Assembly (NCBI GenBank): GCA_007618135.1 | Contig: PHFX01000007.1 | Location: 1 to 64,000 of the forward strand | DNA length: 64,000 nucleotides | From: Candidatus Brocadia sp. WS118 | Lineage (GTDB): Bacteria; Planctomycetota; Brocadiia; Brocadiales; Brocadiaceae | Reading direction: 5' to 3' | In this document: in pieces, positions 1-64,000 of the stretch | Layout of the letters: every line of letters begins with the position of its first letter | Position numbering within the stretch: the first letter of the stretch is position 1 | The notes under the pieces: model-generated | Seen by the model: the letters and a program-made list of their open reading frames with translations, nothing else | Databases searched by the model: none | Told to the model about the DNA's origin: nothing | Position numbers and translations under genes: made by a program

Positions 1-105
1 TTAAAATAAAGAAAAAACCAAGGGAAACGGGTAAAAGAACCGTATTTTAGCAAAAACCCAATCGCATATTTTAAAATGATCTCTTGGTAAGGAAAAAATC
101 GCCCT

Positions 106-127
106 CGCACTTTTACAAAAAAGTGCG
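106..127 (+). terminator. Hairpin, probable terminator of a gene left of the window
   Basis: A 9-bp stem CGCACTTTT / AAAAGTGCG with a 4-nt loop is followed by a short T-rich run (TTTTCGTTC). It would fit the end of a rightward transcript entering the window. No gene of that transcript is visible, so the call rests only on the hairpin. Confidence 0.4.
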
Positions 128-456
128 TTTTCGTTCAGACACTACGTAGGGGAAAAAAACAGGCGTATCCACACCCCATGGGGAAGAAAGGTGGGGAAAG
201 CGGTATTTTCATATACTTCGTACAAATACGATAGAAATTATCATTATTTGGAGTGAAAGGTTTCGGAAAGCGTCTCCGATTTGTTAGACAAGAAATATGA
301 GGATCCTGGAGGTGAAGAACGCCGGCAGGGTGTCATCGAACGGGGCGGACGGTTCGCATCAAACTTACGTATGCATTTTAACAGGGTTGCAGGTAAATGA
401 TGTTGTATATCTCGTGGAAAGTGATATGCCCATCTTTACGTAAATAGCAGATTGGT
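128..456 (+). other. Leader region upstream of AdoMet synthetase, no gene
   Basis: About 330 bases carry no convincing reading frame on either strand. A small hairpin (CGAAC / GTTCG, 337-341 with 352-356) and a GGGGTGG/CCACCCC-like stretch around 165-200 are visible. Because the downstream gene makes AdoMet I looked for S-box and SAH-type cores, and found none that I can recognise. It may be a long untranslated leader. Confidence 0.3.
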
Positions 457-1638
457 ATGGAAATAATTGTCGAGAAAACGAATGTTGAATCTGTTCACCA
501 ATCAACGATCGAGATTGTTGAGCGCAAAGGTATAGGGCATCCGGATACCTTGTGTGACCGTGCTGCTGAAGAGTTGAGTATTGCATTTTCTCAATATTAT
601 CTCAAAAAATTTGGCAGGGTGCTCCATCACAATATCGATAAATGCCTTCTCGTGGGTGGCCATTCCGAGGTGTATTTTGGCGGGGGCGAGGTGATAACCC
701 CTATACAGTTGATTATTGTTGGCCGGGCGGTGGAAAGAGTAGGTAATGAAAAGGCGCCCTTAGAAGAAATTGCCAGAGAAACAACGAACCGATGGTTAAA
801 TGAACGATTAAGATTCCTGAAACCAGAAAAAAATGTCGTTGTTGAAACAAGAATAAGAACTGGCAGCGCAGAACTGCGGGCGACCTTTGATAGTTCAATT
901 CCATTAGCAAATGATACATCGATAGGAGTTGGTTTTTCGCCGCTGACGGAAACAGAGGCCCTCGTCCATCAAACCGAACAATTTTTAAACTCGACAGAAG
1001 TAAAACGAGACTATCCCATGATTGGCGAGGATATTAAAATTATGGCTATTCGGGTCAAGAACCGTATAAGCCTTACGATTGCGATGGCCTTTATTTCAAA
1101 ATTTATTGTTTCAAAAGACGAGTATTTTCAAATAAAAGCGAAACTCCTTGAATATATCCGGGCCTTTGTGAAAAAATTGACAAGCTGTGAAGTCTCCATT
1201 TCACTCAATGCCGCGGATAATTATGAAAAGGATATTGTCTATTTAACGGCGACGGGAACCAGCGCCGAGTGCGGGGATGATGGTCAGGTTGGCAGGGGAA
1301 ACAGGGCCAACGGCTTGATTACCCCTTACCGGCCAATGACCCTCGAAGCTACAGCAGGGAAAAATCCTGTTACCCATACGGGTAAATTATATAACCTGGT
1401 TGCTGGCGAGATATCCGCTGAGATAACGAAAGATCCCGATATCGCAGAGGCAGAATGCTATCTGGTGAGTCAGATTGGAATGCCTGTCACAGAGCCACAA
1501 ATGGTGCATGTAAAAATCCGTTCTCGCCTTCCGATAAAAGCAGCGGAAGAAAAATGTATGACGATTATCAAAAGACATCTTGCCCGAACGCCTCAACTAT
1601 GGACTGGAATTTTAGAAAGACACTATTCACTGTTTTAG
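457..1638 (+). CDS. mat: Methionine adenosyltransferase, archaeal type
   Basis: Makes S-adenosylmethionine from methionine and ATP in the cytoplasm. The 393-residue protein matches the archaeal AdoMet synthetase family (about 400 residues), not the bacterial MetK: GIGHPDTLCD near residue 25, HHNIDKCLLVGG near 56, and a glycine- and asparagine-rich GDDGQVGRGNRANGL segment near 275 are characteristic. The ATG start has only a weak ribosome binding site, but residue 1 lines up with the usual family start. It stands alone, with 130 bases before the next gene. Several genes here depend on its product (Pcm and the SAM-sensing riboswitch near 53 kb). The archaeal type occurs patchily in bacteria, which suggests old horizontal transfer. 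Confidence 0.93.
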   Translation: MEIIVEKTNVESVHQSTIEIVERKGIGHPDTLCDRAAEELSIAFSQYYLKKFGRVLHHNIDKCLLVGGHSEVYFGGGEVITPIQLIIVGRAVERVGNEKAPLEEIARETTNRWLNERLRFLKPEKNVVVETRIRTGSAELRATFDSSIPLANDTSIGVGFSPLTETEALVHQTEQFLNSTEVKRDYPMIGEDIKIMAIRVKNRISLTIAMAFISKFIVSKDEYFQIKAKLLEYIRAFVKKLTSCEVSISLNAADNYEKDIVYLTATGTSAECGDDGQVGRGNRANGLITPYRPMTLEATAGKNPVTHTGKLYNLVAGEISAEITKDPDIAEAECYLVSQIGMPVTEPQMVHVKIRSRLPIKAAEEKCMTIIKRHLARTPQLWTGILERHYSLF

Positions 1639-1767
1639 AAATTGATACGTGGTGCAGGTTACAGACGGATTCATTTCGGATTTCTGATTGCGGATTAAAT
1701 AATAACACATCCGAAACCCGCATGCCGCAATCTAAAATTAAGACATTACAAGGTTGAGAGATAACCT

Positions 1768-2808
1768 ATGGTTGCCAATTCTGCGGTCAAAGGAACTTTG
1801 GTCTCCTTTCTGGTAGGAATTACGGATCTCAATATTGATACGACAGAAATTGTCGGTATCAAAAAGATAAAGAGTTCTCCGTCGTATCCTGACGTAATTC
1901 CAACGCAGAGGGTGGTCAAGGTTGAAAAAAGAATTGTTGAAGCCAGGGAAGTCAATTTCCTGGTGAAGTTTTGTCCACCGGGAATTGTCATCGTGGAGGC
2001 GTCTGTTGATTTGGAGAACATCCTGGATGAGCGCGTTTTTGACATTAAACGGAGTCTCCTTATTGAATGCAGGACTATTTTGTGGGAATATCATGGTGAC
2101 CCTTATTTTGATGAAGAATACTGCGTATACTGTGTATCCGACTACGAGGGAGACCCCGAGGATGTTATTTCAGAATATAAAGGGAGTATCGCAGGGCTCC
2201 TTAAGACGGAACGTATACCTTTAGACGAAGAGGAGATCAGCACCACCCTCAAATACCATATTAAATATTCTCAGGATGATTTAACCGTTGTGGAATGGGA
2301 TGGGGCTTTTGTGTTCGACCCGCGCGGTGATTTTGCCAGCAACATCGAACTCTTCGAGATTGCCAACCTCCAATTGTTGAAATTAAGGCTTTTGGAGCAC
2401 GAGTTAGAAGGCCGATTAGAAAAGGCCGCACGGCTTTTGCAAAAGACTACAGCAAGAAAAATTCCATGGCTCAAATCCAGAGAGATCAGGCGCTCTTTGC
2501 GTGAAATTATCCAGATACGGACGGAATCCATTTTGGAATTTGCAGCTACCGAACGAAATATCAACCTCATTGGAGATTGGTATTCGGCCCGGTTGTTTGA
2601 TCTGATAACCAAAAAACTCCACCTGGAGAAATGGAAGACAAATATTAACAAGACCCTTGACGCCCTGGAAGATATTTACAGCATGATTGCTGAGAATTTT
2701 TCCATGTCTTTTTCTACCACCCTGGAATTCATCATGGCCTTTGGTTGGTTTGCCTTATTGATGGGATATTTCTTGTTATTTTTTTTGGAATTGGTATATA
2801 AAAAATAA
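1768..2808 (+). CDS. Membrane-anchored protein, RMD1/DUF155-like organisation
   Basis: Function unknown. The 346-residue protein has a mixed alpha/beta N-terminal part, a charged helical, probably coiled-coil stretch from about 205 to 310, and one strongly hydrophobic segment at the extreme C-terminus (about 320-342), followed by a lysine pair. A tail-anchored helix behind a coiled coil, plus the segments VVEWDGAFVFDP and RTESILEFAATERNINLIGDW, recalls the RMD1/Sif2 (DUF155) family; this is resemblance in layout, not a firm assignment. The ATG is preceded by GAGAG at suitable spacing. It lies between the AdoMet synthetase and a cupredoxin, in the same direction, without an obvious functional link. 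Confidence 0.7.
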   Translation: MVANSAVKGTLVSFLVGITDLNIDTTEIVGIKKIKSSPSYPDVIPTQRVVKVEKRIVEAREVNFLVKFCPPGIVIVEASVDLENILDERVFDIKRSLLIECRTILWEYHGDPYFDEEYCVYCVSDYEGDPEDVISEYKGSIAGLLKTERIPLDEEEISTTLKYHIKYSQDDLTVVEWDGAFVFDPRGDFASNIELFEIANLQLLKLRLLEHELEGRLEKAARLLQKTTARKIPWLKSREIRRSLREIIQIRTESILEFAATERNINLIGDWYSARLFDLITKKLHLEKWKTNINKTLDALEDIYSMIAENFSMSFSTTLEFIMAFGWFALLMGYFLLFFLELVYKK

Positions 2809-2836
2809 TCTTTTCTGAAGAGGAGGTTTTTCGCTT

Positions 2837-3604
2837 ATGTTCTTGAAATTCAATTTTCAGAAGTGGCATGGACTTCGTTCTGATGATTTGGAGCCCTCAT
2901 CGAGTCTGGCGCTCTGCCGGGAATTTGCCGGGGGTACGGTCAAACGATCAACGTCTTTATCTCTGCGGATTTTCATGAGAAATATGCGGGTATTGATGAA
3001 GGCACCGATTGTTCTTTCTATTGTGGCATGTTATATAGTATCAAGTTTTACTTTTCATACGTTTGCAGAAGAAAAAAATTTAGCTTCGATCAACGGGACA
3101 GTCAAGGCCAAAAAAGCTAAATATCTTAAGGATACCATTGTCTATATCGAGCATGTGCCGGGTACCTTTGAACCACAGAAGGAACGCGCTGTTATAGACC
3201 AGAAAAACATGGCCTTTATCCCCCACGTACTCCCGATATTACAAGGGACTACCGTCGACTTTCTTAACAGTGATATGGTTCAGCATAATGTCTATTCACT
3301 GGACGCCGTGGCTGATAACTTTAACCTGGGGACATGGCTAAAGGGTGAAACAAGACCGTTCACATTTAGCAAATTAGGAATTGCCTCTATCCGGTGTAAT
3401 GTGCATGTCGACATGCTGGCTTACGTCCTGGTCCTTCAAAATCCGTTCTTTGCAAAGGTCAATAACGAAGGGAAGTTTTCTATCGTGAATGTGCCGGAGG
3501 GTAAGTATGTTCTAAAGGTGTGGAATGAGCGGTTCAAGGCAGAAAATAAGCAAATCGAGGTCAAGGCAGACACAACTACCACACGAGAATTCGATTTAAA
3601 ATGA
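2837..3604 (+). CDS. Exported cupredoxin (plastocyanin-like) protein
   Basis: Probable periplasmic type-1 copper or redox protein. The C-terminal 190 residues hold a cupredoxin fold: a candidate copper His in VQHNVYS (about 155), then Cys and His in RCNVHVDMLAYV (about 190-200), with Met as a possible axial ligand. The last 50 residues (GKFSIVNVPEGKYVLKVW) look like a carboxypeptidase-regulatory beta sandwich, a common companion of such domains. The ATG at 2837 has a strong AGGAGG, but the hydrophobic export segment only begins around residue 54 (MKAPIVLSIVACY). Either the signal has a long n-region or translation starts at 2975 or 2996, which lack good ribosome binding sites. Its own good binding site suggests independent translation. 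Confidence 0.8.
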   Translation: MFLKFNFQKWHGLRSDDLEPSSSLALCREFAGGTVKRSTSLSLRIFMRNMRVLMKAPIVLSIVACYIVSSFTFHTFAEEKNLASINGTVKAKKAKYLKDTIVYIEHVPGTFEPQKERAVIDQKNMAFIPHVLPILQGTTVDFLNSDMVQHNVYSLDAVADNFNLGTWLKGETRPFTFSKLGIASIRCNVHVDMLAYVLVLQNPFFAKVNNEGKFSIVNVPEGKYVLKVWNERFKAENKQIEVKADTTTTREFDLK

Positions 3605-3626
3605 GGCAAATAGAAAAGTATCCTTT

Positions 3627-4484
3627 ATGTCCTACACAACCCTGATATCCGTTTCAGAACTTCTTAGACATATTACCAACCCTGATTGGGCGATTATCGA
3701 CTGCCGTTTTTCATTGGATGATAGAGACCGCGGTCACCGGGATTACCTTCATGCCCACATACCCGGCGCTATTTACGCTCATCTGGGCAAAGATTTATCC
3801 GGCCACATTATTCCCGGCAAGACCGGACGCCATCCGCTGCCAGAACCAAAAACATTTGCCCGGACACTGTCGAATTGGGGAATAGATGATAATGTCCAGG
3901 TGGTAGCCTATGACGACAAAGGGGGCGCAATGGCTGCGGCAAGACTTTGGTGGATGTTACGATGGGTTGGTCAGCATGCCGTTGCCGTCCTGAACGGTGG
4001 GTGGCCATCATGGATGAAACATAATTACCCGGTAACAAGCAACGCCGAAACGAGAGCGCAAAGAAGCTTTCTCCCCCGAATTCAAAATGATTTCGTCTTC
4101 AGTTCTGAAGACGTCGTGAAGATATTGCATAATCAGAATTTCCGCCTAATTGACTCGCGAAGTGCGGATCGCTATCGCGGCGAAAATGAAACGATAGATC
4201 CCGTAGCTGGCCATATTCCCGGTGCATTATCAGTGCCTTTTGCCGGTAACTTAGGCGCGGATGGTCTCTTTCTCTCACAGAAAGACTTAAAGACCCGCTT
4301 TCAGCAGGTACTGGGTGACATACCGCCTGAACGTGCAGTTTTCTATTGTGGCTCCGGGGTCACGGCTGCACATAACCTTCTCGCTTTTACCCACGCAGGT
4401 TTGGGAGATGCCCGATTGTATGCAGGCTCATGGAGCGAATGGATCACGAACCCTGGACATCCCATCATGAAAAGATCGGAATGA
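3627..4484 (+). CDS. sseA: 3-mercaptopyruvate / thiosulfate sulfurtransferase (tandem rhodanese)
   Basis: Transfers sulfur from mercaptopyruvate or thiosulfate to an acceptor through a cysteine persulfide. Two rhodanese domains are visible: an N-terminal inactive one with DCRFSLDDRDRG near residue 24 and HIPGAIYAHL near 45, and a C-terminal catalytic one with DSRSADRYRGE near 175 and active loop CGSGVTA near 240. The CGSGVTA loop is the pattern usual for 3-mercaptopyruvate sulfurtransferases, which favours that substrate, though annotation by loop alone is imperfect. Length (285) is normal. It starts 22 bases after the cupredoxin stop, so they may be co-transcribed. No signal peptide is seen, so it is cytoplasmic. 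Confidence 0.9.
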   Translation: MSYTTLISVSELLRHITNPDWAIIDCRFSLDDRDRGHRDYLHAHIPGAIYAHLGKDLSGHIIPGKTGRHPLPEPKTFARTLSNWGIDDNVQVVAYDDKGGAMAAARLWWMLRWVGQHAVAVLNGGWPSWMKHNYPVTSNAETRAQRSFLPRIQNDFVFSSEDVVKILHNQNFRLIDSRSADRYRGENETIDPVAGHIPGALSVPFAGNLGADGLFLSQKDLKTRFQQVLGDIPPERAVFYCGSGVTAAHNLLAFTHAGLGDARLYAGSWSEWITNPGHPIMKRSE

Positions 4485-4501
4485 GAGCTTCGGAGTCAAC
4501 G

Positions 4502-4618
4502 ATGTCTATGAAATTTGACCAAGCAGCTCTTATTGTTGGAGAGAATATTTTGTTGCATTTTGTCCTTGTTATTGGTAGCATTTTATTTTTTTCCTTCGTT
4601 TATAGGCAAATAACTTAA
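4502..4618 (+). CDS. Possible small single-span membrane peptide
   Basis: A 38-residue frame beginning MSMKFDQAALIVGEN carries one hydrophobic stretch (LLHFVLVIGSILFFSFVY) and ends just before an AGGAGG that serves the next small gene. Starts at 4502 or 4508 are possible; neither has a strong ribosome binding site. I list it because the composition is that of a real one-helix peptide and because it sits tightly between two genes in the same direction. I do not recognise it, and it could be a chance frame. Confidence 0.35.
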   Translation: MSMKFDQAALIVGENILLHFVLVIGSILFFSFVYRQIT

Positions 4619-4636
4619 TATTTTTAGGAGGATGAT

Positions 4637-4729
4637 ATGGCAAATGGGTTCAGCGGAAAGAAGAAGCACAGACTAAACAGAAAAAAATATCTTTTAAAAA
4701 GACGAAGAAGAAAACATGAAAAAGTTTGA
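4637..4729 (+). CDS. Very small, highly basic peptide (30 residues), possible ribosome-associated protein
   Basis: ATG at 4637 follows a perfect TAGGAGG with good spacing. The frame encodes MANGFSGKKKHRLNRKKY and ends KRRRRKHEKV, over half Lys, Arg and His. The KKKHR...RKK..LKRRRRKH pattern is like the tiny bacterial proteins with an AURKAIP1/COX24-type motif (bS22-like, RNA- or ribosome-binding). That link is by eye only. Strong translation signals and strict basic composition make it more likely to be a gene than noise. It is easily missed because of its length. Confidence 0.55.
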   Translation: MANGFSGKKKHRLNRKKYLLKRRRRKHEKV

Positions 4730-4853
4730 GATCAATACCGTTTTTAAACAGGGCAAATGCCTCATTGCATATCCAAATATGGGACGGCAGCACCATATTA
4801 AATAGGCCACTTCTTTTGCAGGTAGCAGAACATTCTTATCATTCATGAGTGAC

Positions 4854-4886
4854 AAAAAAGGGGCATCATGAACATCATGATGCCCC
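4854..4886 (-). terminator. Terminator of rpoD
   Basis: A perfect 12-bp stem (GGGGCATCATGA / TCATGATGCCCC, 4860-4871 with 4875-4886) has a 3-nt loop. Read on the minus strand it is followed by TTTTTT (4854-4859). It lies 22 bases past the rpoD stop, which is a textbook intrinsic terminator position. Confidence 0.9.
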
Positions 4887-4908
4887 TTCGTATAACTTCT
4901 GCGCTTGC

Positions 4909-6390
4909 TTAATTTGTCGTTATACCTTCAATAAATCCCTCTAATTTTCTGCTACGCAACGGATGCTGGAGCTTGCGAATGGCTACACTTTCAATCTGGC
5001 GTATTCGCTCTCTCGTTATGTTAAACCGCTCTCCAATTTCCTCCAGGGTATGAGTATATCCATCGCCAATTCCGAAACGCAATTTAATAACCTCGCGTTC
5101 TCTGTAGCTCAAGGTATCAAGAACCTTTTCTAACTGATCTTTAAGCAACGTTTGGTGGGCATTCGTAACTGGCGATTCAGTCTTCTTGTCCTGGATAAAA
5201 TCCTCAAACATCGTCTCACCACCTTCACCAATCGGACTCTCCAGCGATATCGGCTGCGATGCAATCCGAAATACCCGGTATACCTCAGAGACAGGGATCT
5301 TTGCCTCTTTTGCAATAGCTTCAATCTTTGGCTTTCTTTCAAGGCCTCCCTGAGATGCTTTTAATACCATGTTGGTCTTATTGATCACATCGGTCATATG
5401 TACGGGAATACGCACGGTCCTTGCCTTATCATCGATTGCCCGGATAATTGCCTGTTTAATCCACCAGGTAGCATACGTGCTGAATTTGAAACCCATACGG
5501 TAATCATATTTATCAACAGCCCGCATGAGACCGGTATTCCCTTCTTGTATAAGGTCGTGAAATACCAGTCCACGTTTTCTGTACCTTTTCGCGATACTCA
5601 CCACCAACCTCAAATTGCCTTCAGAAAATTGATTCCTGGCAGATTCATACTCATTATTAATGAATTTGATTGCGTAAATAGCTTTTTCCGCTTCGCGGAT
5701 ATTTTTCATGAATAAGAGTTTTATATCGTAAGCACGGTACGAACATTTCCCAAGAATTTCGTTTTTATAAAACGATCTTTTGGAATTTTCCTTAAAAGAA
5801 ACAATCTTCTCTAAAATATCCAATAAATCTCTCATTACCGGCAGTATTGTTTCTGCACGAACGTGCACTGCCTCTAACTCTCTAACCGCAGATCTCTTCC
5901 TCGCAGCTATCTTTTTCAGAATTCTGATCTTCAAATTTTTAGAGGCGGATTGCTTGTTTATCTTTTCATAATCTCTCAGATTCTTTTCCAGGATTTCTTT
6001 AATTTTTTTTGCTACACCATGGATTTGTTCAACCATTTCATTTTTGCTTTGGTCTCTTGTTGCTGACGTTTCGACAAATTGAACAAGGTCTGATTCACTG
6101 GCCAACTGCTCAAGAATGCGCGCATACCTTTCCAACCCATAATCAAACCTCAAGACCCTCCGGTGGAGTAATCGGCTCATTATTTTTACCTTCTTTGCAA
6201 GATGGAGCTCTTCTTCACGAGACAACAAGGGTAATTTTGCCATCTCTTTTAAGTAAAGCCGGACCGGGTCGTAGTCTTTATATTTTATATGATCTTTAAG
6301 CACTTCCACTTCGTTCAAATCATCTTCGGTAGCATAATTTTCATAGTTTTCGTCAATTAAGTGATCAATTTTATATTCAAATGCACCCAT
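4909..6390 (-). CDS. rpoD: RNA polymerase sigma factor RpoD (sigma-70, group 1 type)
   Basis: Directs core RNA polymerase to -35/-10 promoters. Region 1.2 is at about 40-65 ([21 protein letters not shown]). A long charged non-conserved region fills about 100-235. Region 2 follows near 250-320 with [20 protein letters not shown] and WWIKQAI, the RARTVR-like segment is [11 protein letters not shown], and region 4.2 has [15 protein letters not shown] near 450. Region 1.1 is essentially missing, since the protein begins only 40 residues before region 1.2, as in several Planctomycetota sigma factors. The gene ends at a strong terminator and is divergent from the Fur-family gene, with 319 AT-rich bases between. 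Promoters elsewhere in the window (TTGACA / TATAAT) fit recognition by such a factor. Confidence 0.95.
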
Positions 6391-6709
6391 TTTTGAATTT
6401 TCCTGCCTTTGGATTGAAATTTATAAAATATGACAATTTCGGTACATATAACAAAAATTTATCATAAAATGTTTACACAAAATATACATTTTTAAAATAC
6501 ATCATAACCAACCAATTTGAAATATGTTAACAAGAGCAGATGTCTTCTGCTAAAAATGTGACAGAATGGTGTTTCAGACAATGAAATCTACATTTCCAGG
6601 AAAACCAGAAATAACACTTTATACTTTTTTGTTGACTAATTATAAATAATTAAATACTATTTTACCTTAATTAACAATCATTTTTGTTTATTATTTAATT
6701 CATTCTACT
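6391..6709. promoter_or_regulatory. AT-rich divergent promoter region, rpoD / Fur-family gene
   Basis: A 319-base gap between divergent genes. On the plus strand a good sigma-70 promoter is visible: TTGACT (6632-6637), 17-bp spacer, TACTAT (6655-6660). The spacer holds an inverted repeat, TAATTAT-AA-ATAATTA (6637-6652), which resembles AT-rich Fur/PerR boxes and overlaps the core promoter, as expected for autorepression. The rpoD-side promoter is not obvious to me. Confidence 0.6.
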
Positions 6710-7126
6710 ATGGAAACTATAGAAAAACTTACAAAAAAGCTGAGAAGCCACGGTATGAAGATTACTCCCCAAAGGCTGATGATCTTCAAGGTGTTGGAGA
6801 ACAATACCTCCCATCCCTCTGCTGAAAATGTCTATAAAAAGGTAAAAAGGATATACCCCAGTGTATCATTTACCACTATCTACAAAACTTTGGAAACTTT
6901 AAGGAAATTGGGAGAAGTGAAGGAATTCACCATTGACGATGACCGCAAACATTACGACCCCAATACGAGTATACATCACCATGTAATCTGCTCTACCTGC
7001 AAAAGGATACTCGATGTATTTGAGGATTTCTCACCACACGTCAAATTGCCTGATTCTCTAGAAAAGGACTATGCCGTCTCAGGATTTCAGATATTTTTTC
7101 ATGGTATCTGCAAAGAATGCAATTAA
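6710..7126 (+). CDS. Fur-family metalloregulator, PerR-like
   Basis: DNA-binding metal- or peroxide-responsive repressor. The N-terminal winged helix contains GMKITPQRLMIFKVLE (about 15-30), SAENVYKKVKRIYPSVS and the recognition helix FTTIYKTLETLRKLGEV. The C-terminal dimerisation domain has HHHVICSTC (about 88-96) and a terminal CKEC, together a Cys4 structural zinc site. The His and Asp positions and the short length (138) match PerR better than Fur, though the sensing metal cannot be fixed from sequence. An inverted repeat inside its own promoter suggests autoregulation. The hslUV, hemerythrin and CBS genes nearby would suit a stress regulon, but I see no copies of the operator there. Confidence 0.85.
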   Translation: METIEKLTKKLRSHGMKITPQRLMIFKVLENNTSHPSAENVYKKVKRIYPSVSFTTIYKTLETLRKLGEVKEFTIDDDRKHYDPNTSIHHHVICSTCKRILDVFEDFSPHVKLPDSLEKDYAVSGFQIFFHGICKECN

Positions 7127-7251
7127 ATACGTGAGGTAAACTTTGATTTCTACCCACCAGGACAGAATGACGTCGTACGATACAAAATTAATCCATGCTA
7201 CGCATGCAAATTCCTTAGCATCAATATTTAGATGCATTCACTCATGGAATA

Positions 7252-7953
7252 TTATTTGGATGCGGTAACAAGGGCGCTAAATAATGCTGCATGGCAAGGA
7301 TCAGCAGTCATGCGTTCAGGATGCCATTGAACACCCATAAAAAATGGATAATCCTCGATTTCTATAGCTTCAGCAATACCATCTTCAGTATGTGCCGTAG
7401 CGACCAGGCCTTTGCCCAATTTATCTATTGCCTGATGATGGACACTATTGGTCTCAAGGTACTCTGTCCTGACAATCTTATGCAGGAGAGAGTTCTTTTC
7501 TATAGTCACCGGATGGACATATTGCTTGTTCCGTAAATCTTTATGAACAATACAGGATATGCCGCTTGACGAGATATCCTGAATAAGAGAACCGCCGAAA
7601 ACAACATTTACCAGCTGAGCGCCATAGCAAATAGCCAGAATCGGTTTTTTCATTTGAAAGGCAATATTTACCAGGAGATTATCAGAAATATCCTTGTCCG
7701 GATGAACGCATATCGTTTTTTTGTGTTGGTCTTTTCCATATCGTTGAGGGGGAACATCATTTCCTCCGGTAAGGATCAAGCCATCGATCCTTTTCAAGAA
7801 GTTGCGAACATCGTCGTCGTCTTTTATAATAGGCAATAACAAGGGAATACCGCATGATGCAATAACAGCATCGCTATAATTTCTATAGGTGAAAGAGTAT
7901 GGTTGTTTACCTTCTTCTTCGTAATCGCAATTGATACCAATTATTGGTTTCAT
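7252..7953 (-). CDS. Class I glutamine amidotransferase-like hydrolase (peptidase C26, PuuD type)
   Basis: Predicted gamma-glutamyl hydrolase of the gamma-glutamyl-GABA hydrolase family. The nucleophile Cys sits in ILAICYGAQLVNV (about 108) and the His/Glu pair in GVQWHPE near the C-terminus (about 210). LTGGNDVPPQRYG near 58 is also a family hallmark. At 233 residues it is complete. It stands alone, convergent with the Fur-family gene and upstream of nothing obvious, so the substrate (gamma-glutamyl-GABA, gamma-glutamyl peptides or other) is not settled. The start ATG opens the typical PIIGINCDYE strand. Confidence 0.85.
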   Translation of the reverse strand: MKPIIGINCDYEEEGKQPYSFTYRNYSDAVIASCGIPLLLPIIKDDDDVRNFLKRIDGLILTGGNDVPPQRYGKDQHKKTICVHPDKDISDNLLVNIAFQMKKPILAICYGAQLVNVVFGGSLIQDISSSGISCIVHKDLRNKQYVHPVTIEKNSLLHKIVRTEYLETNSVHHQAIDKLGKGLVATAHTEDGIAEAIEIEDYPFFMGVQWHPERMTADPCHAALFSALVTASK

Positions 7954-8172
7954 ACAAGATAATTCCTCACTACCTTATTTGAGTAATGCTTTGTAGACAA
8001 CCACACAAGAAACAGGCATTGTCTCAAATCAACTGTTTCTTCGGTATGCTGTCAACGTATAGTTTCTTACTTTGTTAAACCGTTGAATTTGCATTGAATC
8101 GCGGACGGTCGATGGGCAATTGGGATGGAAGCTTTGCCAGAAATGCTTTAATTTCAGGTCTTTCTAGTCTTG

Positions 8173-9507
8173 CTAAAGAATATAGCGGCTCAAATCCTCA
8201 TCTTTTGCTATAGCTTGTAATTTATCCTGTACATATTTCGCGTTAATGATTACTTCTGCGCCTTCCATGTCAGATGCATCAAATGAAACATCTTCCACGA
8301 GTTTTTCCATCACCGTATGCAACCTCCGTGCGCCGATATTCTGGGTACGCTTGTTAACCTGTACGGCAATCTCTGCTATCGTCTCAACGGCATCATTTTC
8401 AAACCGTACCTTAATTCCCTCGGTTTCCAGGAGCGCCTTGTATTGTTTTACCAAGGCATTTTTGGGTTCGGTCAGGATGCGTAAAAACTCCTCTTTTCCC
8501 AGGTCCTCCAATTCTACACGAATGGGAAACCGGCCCTGCAACTCAGGGATTAAATCTGACGGCTTGGAAACATGGAACGCACCAGCTGCGATAAAAAGAA
8601 TACGATCGGTCTTAACTACTCCGTATCGTGAATTAACCGTGGTGCCATCCACGATCGGCAACAAGTCCCTCTGCACACCCTGGCGGGAGACATCGGGGCC
8701 GTGAGTGGATTCGCGGCCGGCAACCTTGTCGATCTCGTCAATAAAGATAATTCCAAATTGTTCCGTTCTCCGGATCGCTTCCTGGATAACTTTTTCCCGG
8801 TCAATAAGCTTTTCTGCCTCTTCGTGGGTTAAAATCCTTTTTGCCTCAGCCACGGGAACCTTTCGTACCTGAGCGCGGGGAGGGACCATCTTTTCCAGCA
8901 TATTCTGGAAATCCATACCCATTTCCTCAACCCCTGCGACAAAACCCTGAAGCACGTAAGGTTTTTCATGGACGGTGAGTTCAACCATGCGGTTTGAAAG
9001 TTCTCCGTCATGCAGTTTTTTACGGAACTTTTCTCGTGTACTGAGCTGTTGTTCCTCTGCTTCTACATTGGGCTGTTCGGCGCTCTTTTGCACCGGCGGA
9101 AGCAACAGATCCAGGAGCCTCTCCTCGGCCATTTTCTCTGCCTTTTCCTGCACTGACTGAATCATCTCTGCCTTAACCATGTTCACGCCGATCTCAGTAA
9201 TGTCGCGCACCATGGATTCCACATCGCGGCCGTGGTAACCAACTTCCGTGTATTTTGACGCCTCCACCTTAAGAAAAGGCGCCTTCACGAGCGCAGCCAT
9301 GCGCCGCGCAATCTCTGTTTTTCCAACACCGGTAGGACCTATCATAATAATGTTCTTCGGCAAGACCTCTTCCCGCAAATCGTCAGAAAGTTGGTGCCTG
9401 CGCCAGCGGTTGCGGATCGCAATTGATACCGCGCGTTTGGCATTTTTTTGACCAATAATGTATTTGTCGAGCGCTTCTACAATCTTTCGTGGTGTTAGTT
9501 CATTCAC
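8173..9507 (-). CDS. hslU: HslU, ATPase subunit of the HslUV protease
   Basis: AAA+ unfoldase that feeds proteins to HslV in the cytoplasm. Walker [14 protein letters not shown] is near residue 55, the pore loop [12 protein letters not shown] near 87, Walker [10 protein letters not shown] near 253, and the C-terminus SRYIL is the conserved tail that inserts into HslV. Length 444 is typical. The start codon is GTG; the preceding hslV stop TAG shares its G (TAGTG), so the two cistrons overlap by one base and are translationally coupled. Confidence 0.97.
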
Positions 9508-10046
9508 TACTTAACCTCCTCCACCTTGATATTCCTGTTGGTATACACACAAATGTCCGCTGCTATGGTAAGGGCTTCTTCAACGATCTCTTTCGCGGAC
9601 AATGAGGTATGTTTCATCAATGCCCTGGCAGCCGCAATGGCATATGCACCACCGGAGCCTATACCAATAATGCCGTCATCCGGCTCAATCACGTCTCCAC
9701 CACCTGAGATCAAAAAGGAATATTGTTTATCGACAACCACCAGCAGGGATTCCAGTTTCCTGAGCACCTTATCCGTTCGCCATTCCTTGGCCAGTTCATG
9801 CGCACTTCGCAGAACATTTCCCTGATACTGTTCGAGCTTGGCATCAAATCTTTCCATAAGGGCAAAGGCATCCGCAGATGAGCCGGCAAAACCCACAATA
9901 ACCTTGTCGTGATAAAGCCTTCGTATCTTTTTGGCATCCTGCTTTACTACCGCGGCATTCATGGTGACCTGGCCATCACCGCCAATGGCAACGTGCCCAT
10001 CCTTTCGGACGGCTAATATGGTTGTTGATACAATGACTGGCTTCAA
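9507..10046 (-). CDS. hslV: HslV, peptidase subunit of the HslUV protease
   Basis: Threonine peptidase of the proteasome-like HslUV complex. After a short propeptide (MKPVIVS) the mature N-terminus would be [19 protein letters not shown], with the catalytic Thr and a Lys near 33 in QVT...[20 protein letters not shown] and the sodium-site region [16 protein letters not shown] are family marks. Length 179 is normal. First gene of the hslV-hslU pair; it is divergent from the CBS-domain gene, with a palindrome and a strong promoter for the other side in between. Confidence 0.96.
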
Positions 10047-10146
10047 ATATCAATTCCCTTTCAAGCAATGAGTCGGGGGGATTAAGGCGTTGGTTGTTAC
10101 GCAGAATTCACCTTGTATAGCTAAAGGAAAGATACTATCAATTTAT

Positions 10147-10211
10147 TGATAAGTTATCAAGGCTTTTCTTGTTTCTTCCTGTTTGACAAACAGTGAATCG
10201 AGCGTATAATA
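10147..10211 (+). promoter_or_regulatory. Palindromic operator candidate plus sigma-70 promoter for the CBS/hemerythrin pair
   Basis: A near-ideal promoter TTGACA (10184-10189), 16-bp spacer, TATAAT (10206-10211) points right. Thirty bases upstream of it lies a perfect 7-1-7 palindrome, TTGATAAGTTATCAA (10147-10161). The half sites resemble FNR (TTGAT...ATCAA), but the spacing is five, not four. It could serve either the CBS gene or divergent hslV. Confidence 0.65.
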
Positions 10212-10285
10212 ACACCTTGACGTCGTCTGTGAAATCTGCGAATTCAGGTCGTTAAATTAATTTGTTATAGAAGGAGGTATGTGTT

Positions 10286-10684
10286 ATGAAAGCCAAAGAT
10301 ATTATGAACAAGATTGTTACGGCGGCAAAGCAGAACACCATCGGCAGGGACCTGGCGGTTAAATTATTGTCAGGCATGTATAGCGGATTACCGGTTGTCG
10401 ATGACAAGGGAAAGGTGCTTGGAATTGTGAGCGAGTTTGACCTTCTGAAGGCCATTCGAAGCGGCAAGGCCCTGGAACAGGTAACAGCAGGGGATATTAT
10501 GTCAAAAAATCCCATCTGCGTAAGTGAAGATACCTCAGTTGAGCAGATTATAGACCTTATGACAAAGCATAACATTATCCGCGTTCCCGTTCTGAGAAAT
10601 GATACGCTGGTGGGAGTCATCTCCAGATGCGATATCCTGAACAGCATCGTGGAACCCGAATTCGTAACATTCTTTGCTGATTAA
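10286..10684 (+). CDS. Two-CBS-domain protein
   Basis: Small cytoplasmic protein made of a tandem CBS pair (Bateman module), which usually binds adenine nucleotides. Repeats are seen at about 1-60 (MKAKDIMNKIVTAAKQNT ... GLPVVDDKGKVLGIVSEFDLL) and 65-130 (AGDIMSKNPICVSEDTSVEQ ... IRVPVLRNDTLVGVISRCDIL). AGAAGGAGG precedes the ATG. It ends two bases before the next ATG, so the hemerythrin-like lipoprotein gene is almost certainly in the same operon. The partner protein or enzyme it regulates is not evident. Confidence 0.93.
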   Translation: MKAKDIMNKIVTAAKQNTIGRDLAVKLLSGMYSGLPVVDDKGKVLGIVSEFDLLKAIRSGKALEQVTAGDIMSKNPICVSEDTSVEQIIDLMTKHNIIRVPVLRNDTLVGVISRCDILNSIVEPEFVTFFAD

Positions 10685-10686
10685 AC

Positions 10687-11367
10687 ATGAAAAAATTCCT
10701 TGTTCCTCTTGTTGTTATTTCTTGTGTCAGTAATACCGCCTGTAGTGCTCCAAAACACCGGATGTATCCAGAGCATACGCACCTTGAAAACACAAACCTA
10801 TTGGTTACAGACATACTCCATGATGACTTTGATGTAGTAAAAAGGATGTTACACCTCCTGGGAAAAGCCACCTATTGCCTGGAGAATGGAAAACCCGTGT
10901 CGAAGGAAAATTTTCAAGACCTGGTAAAAATCATCTCTGGATTTTCTGATAAACACCATCAGGAGAAGGAAGACAAGGTGCTCTTTCCCGCACTCAAAGT
11001 GAAGAATGATGGTGAAAAGAAGGATTTCTTAGGGCGACTCCTTATGGAACATGTGTCAGCGCGTGATGCAATAAGAAATCTGACCGGAGCGCTCATTCAT
11101 TTCGATCAGGGAAAAAAGGCAAAAAAGAAGATTGCCAAAATCGCTCATTCGTATATCAAAGACATGGAAAAGCATATTGAAATGGAGGAAAAAATCCTCT
11201 TCCCATGGATAGGCAAGGTGTTGACTCCCGATGAACAGGCAATGTTCATGAAAAAATTCGAAACCCTGGAAAAAGAAGACCTCGAAGCCGGCATACATGA
11301 GAAATACAGCTCCATGATCGAACGGCTAGAGCAACAATTGGGACTGTGTTCAGATTTTAAAGAATAA
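10687..11367 (+). CDS. Hemerythrin-like (HHE) lipoprotein
   Basis: Probable envelope-anchored di-iron, O2/NO- or metal-binding four-helix protein. A signal segment MKKFLVPLVVISCVSNTAC ends in a lipobox-like cysteine (residue 19; the N-T-A-C context is loose). Hemerythrin ligands appear as HDDFDVVKRML (about 43), HHQEKEDKVLFP (about 93), EHVSARD (about 118) and HIEMEEKILFPWI (about 160), the H...HxxxE...H...HxxxE order of the HHE family. It is translationally coupled to the CBS gene. The normal HHE domain is cytoplasmic in many proteins, so the export signal is a point of interest. Confidence 0.85.
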   Translation: MKKFLVPLVVISCVSNTACSAPKHRMYPEHTHLENTNLLVTDILHDDFDVVKRMLHLLGKATYCLENGKPVSKENFQDLVKIISGFSDKHHQEKEDKVLFPALKVKNDGEKKDFLGRLLMEHVSARDAIRNLTGALIHFDQGKKAKKKIAKIAHSYIKDMEKHIEMEEKILFPWIGKVLTPDEQAMFMKKFETLEKEDLEAGIHEKYSSMIERLEQQLGLCSDFKE

Positions 11368-11438
11368 TTCCCTGTTCACTTCACGTAGAAATACCATTTT
11401 GTTTATTTCCTCACCTTTCATTACAGGAGGATTTGAAG

Positions 11439-11610
11439 ATGACAAAACATCTTTTGCTCCTTTTCATTACCACTACCGCGCTGATAGCATATTCACCAAC
11501 ATCCCGAACCAAAGGGAGATGCGAAGGTCTGGGATAGTTACAGGTACGGTCTGGTTGCGATGCGTGAAGATACGCGGAACGAGGCGATTTCGTCATTGGT
11601 ATTGTGTTAA
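11439..11610 (+). pseudogene. Frameshifted small exported-peptide gene
   Basis: AGGAGG (11425-11430) precedes an ATG that opens a classic signal peptide (MTKHLLLLFITTTALIA). The same frame stops at 11537 after an unlikely tail. Read one base later, from just after the signal, the frame gives HPEPKGDAKVWDSYRYGLVA and ends at 11610, which looks like genuine protein. I infer a single-base indel near 11490 in a gene for an exported peptide of about 56 residues. A hairpin (CAAGGCAG / CTGCCTTG) follows. The family is unknown, and a sequencing indel is possible. Confidence 0.4.
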
Positions 11611-11819
11611 ATACCAAGGCAGTAAAAGTATTTTCTATCTCTGCCTTGAGATAATTATGATAAATCGTATTGGTATAGTGGATTCTCTATAGTCGTGTCA
11701 TGGCGCCAATCTGCATAACGTATGTTTTCAATCTTATCGAGTATATTCTATAATTAAGTTCTGGTACGAGTTCGCTTAGTTTTTTCATGATGAATAGATA
11801 AAATTATCAAGGAATATCC

Positions 11820-12383
11820 GTGAACAGTTATGCCCTTTTTACTGATGTCAGTTTCAATCCCAAGTTAAAGTTTGGGTTCGGAGCATATCTTCTCCTGCCT
11901 TCTTCATTTCTGGAAATACCACCGGAAAGAATTATTCGCACAGAATTCGTTGGGCTGATTAGACTACGAAGATTTGAGGACACATCATCGACAAGACTTG
12001 AAGTTCAAGACCTTTTATGGGCTCTTGAAGATTTCCAAAAAGAAGGGGCAGGTTCAAAGATTGGAACACTGGAGGTATATTCTGATTCTCTGTGTGTAGC
12101 AGGACTCCGGCGAAGAAGATCTCAATTGAAAACGAATAGTTTTTGTAGTAAGGTAAAGAATCGTCTTTTAAAGAATGCCTCTCTCTATCGTAAGTTTTAC
12201 GAGTTTCATGATGTCCTGGGGTTTGAGGTTGTTAAGGTGACAGGACATGTTCGTTCTTGTTCTCATGATTCGATTCAACGTTTATTTTCATTTGTAGACA
12301 AAGAAGCCAGAAAGGCGTTAAAACTTTACATGAAAAAGGACGATATGCTTGTTACCAGTTTATTATCGGGAAAAAACAGATAA
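11820..12383 (+). CDS. RNase H-fold protein
   Basis: The order of motifs fits an RNase HI-like nuclease: D9 on the first strand (ALFTDVSFNP followed by a glycine-rich turn), E61 on the first helix (STRLEVQDLLWALE), D89 on the fourth strand (LEVYSDSLCVAG), and D160 in FSFVDKEARKAL, with a His-containing loop TGHVRSCSHD just before. All four acidic positions of the family are therefore present. It is not a standard RnhA: spacing and sequence differ and there is a basic loop RRRRSQLK. It has a GTG start after an AAGGA and stands alone. The role is unknown; activity on RNA-DNA hybrids is inference. Confidence 0.6.
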   Translation: MNSYALFTDVSFNPKLKFGFGAYLLLPSSFLEIPPERIIRTEFVGLIRLRRFEDTSSTRLEVQDLLWALEDFQKEGAGSKIGTLEVYSDSLCVAGLRRRRSQLKTNSFCSKVKNRLLKNASLYRKFYEFHDVLGFEVVKVTGHVRSCSHDSIQRLFSFVDKEARKALKLYMKKDDMLVTSLLSGKNR

Positions 12384-12421
12384 GATGTTTGCAGGACGAA
12401 AAAACTTTTTCAATAGCAAAC

Positions 12422-12454
12422 AAAAAGCCCCACTATCCTTTTACCGATAGTGGG
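12422..12454 (-). terminator. Terminator of the cold-shock gene
   Basis: A 9-bp stem CCCACTATC / GATAGTGGG (12429-12437 with 12446-12454) is followed on the minus strand by GCTTTTTG. It lies 38 bases past the end of the upstream rightward gene and 110 bases past the cold-shock gene, so it may serve both directions. Confidence 0.75.
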
Positions 12455-12567
12455 ACTTTCACGTCGTAATTATAACGATAAGTTAAGTGACTACTCCATA
12501 TTTTTATACAACATATCTCTCGTAATTAATTATTCTTTAAAATATAAGAGTGCGCTTTTTAATAACC

Positions 12568-12767
12568 TTATAATTTGACTACGTTTGTGGCCTTGTAGCC
12601 CTTCTGGTCCTTGATAATCTCGAATTCGACTTTATCTCCTTCTGCAAGGGTTCTAAACCCCTCACCCTGGATAGAAGTCTGATGTACAAAAACATCATCT
12701 CCGTTATCCTGGGAAATAAAACCGAAGCCCTTCTTGTCGTTGAACCATTTCAGGGTCCATTTGCCAT
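12568..12767 (-). pseudogene. Cold-shock (CspA-family) protein gene with one-base frameshift at codon 4
   Basis: The frame from about codon 5 reads a full cold-shock domain: [18 protein letters not shown] with RNP1 (KGFGFI) and RNP2 (VFVHQTS), ending ATNVVKL. The start ATG GCA AAT at 12767, behind AGGGGGTGAT, is in a different frame and stops after MANGP. Deleting or restoring one base after GG of codon 4 gives MANGTLKWF..., the expected Csp start; the 200-base span is one short of a multiple of three. The sequence GGA CCC TGA does not resemble a known slippery site for the needed shift. It is either a recent inactivating mutation or a sequencing error. A terminator follows. Confidence 0.8.
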
Positions 12768-13050
12768 ACTTAAATCACCCCCTTTTACATTAACAAATTT
12801 ACATAAAGAAAAAACTTTCCGTTGCGATACCATAGGTATTGTTTTATTCAAAAAAATTGCGACGTGTCCGAGCGTAAATTTCTGGATTACGTGTTTGATG
12901 CAATAAGGAAAGGTATCCGCTTCAATACATAATCAGGCATTGAGAGCCTTTGTTCCTGTATTAAATCGTGGTTAACGCAACCAGGCAAGGATTCATTTTT
13001 ATCGAGATTTTAAAAAAACTAACCTGTTACCAATTATTTTTATTTTTCTG

Positions 13051-13103
13051 TTGACATCTCATAATTTTCTTATATTATTTTTATAAGTTGAGAATGAGTC
13101 TTA
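13051..13103 (+). promoter_or_regulatory. Promoter with Fur-box-like palindrome before DUF2325 gene
   Basis: TTGACA (13051-13056), 16-bp spacer and TATTAT (13073-13078) form a good promoter. Directly downstream is TGAGAATGAGTCTTA (13089-13103), a 7-1-7 repeat with two mismatches to the common natural Fur box TGAGAATnATTCTCA. Binding there would block initiation. Confidence 0.5.
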
Positions 13104-13134
13104 ATTACTGTATTGTTAAAGGAGGTAATTGAAC

Positions 13135-13452
13135 ATGTCGGTACTTATTGTAGGGGGCGACCATTTAGGGAGCATTCCCAGGGAACTCGATAAAATCGGG
13201 GTTACAGAGATTCGGCACGTAACAGGCAGGAGCGGGCAAAAGATTCGCGACGGGATTCCGGAGACCATGGATTTTATTATCGTACTGTATGACTTTGTTA
13301 ATCACAACCTCGCCCATAAGGTAAAAAATCTTGCTGAAAAAAGGAGCATCCCCGTCGTCTACGCAAAGAGGTCATGGTCGTCCGTTTATCAGAAAATGAA
13401 GGAATGCCAGCAACAATTGAAAAAAGTAGGATTGCCAGTTTTTTTACATTAA
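13135..13452 (+). CDS. DUF2325 protein
   Basis: Small cytoplasmic protein of the DUF2325 family, function unknown. It opens with the family strand SVLIVGGDHLGSIPRELDKIG (first 20 or so residues), followed by HVTGRSGQK, DFIIVLYDFVNHNLAHKVKNLA and PVVYAKRSWSSVYQKM. ATG at 13135 is preferred over TTG at 13129, because GGAGG at 13121 leaves 9 bases to the ATG and only 3 to the TTG. The promoter carries a Fur-box-like repeat, and the next gene is a multiheme cytochrome, so a link to iron or redox status is plausible but inferred. Confidence 0.85.
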   Translation: MSVLIVGGDHLGSIPRELDKIGVTEIRHVTGRSGQKIRDGIPETMDFIIVLYDFVNHNLAHKVKNLAEKRSIPVVYAKRSWSSVYQKMKECQQQLKKVGLPVFLH

Positions 13453-13498
13453 TCACCATGAAGTAATTCTTATTGCAACATACAGGATCAGGGTTTGT

Positions 13499-15979
13499 TT
13501 GTGCTGTCTTAAAGCAAGAACGGATAAACTCAAGATGCTCACAAAATGTGAACCTTTTGAGTATACCATGTATGAAAATTTTGTTGCAATCGTTCAGGAT
13601 TCACCTTCGAAACGATTACGCCTTTTCTCTTGTCTAGTTCGTTTGTATCAGGAGTTTTTTTTGAACTATTTTATCAGAATATGCACCTTCATGCTCGTGG
13701 TTGCGATAGCGGTTCCAGCCTGGAAAACGGTTTTTGCCGGAGTGTCTCATACCCTGAGCAGGAATGCCGACTATTCGACCGATGACCGCGCCTTTGTCCC
13801 TGCAGATACCCTTTACGTCAAGGTATCGCAGAATATTTTTGACTACCGGGAAACAAAGAAGTCTTTCTTTACCCTGAAATCACACACCACAAAAAAGAAA
13901 ACAAAATATCCGCTACATTGGGACGCCGGCCTGGCTTCCTTTACCGGCCTTGCCCTCCTTGAAAATTACCCGGTTGGAGACAAGGTGGCCATTAAAATAA
14001 CCTTGCGGGGAAAGAAGGCGAAGGATGAAATTACGAGAAATGACCGGTTGGTTATTGGCAACGCCGGGAAATGGATAGTAACGGGTACCATTTCTGAAAC
14101 AAGAGATACAGGCGAAGCGTTGCTTGCCAATGCCCGTGTGCGCGTGCAGGGAGTTGCGGATATTAACGCCGAGGATATAAGTTATCATCCCCAGGTCGAA
14201 GATCGCTTTGTTCTTTCCGATGCACAGGGAAAATTTTCCCTGGATTACGAAGGTATCTCCGGACAGACTGTTGTGGTTACCGCAGGCAAGGAAGGTTTTA
14301 AAAATGGAGGCACAGAAATCATTTTGGGGCAGGAAAAAGATATTGACATCCGTCTTACCTCAATTCCTGCGAAAGATCATCCGGATTATGAATACCGGTC
14401 TGCAGGGTCGTGCAAGAAGTGTCACGACAATTTTTACTATGAATGGAACAACAGCGATATGGCAAGCGCGGCGATTAATCCGATTAACCAGCTTGTCTTT
14501 CTCCTCTATACTTCGTGGTTCGTTACCGGCGACCGGGGCAATTTTATGGACAGTTCCATCTTTGACAATCCGAATCCCCCATTTGTCGGAGATAAGGGAA
14601 AGGTATTCGAGGATGCAACGGGCAGGTACAAGATTCTGGGAGACGCAGGGCATATCCACGATTGCGCCGACTGCCATTCCCCTTCCTACGCCTCAAAAAC
14701 CCAGGCAGACGGCATTACTCCCCAGTGGGATATGAGGGCAGGTGTATTGACGGAAGACGATAAGCTTTCCACCACAGACAAACAGGGAGTCCATTGTGAT
14801 TTCTGTCATAAAATACGTAAGGTTCGCGATGAAGAAGAATACTGGACGGAACCCGGGGTAAATTACAAGGTAGAGCTTTTACGCCCCGATCCGCTACTTG
14901 GTTCTTCACCTGATGGAAAAGTAATGTTCGGGTCATTAGATGATGTTATCTATAAAGGCATGCAGGCGGCCCATGTACCCCAGGTTAGTAAAAGTGAAAT
15001 ATGTTCACCCTGTCATCAGGATGCGAGAAAGCTCTCTCTGCAGCCGGTAGATAAAAATGACCATCCCCAGGGTGAGACGATTGAGCGCATCCTTTGGAGC
15101 GAGGATACCTATCGTGAGTGGCGTTTTAGCGGATATAGCGGCCTGGAGTCTGAGTATCCGGTAGATAACTATGCCGGAAAGGTGCTGCAGTGCCAGGATT
15201 GTCACATGAAAGACCCTCCACCTGATCCAACCACGGGTGAATCAATAGCAGATTATACGGAAATTACCGATCCCTTTTATATGATTTCAGAGGAGAAAAG
15301 AGCGTATGCCGCCAAGCGCGATCCCAGGACCTTTTATCCTCACCGTTTTGAAGGGACCAATCAGAATCTATCACCGGGGAAGAGGAAGAGATATCTGGAT
15401 TGGGCGGTAGACCTTACCGTCGCCAATACTCAGGTAAAAGATGGTATTTTGACCTTCGATGTAAACGTTGTAAATTCCCATACCGGTCATACCTATCCTT
15501 CCGGGGTGACTCAGAGAAATGTCGTCCTGCTGGTAGAGGCTACACAATCAGGGACTACCCTGACGCAGAAGAATGACCAGATCATAGATACGCCTGGCGG
15601 AAATTTTCCCGGGGGTTACTATGAAGGCAAAGGTGATTATGCAGGAAGGCCAGGCAAGATCTTTGTGAAACACAACAGGATGCTCGTAGATAATGAGACC
15701 CTTGCGCCCTTCTTTTATGACATCTTGTATGCCCAGGCCGTTGAAGAGTTGTATGATACGAGGATCAAGGCAAACCAGACGGACACGACTCATTATGAGT
15801 TTCAGGCCATTGATACGGACGAGATCACCATAACCGCCAGACTCATCTATCGGTTTCTTCCCAAGGGTACGTTAGAATTTGCCGCTCAATACGGATATAT
15901 CATTCCCCTGGAAGAGAATGACTATAAATCACATACGGTAGAGCTATCGATTGTGCCAGAAAAAAACACAACCCCCTGA
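13499..15979 (+). CDS. Exported multiheme cytochrome c (five CxxCH) with a regulatory-like beta domain
   Basis: Periplasmic electron-transfer or redox protein, about 800 residues. Five c-heme motifs are visible: CKKCH, CADCH, CDFCH, CSPCH and CQDCH, spread over residues 300-570, a layout like the cytochrome c554 group. Before them lies a carboxypeptidase-regulatory-like beta domain (about 198-290, WIVTGTISETRDTGEALLAN); after them is a beta-rich domain with NSHTGHTYPSGVTQRN that often follows such heme domains. The hydrophobic export segment is at about 58-78, so the true start is unclear: TTG at 13499, ATG at 13535 or ATG at 13568, none with a good ribosome binding site. No partner oxidoreductase is adjacent. 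Confidence 0.85.
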   Translation: MCCLKARTDKLKMLTKCEPFEYTMYENFVAIVQDSPSKRLRLFSCLVRLYQEFFLNYFIRICTFMLVVAIAVPAWKTVFAGVSHTLSRNADYSTDDRAFVPADTLYVKVSQNIFDYRETKKSFFTLKSHTTKKKTKYPLHWDAGLASFTGLALLENYPVGDKVAIKITLRGKKAKDEITRNDRLVIGNAGKWIVTGTISETRDTGEALLANARVRVQGVADINAEDISYHPQVEDRFVLSDAQGKFSLDYEGISGQTVVVTAGKEGFKNGGTEIILGQEKDIDIRLTSIPAKDHPDYEYRSAGSCKKCHDNFYYEWNNSDMASAAINPINQLVFLLYTSWFVTGDRGNFMDSSIFDNPNPPFVGDKGKVFEDATGRYKILGDAGHIHDCADCHSPSYASKTQADGITPQWDMRAGVLTEDDKLSTTDKQGVHCDFCHKIRKVRDEEEYWTEPGVNYKVELLRPDPLLGSSPDGKVMFGSLDDVIYKGMQAAHVPQVSKSEICSPCHQDARKLSLQPVDKNDHPQGETIERILWSEDTYREWRFSGYSGLESEYPVDNYAGKVLQCQDCHMKDPPPDPTTGESIADYTEITDPFYMISEEKRAYAAKRDPRTFYPHRFEGTNQNLSPGKRKRYLDWAVDLTVANTQVKDGILTFDVNVVNSHTGHTYPSGVTQRNVVLLVEATQSGTTLTQKNDQIIDTPGGNFPGGYYEGKGDYAGRPGKIFVKHNRMLVDNETLAPFFYDILYAQAVEELYDTRIKANQTDTTHYEFQAIDTDEITITARLIYRFLPKGTLEFAAQYGYIIPLEENDYKSHTVELSIVPEKNTTP

Positions 15980-16105
15980 AAATTCTCCCCCTTGTCCTCC
16001 TCGCCAGGGAGAGAAAGGGGGAGGGGGGGACTTAAACGGAATAAGTTGAAAAGAAATATTTGGCATAGAGATGAGGAGGTATTAGGTAAAAGCAGGAAGC
16101 AAACA

Positions 16106-17614
16106 CTAAAACTGGTAGCTTAATCCCACAAAAAACGTCCTTCCCGGTCTGGGAAGGTCATCAGGTATGGCAATCGGACCGGGGGTCGCTATAGTCCTTG
16201 TCAAGCAGGTTAAACACCGTCCCCTGCACCTCCATGGTCTTAAAGAATCCTTGGCAGTGATAGAAAGATTTAACAATGCATAGGATGGCAGGTCGTCTCT
16301 GCGTTCCTCGGGGTTATCATTATCCCTTGACCGATTCCCGCTGAAAAAGGCGCTCAGGTTGGTGTTGATATATTTCCAGGGCTGTGTATTCACACCAAAG
16401 TTACCGTAGTGTCCTGCAACAAACGGGAGGTCATTTCCACGATTATCTTCCGGGTTCTGATAGGTATAGTTCATGAAAAGGTAATTCCCTTTCGTTATAT
16501 TAACTTTGGTCTCCATCTCTATTCCCTGGATATGAGCATCTCCGAGATTTGCAAATTCAGAAGTATGTCGATTATTTTCCGGGGTACGCAGGCCAATGAG
16601 GTCTTCAACAGCGTTATAAAAATAATTGACAGCACATGCAACGTATTTATTTACCTGATAACTTAGTCCCACCTCGTAGCTCCTGATCGTTTCAGGATCC
16701 AGATCAGGGTTTCCCTTAATAGCAGGTTGATTTTGGATATACATCTCTTCAAAGCTGGGTGCCCGGAATGCCTCACCATAAAGAACTTTTAGGGATGCAT
16801 TTTTCATGAACGCCCATGTTATAGCGGATCACGGGCTGGTCGCGCCGCCGAAATCGCTGTACTGGTCGTGTCGTATGCCCAGGGTAAGATTTACGGTGTC
16901 AGTGATGTCCCATGCATCCTGCACGTACAGTGACCATATCCTGCGTGTGGCCTCTTTTAAGAAGGGAAATTCATCCGAAAAGTCCTGGATTTGTGGTAAA
17001 GGGTCAAGCGTATTTGGTATAAAATTGCTTGAAAAACGGACATTCGTTTGATTGACGAGGCGGTACTCAAAGCCTAGCGTGAGCAAGTTGTTGTCAAGTA
17101 ACTGGTAATCGAAGGGAATCTCCGTGCCTACCACCTTTTCACTTACCCTCCCGTTACCAAGAACTCCGTCAGGAAACGTAACGGGATTGCCCGATGTGTT
17201 TGGTATTGTCGTGCCATCAGGCAGGGATTCAATGAAGAAATCATCATCGAATTGATCGTAATAGAGCCTTGGTTTTATAGTAAATTTTTCTTCAAAGGTC
17301 TTTTTATACCCGGCCTCACCGAATACATAGTTGTTTTCAATATCGGATTCATCCGTTAAGGCAAATTGAGGACCAACAAAGGGCTCTTTGTCTTTATTCA
17401 GGTACATTCCCTCAACATAGAAATCTTTGTAAACCATCTTAAGGTTTAGGGTAAATTGTTGTCGTCCGTCCTGTACTCTTCCCGGCGCCTGTGAAGCTGA
17501 AGTGCCGAATGTTTTGTCTAAAGCTGTTTGGTAGTCACTTTCGACGATGCCATCAAAGCCAGTAGTCTGCCGGTAGTGTGCCAATCCGGAGATATCAATC
17601 TTGCCGCACGTTTT
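16106..17614 (-). pseudogene. Decayed TonB-dependent outer-membrane receptor
   Basis: The C-terminal two thirds of a TonB-dependent receptor barrel are recognisable: GKIDISGLAHYRQTTGFDG near the break, WDITDTVNLTLGIRHDQYSD, YGEAFRAPSFEEMY, and the terminal strand TFFVGLSYQF ending in Phe. The plug domain and signal peptide are missing. The frame is broken near 16810-16830 and twice more near 16190-16250, where two opposite one-base shifts restore the C-terminus (FFKTMEVQGTVFNLLDKDYSDP is readable in the other frame). The 5' end abuts a hairpin-bearing repeat at 17673-17791. Whatever siderophore or cobalamin it imported, it cannot be functional as written. Confidence 0.85.
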
Positions 17615-17672
17615 TCAATCTGGAGGAGGCTGGCCATAGAAATCTCCTCATACCAAGTGGGACTTCAGAAGA

Positions 17673-17791
17673 GGCAACACGTTAGCTTTTTGAAAAATAT
17701 CTTTCCACTGCTCGATCCCAAACAGGAGTTTGGGATCGAGCAGTGGTGGTTTAGTTAAAGGCATTTTTTTTCAAACGACTAAAATGTTGCC
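17673..17791. mobile_element. MITE-like element with perfect 19-bp hairpin
   Basis: The ends are imperfect inverted repeats (GGCAAC...TTAG...TTTGAAAAA from each side). Inside sits a perfect 19-bp inverted repeat (17705-17723 with 17728-17746) around an AGGA loop. The end sequence resembles the termini of the element at 56524-56673. It lies where the plug half of the TonB receptor should begin, suggesting an insertion followed by deletion. No transposase is encoded, and no target duplication is evident. Confidence 0.5.
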
Positions 17792-18217
17792 AAAAAAGAT
17801 ATTTCGTTCATTTTCATACCAAATTTACCGCGCTGTGTCAAGATTTCTTGGCAAATTAATATTGCATTGTACCAAAGAAAGGAGTTGGTTTGCCAGGTAA
17901 GGGACCTCGTGGTAAATTTGCCTTGCAATTTCGCCACGGTTGGTATAATTTAATGTATAGGAATTTCAATCACCCCCCATAATCCCCCCGTTTACGGGGG
18001 GAAACAGGGGGGAAAGTAGCCGAAGGCCTAATTTAAGAGACTATGATTATCAAATTAAAGAATAAGCCCTCCGCTCATGGTTTTAATTACTTCGTAGGGT
18101 TTTTACTCCTGTTTAACTATCCTGCCTGTGCCTTCTCCCTGACTGAGTGCGGTTCATCTGTATAGGCTGATTCTTGCAGGCAAGAATTTTTTTAACAATC
18201 GCGTTTACGTTTTCCTT
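17792..18217. repeat. Non-coding region with inverted repeats
   Basis: No gene seen. ATACCAAATTTACC at about 17816 and an inverted GGTAAATTTG...TTGGTAT at about 17910-17946 bracket roughly 130 bases. CCCCCCGTTTACGGGGGG (17984-18001) is a short hairpin of the G/C-run type repeated elsewhere in this window (near 35.7 kb). Confidence 0.45.
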
Positions 18218-19231
18218 ATGAGTTTTACTATTGAAACCCTCAAAGAACCCGATATAGAAGCAGCCGTAGCCATCTTCTGCTACATTATAGACGAATTACA
18301 TGCTAAGAGCCTTGAGGTTGAACGCCTGCACTTCAAGGAGATGTATCCTGCGGAAGACGTGAAAAATCGGCTTGGCGATAAAGACTGTATGTATCTCGTT
18401 GGCAAAGAGGTGGATAAAGTCGTGTCTTTTCTGTTTGCCTGGATTGCTGACGGCGTGGGTAATATTCACTGGATGGGTGTGGCGCCAGAATACAGGAAAA
18501 AAGGATACGGAGACAAACTCCTGGAAGAGGCCATTCAGAGATTTATCAAAAAGGGTTGTTATGAAGCCAAGCTGTTTACGTATCCTGCCGAAAAGGCAGC
18601 GTATGATCTTTTTCAAAAACACGGATTCAAAGAAACGGCTTTTGTTGACAGCAGGTTTTTTGGGGTAAATATTATCCTCATGGTACGCAAGATTACCCCG
18701 GTTCCTGAAGAACACCGTTTAAAAAGGATCGTCCTTGCGGGCGAAGCGGGGCAAGGGATAAAACTTATGGCGCATGCGATGGCAAATATCCTTGCAAAAT
18801 TAGGGAAAGAGGTGTCGCTCAATCTCGTTTATGACGCGGCAGTGCGCGGGGGTAATATTCGGGCAGAAATTGTTTATTCCGACGACCCTATTGACGTGCC
18901 CTTTTTTGAAGAGGCTGATATCGGCCTCCAGCTCTCGAAGACGCTCGATCTTACGGTACGGGCAAAGCTTATGCTCATTGAATCGTCTGCCTGCGATGCG
19001 GAGTGTAAACGGTGTGAACTCAGATGTCCTGCGAGCGACCGCATTCCCTTTGAGAAACTTGCTATAGAACAGTTTAGCAGCCCCATCTTTGTCAACATGA
19101 TTGCCCTGGGCAAGCTCTTAAGCAAGATCGGCATAAACATCGAGAAGGTAAATTTTGCCGCTGAATTTCCCTCGCAGTTCCTCAACGAAAATATTAAAGC
19201 GATCCGCTATGGGTATACGTACAAGGATTAG
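18218..19231 (+). CDS. Fusion: GNAT acetyltransferase + 2-oxoacid oxidoreductase gamma subunit
   Basis: Residues 1-155 form a GNAT N-acetyltransferase: WMGVAPEYRKKGYGDKLLEEA is the acetyl-CoA-binding R/QxxGxG/A loop region, followed by AAYDLFQKHGFKE. Residues 165-337 form the gamma domain of pyruvate/2-oxoacid:ferredoxin oxidoreductases (LAGEAGQGIKLMAHAMANIL, YDAAVRGGNIRAEIVYSD), with an unusual cysteine cluster CDAECKRCELRC near 265 that could bind metal or an Fe-S centre. Alpha and beta subunits are not in the window. The stop overlaps the fumarase alpha start by 23 bases, so they are translationally coupled. A chimera is unlikely, as the frame is continuous and both halves are intact. Confidence 0.85.
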   Translation: MSFTIETLKEPDIEAAVAIFCYIIDELHAKSLEVERLHFKEMYPAEDVKNRLGDKDCMYLVGKEVDKVVSFLFAWIADGVGNIHWMGVAPEYRKKGYGDKLLEEAIQRFIKKGCYEAKLFTYPAEKAAYDLFQKHGFKETAFVDSRFFGVNIILMVRKITPVPEEHRLKRIVLAGEAGQGIKLMAHAMANILAKLGKEVSLNLVYDAAVRGGNIRAEIVYSDDPIDVPFFEEADIGLQLSKTLDLTVRAKLMLIESSACDAECKRCELRCPASDRIPFEKLAIEQFSSPIFVNMIALGKLLSKIGINIEKVNFAAEFPSQFLNENIKAIRYGYTYKD

Positions 19232-20066
19232 TTCAGAGGAAATCGAGGAAAAGGTATCTCAGCTGTGCATGGATGCCAATTTCCATTTGCCTGATGACAT
19301 GCTTGGTGCATTGAGAGTTTCCGGTGAGAAAGAAGTATCCCCCGTTGCAAAGGAGGTATTCACGGATTTATTAGAGAACGCAAAGATTGCGCGTGAATAC
19401 CAGATGCCTGTCTGCCAGGATACGGGGGTTGCCGTTGTCTTTGCTGAATTGGGCGAGGACGTTGAGATCACCGGAGGCCGGTTGTATGATGCGATTCACG
19501 ACGGCGTACGCAAGGGATATAAAGAGGGTTTTTTAAGGAAATCTATGGTTATAAATCCCCTCAAACGTGTCAACACGGGTGATAATACCCCTGCCATTAT
19601 CCATACAGAACTTATTCCTGGGAATTATATAAAGATTACGTTTATGGCAAAGGGCGGGGGCTGTGAAAACATGAGCCGGATTGCCATGCTGACGCCGGCT
19701 GACGGCAGGGAAGGGGTAGTGAACTTTGTCGTAGAAACGGTAAGGATGGCGAAGGCCAATCCCTGTCCCCCCATTATGGTGGGTATCGGGATCGGCGGCA
19801 CCTTTGATTACGCGGCACTCCTTGCCAAAAAGTCACTCCTGAGACCTTTGGGAACAAAGCACCGCGACCCTGATACTGCCGCTCTGGAAAAGGAGATACT
19901 GGAAAGGGTGAATGATTTGGGTATCGGGGCTCAGGGGTTGGGTGGCAGGATTACTGCCCTTGGAGTTCATGTGGAATGGTTTCCCTGTCATATCGCCAGT
20001 CTTCCGGTGGCCGTTAATATCGATTGTCATGCACACCGGGTAAAGACAGTGGTATTGGGTATTTAA
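19209..20066 (+). CDS. fumA: Fumarate hydratase class I, alpha subunit
   Basis: Iron-sulfur hydratase subunit interconverting fumarate and malate (tartrate dehydratase family, two-subunit type). Three cysteines for the labile 4Fe-4S cluster are in MPVCQDTG (about 72), KGGGCENMS (about 155) and NPCPPIMVG (about 195). The ATG at 19209 lies inside the upstream fusion gene and gives the expected start GIRTRISSEEIEEKVSQL. A longer frame exists upstream but has no support. Together with the next gene and the upstream oxidoreductase gamma domain it suggests a central-carbon operon, reductive or oxidative TCA. Confidence 0.93.
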   Translation: MGIRTRISSEEIEEKVSQLCMDANFHLPDDMLGALRVSGEKEVSPVAKEVFTDLLENAKIAREYQMPVCQDTGVAVVFAELGEDVEITGGRLYDAIHDGVRKGYKEGFLRKSMVINPLKRVNTGDNTPAIIHTELIPGNYIKITFMAKGGGCENMSRIAMLTPADGREGVVNFVVETVRMAKANPCPPIMVGIGIGGTFDYAALLAKKSLLRPLGTKHRDPDTAALEKEILERVNDLGIGAQGLGGRITALGVHVEWFPCHIASLPVAVNIDCHAHRVKTVVLGI

Positions 20067-20157
20067 ACGCCTGTCAGCCTCTGTAAAGAATTCATAACAT
20101 GGATTTTTACCGATGAGAAATAACCATAAAGTTATTTAACCAGGTAGCCATCGTTTT

Positions 20158-20715
20158 ATGCCAGATATAATTCATCTAAAAACCCCTCTAACGGATGAGA
20201 AAATCGCAAGCCTCAGAATAGGAAGCAGGGTTCTGATAACCGGCATTATCTATACGGCCAGGGATGCGGCCCATAAACGGCTTGCAGAACTTGCCGATCA
20301 GGGTAAAAAACTGCCTTTTGATGTGCAGAATCAGATTATTTATTACGTGGGTCCGAGTCCGGCGCGACCCGGAAGGCCTATCGGGTCATGCGGTCCTACC
20401 ACGAGCTACCGGATGGACGTCTATACCCCAAAATTGCTGGCAATGGGGCTGAAGGCAACTATTGGCAAGGGTAATCGCTCTGAGAACGTCATTGAGGCAA
20501 TGAAACAGTACAAAGCGGTCTATTTCGTCGCAACCGGAGGCACAGCCGCCTTACTGGCAAAGAGCGTTCAAAAGGCGGATGTCATTGCGTATCAGGATTT
20601 GGGCGCTGAGGCTATTATGCGGCTTGAGGTGGTAGATTTTCCGGTCGTGGTTGCTAACGAGATCTACGGAAATGATTTATACAGGGAAGGAATTGCACAG
20701 TATAAAAGGGACTGA
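20158..20715 (+). CDS. fumB: Fumarate hydratase class I, beta subunit
   Basis: Partner of the alpha subunit; supplies the substrate-binding half of class I fumarase. LRIGSRVLITGIIYTARDAAHKRL (residues about 20-43), IIYYVGPSPARPGRPIGSCGPTTSYRMD and GKGNRSENVIEAMKQY are family landmarks. At 185 residues it has the usual length for the separate beta chain. The 91-base gap after alpha contains no hairpin with a T-run, so co-transcription is likely. Confidence 0.93.
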   Translation: MPDIIHLKTPLTDEKIASLRIGSRVLITGIIYTARDAAHKRLAELADQGKKLPFDVQNQIIYYVGPSPARPGRPIGSCGPTTSYRMDVYTPKLLAMGLKATIGKGNRSENVIEAMKQYKAVYFVATGGTAALLAKSVQKADVIAYQDLGAEAIMRLEVVDFPVVVANEIYGNDLYREGIAQYKRD

Positions 20716-20851
20716 AAATAAATCACCCGTCCTCGGTCTGTCTGGGAAAGTCCCTCGCCCCTCGTGGGAGATTACTGCTTGAAGGGTATGTTAAATGGAT
20801 ATCTACCCCCAACCCCCGCCAGCGCGGGGACATAATGGAATTCTTCTTATT

Positions 20852-20907
20852 GATAGGACAAATGCCCTGCTTGTTATTATGATGTCAACCGGGGCGGTTG
20901 ACCTACC
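20852..20907 (+). repeat. Double-hairpin interspersed repeat, copy 1 (divergent)
   Basis: About 56 bases related to GGTAGGACAAGCGTCCCCGC... followed by GTCAACCGGGGACGGTTGAC. This copy has a mutated first hairpin but an intact second one and the terminal CTACC. Four more copies occur in the window. Confidence 0.7.
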
Positions 20908-21014
20908 TTAAGGGTGGTACGGACAAGCTCAGCTTGTCTGTGACATCTTTGATAAAATGCGCGTTTTGGGTGCATCTTGAATATCATTAATATCAATTCT
21001 CATCAAATACTTCT

Positions 21015-22121
21015 ATGCAAAATCAAAGGGCCTGGTTAAAATGGGTCGTAATCGCATGCGGTTTGGCCTTCGGTATTCCGTTGGCCACCATCTTTATTAT
21101 TCCGGCATTTGTTTCTGAAGATTTTATACAACAAGAGGTTACCCGGGCTGTAGAAGATAATTTCAAATCTGTCCAACAAATCGGACCGGTTTCTTTTCAT
21201 TGGCCCAATAAAGTCAATATCTCATATCTCACGATCCAAAGAGAGGATCAGAGGTCAGATGCCCCGATACATCTTGAGGACATTCAGGGCACGTTTCAGG
21301 TGCTTCCGGCGCTGTGGAAAGAGATCGCCGTAAAGAAAATTTGTGTCCGTCAGATGAATTATGAAAACCGGTTGCTGGTAGAAGACCTCGTTACCGACAC
21401 CTTTTCTTTCAGAAATGGCATGCTTACTATCCATGCCCGTTTTAAGGCAAACGAAGGTCCTGCAACCGTACAGGGGGTAATTGACCTTCGTCAGAAAAGA
21501 CCGGCATTTGACCTCACGTTTGAGGCAAAGGGAGTTCATCTTACCCGGGATATCCCCATCGTTGACCTCATTCCCGTCTTTGTGGTAAAAGACGGTGATA
21601 TCGGGGGTGTGCTGAGCCTGAACGGCTCCCTGCAGGGCAATGGTCTGGGCAAGGAGATCGTAAATCAAGGGCTTGCTGCCAACGTGAAGCTTGAAGTAAA
21701 AGACGGGTACATCCGGGGTAATAAGGTCTTGTCCTCTCTCTTGGAAATGCTGGGAGAGCCAGACCGGTATTCGTTTGACTCTATGGATGCGGTAATTCAG
21801 GTCAGGGACGGCAAGATTTATACGCAAAAGATGGAGATGCAGGGTCCGCTGGCGAATATCACGGCATCGGGTACGGCTGAATTTGAAGGTGCGATCTCGT
21901 ACGATGCCCTGGTTCAACTTCACAAAGAACGGATGGGAAAGGGTATCGAAAAAATTGCAGGGCTTATTTTGGAACAGAATGCCGTGCCCATAGAGATACG
22001 GGGCACGACCAGAGACCCACAGGTTGCGGTAAAACTAAATAAAGAGAGCCTGGAGCATCTCTTCAAAGGTTTAGTGAACGACTTTTTACGTAACCCAAAA
22101 AAGGAAAAGAGGCATAATTAA
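21015..22121 (+). CDS. AsmA-like envelope protein
   Basis: One N-terminal membrane span (about 10-30) followed by a long periplasmic beta-rich region typical of AsmA/DUF748-type proteins that act in lipid transport or outer-membrane assembly. The C-terminal part has the repeated pattern DGDIGGVLSLNGSLQGNG, MDAVIQVRDGKIYTQKMEMQG, ITASGTAEFEGAISYDALVQ, characteristic of the AsmA C-terminal domain. Length 368 is short for full AsmA but normal for the smaller relatives. It overlaps nothing and ends 2 bases before the CvpA-family gene, so the two form an operon. Confidence 0.8.
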   Translation: MQNQRAWLKWVVIACGLAFGIPLATIFIIPAFVSEDFIQQEVTRAVEDNFKSVQQIGPVSFHWPNKVNISYLTIQREDQRSDAPIHLEDIQGTFQVLPALWKEIAVKKICVRQMNYENRLLVEDLVTDTFSFRNGMLTIHARFKANEGPATVQGVIDLRQKRPAFDLTFEAKGVHLTRDIPIVDLIPVFVVKDGDIGGVLSLNGSLQGNGLGKEIVNQGLAANVKLEVKDGYIRGNKVLSSLLEMLGEPDRYSFDSMDAVIQVRDGKIYTQKMEMQGPLANITASGTAEFEGAISYDALVQLHKERMGKGIEKIAGLILEQNAVPIEIRGTTRDPQVAVKLNKESLEHLFKGLVNDFLRNPKKEKRHN

Positions 22122-22123
22122 TC

Positions 22124-22690
22124 ATGCATTGGATTGACTATACCATTTTTGTTGCCTTGTTTTTTGCAACCGTTATGGGGCTTTCCAGCGGTCCGCTGCT
22201 GCAATTTCTCAGGATTGGCTGTCTCTTCATCTCTTTCTTTACGGCGCTGCTTTTTCACGATATCCTGAGTAATTTTCTGAAGGGCATTTTCACCGCTTCC
22301 ACGGCGGGCTTGCTGGGTTACCTTATCATTTTCGGAGTTGCATTCATGGCCACCTACATCCTCACAGACCTGATAAAAAAAATCATAGGGAAATGGGAAA
22401 TAGGGATGGGAATGCGGCTGTTGGGCGGCATGTTAGGGATTATCAAAGGACTCATCTTTTCCGGGGTGATCATTTATGGCATACTGATTTTTTGCAGCGA
22501 AACAACCTGTGAAACGGTTTATGCCTCAAAAGTTGCGACCCACATCGGGAAAGGAATGAAAAAGATCATCGCCGTCATTCCCGAAAATATTTCCAAAAAG
22601 TTTAAGGATTATGCAGAGGGCGTTAAGAAGAGGGATTTCCATAAAGATAAAGAGACAGACAAGGGAGAAGATTTTAAGTCGTCGTTGTGA
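22124..22690 (+). CDS. CvpA-family inner-membrane protein
   Basis: Four hydrophobic helices within the first 130 residues (IDYTIFVALFFATVMGLSSG, FLRIGCLFISFFTALLF, LLGYLIIFGVAFMATYIL, LLGGMLGIIKGLIFSGVI) and a charged cytoplasmic tail match the colicin V production (CvpA) family. The glycine-rich third segment with GxxxG is typical. Directly downstream of the AsmA-like gene, so the pair may act together in envelope homeostasis; this is inference. Confidence 0.82.
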   Translation: MHWIDYTIFVALFFATVMGLSSGPLLQFLRIGCLFISFFTALLFHDILSNFLKGIFTASTAGLLGYLIIFGVAFMATYILTDLIKKIIGKWEIGMGMRLLGGMLGIIKGLIFSGVIIYGILIFCSETTCETVYASKVATHIGKGMKKIIAVIPENISKKFKDYAEGVKKRDFHKDKETDKGEDFKSSL

Positions 22691-22772
22691 TGTGAGATAC
22701 CTTGTTGGTTGTTAAAGATTAAAGAGAAAGCATTCCCGTTTTTTTGCAACCGTAATGGGATTTGGAAAAAAT

Positions 22773-22805
22773 AACCCTGACAGGGTTCCAAACCCTGTCA
22801 GGGTT
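22773..22805. repeat. Perfect 15-bp inverted repeat
   Basis: AACCCTGACAGGGTT, CCA, AACCCTGTCAGGGTT: two arms pair over 15 bp with a 3-nt loop, and each arm is itself nearly palindromic. It lies in the gap after the CvpA gene without a clean T-run, so it is more like a small repeat element than a terminator. Confidence 0.7.
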
Positions 22806-22948
22806 AATCATGCAAGATATTTGCGATACAATATGTCAGCCGCGACAGGCAGGTGCGAATATTTACAAAAAATTGGGAATACCCCCGTTAAAGATTTTTC
22901 TTTACTACTGTGTTTAAATCTTAACGTACTCAGAAAGGAGGAGGCCAT

Positions 22949-23845
22949 ATGAAATGTGGAATCCAGCAGCAATTATTCAAGATATATACTATTGTGCTTT
23001 TTTTTGGAGTGTTGATTTCGATCTTCGTAGCGCCATATTTTACTTATGCGGACAATGTGGCTGAGCCGGCATCATCGCTGGAAGGGCAGGAACCAAAAGA
23101 AAAGTCAAAAGAACATGTGGTTAAGTCGGCACCATTTTGGGATTATTCAATCGAAATACCCTATGTTGAAAGGATCGAGGGAATTGCCTGGGACGGGAAA
23201 AATCTTTTTGCGTTAGATGGCGAAAAGAAAAAAATCCATCGTATCAATCCCATTTCAGGCCAGCTTGTACAATCAATTGTTCTGAACCAGAAGAAACTAA
23301 AAGGCTTAGCTTTTGATGGAAATGCGCTCTGGGTTGCCGATGAAGAGGAAAGAACCATGATTAAGATCGATCCGGTAAATGCAATGATTGTTAAGACCAT
23401 ACCAATGGAAATTCCAAAAGACAAAGGTTTTGATTCCATAGAGGGTATTGCTTGGGATGAGAAAAGTAAATGCCTCTGGGTTGCTATTTTCGCAGGATTT
23501 TCGAGTTCATTAAATCAGATTGATCCCGATACCGGAGAAATCAAGAGGAGCGTATTTGCTGATTGTTATCCCCGAGGTATTGCAACGGACGGAGAGCATC
23601 TCTGGACTATTTGTTACAACAGAAAGAATTATCCTTCAAGGATCGATAAGAGGAAAATACAAGGCAGTGATCATGAAATGTTCCGCTCGCGTGCATTAGT
23701 CAAAAAAGACATAAAAGCAGACGAACCCATTGGCCTTGTTTATGATGGCAAGCGTTTCTGGTATGGAGACAGAAAAACAAAGAGTGCCATAAGATTTACT
23801 CCGCGTTTCAAACAACATGTTATACCACCTGTTGAAAACAAATAG
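22949..23845 (+). CDS. Exported beta-propeller (NHL/YncE-like) protein
   Basis: A signal peptide (residues about 10-35, IVLFFGVLISIFVAPYFTYA) precedes repeated blades with the GIAWDGKNLFALDGEKKKIH, GLAFDGNALWVADEEERTM, GIAWDEKSKCLWVAIF and GIATDGEHLWTICYN pattern, about 45 residues apart: a propeller of roughly five to six blades, similar to glutamine-cyclotransferase-like or lactonase-like sheets. No catalytic residues are identifiable. GAAAGGAGGAGG precedes the ATG. It starts the short plus-strand pair with the caspase-fold lipoprotein that begins 30 bases after its stop, so a functional pairing is likely. Confidence 0.75.
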   Translation: MKCGIQQQLFKIYTIVLFFGVLISIFVAPYFTYADNVAEPASSLEGQEPKEKSKEHVVKSAPFWDYSIEIPYVERIEGIAWDGKNLFALDGEKKKIHRINPISGQLVQSIVLNQKKLKGLAFDGNALWVADEEERTMIKIDPVNAMIVKTIPMEIPKDKGFDSIEGIAWDEKSKCLWVAIFAGFSSSLNQIDPDTGEIKRSVFADCYPRGIATDGEHLWTICYNRKNYPSRIDKRKIQGSDHEMFRSRALVKKDIKADEPIGLVYDGKRFWYGDRKTKSAIRFTPRFKQHVIPPVENK

Positions 23846-23875
23846 TTGCAAATACCAAAAAAGGGAGAAAATACC

Positions 23876-24772
23876 ATGCAAAGATATTTAAAGAAATTTC
23901 AATGTGTCTTTATGATATGTTTTATTTTTTCCGGATGTTGTACGTTCAAAAACATAAATTATCCCGCCCCATCGGAACATAAGTATGCAATTTTGATCAG
24001 TGCTACCAAGGTTGGAATCCGTAACGAGTATGACTCCGAATTTTGGTATGATCTTGTATCGCAATACAGGATGTTGAGAGAACACGGATTTAGTGATCAA
24101 AATATTCATGTCCTGTATGGTGGCGGAGAAGACTTTGATCGCTGTAATTCCATAGAGTTGTTTGACAGGGAGATTACTGATAAGCCTGTTTCTACTAAAG
24201 AACAGATCGAAAATGAATTCAAAATTTTAGGAGAGAAGATAGAAGGCCGAGATGATCTGTTATATGTCTGGTGGACAGGACATGCGGTGGGAGGGGGCAC
24301 AGATACGTGTAATCTTTCTCTGGAAATCAGCACCAGCCCTACAGGAGAAGGGGTTAGCGATCAAGACTTATGCTCGTACATCTTTGACAATATTCATGAT
24401 TATGGGAAAATAATCCTTGCCGTCGAGACCTGTAATTCTGGAGGTGTAATTGACAATATGTATACTGTGGGTAATAGAACAGTCACCTTTGCAGCGTCAA
24501 CTTGTGAACAAAATTCTTATACTACTGAATCAACTTGTGATGACGTTCCTCATGCACGATTTAATTATGTACTAACAAACGCCTTGCGTCAGAAGGAGTG
24601 TGATTCAGTCATTGAATCAGAAGATCCCCTGGACGGTGATGATTATGTATCATTGTTGGAGGCATATCATTATATTACGGAAGAAATGCAGGGGTCAACC
24701 CTCCAAACCCCCCAGATGGGAGACCCTGATATACTAGCTACCGAAACCAATTTAGAAGAGGACGCGCCATAA
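23876..24772 (+). CDS. Caspase/legumain-fold lipoprotein
   Basis: Predicted outer-envelope cysteine peptidase of clan CD. With the start at 23876 (GGGAG before it) the signal ends at lipobox FSGC, making Cys21 the lipidated residue. H136 lies in VWWTGHAVGGG and C186 in KIILAVETCNSGGVIDN, the strand-His-Gly and strand-Cys pattern of C13/C14 peptidases; TCNSGG mirrors the caspase-fold Cys-x-Ser/Gly-Gly context. NHV-type strands KYAILISATKVG near 36 open the fold. Substrate and activation are unknown. It directly follows the beta-propeller gene. A second caspase-fold protein lies 7 kb away (31.2-33.2 kb). Confidence 0.78.
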   Translation: MQRYLKKFQCVFMICFIFSGCCTFKNINYPAPSEHKYAILISATKVGIRNEYDSEFWYDLVSQYRMLREHGFSDQNIHVLYGGGEDFDRCNSIELFDREITDKPVSTKEQIENEFKILGEKIEGRDDLLYVWWTGHAVGGGTDTCNLSLEISTSPTGEGVSDQDLCSYIFDNIHDYGKIILAVETCNSGGVIDNMYTVGNRTVTFAASTCEQNSYTTESTCDDVPHARFNYVLTNALRQKECDSVIESEDPLDGDDYVSLLEAYHYITEEMQGSTLQTPQMGDPDILATETNLEEDAP

Positions 24773-24816
24773 ATAGACCACATATGGATGAACCCGCCAA
24801 GCTTTGATATATGGCA

Positions 24817-24844
24817 GTAGGGGCGTATTGCAATACGCCCCTAC
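24817..24844. repeat. Perfect 28-base palindrome
   Basis: Centre GGGGCGTATTGCAATACGCC with GTA/TAC outer bases; perfectly self-complementary. The same core, with one changed outer base pair, occurs again at 46621-46648, which marks it as an interspersed repeat rather than a local operator. Confidence 0.75.
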
Positions 24845-24966
24845 CAACACAAATATTTTTTTCAACAGTCTCGTGGCTCGTACCTATGCTTCCATCCCTC
24901 GTTTTGAGACATGCATTCTTGACGGTAAATTATAGAAAGCCATCGCCTTCAGAATAACGAGTACTA

Positions 24967-25374
24967 TTACGGACGCATTCCAAAGTTCTGCGTTTCGGTT
25001 TCGCCATTACTTAGTGTTATGGATCTATTCTGCGTTGCAAAGCCACTAGCCGAGCATCGTAATGTATAGCCAGCTGGTATTACGGTAAACGAATAGGTTC
25101 CATTGGAGAGTCTATTTTGCGGACCATAATTAGTAGAACCAAGAAGTCTCATACTTGCACCAGGTATGACTGATTCAGCAGGGTCTTTTACACCATCCCC
25201 ATCCACATCGTTCCAAGCCAATCCTTGAACTATTGCAGATGGATGTGTACCTCCGCCTTTTATACAAATTCCATCCTGCATTTCGCACGTGCAACAACTC
25301 ATGGCGGAAACACTTGCTAAAACTAGTGCTGCCATTAACCCAAAAAAACGCACATAACTACTTCTTAAACTCAT
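24967..25374 (-). CDS. Lipoprotein with SdrD B-like domain
   Basis: Small surface or periplasmic lipoprotein. The signal peptide ends ASVSAMSC, so the first Cys of CCTC is probably lipidated. The rest is one SdrD B-type (prealbumin-like) beta sandwich: GLAWNDVDGDGVKDPAESV has the Ca-binding DxDxDG motif, followed by GTYSFTVIPAGYTL. Such domains are structural or adhesive. It has a GAGGAG site 8 bases before the ATG. It follows, on the same strand, the porin-like gene upstream with a 127-base gap. Confidence 0.82.
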   Translation of the reverse strand: MSLRSSYVRFFGLMAALVLASVSAMSCCTCEMQDGICIKGGGTHPSAIVQGLAWNDVDGDGVKDPAESVIPGASMRLLGSTNYGPQNRLSNGTYSFTVIPAGYTLRCSASGFATQNRSITLSNGETETQNFGMRP

Positions 25375-25501
25375 TTTTCTCCTCCTTTTGAAACTTTTTT
25401 AATGAAGGTGGGGTACATATCCCATGCCTTTTTTAGTTTAGGGTTTTAAGTTGCGAGTTATTTTTTTCTCTGTGTTCTCTGTGGCAAAAAGTCAAAAAAG
25501 A

Positions 25502-26857
25502 TCAGAAATAGACAATGACGGAGGCCAGAAACAGATGCTCGTTGAGATCAGAACTGGTTCCTACTGGTAAACCAAAGTCCTCGCCATCAACATCATTTGC
25601 CCACCGGAACTGATATGCAGCGTCAATACTGAACCTTTTAAAGGTAATGCCGCTGCCCACACTAACGCCATATACGTCTATAGGATCATCCAGGGATGGT
25701 CGGGGCTCATAAAAAAGTCCCCCACGCACGGGGATAATCATCTTTTGCCGGAATATCAGGTATTCTGTGCCAAACCTTACTGCATAGGTATCGTCAATGT
25801 CCCTGCCTGTCGATGCCCCTGCAATTGGGCGAGTTTTATCGCCGTTTTCTTCTTCCTGCTGAAACTCAGACCAATCAGTCCATGTCACATCCAGAGAAAA
25901 GGATAATGCATCATTGTACCGAAAACCTAATCCAGCGCCAAAGGACATAGGATAATCAATTTCCAGATGTGTCCTTACATGATCCGGGTCTATCGTAACC
26001 GGAATCCCATTGCGAACAAAACTCTGGTCTGTAATGCGGTCGACGTCTGCTGTATAGGGGGAATGATACACAGCGCCGAAGGTCAGAAGTTTTTCCTCCT
26101 TTTCCCATACATCCCATAACATGCCCGTCGACACATTGACTGCCTGAAAATTTTTAAATGTTAAATCTATATCTGACGTGCTTGTAACTGGAAACTTAGA
26201 ATTTATCGTTGAAGTTACCGTCCTCGTTTTTTCTTTCCATGCAAAGTCCCCAAAATATTCATCGGTATAGATATTTACTGCTACACCTATTGATAGTTTT
26301 GGTAAAACCTGCATGGCGATCGCAGGCGTCAGTGCGCCTATTCCACCTGTTGATCTAAAATCAACATCTACATTAGCTGCGAATAATGTACCCGGAGAAG
26401 ATATAAAATCATAATCAACATCTGTGTGAAAATCGTATTTTTGCTGGTAGTTCAAGGAGGCAACCAGGTTCTTCCCGAAGACCCTGAATGGATATGCAAC
26501 GCTGGCATAATTCAAATCGCCACGGGATACCGACTCGTTATCAAATGAAAATCCTGTTGATTCTCCTATATTGCCGGGGGGATCAAAATCCTGTTGTGTG
26601 GATAAGAAGGAGCCTACCAGAGAAAATTCAGGTCTCTCCAGTTGTGTCAAACCGCCGGGGTTCCATGATGCCGCCGTGGCATCGTCGGCAACGGCGATGA
26701 AGGCACCACCCATGCCTAATGCCCTGGCACCTGAACCGACGGGGAGCGGGACGGCACCAATCTGATTGCCTGAGCCCATCTGTGCAAAAGCAATTTGAGT
26801 TAACTGCTTGGCGATAAGTACAAACACCAATATGAAAAGAAGTATTTTCAATCTCAT
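25502..26857 (-). CDS. Outer-membrane porin, FadL/TodX (OMPP1) family
   Basis: Beta-barrel of 451 residues with a signal peptide (about 1-25, cleaved after IAFA). The mature N-terminus has the family signature VGSGARALGMGGAFIAVADDATAASWNPGGLTQL (residues about 40-75, quoted in parts). Alternating-residue strands run through to the C-terminal HLFLASVIVYF, ending in Phe as expected for BAM-assembled barrels. FadL relatives carry hydrophobic substrates across the outer membrane. It is oriented with the SdrD-like lipoprotein downstream and the S23-like gene upstream. Confidence 0.85.
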   Translation of the reverse strand: MRLKILLFILVFVLIAKQLTQIAFAQMGSGNQIGAVPLPVGSGARALGMGGAFIAVADDATAASWNPGGLTQLERPEFSLVGSFLSTQQDFDPPGNIGESTGFSFDNESVSRGDLNYASVAYPFRVFGKNLVASLNYQQKYDFHTDVDYDFISSPGTLFAANVDVDFRSTGGIGALTPAIAMQVLPKLSIGVAVNIYTDEYFGDFAWKEKTRTVTSTINSKFPVTSTSDIDLTFKNFQAVNVSTGMLWDVWEKEEKLLTFGAVYHSPYTADVDRITDQSFVRNGIPVTIDPDHVRTHLEIDYPMSFGAGLGFRYNDALSFSLDVTWTDWSEFQQEEENGDKTRPIAGASTGRDIDDTYAVRFGTEYLIFRQKMIIPVRGGLFYEPRPSLDDPIDVYGVSVGSGITFKRFSIDAAYQFRWANDVDGEDFGLPVGTSSDLNEHLFLASVIVYF

Positions 26858-26894
26858 ATTAACACCATTCGTGTTTAGGGTTTCGAGTTGCGAT

Positions 26895-27287
26895 TTACTT
26901 TTTGTATTTTTGACCTTTAATTTCTGTAGTGTTGAGATAGGTTATTAAGCCCTTGATCATTTTGCTGATATCATTTGAGAGATTATATAAGTTGTCAAAC
27001 ATTTCTTTGTTGATGTATTCCTGGTCTAACGCCCTGTATAACTGAGAACGGACTTCGCCAGAGGACCCTTTCGCTATACCAAGAAATTGAATAAATTCAC
27101 CTTTTCCGCCCCTTTCAAAACCTTCCGCAATGTTGTCCATAATTGATCCACTCGATCTGCGTATTTGACCTTTCAGGTCGTAATCTTTTGAAAATACTCC
27201 ATTATTCGTAATCGAGTAGATTTCTTTCGAAAGTTCTCTTGCCTTTTGCCAGACATCAACGTCCTCAAACTTTCTGATAGTAGCCAT
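26895..27287 (-). CDS. Four-helix bundle protein, S23 / rRNA intervening-sequence family
   Basis: The 130-residue protein matches the four-helix S23 family: FEDVDVWQKARELSKEIY at the start, GQIRRSSGSIMDNIAEGFERG in the middle (helix-capping SIxxNIAEG is diagnostic) and FLGIAKGSSGEVRSQLYRALD. First seen in 23S rRNA intervening sequences, but very often a lone gene in intergenic positions with unknown role, apparently mobile. Here it is flanked on its promoter side by a telomere-like tandem repeat and on the other side by a related TTAGGGTTT trace near 26875, consistent with the whole unit having been inserted between the porin and the next lipoprotein gene. Confidence 0.9.
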   Translation of the reverse strand: MATIRKFEDVDVWQKARELSKEIYSITNNGVFSKDYDLKGQIRRSSGSIMDNIAEGFERGGKGEFIQFLGIAKGSSGEVRSQLYRALDQEYINKEMFDNLYNLSNDISKMIKGLITYLNTTEIKGQKYKK

Positions 27288-27300
27288 ATCTCCTCAACTC

Positions 27301-27359
27301 TAAACCCTAAACCCTAAACCCTAAACCCTAAACCCTAAACCCTAAACACGCTACCCTAA
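27301..27359. repeat. Tandem 7-mer repeat (CCCTAAA), plant-telomere-like
   Basis: Six full copies of TAAACCC plus a partial copy (27301-27347) and a degenerate CCCTAAA at 27353-27359. The unit equals the TTTAGGG telomere repeat, but it lies between bacterial genes. Single TTTAGGGTTT traces also occur near 25437 and 26875. Confidence 0.95.
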
Positions 27360-27365
27360 ACTATT

Positions 27366-29552
27366 TTATTTCGTGAGGACAAAATCCTTCTTTTCTATCT
27401 TTTTGTTCCCTTTGCTGCTGATTCTGGCAAACGAGGTTTCCTGCTGTATCTGTGTTATTCTGGCAGTGGTATCAAGGGGTTCTTTTAATACAGCACCATC
27501 TTCTTTTGTCTCCCGAAAGAGGAGCAATTTCATACCTATCCGGATACCGCTCGTCGCGCCGGCATCGACATGGAATCCATTCCCCGAAACGCGGATGATA
27601 CTTCCCTGCACCATGGGATATTGCCGTTTCATCTTGAGTGACAAACCATGCATAAGCCATGCAAGATTCTCCGCACTTTTCTCCTCGCTGTATACGTCCG
27701 TATTGGCCAGTACCTGGGTCGTTTCCGTATCTACCAGCCGCAGGGTAACGTTAATGCCCTTCGCATCCTCTTCCACCGCACCAAAGAGCATGCCCTCGGC
27801 TGCACGGATCTTCCCGACCCTTATGGCCGCGTCCGGAGAAGCAAGCGCCGTATGGTTAATCTTTTGCTCACGAAGGATCTCCTCAAGTTTTGCCCGGTCA
27901 CGTTCTACAAAGTTAAACCGCTTCGGCTCTTCATCAAAAGACTTGAGCAACAGGGAGTACAGGGTTTCTGAGCGAACACCTTCTTCTGCAAACGTCCTGA
28001 AGGGGAGCAACGCGACGGTATACCGGGCATCCGTTTCCAGGAGATAAAAGCTCTTTTTGGTAATCTTCACCGGTGCAAGCTGCGTTTCGTTTCCCTCTCT
28101 GTCAACGGCCTTTATCAGTACGGTATTCTCTCCTTCGCTGAGCGTTAGCAGATGATTAAAGAAGACGTGCTTCGCAGGGCGGATCTCTAAAGGCTGCTGA
28201 TTGACGAAGAGCCGGGCAATGCCGCCATCGTCGTGAGCATGTATGCCGAAGAAGATGGTTGCGTCATGGACAATCGCTGCTTTTAAATCAGAAAATACCA
28301 CCGGTGGGATCGCGTCTTTTGACGCTATCGGTGAGACGGAAGCCACTTTTGCTTTCTTTTCGGGATTTTCCATATCCCCATGGGAAGAGCTTGTAAAGGC
28401 CACTTGTACGCCCGCTTCATGAGAAGCCAGCATCCTCTTTACTTCTGCCCCGTCCATTTTGCCTTGAGCGACCATGACAGGCGTACCCTTTGTCTGGTGC
28501 GTGTACCGGATGTGTTTGTCCCATATGCCACCGGGCAACAGTGATGCCTTAATGTCTAGTTGTTCTTCTCCCGTTGTTTCATTTCCAGCCACATCGACCA
28601 CCTTTATTGAGAATGTATGGCCGTCCGTCAGGGCAATATCCTGCTTAAAATGCACCTCTTTATCCTGCGTAATGGGTATCTCCGTGTCATTAAGAGAGAG
28701 ACGCTGTACCCCGTTGTCGTCCGTGATGGTTCCCGTCACAATTGCAATATGCCTGCCGTCTCTTTTCTGTATTTGTATATCATCCAGATACAAAACCGGC
28801 GGGCTCAGATCCAGCATGAGTTTCAAATCATGCCGGGCACTTTTACCCGAAAGGTCAGTTGCCTCCAGACGAATCACATTTTCTCCCCTCTGGAGGGAAA
28901 TGGTTTCGTCAAAGGGAAGATTCCGTTCGGCAAGTTCTATGAATAGTCGTCTCCCCTGAATAAATATACCGTTTACATAGGAATCATCAGTAACCATCCC
29001 TTGTAACCTTACCACCGGTGTATTGACAATCTGCCCATCATGATGTGATGCAACCTTGAAGTCCGGGGGTTTCAGATCTCCTCTTGTCATCTTTATGAGC
29101 GCCTCATTGCTTTTATTCAGATAAAACTTGGCCCTGGCAGAATCGGCCGTGGAGAGAGATATTTCGAGCTCCTTTTTAGCATCTTCATATTCGCCCTGGT
29201 AGTAATACACGATTCCCAGTTCGCGATGGGCAAAGTATTCCCAGAAATGCATCCCGTAACTCCTGGCCGAACGCTGGTCTTTACTGCGTAAGCTGATTGA
29301 CTTTTTAAAATCCTGAACCGCCTCACGATAATAACCACCTGCGGCAAACCATCGGCCTCGTACGTAGTAGTTCCACCACTTGCCCCGGTAAAGATTAAAG
29401 TTCCTGGCAATTTCTTCTTTTGTATGCCCTGGTTTAAAATAATCCCGCCAGTTGTCGGTGCCGATCTGAGAAGTCGTTGTGCACCCTGCAAAAGGCAAGA
29501 GAAATACGTGCAGTATAACCATGAATCTGAAATTTTTATATATGGCACTCAC
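27366..29552 (-). CDS. Lipoprotein: TPR + beta-sandwich repeats + CsgG-like domain
   Basis: A 728-residue envelope protein. The signal peptide ends LLPFAGC, a good lipobox. Residues about 50-155 hold TPR-like helices (GRWFAAGGYYREAVQDFKKS, EYEDAKKELEISLSTAD). Residues 165-335 and 415-515 hold glucodextranase-B/Ig-like sandwiches (GENVIRLEATDLSGKSA, GENTVLIKAVDREGNE). The last 210 residues form a CsgG/LpoB-like nucleotide-fold domain (VALLPFRTF, FNFVERDRAKLEEILREQ, AAEGMLFGAVEE, LRLVDTETTQVL) plus a FlgT-C-like barrel. CsgG-family lipoproteins form or regulate outer-membrane channels. It follows two related genes on the same strand. Confidence 0.82.
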   Translation of the reverse strand: MSAIYKNFRFMVILHVFLLPFAGCTTTSQIGTDNWRDYFKPGHTKEEIARNFNLYRGKWWNYYVRGRWFAAGGYYREAVQDFKKSISLRSKDQRSARSYGMHFWEYFAHRELGIVYYYQGEYEDAKKELEISLSTADSARAKFYLNKSNEALIKMTRGDLKPPDFKVASHHDGQIVNTPVVRLQGMVTDDSYVNGIFIQGRRLFIELAERNLPFDETISLQRGENVIRLEATDLSGKSARHDLKLMLDLSPPVLYLDDIQIQKRDGRHIAIVTGTITDDNGVQRLSLNDTEIPITQDKEVHFKQDIALTDGHTFSIKVVDVAGNETTGEEQLDIKASLLPGGIWDKHIRYTHQTKGTPVMVAQGKMDGAEVKRMLASHEAGVQVAFTSSSHGDMENPEKKAKVASVSPIASKDAIPPVVFSDLKAAIVHDATIFFGIHAHDDGGIARLFVNQQPLEIRPAKHVFFNHLLTLSEGENTVLIKAVDREGNETQLAPVKITKKSFYLLETDARYTVALLPFRTFAEEGVRSETLYSLLLKSFDEEPKRFNFVERDRAKLEEILREQKINHTALASPDAAIRVGKIRAAEGMLFGAVEEDAKGINVTLRLVDTETTQVLANTDVYSEEKSAENLAWLMHGLSLKMKRQYPMVQGSIIRVSGNGFHVDAGATSGIRIGMKLLLFRETKEDGAVLKEPLDTTARITQIQQETSFARISSKGNKKIEKKDFVLTK

Positions 29553-29682
29553 TGCGTGTATACCCTCAACTCACGAGACCTTTCTTTGTTTCCACAGACA
29601 CGTTAGGTGTTCCCACCCGGCAGTACCCATGGCAAACGGAATTAGACCGCCTTCGGCAGCAACCATTACTTTCCCCTTTATT

Positions 29683-29740
29683 GGTGGGACAAGCGTCCCC
29701 GCTTGTCATTGTGATGTCAACCGGGGACGGTTGACCTACC
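29683..29740 (+). repeat. Double-hairpin interspersed repeat, copy 2
   Basis: GACAAGCG/CGCTTGTC hairpin followed by GTCAACCG/CGGTTGAC hairpin, bounded by GGTGGG and CCTACC. Nearly identical to copies at 51361 and 56144. Confidence 0.9.
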
Positions 29741-30129
29741 TATAGGGCATGGAGTGTGTTAAGGGGATTTTTACACCCATTTCAAATATAAGCTGAACTA
29801 TGCATTTAAATAGATATTTTCGCAACTGCAGTCCACAGTCCACCCCCTTCACCCCCATAAGCGTTACCTTAAGAAGTTAATTCAATGTGAATGCAATTAA
29901 ATATCGAATATCGAACAAAAAATGTCGAAGTATGAAGTTTTTCCCCTTCGAAATTCAATAGTCCTTGTTCTGCATTCGATATTTTGCTCTAAAATGCTAT
30001 AGTTCTTTCTTAAGTTAACGCATATGCCCTTCACCACCGGCCATCGGGGGATAAGTTGATTGTTTCACTCCAGAGGGGGTAGAGGGGGAGAAAATTCGTA
30101 TTTGAAATTGCTTAACGTCAGGATGCATT
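29741..30129. repeat. Non-coding region with inverted repeat
   Basis: No gene seen. AAATATCGAATATCGAACAA near 29907 and an inverted CCTTGTTCTGCATTCGATATTT near 29962-29993 form a long imperfect stem; a relative of this repeat occurs near 35208-35285. Confidence 0.5.
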
Positions 30130-31185
30130 TTATTTTGGTACAACAAGGTCTCCTCTTTCAACCTTGAAAATACCTTCTCTGTTGATTTTGGCAAAAGAAG
30201 TTTTCGGACGAACCCGCACGACTCGCGCAACTGCATCAAGCGGCTCTTTTACAACGAAATGCCCTTCCCGTATTTCACGGAAGAGTAATAATTTCATACC
30301 CACCTCTATGCCATTTGCAGAACCTGCATTTACGTAAAAACCACCGTCGGAAACACGAGTAACGTTCCCCATCACCATAGGAAACTGCCGTTTTATCTTC
30401 AAAGACAAGCCGTAGACAAGCCATTCGAGATTTTTTATGCTTTTATCTTCATCATACACCGTTGCACTTGCACGTATGCGGGCCGTTTCCGTATCAACCA
30501 GACGCAAGGTGATGCTTATGCCGTTGGCGTCTTCGTCCGCCGTTCCTAAGAATATCCCGTCTGCCGCAACGACCTTCCCAATCTTTGTTGCGGTATCAGG
30601 AGACACAAGACCGGTATTGCTGAGTTTTTGCTCACGGAGGATCTCTTCGAGTCTTGCCATGTCCCGCTCCACAAAATGAAATCTCTTCGGTTTTTCGTCG
30701 AATGCCTTGATGAAAAGGGAATAGATAGCTTCTGTGGGTATGTTCAGCCCGGCAACGGTCTTTATCGGAAGCAGGGCAACGGTATACCGGGTGCCTGTCT
30801 CAGGCAGATCGAAGGCCTTTTTGGTAATTTTCACCGGCGAAAGCATCGATTCATTGCCCTCTGCATCAATAGCTTTTACGGTAACAATATTTTCTCCCTC
30901 GCGGAGGGTCAGGAAGTGATTGAAGAAGACGCGCCTCCCGGCGCTGATTTCCAACGGGTATTGATTCACGAAAAGTTGCACAACACCACCGTCATCGAAC
31001 GCTTCTCCACTCAGGAAAAGGTTTGTATCATAAACCACTGCGGATGTTAAATCAGTCTGCACTACCGGCGGTGTGGTATCCTTTGCCGTGTCTGATAAAA
31101 TGGTAACACCGCTTATGAAAGGCAATACAAACAACACAACAAGTGAATGGAATCTGATTTTTTTATATAAGGCGTTTCTCTTCAT
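30130..31185 (-). CDS. Exported beta-sandwich + CsgG-like protein, paralogue of the larger neighbour
   Basis: Paralogue of the C-terminal half of the 728-residue lipoprotein: one Ig-like sandwich (about 35-130, DDGGVVQLFVNQYPLEI, GENIVTVKAIDAEGNE) and a CsgG/FlgT-like part (RYTVALLPIKTV, FHFVERDMARLEEILREQ, LRLVDTETARIRA, FYVNAGSANGIEVGMKLLLF). The sandwich-to-CsgG junction is conserved in both, so the pair arose by duplication, with the larger protein gaining TPRs. The export segment (IRFHSLVVLFVLPFISGV) has no lipobox Cys, so it is either cleaved or an anchor. I prefer ATG 31185 (MKRNALYKK); an in-frame ATG lies 15 bases earlier. Confidence 0.8.
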   Translation of the reverse strand: MKRNALYKKIRFHSLVVLFVLPFISGVTILSDTAKDTTPPVVQTDLTSAVVYDTNLFLSGEAFDDGGVVQLFVNQYPLEISAGRRVFFNHFLTLREGENIVTVKAIDAEGNESMLSPVKITKKAFDLPETGTRYTVALLPIKTVAGLNIPTEAIYSLFIKAFDEKPKRFHFVERDMARLEEILREQKLSNTGLVSPDTATKIGKVVAADGIFLGTADEDANGISITLRLVDTETARIRASATVYDEDKSIKNLEWLVYGLSLKIKRQFPMVMGNVTRVSDGGFYVNAGSANGIEVGMKLLLFREIREGHFVVKEPLDAVARVVRVRPKTSFAKINREGIFKVERGDLVVPK

Positions 31186-31239
31186 ACTGACCACCTTCAT
31201 CCATCAGATTTTTACGGAATCTGCCACAAAACGATGGAG

Positions 31240-33231
31240 TCATTTTCGGTTCGCGATAATTTTTTCTCTCATCTTTGCAGCCAGGTCATGCGCCACGGCC
31301 CCCAAATTTTCCTCACTCCGAAAGGCACGTTCAAGCGTATCGATGAGCGTAGTAGCCGTGTCAACTACCTCTATCCTTATAATGCGCTGATCCTGCCCTT
31401 CCCCCGGATAGACTTCTCCAAAGCAAAGGAACTGAGCGCCTTGTATCTTTCCCAGCTCGACTCTGTACATCTCATCGGCAAGAACAGAGCCACTGAGCCT
31501 TTGCTCCCGTAAAATCTCCTCCTGCAATTCCAAATCCCTTTCTACCACACGCAAATCGTTTTGCGCCAGGAGGGCATCGATGATCCTTTGCCGGAGCATT
31601 TCCATGTTGTGCCGGTTTGATAGTGCACCCATTTTTAAGTTGAATTCCTTAACAGATACAGGCACAGCGTGGGTGACGTCTATGGATACCGGTTTTTTTG
31701 CTGACGGCTTTTTGGCAAGCGCGGGTTTTTCTTTCCCGGGTTGTTTCTGTACCATGGTCTCTAATTCTTTGATAAGCGTATCGATATTTTCCTTTGTTTT
31801 TTGTAAAGATGCTTTCTTATGCACCGCTTCGGTATGTGCTGTTAGAGTACTGCCGGGAGTAATAGCTTCTGCCTCTGCAACATGATGCTTTTCATTATTC
31901 ATCGGTATCTTACTCGTCTCACCACCCGATCCTACGTAATCTGGTGAAGGTCCGCCTGAGCTTGAATATGCCAAAAGAGTGCCGCTGGAAGTGCCGGATT
32001 CATCCCCAAAATAGAATTGCTCAAAGAGTTGGTCGGAATATATCTCTGTTATTTCATCGGGATTAATAAATACGGTATCCGATACATCATGGCCGCCTCT
32101 CATTTTTATCATAACAGGATATGTCCCGCTGGTGAGTTTTATGTCCAATGGGGTTACGCCAACGTCCTTGCCTTTTATATATACCGTTGCCCCCTCGGGT
32201 TTGCTATTAATTTGCAGGCCTCCCGGCTGAGGTGTTGTAATTTTTTGAGCGCTTCCTTTGGTGCCGGTTACTATACCGGGAAATCCCAGGGGAAGATTGT
32301 TGTCAAAGTTTCCTGAGATATCCGGGTGCTGGGCGCTGTGCGTGGCTCTCTTTACGTTTTCTTCTGCAAAATCGAATGCCTCCGCAAGGGTAACGATGCC
32401 GTTTTTATTTCCTCCTGCATCCGCCGGTCCTCTTAAACCTTCGAGCAGGTAGTGAGTAAACACCCCATGACCGCCGCCAAATTGATCGGATTCTACGGAG
32501 ACCTCGCGTGCCCTGCTCGCACTGACAATCCCCCATCCCTCCCGTGTTGATCTGAGCGTGGAAAGCGCTGCATGAATCGTGTTCGCCCCTCCTCTGATAT
32601 TCACGGTGCTTTTTGTAAGGCCGGAGCTGTGACAGGCATCTGCAACGAAGACCAGCCTTTTTGCCGCGATATATCGTTTCATGTCGGCATTGACATTTTC
32701 CATATGATAGGCAGTTGCAGACAGGCTGCCGGGTTCAGAGTCATGCATAAGTAAATAGAGATTGTTGGGCCGGTCTGGTTCAGGTTCGCCATGACATGCC
32801 ATGAAGATAACGACAAAATCAGTCTCCTTTGTCTTTTTAAGAAAGTTTGTGATGGACAGCGTAACGTTTTTCAGGGTTGCCTGCTCGTTCTTTAAGAGTA
32901 AAACATGTTCTTTCTGAAAATCACCGCCGGCCGGGCTGGTAATAAAATCATAAAAGGCCTGGGCATCGGCGTCCGCATATTGCAGATCGGTTATCCGTGG
33001 GTCCTTATAATCTGATATACCGATCACGACAGCATACCGCTGAATATCATTGTCTTCAAAATATTGTTTGGGCGGCAATATACCACGAACAAAAGGACCT
33101 CCGCTCTCTTTTCCATTCTTTGATACGGCCCCTTGAGGAGATGCATCAGTGAAAAAGCTGAATAAAACTACCGGCAATATGAAACACAGATACCGCCTCG
33201 TATGTAAGAGAAATAAGAAAATAGTATTCAT
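31240..33231 (-). CDS. Caspase-like + PEGA + CsgG-like three-domain exported protein
   Basis: After a signal peptide (about 12-28), residues 63-310 form a metacaspase-like C14 domain: RYAVVIGISDY, catalytic H147 in VVIFMACHGEP, catalytic C200 in LVFVADACHSSG. Residues about 330-375 form a PEGA domain (INSKPEGATVYIKGKDVGVTPL), a surface-associated beta fold. A low-complexity Ser/Gly/Lys linker follows. Residues about 525-660 resemble the CsgG domain of the two neighbouring genes, including the shared EEILREQ motif and VVDTATTLID. I know of no standard protein with this order. It is the first gene of a same-strand set of three CsgG-domain genes; palindromes and a hairpin with T-run lie upstream. 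Confidence 0.82.
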   Translation of the reverse strand: MNTIFLFLLHTRRYLCFILPVVLFSFFTDASPQGAVSKNGKESGGPFVRGILPPKQYFEDNDIQRYAVVIGISDYKDPRITDLQYADADAQAFYDFITSPAGGDFQKEHVLLLKNEQATLKNVTLSITNFLKKTKETDFVVIFMACHGEPEPDRPNNLYLLMHDSEPGSLSATAYHMENVNADMKRYIAAKRLVFVADACHSSGLTKSTVNIRGGANTIHAALSTLRSTREGWGIVSASRAREVSVESDQFGGGHGVFTHYLLEGLRGPADAGGNKNGIVTLAEAFDFAEENVKRATHSAQHPDISGNFDNNLPLGFPGIVTGTKGSAQKITTPQPGGLQINSKPEGATVYIKGKDVGVTPLDIKLTSGTYPVMIKMRGGHDVSDTVFINPDEITEIYSDQLFEQFYFGDESGTSSGTLLAYSSSGGPSPDYVGSGGETSKIPMNNEKHHVAEAEAITPGSTLTAHTEAVHKKASLQKTKENIDTLIKELETMVQKQPGKEKPALAKKPSAKKPVSIDVTHAVPVSVKEFNLKMGALSNRHNMEMLRQRIIDALLAQNDLRVVERDLELQEEILREQRLSGSVLADEMYRVELGKIQGAQFLCFGEVYPGEGQDQRIIRIEVVDTATTLIDTLERAFRSEENLGAVAHDLAAKMREKIIANRK

Positions 33232-33256
33232 AATAAGTTCATCCTTTAAAAATAAA

Positions 33257-33299
33257 AGCCTTACTGCAAAGATTTCCCAACATCTTCGGCAGTAAGGCT
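33257..33299 (-). promoter_or_regulatory. Leader hairpin with T-run before the caspase-CsgG gene (attenuator candidate)
   Basis: AGCCTTACTGC pairs with GCAGTAAGGCT over 11 bp, with an inner AAGAT/ATCTT stem. On the minus strand it is followed by TTTTATTTTT and then AAAGGATG before the start codon. Position within the leader suggests termination/antitermination, though it could end a transcript from further upstream. Confidence 0.5.
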
Positions 33300-33315
33300 A
33301 TCTTCAACTAAACTG

Positions 33316-33337
33316 TTAAACCGTTTAAACGGTTTAA
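33316..33337. promoter_or_regulatory. Perfect 22-base palindrome, operator candidate
   Basis: TTAAACCGTTT followed directly by AAACGGTTTAA, 85 bases upstream of the caspase-CsgG start. A GTTTAAAC core is repeated at its edge. The AAACCGTTT-type half site recalls LacI-family operators, but no such regulator is seen nearby. Confidence 0.5.
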
Positions 33338-33584
33338 ACCGCTTATAAAGATCCTTTACTTTGCGCCCCCTGATCACTCAGGGTTTACCTTTATCGTGAT
33401 GTACTCATATATTACATGTGAGTTTTCTTGTTAAAAGATGAGCAATACAAATGCCAGAAACAGGAAAACGAAGGATGTTAACAATATATTTGCCATAAAC
33501 AATTTTATGATTTATGATTATAATTATTTAAGGAAAGATACGAACAGGATGGGATTAGTAAATTCAATATAGAAAAAGTGTATC

Positions 33585-33604
33585 ATGTCACACATGTGTG
33601 ACAT
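33585..33604. promoter_or_regulatory. Perfect 20-base palindrome with extra direct repeat
   Basis: ATGTCACACATGTGTGACAT; the half site GTGTGACAT recurs once more at about 33613-33621, and GCACACTT follows. Repeated TGTGACA half sites in a gene-free region upstream of the caspase-CsgG gene suggest a transcription-factor array. The regulator is unknown. Confidence 0.45.
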
Positions 33605-33752
33605 CACATAAGTGTGACATGGCACACTTTATAATACGCGATACAATAATTTATCAGAGAGGCAGATAAAGACGTACTTATGGTGATGAGAAATTTTTCG
33701 CAGTATACCGAATTATAATTGCTTTGTCAATACTTTGAAAGGCGACATCATG

Positions 33753-35099
33753 CTATTTCCTTTCGTCTGGTTTATTGATCACACCTTCAGACCAATTGAT
33801 AATGGCCCCAATGTCAACGGGTTCACCGCCGATGGACATCTTGTGCTGTCGTCCTTCCAGCAACTTTTTTTCTTCACCCTCCACGAACAAAACAGCATCA
33901 CCCTTCACGGCGGTTACGATGGTAACAAAATCCTTTGCCATAATATTCAAAGTTCCCCTTTTGGTTCTAATCCGCCCATTTGGTGTATCAATTTCAAATG
34001 GCGTTTCTAACCCTTTTACAGAAATGAATATCTGTCCTGATGTAAGCTTTATCTTTAAGGAGTCGACAAAGTGCACTTCGGTATTTGCATCCATACCCAC
34101 ATCAATGCCCTTTTTCGTAGACAGGGCAGTTCTTCCTTCGCTGCCGGTTTTCAGGGTAATACCGTTCCGGAAATGGGTATGGTTTGATACCTTTTCCCAG
34201 TCCCGCTCTTCAGGGCGCAAAAACTGAACCTCTCCCCGGATGTCTAACAGGTTGACTTCACCGCCCTTGTGTGTTAAATAAAAATAAAACACAAACAACA
34301 GCAGGATTCCGCTCCCCACGATGGTGCCTAAAAAGAAAAATCCCTTCTTTGTAGGTCTTGCGATGAGTATTCCCAATTCATAGAGGATAACCATGGGAAC
34401 CGCGGTCATGGTCTGAGTGAAGGGGTCTGGCGGTGTGACGATAGCGGCAATAATAAATATTACCAGGACGGCATATTTTCTCCACGCAATAAATTTATCA
34501 GGGGTAACAAATCTAATCTTTGAAAGGAGCAGCATAACAAGCGGCAACTGGAATACGAGCCCCAATGCTACGGTCAGCATGAAAACAAACGAGACGTAGT
34601 CCTTCATGGTAATAATCGGTTGAATACCGGGGCCAAGAATGCCTATCAGAAATTGCAAACCAAAGGGGATGAGCAAAAAATACCCAAAAAGCCCGCCAAT
34701 CACAAATGCCGCATATGAGACCGGAAGGAACATAAGCACGTACCGCTGCTCTCTCTTGTAAAGCCCGGTGCTTACAAATTGCCATATTTGGTATATCACA
34801 ACAGGGTAGGCCAAAAAAACCGACGTTATGAAGCACAATTTCATATACGCATAGAAACCCTCCTGGTAGCTCAGCACCTGCAATTCTGTTGAAAGACCAA
34901 CCTTTTCCATGGCAAACTTATGGGGTCTTTTGGCTATGTCCAATATCTGCGCTTTAAAAAACCAGCATAATATAAAACAGAGGATAATTGAGATGATTGA
35001 AAATACGACCCTGCGCCTCAACTCTTCAAGATGCGCGCCTAACGGCATTCTCAGGCTTTCAGTTTCGTTGGTTGTCTCTTCAGGCTTTGTTTCTTCCAC
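33753..35099 (-). CDS. tatC: TatC fused to a FecR-like periplasmic domain
   Basis: Residues about 15-255 are TatC, the multi-span receptor of the twin-arginine export system: MPLGAHLEELRRRVVFSI is the diagnostic start, with six helices and AYPVVIYQIWQFVSTGLYKREQRY between helices 2 and 3 (quoted in parts). A seventh span follows (about 258-278, FFFLGTIVGSGILLLFVFYF). Residues 285-448 then form a periplasmic beta domain of the FecR type (GEVNLLDIRGEVQFL, TGSEGRTALSTKKGID, LTSGQIFISVKG, FEIDTPNGRIRTKRGTLNI). Normal TatC ends after six helices at about 250. The frame is unbroken. No TatA/B gene is in the window. Confidence 0.9.
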   Translation of the reverse strand: MEETKPEETTNETESLRMPLGAHLEELRRRVVFSIISIILCFILCWFFKAQILDIAKRPHKFAMEKVGLSTELQVLSYQEGFYAYMKLCFITSVFLAYPVVIYQIWQFVSTGLYKREQRYVLMFLPVSYAAFVIGGLFGYFLLIPFGLQFLIGILGPGIQPIITMKDYVSFVFMLTVALGLVFQLPLVMLLLSKIRFVTPDKFIAWRKYAVLVIFIIAAIVTPPDPFTQTMTAVPMVILYELGILIARPTKKGFFFLGTIVGSGILLLFVFYFYLTHKGGEVNLLDIRGEVQFLRPEERDWEKVSNHTHFRNGITLKTGSEGRTALSTKKGIDVGMDANTEVHFVDSLKIKLTSGQIFISVKGLETPFEIDTPNGRIRTKRGTLNIMAKDFVTIVTAVKGDAVLFVEGEEKKLLEGRQHKMSIGGEPVDIGAIINWSEGVINKPDERK

Positions 35100-35813
35100 A
35101 TCAGGCTCCCCTTGGTGTCTTACAGATAATATTTTGACATGTTCAGCAAAAATTATGAATGAGTTAGGCCTTTGACGGCTTATTTAAAGAGAACATCGAA
35201 CCGCAGAACAAGGAATATCGAATAGTGAAGTAAAATACTTTCTCATTCAACATTCCTTGTTCAATACTTGTTCAATATTCGATATTCAGCGTACTGCTTT
35301 TCAATGGAGAACGAAGAATCTCTTCGCTTCGCTCAGAGTGACAAACAGTGTCATCTATGAAAAAGCATGTCATTCTGAGGGAGTGAAACGACCGAAGAAT
35401 CTCAACTTTGAAATTCCTATGCATAAATAAAAGGTTTATAATACCGGCATATTTCTCAAATTACAAGGGACAATTCGGTGGTTTTCTGCAGGACATTTCA
35501 TAATAACGGGAACATACGAATTTACCATGGCATTTCGTACGTTACCTTTTTATCTTGCCGTTTTTTTGATAAAAGGGCCAAAATAATTCTAACAATAAGC
35601 GGAAGAGGCTTCATCAGATAGAAAAGCCTTGAAAGATTTACCGCTATATGCTATCATCCTTGCTAAAATACCGGATGATTTTTATCATAGTATACGAACC
35701 ATAAAAATCCCCCTTAAGAAAGGGGGCAAGGGGGTTGTAAAATGGCTTAGCCCCCCTGAATCCCCCCTTGTTCTTGTTCAGGGGGACTTACATGTACTAA
35801 CTTGAGGATTTTT
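35100..35813. repeat. Repeat-rich non-coding region
   Basis: No gene is seen in about 700 bases. Three repeat-like units lie here: GAATATCGAATA...TATTCGATATTC (35208-35285), an inverted pair around CGAAGAATCTC and GTCATTCTGAG (35325-35402, relative at 44535-44600), and runs AATCCCCCTTAAGAAAGGGGG with GGGGGTT...CCCCCTGAAT (35706-35790). A promoter for ribH is not obvious. Confidence 0.55.
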
Positions 35814-36308
35814 ATGACTAGGGAACTCCAGGGAAATTTACTTGGCGCTGGAAAGGTTTTTGGAATCATTGTTAGCCGTTACAATAACTTTATTACCCAG
35901 CGTTTATTGGATGGCGCACTTGATGGGCTTGCCAGGCACGGTGTAAAAGAGGAAGATATCGATATTTTTTGGGTGCCGGGCGCCTGCGAGATACCCATTG
36001 CGGCGCTTAAGGCGGCGGAAAGCCGCAAATATCATGCAGTGATTTGTTTGGGCGCCATTTTGCGGGGAGAAACTCCCCATTTTGACTATGTTGCAAACGA
36101 ATCTGCCAAGGGTATAGCACACGTTGGACTGTCTACGGGCATTCCAACCATCTATGGCGTCATCACTACGGAAACCCTGGAACAGGCCATTAACCGCGCC
36201 GGCGCAAAGACAGGAAATAAAGGGACAGAAGCTGCCTTATCGGCAATAGAAATGGCAAATCTTATCGATCAGATACAAGCCGGCGTAAAAACAACGAAAA
36301 GACTATGA
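35814..36308 (+). CDS. ribH: 6,7-dimethyl-8-ribityllumazine synthase
   Basis: Penultimate step of riboflavin synthesis: condenses the ribitylaminouracil with dihydroxybutanone phosphate, as an oligomeric cytoplasmic enzyme. [20 protein letters not shown] (about 18-37), [29 protein letters not shown] with the catalytic His, and [17 protein letters not shown] are all family motifs. ATG 35814 follows GAGG by 6 bases; a TTG 12 bases earlier overlaps that site. Length 164 is normal. Upstream of nusB, as in many bacteria where ribH-nusB is a conserved pair. Confidence 0.97.
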
Positions 36309-36386
36309 TCCATTCGGTTTTTATTCATTTCACCAGATCGCCTGCGTGACTCCTTATTGCGAACTTTACAAAAATAACGATTTCCC

Positions 36387-37670
36387 ATGCGCAATAGAAC
36401 AATTGCCCGCGAACTCGCCCTTCAAGCCCTTTATCAACTTGATCAGCGTGGTGACGAGATCATCGATGAGATAGATAATTTCTGCAAGAGAAGCACGGAA
36501 AAGCACGACGTATACCAGTTTGCCAAAGCGCTTACCAACGGTTGCCGGTCACACCTGAAAGAAATCGACGAAAAGATATCAAGTGTTACAGAACATTGGG
36601 AATTACGGCGCATGGCCATTATTGATAAAAATATTCTCCGCCTGGGAGTTTACGAATTATTGTATCGAAATGATATACCCCCAAAGGTATCAATTAACGA
36701 GGCAATAGAACTTGCCAAAAAATTTAGCACAAAAAACTCAGGAACCTTTGTGAACGGGATTTTAGATAAGATTTATACCCAATTTGGAGACGGAAAACTG
36801 AAGGGCGATACCCGCCCGCTCGCACCTCAAGATGTAGCGGAAATTACGTATGGGGACGCAGACCTGCATATACACACCACCTATTCCGATGGCACCATGA
36901 CGCCGGAAGAAGTTGTCGACGACGCCATTCGCCGCGGTATCTCAGCGATTGCGATTACGGATCACGATACGATTGACGGACTCGTCATTGCCTGTCGTTA
37001 CGGAGAGGGCAAAAAGCTCCATATTATACCCGGCATAGAATTTTCGTCATACCTCAACCCTTCCGAGGTCCATATCCTTGGGTATTTTATCGATGTGAAT
37101 AACGTATTTTTACGAAAAATAATACAACAGTCCCGTGATGACCGTGTGAATCGCATCCACGCGATCGTAGAAAAATTGCATAAACTCCACGTTGATATTG
37201 ATCCACAGGAGATCCTGACCCTTGCCGGGCGAGGATCTCCTGGCCGCATGCATGTGGCTGAAATGATATGGCAACACGGCTATTGCAGTACGATTTTAGA
37301 GTCATTTTCAAAATATATAGGAGATAATAAACCTGCCTATGTTCCTAAAAAAACATTGACATCGCAACAGGCCATTGAACTTATCAGAGATGCCGGGGGG
37401 GTGTCCGTGCTGGCCCATCCAGGACTCACGCAAAGAGACAATGTTATCGAAGATTTGGTAAAATGCGGCTTGCAGGGGATCGAGGTATATTATCCTTCGC
37501 ATACTCCACAGGCCGTCAAGAGGTATCTTAAAATCGCAAAGAAGTACAACCTTGCAATAACCGGCGGCTCGGATTTCCATGGTGAAAGAAGGGTGAACTG
37601 TCCAATCGCCAAAGTAACCGTACCGGGCGACCTTGTTCGCAAACTGAGACAAAGATGTCCTGCCCGGTAA
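36387..37670 (+). CDS. nusB: Fusion: NusB antiterminator + PHP-family phosphoesterase
   Basis: Residues 1-135 are a complete NusB (ARELALQALYQLDQRG, RMAIIDKNILRLGVYELLY, SINEAIELAKKFSTKNSGTFVNGILDKI), which joins NusE in rRNA antitermination. Residues about 155-427 are a PHP domain: metal ligands DLHIHTTYSDG, ITDHDTIDG, PGIEFSS, SVLAHPGLT and GGSDFHGE are all intact, as in YciV/RnaAm-like nucleotide phosphatases or exonucleases acting on RNA ends. NusB normally ends at about 140. The frame is continuous and both domains keep key residues, so the fusion looks real and couples an rRNA transcription factor with a likely RNA/nucleotide phosphoesterase. Confidence 0.9.
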   Translation: MRNRTIARELALQALYQLDQRGDEIIDEIDNFCKRSTEKHDVYQFAKALTNGCRSHLKEIDEKISSVTEHWELRRMAIIDKNILRLGVYELLYRNDIPPKVSINEAIELAKKFSTKNSGTFVNGILDKIYTQFGDGKLKGDTRPLAPQDVAEITYGDADLHIHTTYSDGTMTPEEVVDDAIRRGISAIAITDHDTIDGLVIACRYGEGKKLHIIPGIEFSSYLNPSEVHILGYFIDVNNVFLRKIIQQSRDDRVNRIHAIVEKLHKLHVDIDPQEILTLAGRGSPGRMHVAEMIWQHGYCSTILESFSKYIGDNKPAYVPKKTLTSQQAIELIRDAGGVSVLAHPGLTQRDNVIEDLVKCGLQGIEVYYPSHTPQAVKRYLKIAKKYNLAITGGSDFHGERRVNCPIAKVTVPGDLVRKLRQRCPAR

Positions 37671-37688
37671 AAATGCAATGGAGGTAAT

Positions 37689-39035
37689 ATGCTGATGGAA
37701 CAGCCATCAAGAAAAGATAAAAACACCGTAGGGGAAAAAAGGGGAGAAACACTGAAGCCTGTCGTTACACAGGGAAATGCTGAAAAACCATCACCAGATT
37801 CATTGCAAAAAGGGAAGGATCGTTCAGGAAAAACCCGCGGCAGTTTCTGGAGCAGATTCAAGACGTTTACCTTTGAGCCGCCAAAAACGGTCGTTGTGGA
37901 AGGTGACACGACACGGCTTGTTCCCATTTTGCCGGAGCCTGAAACAGCAGTTGATGAAAAGGGCATCTCTGCAACCACGGAAGAATTAGCCGCAGTTGTC
38001 GTGGAAGCACCGGTTGGCAAAGGTGAAGCGGAAAGCCAGACTCTACTGACGCCTAAAGAATTGGTTTCTCCGTTGCCTGAAATCGTCCTGGGAGAAGAAC
38101 CGATTGTAATAAGAGAAGAAATTCCCCTTTCAACAGAAAAACTCAAAAAAGGTCTGGAAAAAACCCGGACTCGTTTCTGGTCCCGGTTAAAAGGCCTCTT
38201 CTCCTTCAGGAGAAAGATCGATGAATCCGTACTCGAGGAATTAGAGGATATCCTGATTGGCGCAGACATTGGCGCAAAGTCAGTTCAAAAATTGGTGCAT
38301 GAAATACGTGAGGCATGGAAATCAAAAACCATAACGGAGACCTCACAGATACATGATTTTATAAAAGACAGACTCAAAGAAAGCCTGCGGTCTCTTCCAA
38401 CTGCTGTCAATTATTCCCCTTCTTCTCCAACGGTCATTATGGTTGTTGGCGTAAATGGGGTGGGCAAGACAACTGCCATCGCAAAACTCGCAAACACGTT
38501 TATTCAGGACGGCAAGAAGGTTATGGTTGCCGCGAGCGATACCTTCAGGGCTGCCGCCGTGGAGCAACTGGACATCTGGAGCAAGCGCATTGGGGCGGAG
38601 ATTGTAAAACATCAAGCCGGTTCCGACCCCGCTGCAGTGGCGTATGATGCCCTGGAAGCGAGTATTGCAAGAGGCATCGATGTGGTGATTGTGGATACTG
38701 CCGGGCGTCTTCATACCCACGAAAATCTTATGAACGAACTGAGCAAAATCAAGCGGGTTATTTCCAAAAGGATTCCCGGTGCGCCGCACGAAGTCCTCAT
38801 GGTACTCGACGCCACAACAGGGCAAAATGCCCTTTCCCAGGCAAAGATGTTTAAGCAGGCGGTAGACGTCACCGGGATATTTTTGGCAAAACTGGACGGT
38901 ACGGCAAAGGGTGGTTTTGTGCTTGGGATGCGTAATGAAATAAACATCCCCGTAAAATACGTCGGTCTTGGTGAAAAAGCAGATGATATAGAAAAATTCG
39001 ATCCAGACGCCTTTGTAAATGCCTTATTTGAGTGA
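37689..39035 (+). CDS. ftsY: Signal recognition particle receptor FtsY
   Basis: Membrane-associated GTPase that receives SRP-ribosome complexes. The first about 150 residues are a charged A-domain with internal repeats of acidic and Pro-rich sequence; the N domain begins near 160 (TRFWSRLKGLFSFRRKIDES). The G domain has MVVGVNGVGKTTAIAKLA (G1, about 250), DTFRAAAVEQL, DTAGRLHT (G3), TKLDGTAKGG (G4) and a C-terminal GLGEKADDIEKFDPDAFV. ATG follows ATGGAGGTAAT. It overlaps or abuts the downstream iron-sulfur subunit gene. Length is typical. Confidence 0.97.
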   Translation: MLMEQPSRKDKNTVGEKRGETLKPVVTQGNAEKPSPDSLQKGKDRSGKTRGSFWSRFKTFTFEPPKTVVVEGDTTRLVPILPEPETAVDEKGISATTEELAAVVVEAPVGKGEAESQTLLTPKELVSPLPEIVLGEEPIVIREEIPLSTEKLKKGLEKTRTRFWSRLKGLFSFRRKIDESVLEELEDILIGADIGAKSVQKLVHEIREAWKSKTITETSQIHDFIKDRLKESLRSLPTAVNYSPSSPTVIMVVGVNGVGKTTAIAKLANTFIQDGKKVMVAASDTFRAAAVEQLDIWSKRIGAEIVKHQAGSDPAAVAYDALEASIARGIDVVIVDTAGRLHTHENLMNELSKIKRVISKRIPGAPHEVLMVLDATTGQNALSQAKMFKQAVDVTGIFLAKLDGTAKGGFVLGMRNEINIPVKYVGLGEKADDIEKFDPDAFVNALFE

Positions 39036-39042
39036 TACCATG

Positions 39043-39774
39043 CAAAAAGAAGAAGCGGTTTTTTTTCGCATTTTCCGGCTTCACCCGGAACGCGATACGA
39101 AGCCGTACTTTCAGGAATATGAAATCCCTTTTACCCGGAAAGACCTGACGGTATTAGAGGGGCTTTACTATATTCAGCAGCGATTGGATGATTCTCTTGC
39201 CTTCCGGTCATCCTGCCGGGCGGCCATCTGTGGTTCCTGCGCCATGCATATTAACGGAAAGTATCGCCTTGCCTGCAATACCCCGATTCTGAAACTCAAA
39301 ACAAAGACAATTACCATTCGTCCCCTTTCCCACCTGCCGGTCGTGAAAGACCTTGTTGTTGACATGAAATCTTTTTGGGAAAAGTATGAACAGATGAAGC
39401 CATACCTGATGCCCGGCAAGCCGTCTCCCGCAAAAGGGGAACAGTTGCAGCGCCAGGAAGAACGGGGGAAAATGGACGTTCTCGTTGATTGCATCCTCTG
39501 TGCCTGCTGTCATTCCTCGTGTCCGGTCACAGCATCACACGAAAAATATCTCGGCCCTATGGCTTTCCTTACGGCAGACCGGTTTGTATCGGATACGCGG
39601 GATGGTGCACGGGAAGAGCGCCTGGCGATGGTAAACGACGAACATGGGGTGTGGCGCTGTCATACGGTATTCAACTGCCAGGAGGTCTGCCCGAAGGATC
39701 TGGATCCGAGCGGTTCCATTGCCCACTTAAAGAGGGAGATTATTAAGAACAAAATTCAGCAAAAATGTTTATGA
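39043..39774 (+). CDS. sdhB: Succinate dehydrogenase / fumarate reductase iron-sulfur subunit
   Basis: Electron-transfer subunit of complex II. The 2Fe-2S domain has SSCRAAICGSCAMHINGKYRLAC (four Cys, about 50-75, quoted in part), and the C-terminal ferredoxin domain has CILCACCHSSCP and CHTVFNCQEVCPKDLDP for the 4Fe-4S and 3Fe-4S clusters. ILCACCHSSCP is typical of archaeal-like and epsilon-type SdhB. ATG 39043 is 7 bases after the ftsY stop; an alternative in-frame ATG at 39019 overlaps ftsY. Flavoprotein and membrane-anchor genes are not in the window, so the complex is split in the genome. Confidence 0.92.
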   Translation, partial: QKEEAVFFRIFRLHPERDTKPYFQEYEIPFTRKDLTVLEGLYYIQQRLDDSLAFRSSCRAAICGSCAMHINGKYRLACNTPILKLKTKTITIRPLSHLPVVKDLVVDMKSFWEKYEQMKPYLMPGKPSPAKGEQLQRQEERGKMDVLVDCILCACCHSSCPVTASHEKYLGPMAFLTADRFVSDTRDGAREERLAMVNDEHGVWRCHTVFNCQEVCPKDLDPSGSIAHLKREIIKNKIQQKCL

Positions 39775-39790
39775 AGAAAGGACGGCCGAT

Positions 39791-39961
39791 ATGGACGAAA
39801 AGAAAAAAATTGTCGTTGTTGCAAGGACGGAAGGTATTGAAATTATTGTGGAGGGTGAAAAAGATACCGATGACTATGAATTGATCCTCTCAAAAACTCA
39901 GGCAATGGAACTTGCCATGAACATCCTGAACACCTTATATAAGTCGGGTGTAAAAATATAA
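39791..39961 (+). CDS. Small conserved-looking protein, 56 residues
   Basis: ATG at 39791 lies 16 bases after the sdhB stop with GAAAGGA upstream. The sequence starts MDEKKKIVVVARTEGIEIIV, then has acidic GEKDTDDYELILSK and a helical AMELAMNILNTLYKSG end. A strand-strand-helix arrangement is plausible. It stops 8 bases before the LOG-family gene, so sdhB, this gene and LOG are likely one transcript. I do not recognise the family; codon pattern and spacing support a real gene. Confidence 0.6.
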   Translation: MDEKKKIVVVARTEGIEIIVEGEKDTDDYELILSKTQAMELAMNILNTLYKSGVKI

Positions 39962-39968
39962 AGAAGAG

Positions 39969-40571
39969 ATGGCAGACAATACTTCCATAAAACGCATCTG
40001 TGTGTTTTGCGGTTCCAAACGCGGTGCGCGGCCAGTGTACACAGCTACAGCACAACAACTCGGCAAGGCCATGGTCTCGCGTGGAATTGGGCTTGTCTAT
40101 GGCGGAGGAAGTATTGGTTTGATGGGAGATATAGCAGATGCTGTTTTACGGGAGAAGGGCAACGTGATTGGCATCATTCCTCACGCCCTCGCCTCGAAAG
40201 AGTTTGCACACTCCGGCCTGACAGAACTCCATAGGGTATCAAGCATGCATGAGCGAAAGGCCATGATGGCAGAATTATCCGACGCCTTCATTGCAATGCC
40301 CGGCGGCTTTGGCACATTTGACGAGCTCTTCGAGATACTCACCTGGGCACAACTGGGGCTCCATACAAAGCCCATTGGATTACTGAATGTGGACGGTTAT
40401 TTTGATTTACTGCTGGCCTTTATCCGTCATGTATTGCAGGAACGTTTTATCCAGGAAAAACACCGCCGTTTGATCATAACGTCTCGCGACCCTGAAGAAC
40501 TCCTGGCTGATCTTATCCGCTATACCCCGCCCTCAAAGATTCCCCGGCTGATTGACTGGAAAGAAACGTAA
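39969..40571 (+). CDS. LOG-family protein (TIGR00730), nucleoside 5'-monophosphate phosphoribohydrolase
   Basis: Rossmann-like enzyme that cleaves ribose 5-phosphate from cytokinin-type or AMP-type nucleotides. CVFCGSKRGARPVYTATAQQ (about 11-30), LVYGGGSIGLMGDIADAVL, the catalytic pair in MHERKAMM (Arg) and PGGFGTFDELFE are all present, which are the LOG signature PGGxGTxxE. Length 200 is normal. Older databases call it lysine decarboxylase-like, which is misleading. In line with sdhB and the small gene. Confidence 0.93.
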   Translation: MADNTSIKRICVFCGSKRGARPVYTATAQQLGKAMVSRGIGLVYGGGSIGLMGDIADAVLREKGNVIGIIPHALASKEFAHSGLTELHRVSSMHERKAMMAELSDAFIAMPGGFGTFDELFEILTWAQLGLHTKPIGLLNVDGYFDLLLAFIRHVLQERFIQEKHRRLIITSRDPEELLADLIRYTPPSKIPRLIDWKET

Positions 40572-40575
40572 ATAA

Positions 40576-41229
40576 TCAATCCTTTACAAAGGATACTTTC
40601 TTTGCCCAGATACTGTGAGCATAATCTTTCTTGATTTTTCTCCACGCCTGTAATAATGCATCTACCTTGTGGGTGCTCTTGTATTCTGAAACGCCATACC
40701 AATATTGCGCTTCCGGGGCAATATCACTCCTGGGATACCGATCAACCGTCAATTTCAGCAGTACGCTGGCAGCCTTGTAATCCTGCCTTTCCAGCGCCAT
40801 AAAACCTAACCCAAAGTGTAATTGCGCCAGGAATTCGTCGGGAGGCAAAAACCCATTGAACCGGTAATATTCGGTGCCCAGGGAATCCAGGACAAGAAGG
40901 GTGGGTGTCCAAAATACCCGGTATTTCCCGGGAAGATCAGAGCCGCTCTGCACATTGATTTGTAAAGGGATGAAATTTTTATTGATGAAGTCTATTACTG
41001 CTGCGTCAGGGTACGTCACGGTACCCAGGGTTTTGCAGCCTGTTCAGGTAGGCACAAAGAAGTCCAGCAAGATATTCTTATGCTCGGCCTTTGCTTTTGC
41101 GACGGCCTCGTCAAGGCTTTTTTCCCAGGTAATGGCTGGCGGGGCACCTTTGGTGTCAGCGGCAAGGGTTACCGAAAGGGATACTGCTATGAGGGTAAGA
41201 CAGCTTACAGCGTACCGTAACATGACCAT
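40576..41229 (-). CDS. Exported thioredoxin-like selenoprotein (UxxC) with TPR tail
   Basis: The frame runs from ATG 41229 to 40576 with a single in-frame TGA at 41044-41046, which I read as selenocysteine (residue 62). Around it is LLDFFVPT-U-TGCKTLG, exactly where thioredoxins carry W-C-x-x-C-K, so the active site is U-x-x-C. Downstream are the cis-Pro strand VFWTPTLLVLD and TPR-like helices (ALERQDYKAASVLLKLTVDR). A signal peptide (LTLIAVSLSVTLAA) sends it to the periplasm. A 6-bp hairpin starts 17 bases after UGA. The window also encodes a Sec-containing SelD. Standard callers split this into a 61-residue and a 147-residue piece. A nonsense mutation is the alternative. Confidence 0.8.
41009..41026 (-). 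promoter_or_regulatory. Candidate bacterial SECIS hairpin
   Basis: On the minus strand GGGTAC-CGTGAC-GTACCC forms a 6-bp stem with a 6-nt loop. The stem begins 17 bases and the loop 23 bases after the UGA at 41046-41044. Bacterial SECIS loops usually lie roughly 16-37 bases past UGA inside the coding region, and G/U in the loop is typical; both fit. Confidence 0.55.
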
Positions 41230-41540
41230 CCTCCTTTTCTTGAAAAGTCGCAGGATAGATAAAATTACCTATAAAATCTATATCACAATATTTTTTTTGA
41301 GTCAATAAAAATATGTATGCGTTATGAAAATGGTATGTCCGGAATTGGGCTTATTTTCACCTTTATTATCTGACTACTCGGTTTTTTACCTCTTTGACTT
41401 CGTTTTTGAGGTAAAGCCGTTTCTCTATCAATGCTTTCACGATACATTTCTACCTTTTGATGGTTTTTTTGAGTTTATGCGTAGGCTCTATAGACAACGA
41501 AGGATCATGATTTGAAGGATAATTCGATATGAAAAGATTC
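41230..41540. other. Gene-free stretch
   Basis: About 310 bases between the selenoprotein start and the end of the flagellar-rod-like gene. A rightward frame at 41324-41515 exists but is rich in Phe/Tyr/Leu without a ribosome binding site, and I do not accept it. The minus-strand RBS AGGAGG for the selenoprotein gene is at about 41230-41236. Nothing else seen. Confidence 0.4.
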
Positions 41541-41885
41541 CTAAGCCAGGAGGTCTAAGAGACCCTTTTGTGTCTCTACTGATGTTTTCAAGGCAACGGC
41601 GTTGGCAGAAAAGAGGTGCTTGGCGCTTATCTGCCTGAGAATTTCTTCGTTCATGTCAACGTTTGACGCCTCAACGATAGCCCCATTTGCATGCTGATAT
41701 GTCGGACCTGGGTCGGCGCCTTCCGTGATATTGACGGTAACGCTGCCATGGTTACCTTCGCTCAGGCTGGCATGCTGTTTTTTAAACCTGTCGGTATTCA
41801 TATTTGCAACATTATGCGCCGATACGCTCAACATATGTAACGTTGCCTGTATTCCGGAGACTGAAGAGCTGAAAGATAATGACAT
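41541..41885 (-). CDS. Short flagellar basal-body rod-like protein
   Basis: A 114-residue protein with both halves of the flagellar rod/hook family: N-terminal SSVSGIQATLHMLSVSAHNVANMNTDRFK (quoted pattern: ...HNVANMNTDRF) and C-terminal VDMNEEILRQISAKHLFSANAVAL. These two helices pack together in axial proteins such as FlgB/FlgC. The middle is very short, so it resembles a minimal rod protein. ATG 41885 follows AGAGGTGG; the frame extends further but without support. No other flagellar gene is nearby, making it an orphan. Confidence 0.78.
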   Translation of the reverse strand: MSLSFSSSVSGIQATLHMLSVSAHNVANMNTDRFKKQHASLSEGNHGSVTVNITEGADPGPTYQHANGAIVEASNVDMNEEILRQISAKHLFSANAVALKTSVETQKGLLDLLA

Positions 41886-42092
41886 AACCACCTCTCTAAA
41901 TAATTTTCTTGGTGACAATACAGTATTATCGGTAAAATCAATAATGTTTTAACAAAATTCTACCGGGAGGTGGCAGGACGTTTATCAATCAACGTGAAAC
42001 AAAAGACTTATTGTCAGGGTTACGTAATAAATTAAAGGATTATCTTAGGTTTGAAAGTGTACAAGATGCTGAACAAGAGATTTTTACAGATG

Positions 42093-43118
42093 AAGGCAGT
42101 TGTTAAAAGAAAGCGCACAAAGGGTATGGAGGTTGTTGAAGTACCTACCCCGAAGATAGGGCCAAGAGACGTGCTTATCAAGGTAAGGGCTGCCTCGATC
42201 TGCGGTACGGATGTGCATATCTATGACTGGACACGCTGGGCACAACACCGCTTCACACCGCCACGTATTATCGGTCATGAGTTTGTGGGAACGGTTGCAA
42301 AAATTGGAGAGGAAGTGACACAGGTAAAAGCCGGAGATCGGGTTTCTGCCGAAAGCCATCTGACCTGCGGACATTGTTATCAGTGTAAGAACGGCTATTC
42401 AGAGGTCTGCCGGAATTTCAAATTGTTGGGTGTTGACCATGACGGCACGTTCAGCGAGTACCTTGTCCTGCCGGAGCATGTCTTGTGGAAAAATGAAGAA
42501 AAAATCCCTGATGAGTGGGCAACCATCCAGGAACCCTTTGGAAACGCCGTTGATACTGTGCTTGCAGAAGATATCTCTGTGAAGACGGTCTTGATCCTGG
42601 GGGCAGGACCAATCGGGCTTTTCGCTACTGGCATTGCCAAAGCTTGTGGCGCCTCACTGATCATCGTCTCCGATCCAAACAACTACCGTCTAGCCATCAG
42701 CAAAAAGATGGGGGCACATATCGCTATCAATCCCAGAAGGCAGGATGTTGTCCCGCTTATCATGGAGGCCACGCAGAATAATGGTGTGGACGTTGTCCTT
42801 GAGTTCTCTGGCAATAACCAGGCGCTGAATCAGGGCTTAAAAGCCATTACTCCGGGGGGTAGGATTTCTATTCTGGGCATTTATGAAAGGCGTGTGAATA
42901 TTGATCTGAACAAGGATGTCATCTTCAAAAAGGTCCGTATTTATGGGATAACAGGCCGGAAGGTATTTTCCACCTGGCACAAGACCTCGCGTTTCTTATC
43001 TTCCGGACTCGTCGATCCCAGCCCTATCATCACCCATCAGTTTCCCTTAAAAGACTATGAAAAGGGCATGAAACTCATGAAGGAAGGAAAGTGTGGGAAG
43101 GTTATTTTACATGTTTAA
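42093..43118 (+). CDS. tdh: L-threonine 3-dehydrogenase
   Basis: Zinc-dependent NAD+ oxidoreductase converting threonine to 2-amino-3-oxobutyrate. The catalytic zinc ligands are in ICGTDVHIYDW (about 38) and GHEFVG; the structural zinc has four Cys in CGHCYQCKNGYSEVC (about 92-106); NAD binding is at VLILGAGPIGLFATGIAKACG (quoted in part: GAGPIGLFA). GPRDVLIKVRAASICGTD is typical of Tdh. I place the start at 42093 (MKAVVKRKRTKG), since the family begins there; upstream in-frame ATG/TTG codons would add 9-14 residues. It is followed by kbl, the next pathway step. Confidence 0.93.
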   Translation, partial: KAVVKRKRTKGMEVVEVPTPKIGPRDVLIKVRAASICGTDVHIYDWTRWAQHRFTPPRIIGHEFVGTVAKIGEEVTQVKAGDRVSAESHLTCGHCYQCKNGYSEVCRNFKLLGVDHDGTFSEYLVLPEHVLWKNEEKIPDEWATIQEPFGNAVDTVLAEDISVKTVLILGAGPIGLFATGIAKACGASLIIVSDPNNYRLAISKKMGAHIAINPRRQDVVPLIMEATQNNGVDVVLEFSGNNQALNQGLKAITPGGRISILGIYERRVNIDLNKDVIFKKVRIYGITGRKVFSTWHKTSRFLSSGLVDPSPIITHQFPLKDYEKGMKLMKEGKCGKVILHV

Positions 43119-43315
43119 GGTAATTGTTTGGCCACAAATTTACAAAGAGAATAATCCCTGTAAGAATGAAAAATATTGAACTCATTGCCGTCAAGACGGG
43201 AAACTAATAAATTTTTAAATGAGAATTTTAAAAATTACTTTAATAATCAGGCAAAAAATCGCCACAGCATTGATATCAAGTTCAGAGGCGGGATAATCAA
43301 AGGTCGTTGATTTAA

Positions 43316-44494
43316 ATGAACACATTAGATTTTATCACTGAAGAGTTAGGGAAGCTGAAAGAGTCGGGCCTCTTTGTCAATATCCGCGCAATTGAAGGAC
43401 CGCAGGGCGCCTGGATTACGGTGGACGGAAAGAAGGTATTCAATCTCTGCTCGAATAATTACCTGGGCCTTGCCAATGATACTCAGCTAAAATCTGCGGC
43501 AAAAAAGGCCATCGAGACGTATGGTGTGGGACCTGCCGCGGTGAGGACTATTGCCGGGACGACGACCCTCCATAAAGAGCTTGAACGAAAACTGGCACTC
43601 TTTAAGGGTGCAGAAAGTACGATATCCTTCCAATCCGGGTTCTGTGCGAATCTTGCCGTTATTCCAGCAATTGTCGGAGAAGATGACGTTGTCTTTTCGG
43701 ATGAGCTCAACCACGCAAGCATCATTGATGGGTGCCGGCTTTCCAGGGCAAAGATCGTTCGATATGAGCACTGCAACCCCAAAGACCTTCAGGCTAAAAT
43801 ATCTGGTGAAAAGAAAGACAAACGATTCCTTATTATCACTGACGGTGTTTTTAGTATGGAGGGAGATATCGCGCCATTACCAGAAATCGTAGCGATCGCC
43901 AGAAATTTTAGGGCAATCACCATGGTGGACGATGCACACGGTGAAGGGGTGTTGGGTCGAGGTGGCAGAGGGATTATCGATCACTTTAACTTGCATGGAA
44001 AAGTAGATATCGAGGTGGGCACCCTGTCGAAGGCGTTTGGAGTGGTGGGTGGTTATATTGCAGGGAGTAAAAGATTAACGGATTATCTGACGCAGAAGGG
44101 GCGCCCCTTCCTCTTTTCCAGCGCCGTTACTGCTGCTGACGTCGCTGCCTGTATTGCAGCAGTAGATACCCTAACCGCTTCCGATTCACTGGTTAAGCAA
44201 CTCTGGGAAAATACCACGTCCTTCCAGGAGAAGATGAGGCAGATCGGATTCAATCTCGGTCATACAAAAACACCCATTACCCCGGTTATGACAGGAGATG
44301 TTAAAATAGCAAAGGATTTTAGCCAGCAATTATTTGAGGAAGGCATCTTCGCCCAGGCCATTGGTTACCCTACAGTACCCGCAGGCGAGGCACGTATCCG
44401 GGTGATGATTTCGGCTGCACACAGTAGGGATGATCTTGTGTGGGCAACAAAACGCTTTGAAAAGATTGGGAAATCACTGGGAATTCTGCGATGA
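43316..44494 (+). CDS. kbl: Glycine C-acetyltransferase (2-amino-3-ketobutyrate CoA ligase)
   Basis: PLP enzyme of the alpha-oxoamine synthase family; cleaves 2-amino-3-oxobutyrate with CoA to glycine and acetyl-CoA, completing threonine breakdown begun by tdh. [14 protein letters not shown] (about 40), [49 protein letters not shown] and the PLP lysine in [16 protein letters not shown] (about 242) are all intact. Length 392 is normal. A 197-base gap separates it from tdh. Members of this family are easily confused with BioF, but the tdh neighbour favours Kbl. Confidence 0.93.
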
Positions 44495-44749
44495 AATATC
44501 CAGGAGACTCTGGCTCACAAAGGTTAATGAAAAATGTCATCCTGCACTGAGGGTAAGCGGTCTTGCCAAATAAGATTCTTCGCTTAACTCAGCATGACAA
44601 ACATCGAAGGTCTCAAAATGGCAGTGCAGGAGGTATTCCCCGGTAAAGATATTCTTTCTATTGATTTTTAGGAGAAAAGGCTTTAGTATTCAAAAGTATC
44701 TGTTTTGTTAACTATTTTCAATTTTTTAAAAAGGTTTGGGTGGTATTGC

Positions 44750-45238
44750 ATGAAGAAATTTATTATAACAAGTTTCATACTGATGGCTATCTTTGGTTGT
44801 AGTAAAGACGAAACGGCGGTTTTAGAGAAAAAACTGGCTTCTGCAGAAAAAGGGCAAGCAGAGACGAAACAACATGAGGAGCTTGGTTTTATCAAAAACG
44901 AAGAGGGCTTTGTTGTGCACATGAAAGACATCAAGGTGCTTTTGAAACATTTGTCGACATCTATTCATCAGCAGGACTGGGAGGCTATTAAAAAGGATAC
45001 AAAAAAGCTCAAGGATTCGAGTCCTGTAGCCTTCACGGGAGCCAACAAAAAAGACCTGCCGGTAGAGTTTATCAACCTGGATGTGAAGTTTCATATGAGC
45101 GCGCTGGAACTGATCGGTGCCTGCCAGGCGAAAAACAAAGACAAGGCGACTGCTGCCTTTTTCAAGGTAGTAAACAGCTGCGATGAATGCCATGCCAAGT
45201 TTAATCCAAAAGAGGAATCGACTTCGTGGTTTCAGTGA
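44750..45238 (+). CDS. Class II cytochrome c (c'-like) lipoprotein
   Basis: Signal peptide MKKFIITSFILMAIFGC ends in a lipobox Cys. The body is helical with a single heme motif near the C-terminus, NSCDECHAKFN, the arrangement of four-helix cytochrome c' / c556 proteins, where CxxCH sits on the last helix. MKDIKVLLKHLSTSIHQQDWE and MSALELIGACQAK would form the preceding helices. I take ATG 44750 rather than a frame opening 45 bases earlier, because the signal peptide begins there. The role could be gas binding or electron transfer. It lies between kbl and selD. Confidence 0.8.
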   Translation: MKKFIITSFILMAIFGCSKDETAVLEKKLASAEKGQAETKQHEELGFIKNEEGFVVHMKDIKVLLKHLSTSIHQQDWEAIKKDTKKLKDSSPVAFTGANKKDLPVEFINLDVKFHMSALELIGACQAKNKDKATAAFFKVVNSCDECHAKFNPKEESTSWFQ

Positions 45239-45276
45239 AAAAGAGATAACGTTTTGGAAAACATCAAACGACAAAA

Positions 45277-45324
45277 CACAAATAACAAATAAATTCAAAC
45301 TTTCAATTTATTTGTTATTTTGTG
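45277..45324. repeat. Long imperfect hairpin upstream of selD
   Basis: CACAAATAACAAATAAATT (45277-45295) pairs with an inverted copy at 45305-45324 that differs by one inserted T. It lies between the cytochrome gene and selD; no T-run follows, so it is more likely a repeat element than a terminator. Confidence 0.6.
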
Positions 45325-45356
45325 CTTGGTATTTGTCATTTTTAAGAGAGGGGGTG

Positions 45357-46412
45357 ATGCCTGTGTTGTTGGGAAAGAAACGACTGATTGATTATGCCGC
45401 CTGCGGTGGGTGAGCAGGCAAGATCCCCGTCGAAGACATGGCGTATGTGGTTAAACATTTACCCGATTATCCGAATGAACGGCTGTTGGTTGGCCCAAAG
45501 ACTTTTGCCGATGCCGGTGTTTATAAGATTAACGATGAAATGGCGCTGGTGGAGACCCTGGATTTTTTTACGCCGGTCGTAAATAATCCATATGATTACG
45601 GCCAGATAGCCGCTGCCAACGCCTTGAGTGACGTCTATGCTATGGGTGGCAAACCCCTCACGGCCATGAATATCCTCTGCTATCCTTTAAAATCTCTGGA
45701 TAAAGACATTTTGGTGGAGATACTCAAAGGAGGCGCTGATAAGGTCAATGAGGCAGGCGCAACCGTTGTTGGTGGTCACACCCTGCAGGATAATGAGATT
45801 AAATACGGGTTGTCGGTTACCGGCATTATTCACCCTGACAAGATTGTGACGAATTCGGGTGCCAGACCAGGCGATGCACTCGTATTGACCAAACCGCTTG
45901 GCACAGGGTTGATTATCTCCGCTATCAAGGCCAACAAGGTTTTTGAGGGAGACGAACATCTTGTTACGAGAAGTATGTGCCAGTTAAACAAAACAGCCTC
46001 AGAAACGATGCTGGAAGTGGGCGTCAGTTCCTGTACGGATATCACGGGATTTGGCCTCATGGGTCACGCATATGAGATGGCAGAGGCCAGCAAGGTGACA
46101 CTGTCTTTCTTTGCGGAACGCATACCCATATTTGAAGATTGTGAACGCTATGTCAGGATGGGATTGATACCGGGGGTATCAAAACTCAGTAAGAAATATT
46201 TGAAGGATGCCATTACGATAGACTCCAAAGTGCGGGAAGAGTTGGTTGACGTCTTATTCGATGCGCAGACATCAGGAGGTCTGCTTATCTCGCTTCCGGG
46301 AGAAAAAGCGGAAATACTCTGTACAAAACTCAGGGAGAGGGATGTTGTGATGGCGAGTATCATTGGCGAAGTATGTGAGAGGAGGGACATTTCTATCGTT
46401 GTTACACCATGA
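45357..46412 (+). CDS. selD: Selenide, water dikinase SelD, itself a selenoprotein
   Basis: Makes selenophosphate from selenide and ATP for Sec-tRNA synthesis. ATG 45357 opens MPVLLGKKRLIDYAACGG, then an in-frame TGA (45411-45413) read as Sec19, then AGKIPVEDMAYVV. SelD proteins carry the catalytic Cys/Sec and Lys exactly here (Lys22). The body has ALVETLDFFTPVVNNPYDYG, ANALSDVYAMGGKP, GADKVNEAGATVVGGHT and SSCTDITGFGLMGHA. A short stem (GTC-GAA-GAC, 45429-45437) lies 15-24 bases after the UGA and may act as SECIS. Without readthrough a start at 45438 would remove the active site. 351 residues total. Confidence 0.93.
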
Positions 46413-46483
46413 ACCATTCCTGCTGGAAAATCAGCGCAAAGGAGTATCTTGCAAAAAATATTTTGACATTTTTATCAAAAATT

Positions 46484-46566
46484 GTAGCGCCGATCCCTTG
46501 TGGTCGGCATTTATGCGGAAGAAATCCACCCCCTAACCCCCGCCAGCGGGGGACACACCCGCGCTA
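46484..46566 (+). repeat. Interspersed repeat family 2, plus copy
   Basis: GTAGCGCCGATCCCTTGTGG...TCGGCAT, followed by a CCCCGCCAGCGGGGG hairpin and CCCGCGCTA, with GTAGCGC and GCGCTAT as inverted ends. Other copies lie at 47510-47593 (inverted) and 61645-61699 (shorter). Confidence 0.8.
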
Positions 46567-46620
46567 TGCATTCTGGGGTTAGGATAGTAACCGTTTCATT
46601 GTTTGAAAATTTTCAGCAAA

Positions 46621-46648
46621 GCAGGGGCGTATTGCAATACGCCCCTGC
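46621..46648. repeat. Perfect 28-base palindrome, second copy
   Basis: Same 22-base core as 24817-24844 (GGGGCGTATTGCAATACGCC...), with GCA/TGC outer bases instead of GTA/TAC; compensating change keeps the palindrome perfect. Confidence 0.75.
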
Positions 46649-46700
46649 TTTAGACCGCACAACATCGTGATTATTGAGATTTTTCAGAGGAAAAAATTCT

Positions 46701-47459
46701 GTGAAGATAAGCATGGTAGTCTTTATTGCCTCATGTACGATTGCTATAATCTTTTGTGTTACCCAGTTGATTTGTAATAAAAATAAGGTTTCAGCTATGG
46801 GTAATGCAAAATCCGTAATGGACGAAGATGCCTTTACACGTCAGCGAAAACGCATGGTGGAAGAACAGATTGCGTACCGGGGAGTAAAGGATAAAAGAGT
46901 GCTGGAAGCCATGGAATTTGTGCCTCGTCACCTGTTCATCCCTGAAGAAGTCCGTTTTTCCAGTTATTATGATCAACCTGTTCCTATCGGTTTTGGCCAG
47001 ACGATCTCACAGCCGTATATCGTAGCCTTTATGACGGAATTATTACAGGTAGGAAGTGATGATGTTGTATTAGAGGTGGGAACTGGTTCGGGATATCAGG
47101 CTGCTGTCCTTGCCAGACTGGTAAAACAGATATATACGATCGAGCTTGTGGAAGAACTGGGAAAAGAAGCCCGAAATCGCTTAAAAACCCTGGGGTACGA
47201 TAATGTAGAGGTGATGATTGGTGATGGTTACAAAGGATGGCCTGAATATGCACCCTTTGACGCTATTATGGTTACGGCAGCCGCCGAGCATATTCCGCAA
47301 CCCCTGATTGATCAACTGAAGCCCGGTGGCCGCATGGTTATTCCCGTGGGTGGTGTCTATGCAGTACAGGATCTCATGCTGATTACCAAGGATGCGTCCT
47401 CGAAGGTGGTAAAAGAATCCATTATTCCCGTGCGGTTTGTCCCCCTGCTCAGGAAATAA
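46701..47459 (+). CDS. pcm: Protein-L-isoaspartate O-methyltransferase with export or anchor sequence
   Basis: Repairs isoaspartyl damage in proteins by AdoMet-dependent methylation. GQTISQPYIVAFMTELLQ (about 100), LEVGTGSGYQAAVLARL (AdoMet motif I), FDAIMVTAAAEHIPQPL and QLKPGGRMVIPVG are complete. Unusually, about 40 residues precede the catalytic domain with a strongly hydrophobic stretch (SMVVFIASCTIAIIFCVTQLI), an uncleaved anchor or signal peptide. GTG 46701 behind AGAGG is the best start; TTG 46674 is possible. Cytoplasmic Pcm lacks this. Periplasmic Pcm would need AdoMet there, so topology matters. It is flanked by inverted copies of repeat family 2. Confidence 0.9.
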   Translation: MKISMVVFIASCTIAIIFCVTQLICNKNKVSAMGNAKSVMDEDAFTRQRKRMVEEQIAYRGVKDKRVLEAMEFVPRHLFIPEEVRFSSYYDQPVPIGFGQTISQPYIVAFMTELLQVGSDDVVLEVGTGSGYQAAVLARLVKQIYTIELVEELGKEARNRLKTLGYDNVEVMIGDGYKGWPEYAPFDAIMVTAAAEHIPQPLIDQLKPGGRMVIPVGGVYAVQDLMLITKDASSKVVKESIIPVRFVPLLRK

Positions 47460-47509
47460 GTTTTCCATTTGACAAGTTTATTATTTCCTTTCCAAACAAA
47501 TCGAAATTC

Positions 47510-47593
47510 GTAGCACGGGTATTGTCCCCCGCTGGCGGGGATTAGGGGGTGGATTTCTCCCGCAAAAATGCCGACCACAAGGGATCGGCGCTA
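47510..47593 (-). repeat. Interspersed repeat family 2, inverted copy
   Basis: Minus-strand copy of the element at 46484-46566, including the CCCCGCTGGCGGGG hairpin and ATGCCGACCACAAGGGATCG. With that copy it brackets pcm as an inverted pair. Confidence 0.8.
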
Positions 47594-47635
47594 TCTTCTT
47601 CAAAGAGCTACATGGTTATGACCTAAGCATAAAAC

Positions 47636-47672
47636 AAAAAGCCTCCCACATGCTTTAACCCATGCGGGAGGC
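47636..47672 (-). terminator. Terminator of the multicopper oxidase gene
   Basis: GCCTCCC-A-CATG pairs with CATG-C-GGGAGGC (47641-47652 with 47661-47672), with one mismatch, and is followed on the minus strand by TTTTTG. It lies about 25 bases past the oxidase stop. Confidence 0.85.
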
Positions 47673-47696
47673 CACAAGAAATTTTACACAATCCGT

Positions 47697-48986
47697 TTAA
47701 TGTTCTAATGGATTATACGGTTTTCCCTCTTTGACGAGAGGTTCATCCGGTTTTGCCGCCTTCGCTTTCGCTCTTACATCAAAGATCGTCAAAGCACCCA
47801 TCGGATATTTGCCGGTTGAAACCATGCCCCTGAGATTATGATCGTGCATGATCGTTACCCCTGCACCAAGATTGCACGACAAGCACTTTCTTTGGCTGGC
47901 GAAACGAGGAATCCTGACCAGGACGTCAATCCTTTCACCACTGGCAATGCACAGCGTGTCTTTTTCATACGTACTCTTTAATTTTCTTCCATCCAATGCG
48001 ACTACTTCCATGTGATAACCATGCGGATGGAATGCAAAGACATGGTCGGCGCCAATTGCCATAAAACGTATCAAAACCGTTTCATCCTCATATGCCACAA
48101 TCCTCGAACGTGGATCATTTACCACAGAACGTGGATGAAAGAGGTTGTCGGTATACGTTCTTCCATTAATCAGGAAATAATCCGCCTTCCAGTCTTGTAT
48201 CCCGTGAACAACCCCCGATTCTTGCAATTGCTCATTTGCTGTGGAGGATAATTCACTGACAAACAAGGTATAGTCCCGGTCATATTTATACCCATAAGCA
48301 GTCTTCGTCCTGTCCTGATGAATAATGATGGGAAAGTACATGCCTGCCAAAATATGATTGAAGCTGTCCACGTGGCAATGACCCATGAACGAGCCTTCAT
48401 GTTGCGGAGTTATTTCGTAAGTAAAAGATTTATGTTCCAAAACAGGGTCTACGGGCAAAGAAGGTACGCCATCAACCGCGGGCGCTAAATCCAGACCATG
48501 GAAATGAATCGTGTGTGCTACGTGATTAATTCCCGAATGTTCAGCGGCATGATGCATTCCCGTATTATGGAGGACGATGCGCGCCTTTTCTCCAACAAAG
48601 AGGTGAAGCGGGTCTGAAGGCACCTTAACGGGCTCAAGCAATCGTTCAGCTTCTTCCTTTGTTTTTATTTCCCCCACATTTTCAAAACTGTCCTTGGCAT
48701 GGGTATAACCAAAGACCCAGACCAATTCGCCGTTGGTCATCTCTATATATCCATCGGTCGTGTAAAGATGAAACTCCCATGCGCCGTCTTTCGCGCGTAC
48801 ACCCAGAACATCACCATTGGTGACATCAATTAACGCCTGCTCTTCCAGCTCTTCTTGAGTCAGATTCCAGTCTTCTGCTTTTTTTGCCTCTTCAGCAAAA
48901 ACAGCCGGGGCACCAAGGGCTGTCGTAATCCCCATCAATGCTGCTACAGCAGTACATCCCAGTAATTTTTTTAATGCTTTCATCAT
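47697..48986 (-). CDS. Two-domain multicopper oxidase (nitrite-reductase/laccase-like)
   Basis: Exported copper enzyme with signal peptide (TALGAPAVFA near 30). Domain 1 has HTIHFHGLDL (H161, H163) and the type-1 cluster GHCHVDSFNHILAGMYF (H203, C204, H205, H211, M216). Domain 2 has FHPHGYHMEV (about 315) and IMHDHNLRGM (about 395), where the Cys of the usual HCH is replaced by Asp. Type-1 copper is thus in domain 1 only, as in two-domain laccases and AniA/NirK-like proteins, with the trinuclear site formed between subunits. Substrate is unknown: nitrite, metal ions or phenols are possible. It has its own terminator. Confidence 0.9.
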   Translation of the reverse strand: MMKALKKLLGCTAVAALMGITTALGAPAVFAEEAKKAEDWNLTQEELEEQALIDVTNGDVLGVRAKDGAWEFHLYTTDGYIEMTNGELVWVFGYTHAKDSFENVGEIKTKEEAERLLEPVKVPSDPLHLFVGEKARIVLHNTGMHHAAEHSGINHVAHTIHFHGLDLAPAVDGVPSLPVDPVLEHKSFTYEITPQHEGSFMGHCHVDSFNHILAGMYFPIIIHQDRTKTAYGYKYDRDYTLFVSELSSTANEQLQESGVVHGIQDWKADYFLINGRTYTDNLFHPRSVVNDPRSRIVAYEDETVLIRFMAIGADHVFAFHPHGYHMEVVALDGRKLKSTYEKDTLCIASGERIDVLVRIPRFASQRKCLSCNLGAGVTIMHDHNLRGMVSTGKYPMGALTIFDVRAKAKAAKPDEPLVKEGKPYNPLEH

Positions 48987-49127
48987 CTTTTCCTTTCTAA
49001 AAAAAATGAAATACTTTGTAACATCACCCTTTTAAGAATCCATCAATCCCTGAGTTATCCGAATTTGCGCATACTTTGCCCTCCTCCTTATCAGATTGTT
49101 TGATTATCTTTCTGTTTTGTTCATAGC

Positions 49128-49553
49128 CTATGCATTGCGTATTTCGTTCAATTTTTCTTTTGCCACAGGATTTTGTGCAATCAAATGTTGTTTTTCCCAT
49201 AGCTTTCCAATGATTAATTCCAACTCTTCGATATTTATCGGTTTTTTGAGATAATAATCTGCCCCACATTTTGCTGCCTCTGCGGCAGTTTTTTCAGAAC
49301 TGTATGCGGTAGTTACCACGATTGCTACCGGCAGTTCCATTTTTCTGACTTCATGGATCAATGACAATCCACCCATGCCCGGCATTTTCATATCCGTTAA
49401 GACGATATCAAAATTTTCCCTGGAGATGAGATTCAAAGCATCGTAAGCCGAAAGCACACCAGAAACAGAAAAGCCGTCACGACTCAATATCTTTATTAAC
49501 CCATCAAGGGTGTTTTTATCGTCATCTACCAGAAGTAACCTGGGCTTTGCCAT
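49128..49553 (-). CDS. Stand-alone receiver domain, truncated paralogue of the adjacent NtrC-type regulator
   Basis: 141 residues covering only a CheY-like receiver: acidic pair LLVDDDK, phospho-acceptor Asp in FDIVLTDMKMPGMGG (about 54), Thr in TTAYSS and Lys in LKKPINIEELEL. The sequence matches the receiver plus linker of the next gene upstream (49853-51202) almost residue for residue, ending at the linker (NPVAKEKLNEIRNA). It looks like a tandem duplication that lost the sigma-54 ATPase and DNA-binding parts. All phosphorylation residues are kept, so it may act as a phosphate sink for the same kinase; that is inference. Confidence 0.88.
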   Translation of the reverse strand: MAKPRLLLVDDDKNTLDGLIKILSRDGFSVSGVLSAYDALNLISRENFDIVLTDMKMPGMGGLSLIHEVRKMELPVAIVVTTAYSSEKTAAEAAKCGADYYLKKPINIEELELIIGKLWEKQHLIAQNPVAKEKLNEIRNA

Positions 49554-49852
49554 AGAGGTTGCTCAGTGAGTAAAATTTTAAAATAGTTACGCGTGCCATT
49601 ATTAAAAACTCCATATATTGATTTAATACCGCTCCTGTTCCTTTCTTTACACCAGAGAAAACAACAATCATGCCAGGAATTTGTTGTTGATTGAGAGAAA
49701 TAACACAAGTAGCAAATTTAATAATAGTTATAACTAATTATATTTTTAAAAATTGATGGCAGAATAATAATGGCAGATGAATAACTACGTCCTGGAAACG
49801 AAAATTTTGCGGAATTTGAGGTATGCGGGCAAAAAGGTTTGAAAAAATTTCA
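49554..49852. other. Gene-free gap between paralogous regulators
   Basis: About 300 AT-rich bases between the NtrC-type gene and its truncated copy. No recognisable remnant of the ATPase or HTH is left, so the duplication either copied only the receiver or the rest has been lost completely. Confidence 0.4.
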
Positions 49853-51202
49853 CTACGAAGCCCATTCTTTTGCTTTATACTCGATCTTTCTCGTGGATAT
49901 CCCCAATATTTTAGCAGCCTCTTTTTTGCTGCCGCTTGTCATGGACAGTGTTTTCTGGATAATCTCTTTTTCGGCTTCTTTTAACGAAGTGCCCAGGGGA
50001 ATTTTGATCGCGGATATATCTTCCTTGTTGGGAACCATGTTTTTGGGCAGGTGGTCAATCGTGATCATGTTTTTTTTACAGAGCACGACAGACCTTTCCG
50101 TAACATTTTCCAGTTCCCTCACATTCCCTGGCCAGTGATACAAACAAAGCGCCTCCATCGCCTCGGGATCAAATCCCCTGATCTCTTTTTTATACTTTTT
50201 TGTGTATTTAATAATAAAAAAATTAGAAAGGAGCGGAATATCGTCTCTCCTTTCCCTCAACGGAGGCAACTGGATGGTTATGACATTTAACCGATAAAAC
50301 AGATCCTCGCGAAATCTTCCCTCCGCAGCCTCTTTTTCAAGATCCCGATTCGTCGCCGCAATTAACCTCACATTAACTTTCAGGGTTTTTTCTCCGCCGA
50401 CACGCTCAAACTCGCCTTTCTCCAGAACGCGAAGGAGCTTCACCTGCACTTTTAAACTCATTTCACCCACCTCGTCAAGAAAAAGTGTGCCTCCATCTGC
50501 CATCTCAAATCGTCCTTTTCTCGACTGAATAGCGCCGGTAAATGCCCCTTTTTCATGACCAAAGAGTTCGCTTTCCAAAACGCCTTCCGATAAGGCGGCG
50601 CAATGCAATGCCACAAAGGGCATGCTGGCCCTGTCGCTTTGATAATGAATCGCATTTGCCACGAGTTCTTTCCCCGTTCCCGTTTCCCCTAAAATCAGGA
50701 TTGATGCAGTGCTGGGGGCAACGTCTTCGATGGTCTTGAGTATACGTTGCATATGGGGAGTGCTTCCAACCAGTTCTGAAGACTTATACTTGTCCTTTAA
50801 TTTTTCCTTTAACAGGCGGTTCTGGACAATCAACTGCTGTCTTTCCCACAGCTTTTCCAATACCAATTCCAATTCCTCAACGTTTACGGGTTTCGTCAGA
50901 TAATCGTCCGCCCCGCATTTTATTGCCTCCACGGCTGTTTTGACCGAGCTATAGGCAGTGATAACCACAATTGCCACCGGCTCTTCCTTTTTCCGTAATT
51001 CGTGAATCAGCGACAATCCTCCCATACCGGGCAGCTTCATATCCGTCACTATGATATCAAAGGTTTTCCTGGAGAGGAGATTTAATGCCTCATAGCCAGA
51101 CAATGCCCCGGAGACGGGATATCCGTCTCGCGACAAAATCTTCACTAATCCGTCAAGCGCCGTTTTATCGTCATCGATTAATAAGATCCTTGGTTTTGAC
51201 AT
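49853..51202 (-). CDS. Sigma-54-dependent response regulator, NtrC family
   Basis: Activates sigma-54 promoters when phosphorylated. Receiver at 1-120 (LLIDDDK, phospho-Asp in FDIIVTDMKLPG), AAA+ domain at about 145-385 with SILILGETGTGKELVANAIH (Walker A), GAFTGAIQSRKGRFE (the GAFTGA loop that contacts sigma-54), GGTLFLDEVGEM (Walker B), and HWPGNVRELENV; a C-terminal Fis-type HTH (EAAKILGISTRKIEYKAKEW). Length 449 is normal. The histidine kinase upstream on the same strand is the likely partner. Targets are not known; no -24/-12 promoter was searched exhaustively. Confidence 0.96.
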   Translation of the reverse strand: MSKPRILLIDDDKTALDGLVKILSRDGYPVSGALSGYEALNLLSRKTFDIIVTDMKLPGMGGLSLIHELRKKEEPVAIVVITAYSSVKTAVEAIKCGADDYLTKPVNVEELELVLEKLWERQQLIVQNRLLKEKLKDKYKSSELVGSTPHMQRILKTIEDVAPSTASILILGETGTGKELVANAIHYQSDRASMPFVALHCAALSEGVLESELFGHEKGAFTGAIQSRKGRFEMADGGTLFLDEVGEMSLKVQVKLLRVLEKGEFERVGGEKTLKVNVRLIAATNRDLEKEAAEGRFREDLFYRLNVITIQLPPLRERRDDIPLLSNFFIIKYTKKYKKEIRGFDPEAMEALCLYHWPGNVRELENVTERSVVLCKKNMITIDHLPKNMVPNKEDISAIKIPLGTSLKEAEKEIIQKTLSMTSGSKKEAAKILGISTRKIEYKAKEWAS

Positions 51203-51360
51203 AAAATTTGTTTACATATAAACTATCTTCACGGATGGGTTAAATTTCTAAATCCCTTTCCCACTGCTTTGTCCCTTGCTACTTGCCCATTACTTCTATA
51301 TCTTTTTTGTTACTAAAATTATCCATAGTGCGACGTAGCCTCAGCCAAATCCCCCTTGTC

Positions 51361-51417
51361 GGTAGGACAAGCGTCCCCGCTTGTCAATATGATGTCAACC
51401 GGGACGGTTGACCTACC
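51361..51417 (+). repeat. Double-hairpin interspersed repeat, copy 3
   Basis: GGTAGGACAAGCGTCCCCGC then TTGTC, short spacer, GTCAACCGGGACGGTTGAC, CTACC. It lies between regulator and kinase genes, so the two may be separately transcribed or the repeat may sit in the message. Confidence 0.9.
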
Positions 51418-51490
51418 TCAGCAGTGAAGGGGGGGTGTAAAAAACTTCCGAAAAAAGAAAGATTTTATACGGTAATACTACAAGCAACGA

Positions 51491-52588
51491 CTACGAACTT
51501 ATGGGAAGCGCAATCACAAATTTACTCCCTTTAAGGGATTCCTCTAACCTTATTATGCCTCCGTGGGCCTGGACAATGTTTTGTGCAAACGAAAGCCCTA
51601 TCCCGGTACCGCCGTCTTTTGTGGTATAAAACAGTTGAAAAATCTTATCCTTCATCTCTTCCGGTATCCCTGGCCCTGTGTCCTGACAGGAGATACATAT
51701 TTCAGGTCCAATGTGTCTGGCGCAGACCTGCAACGCTCCTCCATCCGGCATTGCCTCAATTCCATTGATCAGGATATTCAGGACCGCCTGCTTCATTTTA
51801 TCCCTGTCGATCATTACCTGGGGTAATACATTCATAATGTCAAGGGCAATTTGAATACCCTGTAACTGCGCCTGTGGCAGGAGCAATGAAACAACCTCAC
51901 GGAGGACGTCGCCCACATCAACGTTACTTTTATTCAGTTCTCCTGTTTTTGAAAAATGCAAACACTCTTCGACAAATCCGCTTAAACGGCTCAGTTCCTT
52001 CTGAACGATGGTAACAATGTCAAGCAATTCTTTCTTTGACTTACCGCCGAGTTTCCTGGTGTCGAGTATTTCCCGTTCCAGCACCGTCATCTGGATATTC
52101 ATGGCATTTAAAGGGTTTTTCACCTCATGTGCCAGTTCTGCGGCGAATGCCCCAAGGGTGGACAAGGTTTTCGACCTGAGCACCTCATCCGAAAATCTTT
52201 TTATATCACTAATATCCTCGATTATGGAAACAATATGTGTCTCTTTTCCCTCCGGGTTTTTAAGAGGAGAAATGCTCATTTTTACCCAGGATTCGGTTCC
52301 GTCTCCCCGCCTGATCAGGAGTTCCCGTGAACCCTGAGAAAGGCCTCCGTGAAAAATTTCCATACCAGGGCAAAATTTCTCAGTTAAACACATGCCCGTG
52401 GAGGTATGACACAGAAAGATGTCGCCGCAATCCTTTCCGATAACCTCTGCCCGTGACCATTTCGTTATCTCTTCACAGGCGTGGTTAAAAAACACCACCC
52501 GCCGGTTGATGTCCTGTATCATAATGCCTTTGCTTACACAATCTAATGCCTGATTTAAGATGTCGGTTCGCGTGTCCGCAGTATCCAT
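51491..52588 (-). CDS. PAS-domain sensor histidine kinase, NtrB-like
   Basis: Soluble kinase, the likely partner of the NtrC-type regulator downstream. A PAS domain at about 8-125 (QALDCVSKGIMIQDINRRVV, with a Cys-rich segment CHTSTGMCLTEKFCPGM that may hold a redox or metal site) is followed by the H box FAAELAHEVKNPLNAM (phospho-His), N box NILINGIEAM, and G boxes DTGPGIPEEM and GGTGIGLSFAQNIV. I start at 52588 (MDTADTRTDIL), because the 46 residues upstream in frame do not look like protein. No membrane span, so the signal is cytoplasmic. Confidence 0.92.
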   Translation of the reverse strand: MDTADTRTDILNQALDCVSKGIMIQDINRRVVFFNHACEEITKWSRAEVIGKDCGDIFLCHTSTGMCLTEKFCPGMEIFHGGLSQGSRELLIRRGDGTESWVKMSISPLKNPEGKETHIVSIIEDISDIKRFSDEVLRSKTLSTLGAFAAELAHEVKNPLNAMNIQMTVLEREILDTRKLGGKSKKELLDIVTIVQKELSRLSGFVEECLHFSKTGELNKSNVDVGDVLREVVSLLLPQAQLQGIQIALDIMNVLPQVMIDRDKMKQAVLNILINGIEAMPDGGALQVCARHIGPEICISCQDTGPGIPEEMKDKIFQLFYTTKDGGTGIGLSFAQNIVQAHGGIIRLEESLKGSKFVIALPISS

Positions 52589-52885
52589 ACGTAGCAATAA
52601 GCCTATCAAAATTTCTCTAAAAGTAAATATTAAAATGCTGGGCAAGTTTGTTGACTGGAAGATTCCATGTTTTGCGGCAAAAGCACCACATCGAAATGGT
52701 AATATCAACAGAGGTAAATCTGCCACCTCTGGTATCCTTCGTTATTACAAATAACGCTGGATGAGTATCTTGACCTTGCCTTTTAAACAATCCAAAATGG
52801 CGGTATCGCCATCCGTAATTTTAAAAAATCTCCTGAATCTCTTCAACACCTCCGGGCTATTCTGAAAAAGCTGTAAAATAATTCA

Positions 52886-52914
52886 TTGACAACACACTGA
52901 TTTTTCGTTAAAAT
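52886..52914 (+). promoter_or_regulatory. Promoter of the SAM riboswitch operon
   Basis: TTGACA (52886-52891), 17-bp spacer, TAAAAT (52909-52914). Transcription would start about 10 bases before the riboswitch P1 stem, an ideal position. Confidence 0.8.
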
Positions 52915-52932
52915 TTTTTCAAACTTGTTTGT

Positions 52933-53053
52933 CTTATCGAGAGTGGCAGAGGGACTGGCCCTGCGAAGCCACAGCAACCGGTCTTGTCCAGTTAACTGAA
53001 TGGGCGAGATGCTGGTGCTAATTCCTGTCTCGTGTTTTTTGGGAAAAGATAAG
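52933..53053 (+). ncRNA. SAM-I (S-box) riboswitch
   Basis: The core motifs of the S-box aptamer are present in order: CTTATC-GAGAGTGGCAGAGGGA, CTGGCCCTGCGAAGCC, CAGCAACCGG, and GGTGCTAATTCC before the closing P1 strand GATAAG (53048-53053), which pairs with CTTATC (52933-52938). It senses S-adenosylmethionine and turns off methionine-related genes. The downstream gene is annotated as threonine-synthase-like, which makes the presence of an S-box informative about its pathway. Confidence 0.95.
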
Positions 53054-53063
53054 ATAGGTGCAT

Positions 53064-53106
53064 AAAAAAGCCTCTTCCTATCTTATATATAGAAAGAGGC
53101 TTTTTT
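53064..53106 (+). terminator. Regulatory terminator of the SAM riboswitch
   Basis: AAAAAAGCCTCTT (53064-53076) pairs with AAGAGGCTTTTTT (53094-53106) over 13 bp. The loop contains CCTATCTTAT (53077-53086), which can instead pair with ATAAGATAGG (53049-53058), the strand that overlaps P1. So without SAM an antiterminator forms, with SAM P1 forms and transcription stops. Confidence 0.93.
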
Positions 53107-53254
53107 ATTTGGTTCTTCAATAAACTTGTGCAGAAAAGCAGTAGCCGCAACCTTCGTGTTTCGCTATTGCCCGCATGCTTTATAAGACGGAGAATACCGT
53201 CACAGGAAGGCAGGAAGAACCTTTCATTTGATACCAGAAAGATGGAGGCAATAG

Positions 53255-54505
53255 ATGGGATTTGTAAAAGGTCTGAAATGCCGGGAGTGTGGAACGCCAT
53301 ATCCAAAGGAGCCACTGCATGTCTGCAGCTTTTGTTTTGGCCCACTGGAAGTCGATTATGATTACGAGGGGATTAAGAAGGTTTTGACCAGAAAACTGAT
53401 CGAATCCCGAGGCAAAACCATGTGGCGTTACCAGGAGTTGCTGCCGGTTGACGGCGAACCTACGGTGGGCGCACAGGTTGGTTTTACCCCGCTTGTCAAG
53501 GCAAACAACCTTGCCAGAGTCCTTGGAGTTAAGGAACTATACGTGAAGAATGATTCGGTAAATTATCCAACGTTTTCTTTTAAGGACCGGGTTGTCTCCA
53601 CTGCCCTGACAAAGGCAAAGGAATTTGGGTATAAAACGGTTGGATGCGCCACAACAGGAAACCTGGGGAACGCGGTAGCCGCCCAGGCTGTGCAGGCATG
53701 CCTGGAAAGCTACATCATCATGCCAGCCGATCTTGAACAGGGCAAGATTGTTGGTACGTTGATCTACGGCACCAACGTAATTAAAATCCGGGGAAACTAT
53801 GATAATGTAAACAAGCTGTGCTCAGAGATTGCGGACAAATACGGATGGGCAATTGTAAATGTGAATCTGAGACCTTACTACGGAGAAGGCTCCAAGACCT
53901 ATGGATATGAGATTCTGGAACAGTTGGGATGGAAGGCACCAAAGCATATTGTCGTTCCTATGGCTGGTGGTTCCTTGATTACGAAGATAGAAAAGGCCAT
54001 TAAAGAATTCGTAAAACTGGGGCTTATTGATCGTGCGGACACCAAACTCCACGGCGCCCAGGCAAGCGGCAGTGCGCCAATAACTACGGCTGTCAAGCAG
54101 GAAACCGACGTGATAAAACCCGTGAAACCCAAGACTATCGCCCAGTCAATCGCCATCGGCAATCCGGCTGACGGGTATTATTCCGTGAAGTCTATTAACG
54201 TATCCGGTGGATGGGCGGAGGATGTAACTGATGATGAACTTGTGGAGGGCATTAAATTGCTTGCCCGAACTGAGGGTATCTTTACAGAAACTGCAGGCGG
54301 TGTGACGGTTGCGGTTACAAAAAAACTCATTGAACAGGGCAAAATCCCTCGTGACGAATCCATTGTCATCAGTGTAACAGGGAATGGACTAAAGACCCAG
54401 GAGGCAGTTCTGGACAAATTGGAAGTTCCGAGGATTATTAACCCTTCCCTCTCTGAATTTGACGCCATTATGGATGAAAAGATGGCTGTGGCACAGAAAA
54501 GGTAA
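53255..54505 (+). CDS. Threonine-synthase-like PLP enzyme under SAM control
   Basis: Fold-type II PLP enzyme, closest to threonine synthase. A zinc ribbon opens it (C9, C12, C24, C27: CRECGTPY...CSFCFGP). PLP lysine K110 is in NYPTFSFKDR, phosphate-binding loop in CATTGNLGNAVAAQA, and the C-terminal TGNGLKTQEAV is threonine-synthase-like. GGAGG precedes the ATG. Two contextual clues argue against plain threonine synthesis: a SAM-I riboswitch controls it, and the next gene is a ThiS/MoaD sulfur carrier. I infer an enzyme that puts carrier-bound sulfur on an activated homoserine, giving homocysteine. Ordinary threonine synthase remains possible. Confidence 0.9.
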   Translation: MGFVKGLKCRECGTPYPKEPLHVCSFCFGPLEVDYDYEGIKKVLTRKLIESRGKTMWRYQELLPVDGEPTVGAQVGFTPLVKANNLARVLGVKELYVKNDSVNYPTFSFKDRVVSTALTKAKEFGYKTVGCATTGNLGNAVAAQAVQACLESYIIMPADLEQGKIVGTLIYGTNVIKIRGNYDNVNKLCSEIADKYGWAIVNVNLRPYYGEGSKTYGYEILEQLGWKAPKHIVVPMAGGSLITKIEKAIKEFVKLGLIDRADTKLHGAQASGSAPITTAVKQETDVIKPVKPKTIAQSIAIGNPADGYYSVKSINVSGGWAEDVTDDELVEGIKLLARTEGIFTETAGGVTVAVTKKLIEQGKIPRDESIVISVTGNGLKTQEAVLDKLEVPRIINPSLSEFDAIMDEKMAVAQKR

Positions 54506-54575
54506 TGAATTTCTTGGCGAGGCAATGCCTTAGACCGGTAAAAAATCAACCTAAACATTATAAAGGAGTATGAAC

Positions 54576-54857
54576 ATGGCAGTAACGGTACGCATTCCAA
54601 CCCCACTGAGAAGCCTTACCAAAGGCGCCGATGAGGTAAAGGTGGAAGGAAAGAATATTAAGGATATTGTCGAAAGTCTTGAAGCAAATTATAAAGGAAT
54701 TAAAGAGAGGATTTGTGACAACGACGGACAGATTAGAAGGTTTATTAATTTTTACCTGAATGATGAAGATATAAGGTTTATGGGTAACCTCAATACTCCG
54801 GTCAAAGACGGCGATCATATCTCTATCGTGCCTGCCATTGCCGGCGGGCACTCGTAG
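54576..54857 (+). CDS. ThiS/MoaD-family sulfur-carrier protein with GGHS tail
   Basis: Beta-grasp ubiquitin-like protein of 93 residues. It begins MAVTVRIPTPLRSLTKGADE, has the FYLNDEDIRFMGNLNTPVKDGD strand-turn near 70 (quoted in part) and ends IVPAIAGGHS. The GG is the thiocarboxylate-forming end, but two residues, His-Ser, follow it, so a protease (JAMM/Mec-type) would have to trim them before adenylation by a MoeB-like E1. ATG 54576 is chosen: AAGGAG is 7 bases upstream, whereas ATG 54570 would be too close. It is 70 bases after the PLP enzyme gene with no terminator between, one operon under SAM control. Confidence 0.92.
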   Translation: MAVTVRIPTPLRSLTKGADEVKVEGKNIKDIVESLEANYKGIKERICDNDGQIRRFINFYLNDEDIRFMGNLNTPVKDGDHISIVPAIAGGHS

Positions 54858-54894
54858 TGCAACGAGATTTGGTACGGTTTTTCCTAACCCGCGA

Positions 54895-54951
54895 GGTGGG
54901 TCAACCGTCCCGGTTGACATCATAATGACAAGCGGGGACGCTTGTCCTACC
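54895..54951 (-). repeat. Double-hairpin interspersed repeat, copy 4 (inverted)
   Basis: GGTGGGTCAACCGTCCCGGT...TGAC then GACAAGCG/CGCTTGTC and CCTACC; this copy is in the opposite orientation to the others. It lies between the sulfur-carrier gene and the convergent antiporter. Confidence 0.9.
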
Positions 54952-54996
54952 GATAAGGGGGGAATGTGGTTGTGGCACCGGGCGTACAGGTGTGGT

Positions 54997-56127
54997 TTAT
55001 AAAAAATAAGCGGTAATGGCAATGATGAGATAAAAGGACAGCAGTGAAAATCCCTCCCACCAGTTACTCTTGTTGTCGTGGACAACGAGCCAGGTGCCGC
55101 CGATAGACATGGCAAGGGTAATCAACTCGATCTTGTTAAAAATCAGGTTGAAATTTTGTCCAAAAAGGCCGGCAATAAGGACACAAATGGGTGAAACGAA
55201 GAGGGCAATCTGTACGCTGCTTTCTGAGGCAATGGCCAGGCTCAGATTGATCTTGTTTTTCATGGCAGAACCAATGGCAACAGAATGTTCGGCTACGTTA
55301 CCGACCAGCGGCAGGATGATCAAACCAACAAACGACGGTGGAATATGGGTGGATTCCACCAGGGGCTCTATCTGGTGCACTAATATCTCCGACATATAGA
55401 CGAGTCCGCCCGTTGCAGATATCAGGACTACCAGACTTTTAGCCAAACTCCACTTGGGCGCCGTGGCTTCGATATCCTCGTGAATAACCTGAGATACCTC
55501 TTTGTTTTCACGGTTTACCATGCTATAAAAGACCCCAACAAAGTAGACCATGAGTAAGACTACGGCAATACCGATACTATACTTGTTGAGAGCCAATACC
55601 GAGTCCTCTTTTGCAAAGATAGAAGGCACGACAAAACACATGGCAGCCATCGAGAGATGGATGGTTGTCGTCCCGGTAATAATAGGGCTCAGCTTCAAAT
55701 TACCAAATTTTATGCCGCCGCAAAAAAGACTTAACCCCAGGATGAGAAGGATATTCCCAATAATTGAGCCTATCAGGGAATATTTTACAATATCGATTAG
55801 GCCGCTTTTAATGGCCAGGATTGCAATCACCAGTTCTGCAGCATTGCCAAAAGTGGCATTGATAATGCCGGAAAGGTGTTCGCCGGTCTTATCGGAAAGT
55901 ACCTCAGTCGCCTCACCCAGGAAGTGAGCCAGCGGAATCAGAGCGACTCCGGCTAAAATGAAGGTAATAACCACCGGGAAGTGACACCAATAAGCAATGA
56001 TGGTGACCGGTATCAGCAGCAAGAGATAATGCCAAAAGCCAGGTTTCGGGAACAATGGTAATATCCTTTCGGAAAGACGATACCGGAAGCCAATTGCAAT
56101 GAATTGCGTAACGCTGCTATGCCGCAA
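54997..56127 (-). CDS. Ca2+/H+ antiporter, CaCA (CAX) family
   Basis: Inner-membrane calcium (or other cation)/proton exchanger with about 11 hydrophobic segments. Both alpha-repeats are present: GEATEVLSDKTGEHLSGIIN...FGNAAELVIAI (about 68-105) and FVGLIILPLVGNVAEHSVAIGSA (about 265-290, quoted in part). The paired GNAAE/GNVAEH acidic signatures are the ion-binding helices. Length 376 is normal. The N-terminal 20 residues before the first helix are basic. A double-hairpin repeat copy flanks each end of the gene. Confidence 0.93.
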   Translation of the reverse strand: MRHSSVTQFIAIGFRYRLSERILPLFPKPGFWHYLLLLIPVTIIAYWCHFPVVITFILAGVALIPLAHFLGEATEVLSDKTGEHLSGIINATFGNAAELVIAILAIKSGLIDIVKYSLIGSIIGNILLILGLSLFCGGIKFGNLKLSPIITGTTTIHLSMAAMCFVVPSIFAKEDSVLALNKYSIGIAVVLLMVYFVGVFYSMVNRENKEVSQVIHEDIEATAPKWSLAKSLVVLISATGGLVYMSEILVHQIEPLVESTHIPPSFVGLIILPLVGNVAEHSVAIGSAMKNKINLSLAIASESSVQIALFVSPICVLIAGLFGQNFNLIFNKIELITLAMSIGGTWLVVHDNKSNWWEGFSLLSFYLIIAITAYFL

Positions 56128-56143
56128 CCAAATCCCCCCTATC

Positions 56144-56201
56144 GGTAGGACAAGCGTCCCCGCTTGTCATTATGATGTCAACCGGGGACGGTTGACCTAC
56201 C
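56144..56201 (+). repeat. Double-hairpin interspersed repeat, copy 5
   Basis: GGTAGGACAAGCGTCCCCGC, TTGTCATTATGAT, GTCAACCGGGGACGGTTGAC, CTACC. The most regular copy, identical over long stretches to copies 2 and 3. Confidence 0.9.
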
Positions 56202-56366
56202 TCAGGGATTAAGGGATGTGCCAAAAAGCCTACGAAGTTTTTAACCGAAATGGGTATTTTAATTTTTTAATTTCTATAACCCCCACAACCCTTATGCCAT
56301 CAGTCGTCTCACTCTCCGAGATTACACCACCTTCATGATAAAGAATCAGATTCTCTCTCAGTAAAG

Positions 56367-56445
<79 letters not shown>

Positions 56446-56523
56446 CATTTCTTAGCATTTCCCAATACTTTACCACAAAGACAAAAAGGACACAAAGAAA
56501 AACCTGAAGTGATAAAAAATTCC

Positions 56524-56673
56524 GTAACAATTTAGTTTTTTGAAAAATTCCAACAATGGCGATGTCTGCCTCGCAGTGTAGGGGCGAAGCATTTGCCCGT
56601 TTGAGTATGAATGCATGTATGCCAATTACCGCAAATGCTTCGCCCCTACTTTTTCAAAAAACTAAATTGTTAC
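56524..56673. mobile_element. MITE, 150 bp, with 24-bp terminal inverted repeats and 8-bp target duplication
   Basis: The ends (56524-56547 and 56650-56673, beginning GTAACAATTTAG and continuing to TTTGAAAAA) are perfect 24-bp inverted repeats. AAAATTCC flanks the element directly on both sides, a target-site duplication. Inside are a second inverted pair GTAGGGGCGAAGCATTTGC and its complement, so the whole folds into one long stem. No gene inside; movement would need a transposase elsewhere. Confidence 0.85.
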
Positions 56674-56718
56674 AAAATTCCTTTCCGGAAAATACCTGTG
56701 GAAAACCGGTATCTCTAT

Positions 56719-58947
56719 TCATTGCACCTCAAACAGCACCTTCTCAATCCCAATATTTCCTTCACTATCAAATGCATTGACGATCAGGGTATAACTACCT
56801 GATAAAAGGGATTTGGTGGTGATTTGAAATGATTCCTCAAGGCTATCGAAGACTCCATCCACAGGATACGCCGAGACCCATTCCTGTCCATCAATAGTGT
56901 ATTGTACCTTTCCAATTTTACTGTAATCGTCCTTCGCAGTGCCTGAAATGACATACCTCCCTCCCGTTCCAGCCACCGCATTCAACGACGTAATGCCTGG
57001 CCTTGTGTTATCAATTACTACCGGTTCAATCGTTTTCTCTGCGCTGAACGCAGTCTCAGGCGGGTTATCAGGATCATCGCTTACGATCAGCCTTACCTGG
57101 TATTCACCATCAGGCAGGCGCAAGGTATCCCATGTAAACGCCCCCTTTTTTTGTGTATCCTTATCGATAACCTTCCACATCTTTTCCTCAACGCCCCGGT
57201 AATACAGGGTCAATTGCAGCGTATCGTTGTTTGGGTCTTCCGCCTCCCATTGGATACTTTTTTGGGCAATCTGATGATGAGGCTTTTGGCCAGCGGTTCC
57301 CTGGGGCCTCGATTCTACCTTGCCATCAGTTTTTGTCTCAGGCGGCTTTTGTGATACCGGTGAAAGCTCCTTTTCCACCACAAAACTGATGATCCTTGGC
57401 GGCTGGTTTTTGGGAAGATACGAAAGTGATACCTCGTTTAAAACAGGGGTTGAATTGCCGTTCTTTGTCTGGAGAATGGCTTTGTACTGAATAAACCGTG
57501 CAGGGGGGCTTGTGATTCTTTCCCCCGTTATCGTATAGGGTGCAGACCACCCGCTCCAGGCAGCATCGGGTTTTTCGCCGTTTCCTGAACGGGTGGACAG
57601 AGTAAGCTCTGTGTCTTCCGGCTGTATGCTTGTCCAATAAATACAGCCCCAATTCGATGGCGCAGTGGTATCAAGCACATTCGATATAAAACTTCCCTCT
57701 TTCATAAACGACGGTGATATCTTATAAACTTTCCCCATATTGCCCGTGCCGAAATAGAGTTCATTATTGCCGGTATTGAGACAGCATAACGCCTGCACCT
57801 CCTCTACGCGTGCCAGACTGCTTGTGCTTTCATCGCCGGAAATTTTATACACCCCGGAGGTATTCCCTGTAACCACATACAGATTTTCCTGCGCGTCAAG
57901 GGACATGCCAAGGATAAAAGCCTGACTGGTTTCCAGTTTTTTTTGGGCAAGCCCTTCCTGGCTGATTTTATAAACGTAGTTTGGTGCGGTTGGAAGACCT
58001 GTGGTCTTCGTAGGCGCTTCTATACCCTTCGATACCGGTTTTTGCTTTTGCGGGGGTGCCGGTTGTGCCATAGGATATTCTTCCGGGAGGTTTAAATCCC
58101 ATGATTTTTCTTCCTTAAAAAGAGAGGTAATAGCTCCGGCTTGTACGGGCGGCTGGGATGGCTGAGCCACAGGCACTTGTGCCTGAGCGCCTGATGCCGT
58201 TCCGGCGTAAATATTACCGGCAGAATCTATCGAAAGACAATGGATTTCTCCTTCACTTGCATCATAGAGCACCTGCGGCTGTCCTGACGGTGTTATTTTA
58301 TATACCAAGCCATTCGGTTCCGTGCCAACATATACATTATCATATCGGTCGTGGAGTACATCCAGGAGATTGGTCTCCGGCGAGTCAAAAAAAACGGCCG
58401 GTATGCCATCCGGAGATATTTTGAACAGCATGCCATCATTCCCGGTAGCGGCAAAGAGATTGGAATTGCTGTCCACGGACATATCCCATATATAGGGCGC
58501 CGGCAGGCTGCAAAACACGGTAGCCTCGCCGTGATTATTTATTTTATAAATGACACCCCTGGGCGCAGTCCCTGCATAGAGATTGCCGGATTTATCGGCA
58601 GCAAGACTCTGGATATATAATTCCGGAGATTTGAAGAGTTCCACAGCCTCAGACCCATCCTTTATCAGATAAACCGCTCCGGGGTCACCCGTACCAGCGA
58701 ACACCCGGTTTTGTAAATCTGCGGTTATTGACCAGACAAAGGCGCCTTTGATGCCCGCGACAGCCTCTATGATGGGAGAAAGCCGTATTTCCCCTTTATT
58801 ATTGATAGAGACATCCTGAACCCTGCCTTTGCTGAAATCAGATTCTGCCGATTGTGTCCACGTGTTCGTTGTGGTACCAAAGGCAAAAGAAGTGAAGAGC
58901 ATAAGGAAAAATACCGTGCAGATGTATCGTAATGCAAGACCTTTCAT
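56719..58947 (-). CDS. Exported beta-propeller protein with C-terminal Ig-like domains
   Basis: Signal peptide (about 8-25, FFLMLFTSFAFG). Residues about 45-430 contain repeated propeller blades (GDPGAVYLIKDGS, GTAPRGVIYKINNHGE, ATGNDGMLFKISPDGI, GTEPNGLVYKITPSGQ), with G-x-x-P/G-G-x-[VL]-YKI repeating every 40 residues. A Pro-rich linker (PAPPQKQKPVSKGIEAPTK) follows, then beta domains to 742 (DTLRLPDGEYQVRLIVSDDP, SGSYTLIVNAFDSEGN). It lies 11 bases after the S55 peptidase gene, so they are one operon. The role is unknown; a scaffold or sensor at the envelope is plausible. Confidence 0.8.
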   Translation of the reverse strand: MKGLALRYICTVFFLMLFTSFAFGTTTNTWTQSAESDFSKGRVQDVSINNKGEIRLSPIIEAVAGIKGAFVWSITADLQNRVFAGTGDPGAVYLIKDGSEAVELFKSPELYIQSLAADKSGNLYAGTAPRGVIYKINNHGEATVFCSLPAPYIWDMSVDSNSNLFAATGNDGMLFKISPDGIPAVFFDSPETNLLDVLHDRYDNVYVGTEPNGLVYKITPSGQPQVLYDASEGEIHCLSIDSAGNIYAGTASGAQAQVPVAQPSQPPVQAGAITSLFKEEKSWDLNLPEEYPMAQPAPPQKQKPVSKGIEAPTKTTGLPTAPNYVYKISQEGLAQKKLETSQAFILGMSLDAQENLYVVTGNTSGVYKISGDESTSSLARVEEVQALCCLNTGNNELYFGTGNMGKVYKISPSFMKEGSFISNVLDTTAPSNWGCIYWTSIQPEDTELTLSTRSGNGEKPDAAWSGWSAPYTITGERITSPPARFIQYKAILQTKNGNSTPVLNEVSLSYLPKNQPPRIISFVVEKELSPVSQKPPETKTDGKVESRPQGTAGQKPHHQIAQKSIQWEAEDPNNDTLQLTLYYRGVEEKMWKVIDKDTQKKGAFTWDTLRLPDGEYQVRLIVSDDPDNPPETAFSAEKTIEPVVIDNTRPGITSLNAVAGTGGRYVISGTAKDDYSKIGKVQYTIDGQEWVSAYPVDGVFDSLEESFQITTKSLLSGSYTLIVNAFDSEGNIGIEKVLFEVQ

Positions 58948-58958
58948 AATGGTTCCTT

Positions 58959-60776
58959 TTACTTAACTGATATGGGGATCGTTTGATTTCCGTTGAGCAC
59001 GTATTCCATCGGAACCCGGCATACCACTTCGTCAAAAAGAGGACCGACTCCGCTGTAATTGGAAAAACTCATGATGGAAAGCATGGATGCCGGAAGCGAC
59101 GGAAACCCCTCTCCTTTATACGTAATTCCCTTCTTTGCCAGCAGGATACGCACCAGGAGATTGTTATTCCGTTCCATGTTTTCGACATATCGTATGAGTT
59201 GTTCAAAATTCGTGGGAAAGTACTTCCCTGCAGACCGCCCCAGATTCAATGCCTGGCCATAGGTAGCGTCACAGGCGGTAAGGTTTAACATGCTTCCGGG
59301 AAGGGTGTCTTCAGGTATGTGCATGAGTACAGTTTGATAAAAATTTTCGCCGGTAAAAGGTTTCAGACACACGTCGACCTGAAGCGTGTCCCCCGGTTTT
59401 ACCTGTTTTTTATCCACCCTGATCGATTCAATGTAGGCTGTCTTCCGGGTATCCAATACCGTAATTTTCAGGTCGATCCTGGTTGGATGCGCCTGACGAA
59501 ACTGATTGTTAATGATCATCGTAAAAGGCTGAACGATATGGTTCAGAGAAAACCACGACTGGTCAAGTTCATAAAAAACGTTTTCGATGACGACAGGGTT
59601 TTCATACCCTTCGATGTGAGCTGATAATTTTATATGCACCGATTTTTCCCCTACCTTGCGCTCGGTGGATAACACCGCGCTTTGGGCAGCCATTAAGATA
59701 AGACTGGGTGTTAAAAGTTTATTATCCACGATCTCAAAATCGTATTTGAGTTTTTGTGAACCTTCCACTTCGATATGGCAAGGTATCATCCGTGATGATT
59801 CTCCAAGAATACCGGCAATTCCCGACCTCCTGTCCTGACGTATTCTGCCAACGATTTCTCCCGGGGATGCCATTTTCACAGAATTCGATTGACTGCTGAG
59901 TACCGTATAAACATAGGCTGAAGCCATGGGAAGGTCTGCATTTCCCGTTTGGAGAAAAGGATGTCCAAAGGCAAGGACGTTATCTCCATCCACGTAAGTT
60001 ACCGTTCCAACGATGGCTGCACTCAGGTCACCCCTGATCAGAATGGCTGCCACTGACGCCCCCGGAACAAGCCTGCTCTTTTCCGGAGGATCTGCAGGAA
60101 GGGCATAACTCCCTCCCTGGACGGGATACCACCCATACGAATGAAAAAGAGGTTGCATGTTTTTCAACACATCGCTTTCAACCCCTGACACCACTAAGGG
60201 AGAGAGAATCGGTGTAAGGGTTATTTTCCCGGCATCATGGTACGTTGATTCCTGCGGTATCGAAGAAGTCGCCGTCGGTTTTGCAAGTAGTCCCTCCTGA
60301 GAAAAGGATGGGATGTCCCAGTCTGCTGAGGCCGGCAAAATGCCTTTTTCCTGTGGCGGTATATTGAGGAGGGTGCTTTTCATTTCTTCAATCGGGGTGA
60401 TTCCTGCAATCGGTTCTTTTGCAAAGCTCCATCCGTAGGCTACGGCACCTATAAGACGGTTACTGATATAAACGGGACTGCCGCTCATACCGGCGATAAT
60501 ACCCGATTTTTCCAGAGGACCACCCGACATCCTGACCAAAATCATATTGCTCTTCGCTTCCCAGTTTCGTAAAATACCTAATACTTCGACATTAAATATT
60601 TCTATCCGGTCGCCGGTGAAAACGGTCTTGCCGTAACCCTTCATACCCGGCATAATTTCGTCGACGTTCATGACATTTTCTGCGGAAAAGAGTGAAGGTT
60701 TTCCTTGGGAAACGAATACAGAGAAGACGCTGAAAATCACGAAAAGATAGGTTGTTTTGCGAGTCTTTTGTTCCAT
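58959..60776 (-). CDS. SpoIVB-like serine peptidase (S55 family), exported
   Basis: Signal peptide (about 10-30, LFVIFSVFSVFVSQG). The S55 domain spans about 35-290: EIMPGMKGYGKTVFTGD near 40, and the nucleophile Ser in IIAGMSGSPVYISNRLIGAV (about 108, GMSGSP is the S55 hallmark), with VAYGWSFAKEPIAGITPIEEM next to it. His and Asp of the triad are within the same region (GHPFLQTG near 268, and a His near 190). The rest (300-605) is beta-rich. In Bacillus SpoIVB triggers sporulation signalling; in this lineage its homologues must have another role. In operon with the beta-propeller gene that follows. Confidence 0.85.
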   Translation of the reverse strand: MEQKTRKTTYLFVIFSVFSVFVSQGKPSLFSAENVMNVDEIMPGMKGYGKTVFTGDRIEIFNVEVLGILRNWEAKSNMILVRMSGGPLEKSGIIAGMSGSPVYISNRLIGAVAYGWSFAKEPIAGITPIEEMKSTLLNIPPQEKGILPASADWDIPSFSQEGLLAKPTATSSIPQESTYHDAGKITLTPILSPLVVSGVESDVLKNMQPLFHSYGWYPVQGGSYALPADPPEKSRLVPGASVAAILIRGDLSAAIVGTVTYVDGDNVLAFGHPFLQTGNADLPMASAYVYTVLSSQSNSVKMASPGEIVGRIRQDRRSGIAGILGESSRMIPCHIEVEGSQKLKYDFEIVDNKLLTPSLILMAAQSAVLSTERKVGEKSVHIKLSAHIEGYENPVVIENVFYELDQSWFSLNHIVQPFTMIINNQFRQAHPTRIDLKITVLDTRKTAYIESIRVDKKQVKPGDTLQVDVCLKPFTGENFYQTVLMHIPEDTLPGSMLNLTACDATYGQALNLGRSAGKYFPTNFEQLIRYVENMERNNNLLVRILLAKKGITYKGEGFPSLPASMLSIMSFSNYSGVGPLFDEVVCRVPMEYVLNGNQTIPISVK

Positions 60777-60986
60777 GCAGAAAACTCTACCAAATTTCGC
60801 GATTTATTGTCAAGGCATAAAAGAAGTTGAAATATGGACGCGAAGCATTTACACTATTTAAAGATGACCAAATGCATGTGCAATCCAATGGCGACCGATG
60901 ATTCGACGATAATTCTATTTTGTGCCTTTGGTGTGACGAAGGTCACTACGGCACTTTCCGTAAATATGCTGTTTTAGACTGTCGTG

Positions 60987-61613
60987 ATGGTAACAAGAGT
61001 CCTGAATCTAAAAGATCAAAATCTGTATTCAGATCACATAGCAAAGGCTGCTTATGCATTACGGGAGGGAGAACTGGTTGTATTCCCTACAGAAACGGTA
61101 TATGGTCTGGGAGCGAACGGAGATAATGCGAAAGCCATCGAACGTATCTATAAACTAAAGAAAAGAGATAAAGAGAAGAGGCTTACCCTGATGATTGCTG
61201 ACGCTGATGATGTGAAAAAACATGTCGACCATTTCTCCGGCACGGCAGAGAAATTGATGAAATTTTTTTGGCCCGGGGCATTGGCGATTGTTTTCCCTTT
61301 AAAGGATGGGTCGGATATCAGCATACGATTTCCCGATGATACCGCAGCAAGGGATTTGATCCGCACGGCAGAAGTGCCTATTGTTACCACGAGCGCAAAT
61401 ATTTCCGGATATCCTCCGTCCACAGATGCACAGCAGGTGTTAATGGATTTTAAGGGAAAGATCAATATAATCCTCGACGGCGGTTCGACACGCTTTCGTT
61501 CCCCTTCAACGGTACTGAAGTTGAAGGATGAGGGCTTTGAGATCATTCGCCACGGTATCATTTCAGAGTCTATGATACGAAGTTGTCTTGAAAATACCCT
61601 GGTAAAAGTTTAA
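60987..61613 (+). CDS. tsaC: Threonylcarbamoyl-AMP synthase (Sua5/YrdC/TsaC)
   Basis: First step of t6A37 tRNA modification: makes threonylcarbamoyl-AMP from threonine, bicarbonate and ATP. LREGELVVFPTETVYGLGANG (about 25-45, quoted in part), IYKLKKRDKEKRLTLMI, FFWPGALAIVFPLKDG, VPIVTTSANISGYP and STVLKLKDEGFEIIRHG are all typical. Length 209 is that of the short TsaC type (no Sua5 C-domain). Either GTG 60984 or ATG 60987 could start it; the ATG is chosen. It stands alone. Confidence 0.95.
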   Translation: MVTRVLNLKDQNLYSDHIAKAAYALREGELVVFPTETVYGLGANGDNAKAIERIYKLKKRDKEKRLTLMIADADDVKKHVDHFSGTAEKLMKFFWPGALAIVFPLKDGSDISIRFPDDTAARDLIRTAEVPIVTTSANISGYPPSTDAQQVLMDFKGKINIILDGGSTRFRSPSTVLKLKDEGFEIIRHGIISESMIRSCLENTLVKV

Positions 61614-61644
61614 TATTTGGTATCAATTTAGTTTTTTGAAAAAT

Positions 61645-61699
61645 GTAGCGCCGATCCCTTGTGGTCGGCATTGGGCGGGGGATAAACCACCCGCGCTAC
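61645..61699 (+). repeat. Interspersed repeat family 2, short copy with MITE-like end
   Basis: GTAGCGCCGATCCCTTGTGG, TCGGCAT, then CCCGCGCTAC. Directly upstream (61625-61643) is AATTTAGTTTTTTGAAAAA, identical to 19 bases of the MITE end at 56524, so the two families may be related or nested. Confidence 0.75.
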
Positions 61700-61787
61700 G
61701 TATTCCGTTTTGTATTGATTACACATAAAGGTACGGTTTTTTCTTATTTTTAAACTCACAGGAATTATTTAAGAAGATACGATCAAA

Positions 61788-62240
61788 ATGAAGATCGCAT
61801 TAGCGTCAGACCACAGAGGTTTTGATTTTAAAAAACGTGTCGCAACTATGCTTGCCCAGGCGGGTCACACGGTGAAGGATTTTGGTACGGATAATAATAA
61901 CAAATCGGTAGACTACCCTGACTACGGTTTACTGGCAGCCCGTGCCGTTGGATCGGGAGAATGCGAACGGGGAATCCTGATCTGTGGTACGGGAATTGGT
62001 ATGTCTCTCATAGCGAATAAAGTAAGAGGTGTGCGGGCTGCATGCTGTCATAATCTTTATACCGTAGAGATGAGCCGGAGGCACAATGATTCGAATGTGC
62101 TGTGCATAGGCGCCGATGTTATCGATGAAGAGATTCTGGAACAGAAGGTCAAGCTGTGGATGGAAACTCTCTTTGAGGGTGGAAGACATGCCCGCCGCGT
62201 GGAAAAGATCATGGAAGTCGAAAACGGCGAAGGGATTTAG
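61788..62240 (+). CDS. rpiB: Ribose 5-phosphate isomerase B
   Basis: Interconverts ribose 5-phosphate and ribulose 5-phosphate (non-oxidative pentose phosphate pathway). KIALASDHRGFDFKKRVATML (start), VKDFGTDNNNKSVDYPDYG, GILICGTGIGMSLIANKVRGVRAACC with the catalytic Cys, and EMSRRHNDSNVLCIGADVI are the complete RpiB set. Length 150 is normal. Weak ribosome binding site (GAAGATA). Confidence 0.97.
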   Translation: MKIALASDHRGFDFKKRVATMLAQAGHTVKDFGTDNNNKSVDYPDYGLLAARAVGSGECERGILICGTGIGMSLIANKVRGVRAACCHNLYTVEMSRRHNDSNVLCIGADVIDEEILEQKVKLWMETLFEGGRHARRVEKIMEVENGEGI

Positions 62241-62376
62241 CGTTTATTTGTTAAGCGCCCCACCGTTCGAAATAACGAGTCGCATTTTCATGGAAATCCG
62301 GATATGTTGAAAAATAAAAATTTCAAAAAGGCAAATAATCAAATGATTTAAATCATCAAATAATCGATGATTGTCC

Positions 62377-63534
62377 TCAACGAACGGCACGCACATAGCC
62401 GCCGTTGCTGCAGACTTCGCCGTTGCTGCAATCACCGTCGCTGAAATAGACAACCCAGGCACTCGAAACTCTTGAAAGGTCAGATGTCCAAATCCAGCGT
62501 TGTTTATTGTCAAATAGAGGACCAATAAACAATTCATGATTCATTTGCGTAGGTTTGAGCAAAGTTATGGCTTCCTTTAATGTTGGTAGACGCCAATCGC
62601 TGTAGCCAGCAAAACCTTCTTGATTGAGTTGCCTTATATAATTATGTGCTTCATCATAGGTCATGGGCTTCTGTGAGCCAGACTTCTGCCACATTAGGCC
62701 AGTGGTTTTGTCGCAAATCACGTTACCGTCTTTTTGTGCTTCGAATTCATTCTCCGTGTAATTCTTTGGTTTTAGGTTTCTATCTAACAGAAACCTTCGA
62801 GCCTCTTCGGAAGTAAGATATGCGCCCGATTTTTCTGATAAGGGAGATAACTGGCTTTGCAGTCGAACAACCTCGGATTCGAGTTTTCTGACTTTTTCTT
62901 CATTTTTCCCGCCTTCTTTTTGTGCTTCTTTAGCTAACTCTTCCTTTTTCTCCTCAAGTGTTTCTATTGTAGCAATTATCCCATCTCGATAGTTCCCCCA
63001 TCTTTTCTGCAAATCTTCAGAAATGGTGAGTTTTGCAAAATAATCTGCAAAACGCAAACGCTTTTCATGGTCGTCTGCCAAAGCATACGTAATAAAATCA
63101 CCTAAATATTTCATTTCAGCTTGACGACGCTCAGCCTCAGCCTTTGCATTTTGTAAATTAAGTTCCGCTTGTTCTTTTCTTTCCTGCATTTTAAGCTGTC
63201 TCTTTTGGAATGAATAATTAATATATGCACCAAGACCACTTCCAAAAAAAGCCGTAATTAAAACTGTTATAATTTCCTTCCACACCTTAAACCGTTCAAG
63301 CCTCAGCGTCTCAAATTCAAGAGAAGCTGTTGCAGTTGCTATGCTTTTATTTGCTTCGACCTGGCTCTGGTCTGCCTCGGCTTTGGCGTCCTGGAATGTG
63401 AGTGAAAAATGAAGACATGCAACAAGAATGCTTGCAAACAAGAATGTAGGTGTGCTTGCAACAATTTTACCCAACACGTTAAGTCGTTTAATTTTTAGCT
63501 GTACAGTTTCAAGGAAAACAGGTTCATTTACCAT
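62377..63534 (-). CDS. Membrane protein with coiled coil and C-terminal DUF1566 domain
   Basis: Two hydrophobic segments (about 22-45, IVASTPTFLFASILVACLHF, and about 92-112) and a long coiled coil rich in Glu, Lys and Ala (about 115-245, LQNAKAEAERRQAEMKY, ETLEEKKEELAKEAQKEGGK) precede a DUF1566 (Lcl C-terminal, lectin-like) domain (about 275-385: VICDKTTGLMWQKSG, GYSDWRLPTLKEAI, WIWTSDLSRVSSAWVVYFSDGD, GYVRAVR). DUF1566 is also a frequent substrate-binding and DGR target fold. It lies 4 bases after the antitoxin-like gene, thus in one operon. Confidence 0.85.
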   Translation of the reverse strand: MVNEPVFLETVQLKIKRLNVLGKIVASTPTFLFASILVACLHFSLTFQDAKAEADQSQVEANKSIATATASLEFETLRLERFKVWKEIITVLITAFFGSGLGAYINYSFQKRQLKMQERKEQAELNLQNAKAEAERRQAEMKYLGDFITYALADDHEKRLRFADYFAKLTISEDLQKRWGNYRDGIIATIETLEEKKEELAKEAQKEGGKNEEKVRKLESEVVRLQSQLSPLSEKSGAYLTSEEARRFLLDRNLKPKNYTENEFEAQKDGNVICDKTTGLMWQKSGSQKPMTYDEAHNYIRQLNQEGFAGYSDWRLPTLKEAITLLKPTQMNHELFIGPLFDNKQRWIWTSDLSRVSSAWVVYFSDGDCSNGEVCSNGGYVRAVR

Positions 63535-63538
63535 GGTG

Positions 63539-63751
63539 TTATTCCTTTATAACGGTTTCAAGCGATATCCCTTTTTCTTTCCCCTTCATAGATTCTCTTA
63601 ATTCTTCTTCAACCTCCGGTCTCAATTCAAGTCCATAGTCTGGGTCTATAACCTCTAATACCGTGTCCTTGATAAGTTTCTTAAGCTCTCTAACGGTCAT
63701 ATCGCTTACCTTTTTATCTATTGTTTTTTTGTTTAATGCTTTTGTAGCCAT
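63539..63751 (-). CDS. Small antitoxin-like protein
   Basis: 70 residues, acidic and basic, begins MATKALNKKTIDKKVSDMTV and ends RESMKGKEKGISLETVIKE. The C-terminal RPEVEEELRESMKGKEKGIS pattern is like many stand-alone antitoxin-type proteins that often precede a RelE/PIN toxin, but no toxin is adjacent; instead a DUF1566 protein follows 4 bases later. GAGGGTGAG precedes the ATG. Identity as an antitoxin is inference. Confidence 0.7.
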   Translation of the reverse strand: MATKALNKKTIDKKVSDMTVRELKKLIKDTVLEVIDPDYGLELRPEVEEELRESMKGKEKGISLETVIKE

Positions 63752-63770
63752 AAACTCACCCTCTTAATAA

Positions 63771-63815
63771 AATAAAAAGGCTAACTACAGAACGTCACGG
63801 CTCCCGCAGCTAGCC
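63771..63815 (-). terminator. Hairpin with T-run upstream of the antitoxin-like gene
   Basis: GGCTAACT (63779-63786) pairs with AGCTAGCC (63808-63815) with one G-U pair; on the minus strand it is followed by TTTTTATTTT, 20 bases before the next start. Either a terminator for genes beyond the window or a leader attenuator; layout is like that at 33257-33299. Confidence 0.5.
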
Positions 63816-64000
63816 CTTATACTCGAATATTGCAATCCGATTATCATTCTGCAACTTCCGTGACTCAATTACAGCTTATTTTCAGATCATACTACCATTT
63901 AGACTTTTGTTGTCAAGTGAATCTATTAGTAAGGACTCCCCTATCCCCTGAAATCTAAAGGAATGCCAAAACCCCTCGTAGGAATGGGGGGTTGTTACAA

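Follow-up and report, generated by a model that had tools for sequence, protein, structure and literature searches.

The window, a stretch of 64,000 nucleotides from Candidatus Brocadia sp. WS118, carries a gene in which TatC continues, in one frame of 448 aa without a single internal stop (33753-35099, minus strand), through a seventh hydrophobic segment into a FecR-type domain (Table 1). Of the genes around it in the window, five were scanned, a CsgG-like gene, a caspase-PEGA gene, ribH, nusB-PHP and ftsY, and in the Brocadiales tatC-fecR is usually divergent from the last three of these. The caspase (peptidase C14) domain joined to PEGA (31240-33231, minus strand) adjoins the CsgG-like gene, and the two also lie beside tatC in Ca. 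B. pituitae (locus L032) and not within the available flanks of most other relatives. NusB and PHP domain share one frame (36387-37670, plus strand), which is kept whole beside tatC at many Brocadiales loci.

Table 1. Features of the tatC-fecR gene, with positions in the window
Feature	Positions	Strand	Basis
tatC-fecR fusion gene	33753..35099	-	single open frame: 448 codons + stop, GTG start
TatC domain, residues 23-235	34395..35033	-	Pfam PF00902 2.5e-65; Z 14.7 to A. aeolicus TatC 4b4a
Seventh transmembrane span, ~residues 254-276	34272..34340	-	hydropathy peak and predicted helix 251-276
FecR-type all-beta domain, predicted trans side, ~residues 282-422	33834..34256	-	Pfam PF04773 at 315-401; PupR 6ovk_R match
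Short C-terminal helix, residues 431-441, with Trp436	33777..33809	-	predicted helix; Trp436 an invariant column in two alignments, class-wide

A TatC core joined to half of a FecR regulator

The TatC domain scores 220.6 bits against a Pfam cut-off of 25.1, and 190.5 against 132.7 with the NCBIfam model TIGR00945 (tatC), while the FecR domain reaches 29.8 bits (8.6e-7) against a cut-off of 24. Residue 262 marks the centre of the seventh hydrophobic segment (KD 2.29), which RPTKK precedes, and the hydropathy of the remaining chain reveals no further TM-like segment. The usual topology of TatC is N-in, six spans, C-in, so that an added seventh span would leave the remainder of the chain on the trans side. 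Hydropathy, charge and published predictors thus suggest that the FecR-type domain is non-cytoplasmic, as has been predicted for the Kuenenia orthologue (PMC2881027). This architecture, with its seventh span and non-cytoplasmic beta domain, had been proposed in a preliminary description of the locus, and Pfam, hydropathy and predicted fold all agree with it.

The same description knew of no reported TatC-FecR protein, which was mistaken: Medema et al. 2010 describe exactly such a protein, kustc0286 of Kuenenia stuttgartiensis, and termed it unique, the Sec and Tat parts of that organism being canonical apart from the C-terminal FecR domain in TatC, which was in 2010 absent from every other TatC then identified (PMC2881027). 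The window protein, which likewise combines TatC and a predicted non-cytoplasmic PF04773 in one chain, is the orthologue of kustc0286; it comes from another genus of the same order and shares with it the order of the domains and the single-copy status of TatC. The architecture is therefore already known and not new. Beyond Medema et al. 2010 no mention of kustc0286 was found in the literature searched, nor, among titles and abstracts, another paper on such a fusion, nor a functional test of it. Added here are the spread of the fusion beyond the anammox order, the observation that only half of the periplasmic part of FecR regulators is kept, and an unrelated extension in a second TatC clade.

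In E. coli TatC, residues F94, E103, P48, D211 and Q215 are needed for signal-peptide and TatA/B binding. In the alignment all five are identical in the window protein, as are R105 and T208, and E170 is replaced by Gln. A search for a second, normal TatC, which the preliminary description had called for, found none in the window's own genome nor in the 54 other genomes of the order with a TatC match, leaving the FecR fusion as the sole TatC detected; across the order Brocadiales, 55 of the 59 genomes (the window's own included) have such a match, always a single one, and most of the frames are of at least 440 residues. As the key TatC residues are kept and no other TatC is present, it must be the fusion protein that acts as Tat receptor. 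Two genes of the TatA/B family lie away from tatC in the window's genome (G000:C278:37921-38061 and G000:C69:30884-31027). Of eight Brocadiales genomes examined for these genes, seven likewise have two, and one TatA/B entry is listed for Kuenenia by Medema et al. 2010 (PMC2881027).

An AlphaFold model (23 sequences) has a middling pLDDT of 64.9 over the whole chain, with means of 72-88 for the FecR blocks across residues 311-420. In this predicted fold, residues 311-423 match residues 111-231 of PupR (6ovk_R) with a Z of 14.9 and an rmsd of 1.9 over 113 residues, and the Parabacteroides anti-sigma factor 4m0n matches the FecR part with a Z of 14.7; other structural matches, to neither TatC nor FecR-type chains, were set aside as low-Z and helical. 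The juxta-membrane domain of PupR (110-238) is followed by a separate STN domain, and binding of the receptor requires both subdomains (PMC7186176). With the FecR/PupR-type sigma regulators (PDB 6OVK, PMC7186176) the fusion thus has in common a single span followed by a juxta-membrane all-beta domain, but it differs from them at both ends: TatC takes the place of the N-terminal cytoplasmic anti-sigma domain, for which there is no Pfam match in the 448-aa chain, and the C-terminal STN domain is absent, the chain ending at residue 448, about 20 residues past the matched beta domain. TatC-FecR therefore retains only the juxta-membrane half of FecR regulators, and since the anti-sigma and STN parts are missing, canonical FecR signalling by it is unlikely. 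No ECF sigma factor gene was found among the five neighbouring genes scanned.

Integrity, distribution and origin of the fusion

An assembly join or frameshift linking two separate genes, which the preliminary description had singled out for checking, has a vanishingly small probability. Broken frames in two relatives (near codons 272-279 in G022 and near codons 299-314 in G030) might seem to favour it, but the remainder of the FecR domain is intact in another frame in each, for which reason these breaks are probably indels. The orthologues refute such an artefact: some 20 anammox assemblies, independent of one another and one of them (Ca. Brocadia pituitae) a complete genome, have the identical join intact, and it recurs in other families of the class. 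Carriers, in part from a scan of genome contigs that reaches close relatives only, include Ca. Brocadia carolinensis, B. pituitae, B. sapporoensis, Jettenia, Loosdrechtia, Kuenenia and Scalindua. The two halves of the gene fall on different contigs in G003, and in G043 the match ends at query residue 362. A chance extension of the frame is likewise excluded, because no open frame survives in any of 5000 shuffled versions of the FecR-coding DNA, the intact assemblies number about 20, and dN/dS between Brocadia species is 0.10-0.18 in the FecR part (0.04-0.07 in TatC). Judged from these ratios, the FecR part is under purifying selection; its sequence identity drops faster than that of TatC, and Gly355, Gly400, Gly416 and Trp436 are invariant class-wide in the alignments.

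Full-length matches to the fusion also occur outside the Brocadiales in the same class (seven f6 genomes and one each from families f8 and f9), and every one of the sequences, when read, has TatC followed by a seventh span and then a FecR-like domain. Further long TatC-FecR proteins, the existence of which had been left to be checked, are thus found throughout the Brocadiales and in these three families, and of the 22 C-terminal parts that were aligned, 18 match Pfam FecR with an E of at most 0.01. The TatC of family f7 is without extension. Since Pfam HZS_alpha alone is a poor marker of anammox (it is multi-copy in f8 and f9, and many draft anammox genomes, among them that of the window, lack it), full-length HzsA was used as the query; it has no match in any f6 genome, the seven with TatC-FecR being 67-96% complete, and matches the four anammox genomes used as controls at 64-82% identity. 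Divergent hydrazine-synthase-like genes are present in f8 and f9, so that the argument against an anammox-specific origin rests on f6, and the occurrence there argues against the fusion having arisen for the anammox organelle.

A pair of hydrazine-synthase-like genes was seen in a genome of the class outside the Brocadiales, at locus L154 (G307:C183:41000-54000, at 5160-7790 and 9650-11521, minus strand): one frame, of 877 aa, is 30% identical to HzsA across 755 positions, the other, of 624 aa, matches HzsB (31%) and then HzsC (32%), and each has two CxxCH motifs. A similar pair, HzsA-like and HzsC-like, lies on contig C35 of G276.

In a tree built on the TatC cores alone, midpoint-rooted only and of moderate support, all 25 FecR-bearing proteins are grouped (support 87/83), and f7 falls elsewhere. 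Together with the lack of detectable HzsA in f6, this grouping makes a single fusion event, probably before the rise of anammox, the simplest reading. As to the source of the added part, a profile built on FecR together with the seventh span was searched in 391 genomes, all from the phylum Planctomycetota, to which the sampling for the fusion and its relatives was confined. The strong matches are to TatC-FecR of Brocadiia only (E <1e-31, the weakest being the partial protein of G043 at 6e-32). The next ones elsewhere in the phylum are at 9e-20 or weaker, and TatC-FecR proteins among them were rejected, as no TatC was present in the fetched stretches around the 20 of the stronger ones that were inspected. 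The weaker matches do include chains with a zinc-finger-like N-terminus, one span and FecR, as read by eye from motifs and spans. The donor was probably such a zinc-finger/TM/FecR-like protein of the anti-sigma type, the zinc-finger part of which would have been replaced by TatC; in an ancestor within the class Brocadiia, tatC would have been joined to the TM-plus-FecR half of such a membrane protein.

Possible roles on the trans side

With regard to how anammox bacteria sort proteins to their envelope or their anammoxosome, TatC-FecR is the one odd part of the export machinery that has been singled out, Medema et al. 2010 having speculated on its role in sorting to the anammoxosome (PMC2881027). 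The presence of the fusion in lineages without detectable hydrazine synthase, and its possession of only half of the periplasmic part of a signalling protein, shift the focus to a general role for it on the trans side of the Tat core rather than an anammox invention. By analogy with solved structures, we propose, as the likeliest reading and one with about an even chance of being right, that the FecR part is a constitutive module for structure or docking, sited on the trans face of the TatBC core. In this model, the seventh span would carry the FecR-type domain to the periplasm, or to the anammoxosome lumen if Tat sits there, and, as TatC functions in TatBC units assembled in threes, each core complex would have three FecR domains around its trans face. 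They would stabilize the trimer or hold an envelope partner, rather than serve as a sigma-factor signalling device.

The precedent comes from the TatC proteins of Myxococcus xanthus and Nitratifractor salsuginis, which have large inserts in their periplasmic loops; the M. xanthus insert is a homotrimer that adds to the TatC-TatC contacts (PMC13323110; PDB 9E03, 9E02). The likeness lies in the large extra periplasmic part, which trimerizes in M. xanthus. The geometry differs, however, as those inserts lie in loops, whereas the FecR-type domain stands at the C-terminus behind an added span. The structural or docking role also fits a sole TatC with its key residues kept, a FecR part under purifying selection and retained class-wide, the presence of just the juxta-membrane half of FecR regulators, the zinc-finger, span and FecR chains as the nearest relatives in the phylum, and the grouping of all FecR-bearing proteins in the TatC-core tree. 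That FecR is less conserved than TatC would also fit the binding of a partner or sensing. The preliminary description had suggested that the domain could sense cargo or the envelope state, or act as a tether. A sensor, in which FecR detects cargo or the state of the envelope on the trans side and relays it via the conformation of TatC or by cut-and-release as in FecR regulators, would agree with the signalling-type nature of the domain's nearest relatives and with its placement behind a span, as in sigma regulators; it is nonetheless fairly unlikely, given the missing anti-sigma and STN domains, the need of PupR for both of its subdomains, and the lack of a sigma gene among the neighbours scanned.

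Quite improbable, too, is the role as a sorting determinant, which would have FecR place the translocon in the anammoxosome membrane or select cargo for the organelle. The fusion does occur throughout the anammox order, and the Tat components of Kuenenia are predicted to be anammoxosomal (PMC2881027), but the seven f6 genomes carry TatC-FecR with no detectable HzsA; a later re-use of the fusion for sorting in anammox bacteria may nevertheless have taken place. Finally, the domain could be a passenger, fixed once and retained without a function of its own, as the faster fall of its identity and the existence of an f7 TatC without FecR would permit, but the low dN/dS and the four residues invariant throughout the class make this highly improbable.

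The structural or docking role may be set beside other planctomycete TatC proteins with extensions. Those of families f14 and f36 form a separate clade of seven proteins (L056-L062, support 98/98), in which the chain past the sixth span holds a hydrophobic stretch, as judged by eye, plus some 150 more residues; hhalign detects no similarity between this C-terminal part and FecR (probability 0.2%), and the best Pfam match of the extension, at E 0.012, is unconvincing. Together with the M. xanthus and N. salsuginis inserts, additional trans-side domains on TatC seem to be a recurring theme. A broader and rather doubtful extension of this idea is that planctomycete TatC acquired, on at least two occasions, a seventh span together with a trans-side domain, drawn from unrelated domains (FecR in Brocadiia, a non-Pfam one in f14/f36). 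This would imply a general need for a trans-side Tat accessory module, which anammox bacteria would afterwards have turned to placing or controlling Tat at the organelle. The long TatC frames of f14, f36 and f13 were also considered as further FecR cases and rejected, their C-terminal parts being unlike FecR (in f13, as judged by eye). The TatC of family f13 (L064, genome G062) has a long C-terminal part past the sixth span and sits on a long branch in the tree.

Follow-up and report, generated by a model that had tools for sequence, protein, structure and literature searches.

What protein is encoded by a thioredoxin-like reading frame of Candidatus Brocadia sp. WS118 that is interrupted by a TGA codon, and is that codon read as selenocysteine (Sec)? 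The window (the whole stretch of 64,000 nucleotides that was analysed) contains such a frame on the reverse strand, from 41223 to 40576, and the TGA at 41046-41044 is its sole interruption. We concluded that this is a working selenoprotein gene whose product is a probably exported thioredoxin-fold oxidoreductase, most likely with a reductive role, and we give this joint reading a probability of about 0.9. Judged by comparison with homologues, insertion of selenocysteine at codon 60 is nearly certain. A first-pass annotation of the window had described the Sec site, an export signal and a C-terminal tail, and the features that we found, with the export signal judged by eye, agree with that description (Table 1).

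Table 1. Positions of the Sec thioredoxin-like gene, its features and selD in the window
Feature	Position	Strand	Basis and remarks
Sec-containing, probably exported thioredoxin-like CDS, complete	40576..41223	-	215 residues; ATG 41223; stop TGA 40578-40576; read-through translation
Shine-Dalgarno-like AAGGAGG	41230..41236	-	Sequence
Putative Sec-type signal peptide (MLRYAVSCLTLIAVSLSVTLA|A), ~residues 1-21	41161..41223	-	By eye
Thioredoxin-fold domain, residues 30-135	40819..41136	-	Pfam PF13098, PF13899, PF00085; AlphaFold; Foldseek
Selenocysteine 60 codon, in-frame TGA, of U60-T-G-C63	41044..41046	-	TGA/TGC in homologues
Resolving Cys63 (TGC)	41035..41037	-	Invariant in alignment A2 (close relatives)
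SECIS-like hairpin, bacterial	41009..41026	-	Folding, covariation, synonymous constraint, loss in Cys homologues
cis-Pro-loop proline P107 (W-T-P)	40903..40905	-	Invariant in alignment A2 (close relatives)
C-terminal helical tail, YbgF/TPR-like, residues 136-215	40579..40818	-	Weak TIGR02795, YfiO, TPR_6; model helices
selD (selenide, water dikinase)	45357..46412	+	TIGR00476, 369 bits; own in-frame TGA 45411-45413 (CGGUAGKI)

The sequences on both sides of the TGA belong to one protein-coding frame, as had been proposed from the sequence. With the TGA read as Cys, the translation matched both Thioredoxin_2 and Thioredoxin_7 above the cut-offs, and the TGA fell at the first Cys of a CxxC motif, aligned with the first CxxC Cys of PDB 2kuc. 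The best supported start is ATG 41223: AAGGAGG lies 6 nt upstream, and homologues begin with MLR, MIR or MLK at this position. Sec is therefore residue 60, and the number 62 given in the first-pass annotation, which was counted from ATG 41229, needs to be corrected. No promoter-like site was found upstream of the gene. A mechanical list of open reading frames restarts this frame at 41019, past the in-frame TGA, and ordinary gene calling loses or shortens the gene.

The encoded protein has a thioredoxin fold followed by a helical tail. In a Pfam profile search with the read-through protein, Thioredoxin_2 (PF13098) scored 43.7 bits against a gathering cut-off of 27, and Thioredoxin_7 (PF13899) and Thioredoxin (PF00085) were also above their cut-offs. 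The active-site motif is UTGC in this protein and U..C across homologues. Cys63 and P107 did not vary among close relatives, and P107 corresponds to the cis-Pro of the thioredoxin fold. An AlphaFold model (mean pLDDT of 86.4) showed a thioredoxin fold to which a helical tail is attached, and the best solved relatives found with Foldseek were DsbH, 2kuc, DsbD C-terminal domains and YbbN. The tail had a sub-threshold match to the NCBIfam model TIGR02795 (7.5e-9) and weak matches to Pfam YfiO and TPR_6.

The product is probably exported, which we infer from the putative signal peptide. By eye, this peptide has one Arg, a hydrophobic core and small residues at the cleavage site; the N-terminal helix has low confidence in the AlphaFold model, and a hydrophobic N-terminus is retained in the exported homologues. 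Distant members from Planctomycetota mostly have no signal peptide, which suggests that export may be derived in Brocadiales.

The proposal that the protein represents a new selenoprotein family held in part. No NCBIfam model claims or names the protein, but its domain and UxxC motif are those of a known kind of selenoprotein. The selenoproteins called 'thiol:disulfide interchange protein' combine PF13098 with UxxC (representative WP_011366075.1; Table 1 of PMC13188914), and thioredoxin-fold selenoproteins with PF13098 and UxxC are found in passages of three inventories (PMC13188914, PMC9312934 and PMC2398784), including the 'Trx-like 2' (cd02953) UxxC selenoproteins of the GOS survey (PMC2398784). 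The window protein fits under this umbrella, with the same domain above the cut-off and the same UxxC. Compared by domain and motif, it differs in having a TPR/YbgF-like tail and in occurring almost only with Sec (62/64 homologues, described below). The passages of these inventories describe no Trx-TPR architecture and no Planctomycetota family, and 'TPR' and 'Planctomyc' have 0 occurrences in the main texts of the three papers. Selenoprotein candidates from three planctomycete genomes are also listed in the supplement of a 2016 study (PMC4807772).

The protein is also distinct from other modelled or solved thioredoxin-like proteins. Its thioredoxin domain made partial matches, far below the cut-offs, to the NCBIfam models TsoB (NF045694; 53 bits versus a cut-off of 805), VPGUxxT (NF041383 and NF041382; 36 versus 275 bits and 22 versus 350 bits) and Trx7/PDZ (NF041199; 18 bits versus a cut-off of 300), all of which have other Sec motifs or another architecture. 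The C-terminal domain of DsbD (PDB 2fwe, 1vrs) and 2kuc share its fold, its CxxC-type site and export, at 24-32% identity in the fold search, but have Cys in place of Sec and lack the tail. DsbD itself is a membrane protein, and a DsbD-like protein is encoded in the same genome (G000:C69, L087).

Three lines of the gene are present in Brocadiaceae. On the tree, these are a probably exported UTGC line, a UxSC line and a cytosolic UIGC line, and the TGA is retained in all of them. The UxSC form is often in tandem with the UTGC form (L025, L026, L031), but in Jettenia-like genomes it lies at a separate site. The cytosolic UIGC paralogue of the same genome as the window (L070; G000:C229:34515-35084) adjoins an isochorismatase-like gene, and pirin-like and FMN-reductase-like genes are near this paralogue in two relatives (L123 and L073; families assigned by eye). 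The conserved neighbours of the window gene (LOG, SdhB-like, FtsY and NusB) are convergent to it and point to no partner. Elsewhere in the window there are two riboswitches above the Rfam gathering score, a SAM riboswitch (52931-53055, forward strand) and a c-di-GMP-I-GGC riboswitch (33284-33398, reverse strand).

The role of the protein is most likely reductive, because the solved structures closest to it are C-terminal domains of DsbD and small disulfide oxidoreductases that are exported. Outside the cytosol, the protein would act as a thiol:selenol-disulfide oxidoreductase in which Sec60 attacks and Cys63 resolves the selenenyl-sulfide, most likely as a reductant for disulfides or selenenyl-sulfides in the periplasm or the anammoxosome lumen. 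We infer the direction of electron flow, the partner and the client: electrons would be supplied by a DsbD-type membrane reductase, and the TPR-like tail probably binds the client or partner.

We weighed two other roles. It is possible, but rather unlikely, that the protein is an exported 'chaperedoxin' like CnoX/YbbN, in which the tail would hold unfolded proteins and the UxxC site would protect or repair thiols under oxidative or nitrosative stress. CnoX/YbbN (PDB 3qou) likewise has a thioredoxin fold and then TPR-like helices, YbbN structures (3qou and 3qdn) were among the Foldseek matches, and the isochorismatase-like, pirin-like and FMN-reductase-like genes beside the UIGC paralogue (again by eye) would suit redox stress. 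However, the thioredoxin part alone fits; over the whole chain the match to YbbN is poor (rmsd of 11.6, TM of 0.37, 14% identity), and YbbN is cytosolic with a much longer tail, whereas the tail here is short and YbgF-like. It also seems improbable that the protein acts on exported proteins as a DsbA/DsbC-like oxidase or disulfide isomerase rather than as a reductase. Exported thioredoxin-fold proteins do carry out oxidation and isomerization as well as reduction, and DsbA- and DsbG-like selenoproteins with UxxC are known (PMC13188914), but in sequence and structure the window protein matched thioredoxins and the C-terminal domains of DsbD, and not DsbA or DsbC.

The TGA at codon 60 was conserved in nearly all homologues and replaced by Cys in the others. 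We collected homologues by scanning 84,980 species genomes with a pattern and by searching whole genomes (199 in a phylum sample and 75 in a class sample), and obtained 64 distinct full-length sequences from Planctomycetota, the window's own counted in. Codon 60 was TGA in 62 of the 64 and TGC (Cys) in 2; an unrelated residue, which the first-pass annotation had named as evidence against Sec, did not occur. The 62 TGA homologues have ~25-93% identity and come from independent assemblies; the closest were from Brocadiaceae records, one of them 93% identical in Candidatus Brocadia carolinensis. Conservation of the same TGA and the same downstream hairpin across Planctomycetota relatives indicates that the gene is real, and comparison likewise shows the Sec decoding, the domain fold, the SECIS element and the paralogues. 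A genuine stop or a sequencing error, leaving a broken gene or one that ends after 59 residues, is very improbable and was rejected, as was a pseudogene: gene callers would halt at the TGA (the list of frames resumes at 41019) and the real stop is also TGA, but the same TGA is followed by conserved protein in 62 homologues, the SECIS region is constrained, and Cys takes the place of Sec where selA was not found. Outside Planctomycetota, one pattern scan found only generic Cys thioredoxins in Bacteroidota, and no relative was found on viral contigs.

The TGA form occurred together with selA. In the phylum sample, selA was present in 28/28 genomes with the full-length TGA form versus 108/171 others; in the class sample it was present in 29/32 genomes with the TGA form (two with partial selA) versus 11/43 others. 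The three class genomes with the TGA form and no detected selA (G205, G208 and G215) are all draft assemblies, and we assume a gap. Three genomes of genus g2 (G088, G195 and G220; same family) have neither selA nor the thioredoxin-like gene. Both Cys homologues (L112 and L113) belong to family f82, which lies within the same order, and selA was found in 0/17 genomes of that family. In two Brocadia-type cases, only the C-terminal tail of the gene is left: at L034 (~4960-5294; matches G215), where the thioredoxin half and the Sec codon are gone, and in G211 (L114; G211:C1:790298-790573), which retains selA and a cytosolic TGA paralogue.

The hairpin downstream of the TGA resembles a bacterial SECIS element. 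The sequence GGGUAC-CGUGAC-GUACCC, 18-35 nt past the UGA, can form a 6-bp stem, and the loop CGUGAC (41020-41015) begins 23 nt past the UGA and has G at its second position. A small apical loop with a G, in a hairpin just downstream of the UGA, is a feature of the bacterial SECIS consensus (in the part of PMC1088965 consulted), and the window hairpin has these features. The first-pass annotation had pointed to a hairpin at SECIS distance (41026-41009); it is present, but taken alone it is no better than chance. Its single-sequence folding energy was unremarkable (z = -0.22), and a loose scan, in which 22% of all the window's TGAs had some SECIS-like hairpin, gave no significance either. The significance of the hairpin comes only from comparison, not from the single sequence.

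Comparison indicated that the stem is conserved. Among 53 distinct sequences, 96.5% of hairpin cells were paired versus 17-55% with the partner strand slid, the covariation score was reached by 0/500 shuffles, and 3 of the 6 pairs were altered on both sides. At the third pair, 32 sequences have A-U, 16 have G-C and 2 have G-U, and this pair couples the second base of a Gly/Asp codon (+7) to the wobble base of a Tyr codon (+11). Of the 51 sequences that have G or A at the first of these places and C or T at the second, 48 showed agreement between the two bases (Fisher p of 3e-10, uncorrected for kinship). On the tree, the two sides of this pair changed 6-7 times each (~6 switches), and a kinship-corrected sign test on independent pairs had ~2 agreeing, 0 opposing and 1 neutral branches, too few for significance. 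Among 13 orthologues, synonymous differences were zero at codons +7 to +10, versus a gene mean of 0.45, and these codons are the stretch of the gene least variable by synonymous change. Both Cys homologues are without the hairpin (-2.0 and -1.5 kcal/mol). Five divergent TGA forms (L106, L107, L109, L048 and L063) deviate from the common stem and could have another fold or hairpin.

The genome encodes the selenium machinery. We found selA (580 bits), selB (378 bits, summed over its parts) and a tRNA-Sec (anticodon tca), that is, all of the selA, selB and selC genes whose absence the first-pass annotation had named as evidence against a selenoprotein. The selD gene is ~4 kb from the thioredoxin-like gene, as that annotation had noted, and is itself a selenoprotein gene that is complete only if its in-frame TGA is read through; its stop codon is also TGA. 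The mechanical list places the start of selD too far downstream (45438), so that the active site is missing. A search of the genome with Rfam SECIS_1 had no match, but was uninformative because none of the control genomes matched either. In several Brocadiaceae genomes (G070, G049, G153, G106 and others), the selA match was split in two within a single open frame, with additional residues in between; SelA there likely has an insertion after roughly position 50 of the model. Reading of UGA as Trp or another residue through a changed code or a suppressor is hardly credible, and Trp was rejected: the frame would be open under any such code, but tRNA-Sec (tca), selA and selB are present, TGA is still used as the stop of both the thioredoxin-like gene and selD, and where relatives have lost Sec they have Cys rather than Trp.

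By analogy with Sec decoding in other bacteria, we propose that SelB, loaded with Sec-tRNA(UCA), would bind the hairpin, which follows the UGA after 17 nt, and place Sec at codon 60, and that translation would then run on to codon 215.

A broader reading is tentative, and we regard it as possible but doubtful. The gene may belong to a Planctomycetota-centred Trx-TPR selenoprotein family that nearly always has Sec and that split in anammox bacteria into UTGC and UxSC lines, mostly exported, and a cytosolic UIGC line; in this reading the exported lines would depend on Sec and function as reductases or redox chaperones serving the cytochrome-rich anammoxosome or the periplasm. The family contains a natural experiment, in which relatives without detectable selA have Cys and drop the hairpin. 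There seems to be little description of how anammox bacteria use selenium: the few papers found that mention selenoproteins or selenocysteine alongside Brocadia, Kuenenia or anammox do not, judged by titles and abstracts, appear to concern it. With this gene, an exported selenium enzyme can be tested in organisms important for nitrogen removal, and selenium supply could affect anammox bacteria.

Follow-up and report, generated by a model that had tools for sequence, protein, structure and literature searches.

Why should a gene that scores as a threonine synthase lie between a SAM-I riboswitch and the gene for a sulfur carrier? This arrangement was found in the window, the 64,000 nucleotide stretch of Candidatus Brocadia sp. 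WS118 analysed here. The original prediction had read it as carrier-dependent synthesis of homocysteine, from which methionine is made, and this interpretation is supported; we put at roughly two in three the probability that the operon serves homocysteine synthesis from O-phosphohomoserine by a carrier-dependent, ThrC-type enzyme. The features concerned are:

52886 to 52914, forward strand: sigma-70-like promoter, TTGACA-17-TAAAAT (consensus scan, 11/12 matches).
52931 to 53055, forward strand: SAM-I (S-box) riboswitch aptamer (RF00162, 85.4 bits, E 8.8e-19).
53049 to 53086, forward strand: antiterminator, pairing 53049-53058 (the P1 3' strand) with 53077-53086 (folding of 53044-53088, -11.2 kcal/mol).
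53062 to 53108, forward strand: intrinsic-terminator-like hairpin with a U-run (-20.6 kcal/mol, z -3.44).
53255 to 54505, forward strand: ThrC-like PLP enzyme of fold type II, the proposed homocysteine synthase (TIGR00260; Pfam PALP; AlphaFold model).
54570 to 54857, forward strand: CysO-like beta-grasp (ThiS/MoaD) sulfur carrier, ending PAIAGG-HS (Pfam ThiS, TIGR01687, PDB match).

The promoter, complete S-box and antiterminator/terminator pair of the original prediction were all recovered, by consensus scan, Rfam and folding respectively. The aptamer covers positions 1-108 of the 108 in the RF00162 model, for which the gathering score is 44.4 bits, and chance or mis-annotation was ruled out as its origin by the Rfam score and by conservation among relatives. 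Promoter-like sites around the operon numbered 5 against 3.1 expected in the consensus scan of the region. A simple terminator scan did not return the hairpin at 53062-53108, probably because its U-run is paired inside the stem. In a per-genome search that scored 129 of 193-323 first-look candidates, this riboswitch was the single RF00162 match found in the host genome, and one match per genome, always before the ThrC-like gene, was found in each of the 11 genomes tested, all of which belong either to f1, the family of the window, or to its sister family f2.

Further afield, an S-box was found at 23 of the 25 loci of a carrier group from the Planctomycetota (at G141 only with our own model; none was seen at G114 and G001); as possession of a carrier or an S-box was what admitted a locus to this group, its counts of either are purely descriptive. 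One genome (G131), whose locus L072 is cut by a contig end, was excluded from the counts for both this group and its carrier-less relatives. Among named loci, the best-scoring 80 of at least 588, an S-box was seen at 39, and all 13 of those re-tested reached Rfam's score (13/13); at the other 41 none was seen within the flanking DNA examined. The loci without an S-box weigh against the homocysteine reading.

The ThrC-like ORF encodes 416 amino acids, with the PLP lysine at K110 and an N-terminal zinc ribbon whose cysteines (C9, C12 and C24) are invariant across 12 relatives, and it scores 289.5 bits against the TIGR00260 thrC equivalog (cut-off 167.1); together with the PALP match this upholds the predicted zinc-ribbon, threonine-synthase-like PLP enzyme. 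The best PDB match to its AlphaFold model is the Arabidopsis threonine synthase 2c2b (Z 50.3), and family score and fold alike place the protein with ThrC. It shares with ThrC (TIGR00260; 2c2b, 6cgq, 1uim) the fold, the PLP-lysine motif SFKD and the plant-type N-terminal extension, but is set apart by altered loops, its S-box, its carrier operon and a second ThrC in the genome. The canonical loops STGNT, PVGNAGN, NPASW and FCEPASA are absent from the window protein, which has TTGNLGN, PMAGGSL, NPADG and FTETAGG instead. These altered loops resemble each other throughout the clade and are no proof of a changed reaction, since carrier-less members have them as well as carrier-bearing ones, and because no catalytic-looking split emerged when 46 carrier-bearing rows were compared column by column with carrier-less ones, we claim no specificity residue. 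The tree, made by a quick method with no bootstrap, took in 15 of the 25 carrier-group and 11 of the 15 carrier-less members, 36 of the 80 named loci and 5 canonical ThrC; the fold alignment comprised 41 sequences, and the fold comparison showed nothing further than ThrC.

The equivalog score and closest fold would also suit an ordinary threonine synthase whose expression tracks AdoMet, O-phosphohomoserine being common to the threonine and methionine branches. Carrier-less clade members point the same way, as in 13 of their 15 genomes no other ThrC was found and the clade may therefore still make threonine, and three of these genomes (f66) have an S-box some 2.4 kb upstream with no carrier nearby. 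(The E. coli-type ThrC, PF14821, was rejected as a hidden second ThrC in carrier-less genomes, since at E 0.001 none of 41 genomes gave a match.) However, the check for a second, S-box-free thrC that the original prediction had proposed did find a canonical ThrC elsewhere in the host genome, and of the 25 carrier-group genomes the search took in 17, of which 14 had a separate, plant-like canonical ThrC, the exceptions being G206 and G220, where none was found, and G001, where only a weak one was. Shut-off of an S-box at high AdoMet also suits a methionine step better than a threonine step, and an ordinary threonine synthase would leave homocysteine unexplained in the 13 carrier-group genomes that have no PF01053 match below 1e-50, 12 of which are also without DUF39. 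We therefore consider this explanation quite improbable.

The host genome is one of those 13: the proposed check for metB, metY and metZ yielded no full-length enzyme of the MetB/MetC/MetY/MetZ type (PF01053), only 10 weak partial matches above the Pfam cut-off (best 1.2e-8), which are presumably other fold-type-I enzymes. Nor did the search find MetX there (it was found in 2 of 41 genomes, G185 and G111), and a single thrC beside a canonical methionine pathway, the combination named beforehand as speaking against the prediction, is not what this genome contains. A full-length PF01053 enzyme is present in all 15 carrier-less genomes (0/15 without) and also, which counts against the homocysteine reading, in the remaining 12 of the 25 carrier-group genomes, including four from the family of the window. 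The DUF39 route (HcyBio, PF01837) was discarded for the host genome, in which there were 0 matches.

The carrier ORF encodes 95 amino acids and has the C-terminus GGHS, and the ThiS/MoaD assignment made from the sequence alone was confirmed by Pfam ThiS and by the nearest solved chain, 3dwg_C (E 2.4e-24), which we take to be M. tuberculosis CysO. Translation likely starts at 54576 (the second ATG), because several relatives begin at that position. AGG is invariant in an alignment of 15 carriers, giving the Gly-Gly end typical of thiocarboxylate carriers. Carriers with residues after GG had a JAB neighbour in 13 of 38 cases, compared to 1 of 29 without such residues (Fisher p 0.002, uncorrected for kinship, and omitting three carriers cut by contig ends and two whose GG was not placed by the script).

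A JAMM protease and an E1 had been noted as missing from the window, and among the matches listed for the genome no JAB or ThiF lies on the window's contig, C3. The predicted partners were located elsewhere, on contig C234, namely one JAMM protease (C234:90265-90711, motif HSHP-x6-SxxD), whose gene adjoins those for CysM and sulfite reductase, and two MoeB/ThiF-type E1s encoded at C234:3878-4903 and C234:75686-76501, with a weaker third PF00899 match on C223; the genome thus holds a Gly-Gly carrier, an E1 and a JAMM protease, the parts expected of a protein-thiocarboxylate system. PF00899 was present in 20 of 20 genomes searched. Among 20 operon genomes Prok-JAB was detected in all but G185 and G111, the two that also have MetX, and both points weigh against our reading. 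In relatives, the parts missing from the window share a cluster with the ThrC-like gene.

Might free sulfide or a persulfide instead be what the enzyme combines with O-phosphohomoserine to give homocysteine, the carrier serving only CysM or another thiolation? A carrier lies within 2 kb downstream at 71 of the 76 best-scoring named loci with room downstream, a frequency biased towards near relatives, and none was seen near canonical ThrC (0/15 loci, 1.5 kb flanks); the remaining 5 of 76 named loci and all 15 carrier-less (group-B) loci, where no carrier was seen, would fit a free-sulfide enzyme. So would the clusters of sulfite reductase, CysM and JAB, which lack a carrier of their own in five f1/f2 genomes. 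The one CysO-like carrier found in the host genome would also have to supply CysM, should CysM depend on a carrier, and it probably serves both CysM and the ThrC-like enzyme. Against free sulfide, genes for the carrier, NIL and E1 accompany the ThrC-like gene (among the 42 named loci for which 4 kb was available in either direction, NIL occurs at 30, E1 at 20 and JAB at 11), an E1 gene sits between S-box and ThrC-like gene at L247, L257 and L287, and G198 and G220 keep two carriers, one beside CysM-JAB-E1 and the other beside the ThrC-like gene. This makes the free-sulfide explanation unlikely.

The clusters also hold cysteine-synthesis genes, CysK and CysM, as in the order S-box-CysK-ThrC-like-NIL-CysM-JAB-carrier-ATP sulfurylase at L236, which could suggest a different sulfur product, either cysteine or the cystathionine that cysteine would form with O-phosphohomoserine. 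Cystathionine would call for a beta-lyase, which in known pathways is of the PF01053 kind not found at full length in the host genome, and there is little reason for a cysteine synthase to be under a SAM riboswitch when a CysM is already at hand, making either product very improbable. The L236 cluster and those of sulfite reductase, CysM and JAB also count in favour of carrier-dependent homocysteine synthesis.

For carrier-dependent homocysteine synthesis, the observations concern which genes are present and what surrounds them, the sequence of the riboswitch and the fold predicted for the enzyme; what the enzyme acts on, where its sulfur comes from, what it makes and how each step proceeds are inferred. 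The JAMM protease would trim the carrier to its Gly-Gly end where it has a tail, and the MoeB/ThiF-type E1 would adenylate it, so that it can take up sulfur in thiocarboxylate form. The ThrC-like enzyme may then eliminate phosphate from O-phosphohomoserine, like threonine synthase, with the carrier sulfur attacking C-gamma in place of water addition at C-beta, and the product would be carrier-bound homocysteine, released as free homocysteine once JAMM cleaves. With plentiful AdoMet the SAM-I riboswitch would end transcription, and the homocysteine step would therefore be feedback-controlled.

Protein-thiocarboxylate homocysteine synthesis is carried out in Wolinella succinogenes by HcyS-HcyD with MetY, which has in common with the proposed pathway a beta-grasp carrier, an E1, a JAMM protease and a homocysteine product. 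There, however, the acceptor enzyme is MetY (PF01053, fold type I), a family of which no full-length member was found in the host genome, whereas here it would be ThrC-like (PALP, fold type II), under SAM-I riboswitch control and, among relatives, accompanied by an adjacent or fused NIL domain. CysO-CysM-Mec performs carrier-dependent cysteine synthesis in M. tuberculosis, and is alike in its carrier, its fold-type-II PLP enzyme and its JAMM protease, with CysM and JAB sharing clusters with the ThrC-like gene in some relatives; it differs from the window operon in having CysM for the ThrC-like enzyme, and in lacking the methionine-type regulation and presumed C4 substrate. PMC5764234 mentions a protein thiocarboxylate pathway and describes homocysteine synthesis with DUF39, NIL/ferredoxin and COG2122 proteins in Desulfovibrio and methanogens, which likewise ties a NIL domain to homocysteine, but DUF39 was found in only 1 of our 41 genomes. 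ThiS/MoaD-E1-JAB operons for sulfur assimilation (Iyer et al. 2006, PMC1779556) combine carrier, E1 and JAB with cysteine synthase, sulfite reductase, ATP sulfurylase and O-acetylhomoserine sulfhydrylase; in the available part of that text 'threonine synthase', 'homocysteine', 'methionine' and 'NIL' each occur 0 times. No description of this combination of enzyme, carrier and riboswitch was found in open-licence literature.

With a little less confidence than for this one operon, we lean towards a further homocysteine route in at least 12 named phyla, apart from transsulfuration, MetY/MetZ, HcyS/HcyD-MetY and DUF39, in which a ThrC-derived, fold-type-II O-phosphohomoserine homocysteine synthase is fed by a ubiquitin-like thiocarboxylate carrier, often under SAM-I riboswitches, the carrier being either the one used in cysteine synthesis or a duplicate of it, and NIL serving the carrier as an adaptor or a cleavable cap. 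If true, this would account for how methionine is made in several Planctomycetota genomes where the homocysteine-forming enzymes sought were not found, and threonine synthase would have been re-used for gamma-replacement with protein-bound sulfur; the 'threonine synthase' annotation that the equivalog score confers may then mislead metabolic models. The enzyme-carrier pair itself was found in that many named phyla, recurring among Nitrospirota, Nitrospinota, Verrucomicrobiota, Omnitrophota and others, and hundreds of genomes encode relatives of the enzyme.

The original prediction set out an order of elements that was borne out in the window, where a promoter-like site precedes a SAM-I riboswitch aptamer (S-box), an antiterminator/terminator, a threonine-synthase-like (ThrC-like) enzyme and a sulfur carrier, and the operon is best read, as was proposed, as carrier-dependent homocysteine synthesis by the ThrC-like enzyme under SAM-riboswitch control.

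Elements of the operon in the window
52931-53055: SAM-I aptamer (RF00162, 85.4 bits, E 8.8e-19)
53062-53108: terminator hairpin, competing with the antiterminator pairing, both 5' of the ThrC-like gene
53255-54505 (+): ThrC-like PLP enzyme, 416 aa
54570-54857 (+), likely start 54576: ThiS/MoaD-type carrier, 95 aa, C-terminus PAIAGG-HS

The top solved-structure relative of the carrier is 3dwg_C, which we take to be mycobacterial CysO, and the predicted (AlphaFold) structure of the enzyme, with a mean pLDDT of 94.6, has threonine synthases as its top structural matches (first the Arabidopsis enzyme 2c2b, Z 50.3). Threonine synthases form a beta,gamma-unsaturated intermediate by loss of phosphate, and a nucleophile adding to this at C-gamma would give gamma-replacement, here homocysteine. 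Leu137 of the window protein stands where ThrC has Thr in its STGNT loop, and the PVGNAGN, NPASW and FCEPASA loops of ThrC are altered too, but the altered loops are also found in relatives that lack the carrier (group B, below), and so these changes are compatible with the homocysteine proposal without being diagnostic of it.

A second ThrC, canonical and plant-like, lies on contig C221 of the window's genome (5.04 Mb, 299 contigs, 96% completeness), with neither an S-box nor a carrier within 1.5 kb on either side. The window S-box is the one RF00162 match found in this genome, and the window carrier its only good CysO-like carrier (the next match was partial, E 0.01). A Prok-JAB (JAMM) protease is encoded at C234:90265-90711, in one run with sulfite reductase, DsrE-like, CysM-like and, as read from sequence, siroheme-synthase-like genes, and the same contig carries two E1 activating enzymes, PRK12475-like (3878-4903) and MoeB-like (75686-76501), the latter adjoining a putative rhodanese-like gene. 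Searching the genome found neither MetX nor DUF39, and no full-length PF01053 (Cys/Met-metabolism PLP) enzyme, only 10 weak partial matches (best E 1.2e-8).

Among 246 genomes of the same phylum, 153 had a match at E 1e-20, and 41 of these encode an orthologue that is at least 51% identical, identity then dropping to 37%. Of the 41, 25 have a carrier or an S-box (the carrier group) and 15 have no carrier nearby (group B); G131 was dropped from both as its locus is cut by a contig end. The carrier was present in the fetched DNA of 23 of the 25 carrier-group loci (several kb off in G239), lay about 18 kb from the ThrC-like gene in G088, and was not found in the locus of G195. An S-box was likewise present at 23 loci (21 by Rfam, plus G138, plus G141, called only by a model built in this analysis), and none was seen at those of G114 and G001. 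The genome-wide S-box search (129 first-look candidates scored in each genome) gave exactly one match, 5' of the ThrC-like gene, in all 11 tested genomes of the window's family and its sister family (f1/f2); G198 has a second S-box elsewhere. Several loci have genes upstream that we read as MetK- and AhcY-like.

The clade's own protein was the only ThrC found in 13 of the 15 group-B genomes, and ThrC of the E. coli type was found in 0 of the 41, so that the enzyme standing alone is probably a threonine synthase. Genomes in which it comes with an S-box and a carrier usually encode a further ThrC: a second, canonical one was found in 14 of 17 carrier-group genomes searched (a partial copy in G182), with none found in G206 and G220 and only a weak one in G001. 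Three group-B genomes (f66; L067 219-1535, L068, L071) have an S-box about 2.4 kb 5' of the carrier-less gene, and in L067 a homoserine dehydrogenase gene lies behind it. No PF01053 match below 1e-50 was found in 13 of 25 carrier-group genomes, the single-contig G217 and G088 among them, compared to 0 of 15 in group B. The most serious counterpoints to carrier-dependent homocysteine synthesis are the probable threonine synthases of group B, the full-length PF01053 enzymes (matches below 1e-50) in the other 12 carrier-group genomes, and G185 and G111, which have MetX with a PF01053 enzyme and in which no JAMM was detected.

The system is real and widespread. With twelve carrier-group proteins as queries, a scan of genome contigs found at least 588 relatives, and the analysis retained the 80 that scored best. 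These represent 14 named phyla, with 8 further records unassigned, the nearest being L219 and L220 of the Planctomycetota (94 and 92% identity), by which the window's host is probably a planctomycete; its gene content hints at a possible anammox bacterium. Within these 80, a carrier lies up to 2 kb downstream in 12 of the 14 phyla and at 71 of 76 loci having at least 400 bases downstream, but at none of two Armatimonadota and two Poribacteria loci. Our own model called an S-box at 39 of the 80 (9 named phyla plus 5 unassigned records), and all 13 re-tested exceeded Rfam's own threshold. Where the DNA extended 4 kb to either side of the gene (42 loci), a carrier was present at 40, NIL at 30, E1 at 20, JAB at 11 and an S-box at 20, compared to 0 of 15 for any of these in the 1.5 kb flanks of canonical ThrC control loci. 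In L236 (Nitrospira) the order is S-box, CysK, ThrC-like, NIL, CysM, JAB, carrier, Usp and ATP sulfurylase, and in L222 S-box, ThrC-like, carrier-NIL, CysK-like part ORF, CysM, JAB and E1; a NIL gene (L231) or an E1 gene (L247, L257, L287) stands between S-box and ThrC-like gene in others. A radical SAM gene ends two such clusters (L222, 11042-12271, NF045502 and PF04055; L221, 9527-10750, PF04055).

G114 has the order ThrC-like, carrier-NIL fusion, E1, JAB, while G198 and G220 have two carriers each, one with CysM-JAB-E1 and the other with the ThrC-like gene, the CysM-JAB-side E1 being in one frame with carrier and a part that we read as rhodanese. L051 (5138-) and L052 (upstream of the ThrC-like gene) have one such continuous frame of carrier, E1 and putative rhodanese, beside JAB and CysM. 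All five SiR-CysM-JAB (SiR, sulfite reductase) clusters fetched from f1/f2 lacked a carrier, suggesting that one carrier is common to this cluster and the ThrC-like gene there. A NIL domain (PF09383) follows the carrier's GG in one continuous protein in several loci, and since the GG is then internal, cleavage would be needed; this resembles the layout of the ubiquitin precursor with its cleavable tail. ThiS-type carrier-NIL-like fusions were seen in L046, L047, L048, L049, L050, L221, L222, L223, L240, L262 and L265, and Pfam confirmed NIL in L046 and L048.

In a tree made by a quick method, carrier-bearing members are scattered over the ThrC-like clade, and the f24 members of group B nest next to L262 and L265 (support 93, under the star), two loci with carrier-NIL, E1 and JAB. 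The carrier association is therefore probably old within the clade; f66 and Armatimonadota fall near the base, which is without resolution.

The available text of Price 2018 (PMC5764234) names traditional, DUF39 and protein-thiocarboxylate routes to homocysteine, with one more still to be found. Carrier-E1-JAB sulfur operons were described by Iyer 2006 (PMC1779556), in the accessible text of which "threonine synthase" occurs 0 times, and the GapMind text consulted (PMC7311316) has no such ThrC-like/carrier step. No published description of the ThrC-like/carrier/S-box combination was found in literature mostly outside subscription journals, and as far as we could search it is undescribed.

Elsewhere in the window, a c-di-GMP-I-GGC riboswitch aptamer (33284-33398, -; RF03167, 63 bits) lies upstream of a 663-aa ORF (31240-33231, -), putatively caspase-like. 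The palindrome GACAAGCGGGGACGCTTGTC has four exact copies (29688-29707, 51366-51385, 54927-54946 and 56149-56168; mean count 0 in shuffles), apparently an intergenic repeat family, two of which flank a calcium/proton exchanger gene (54997-56127) on either side.
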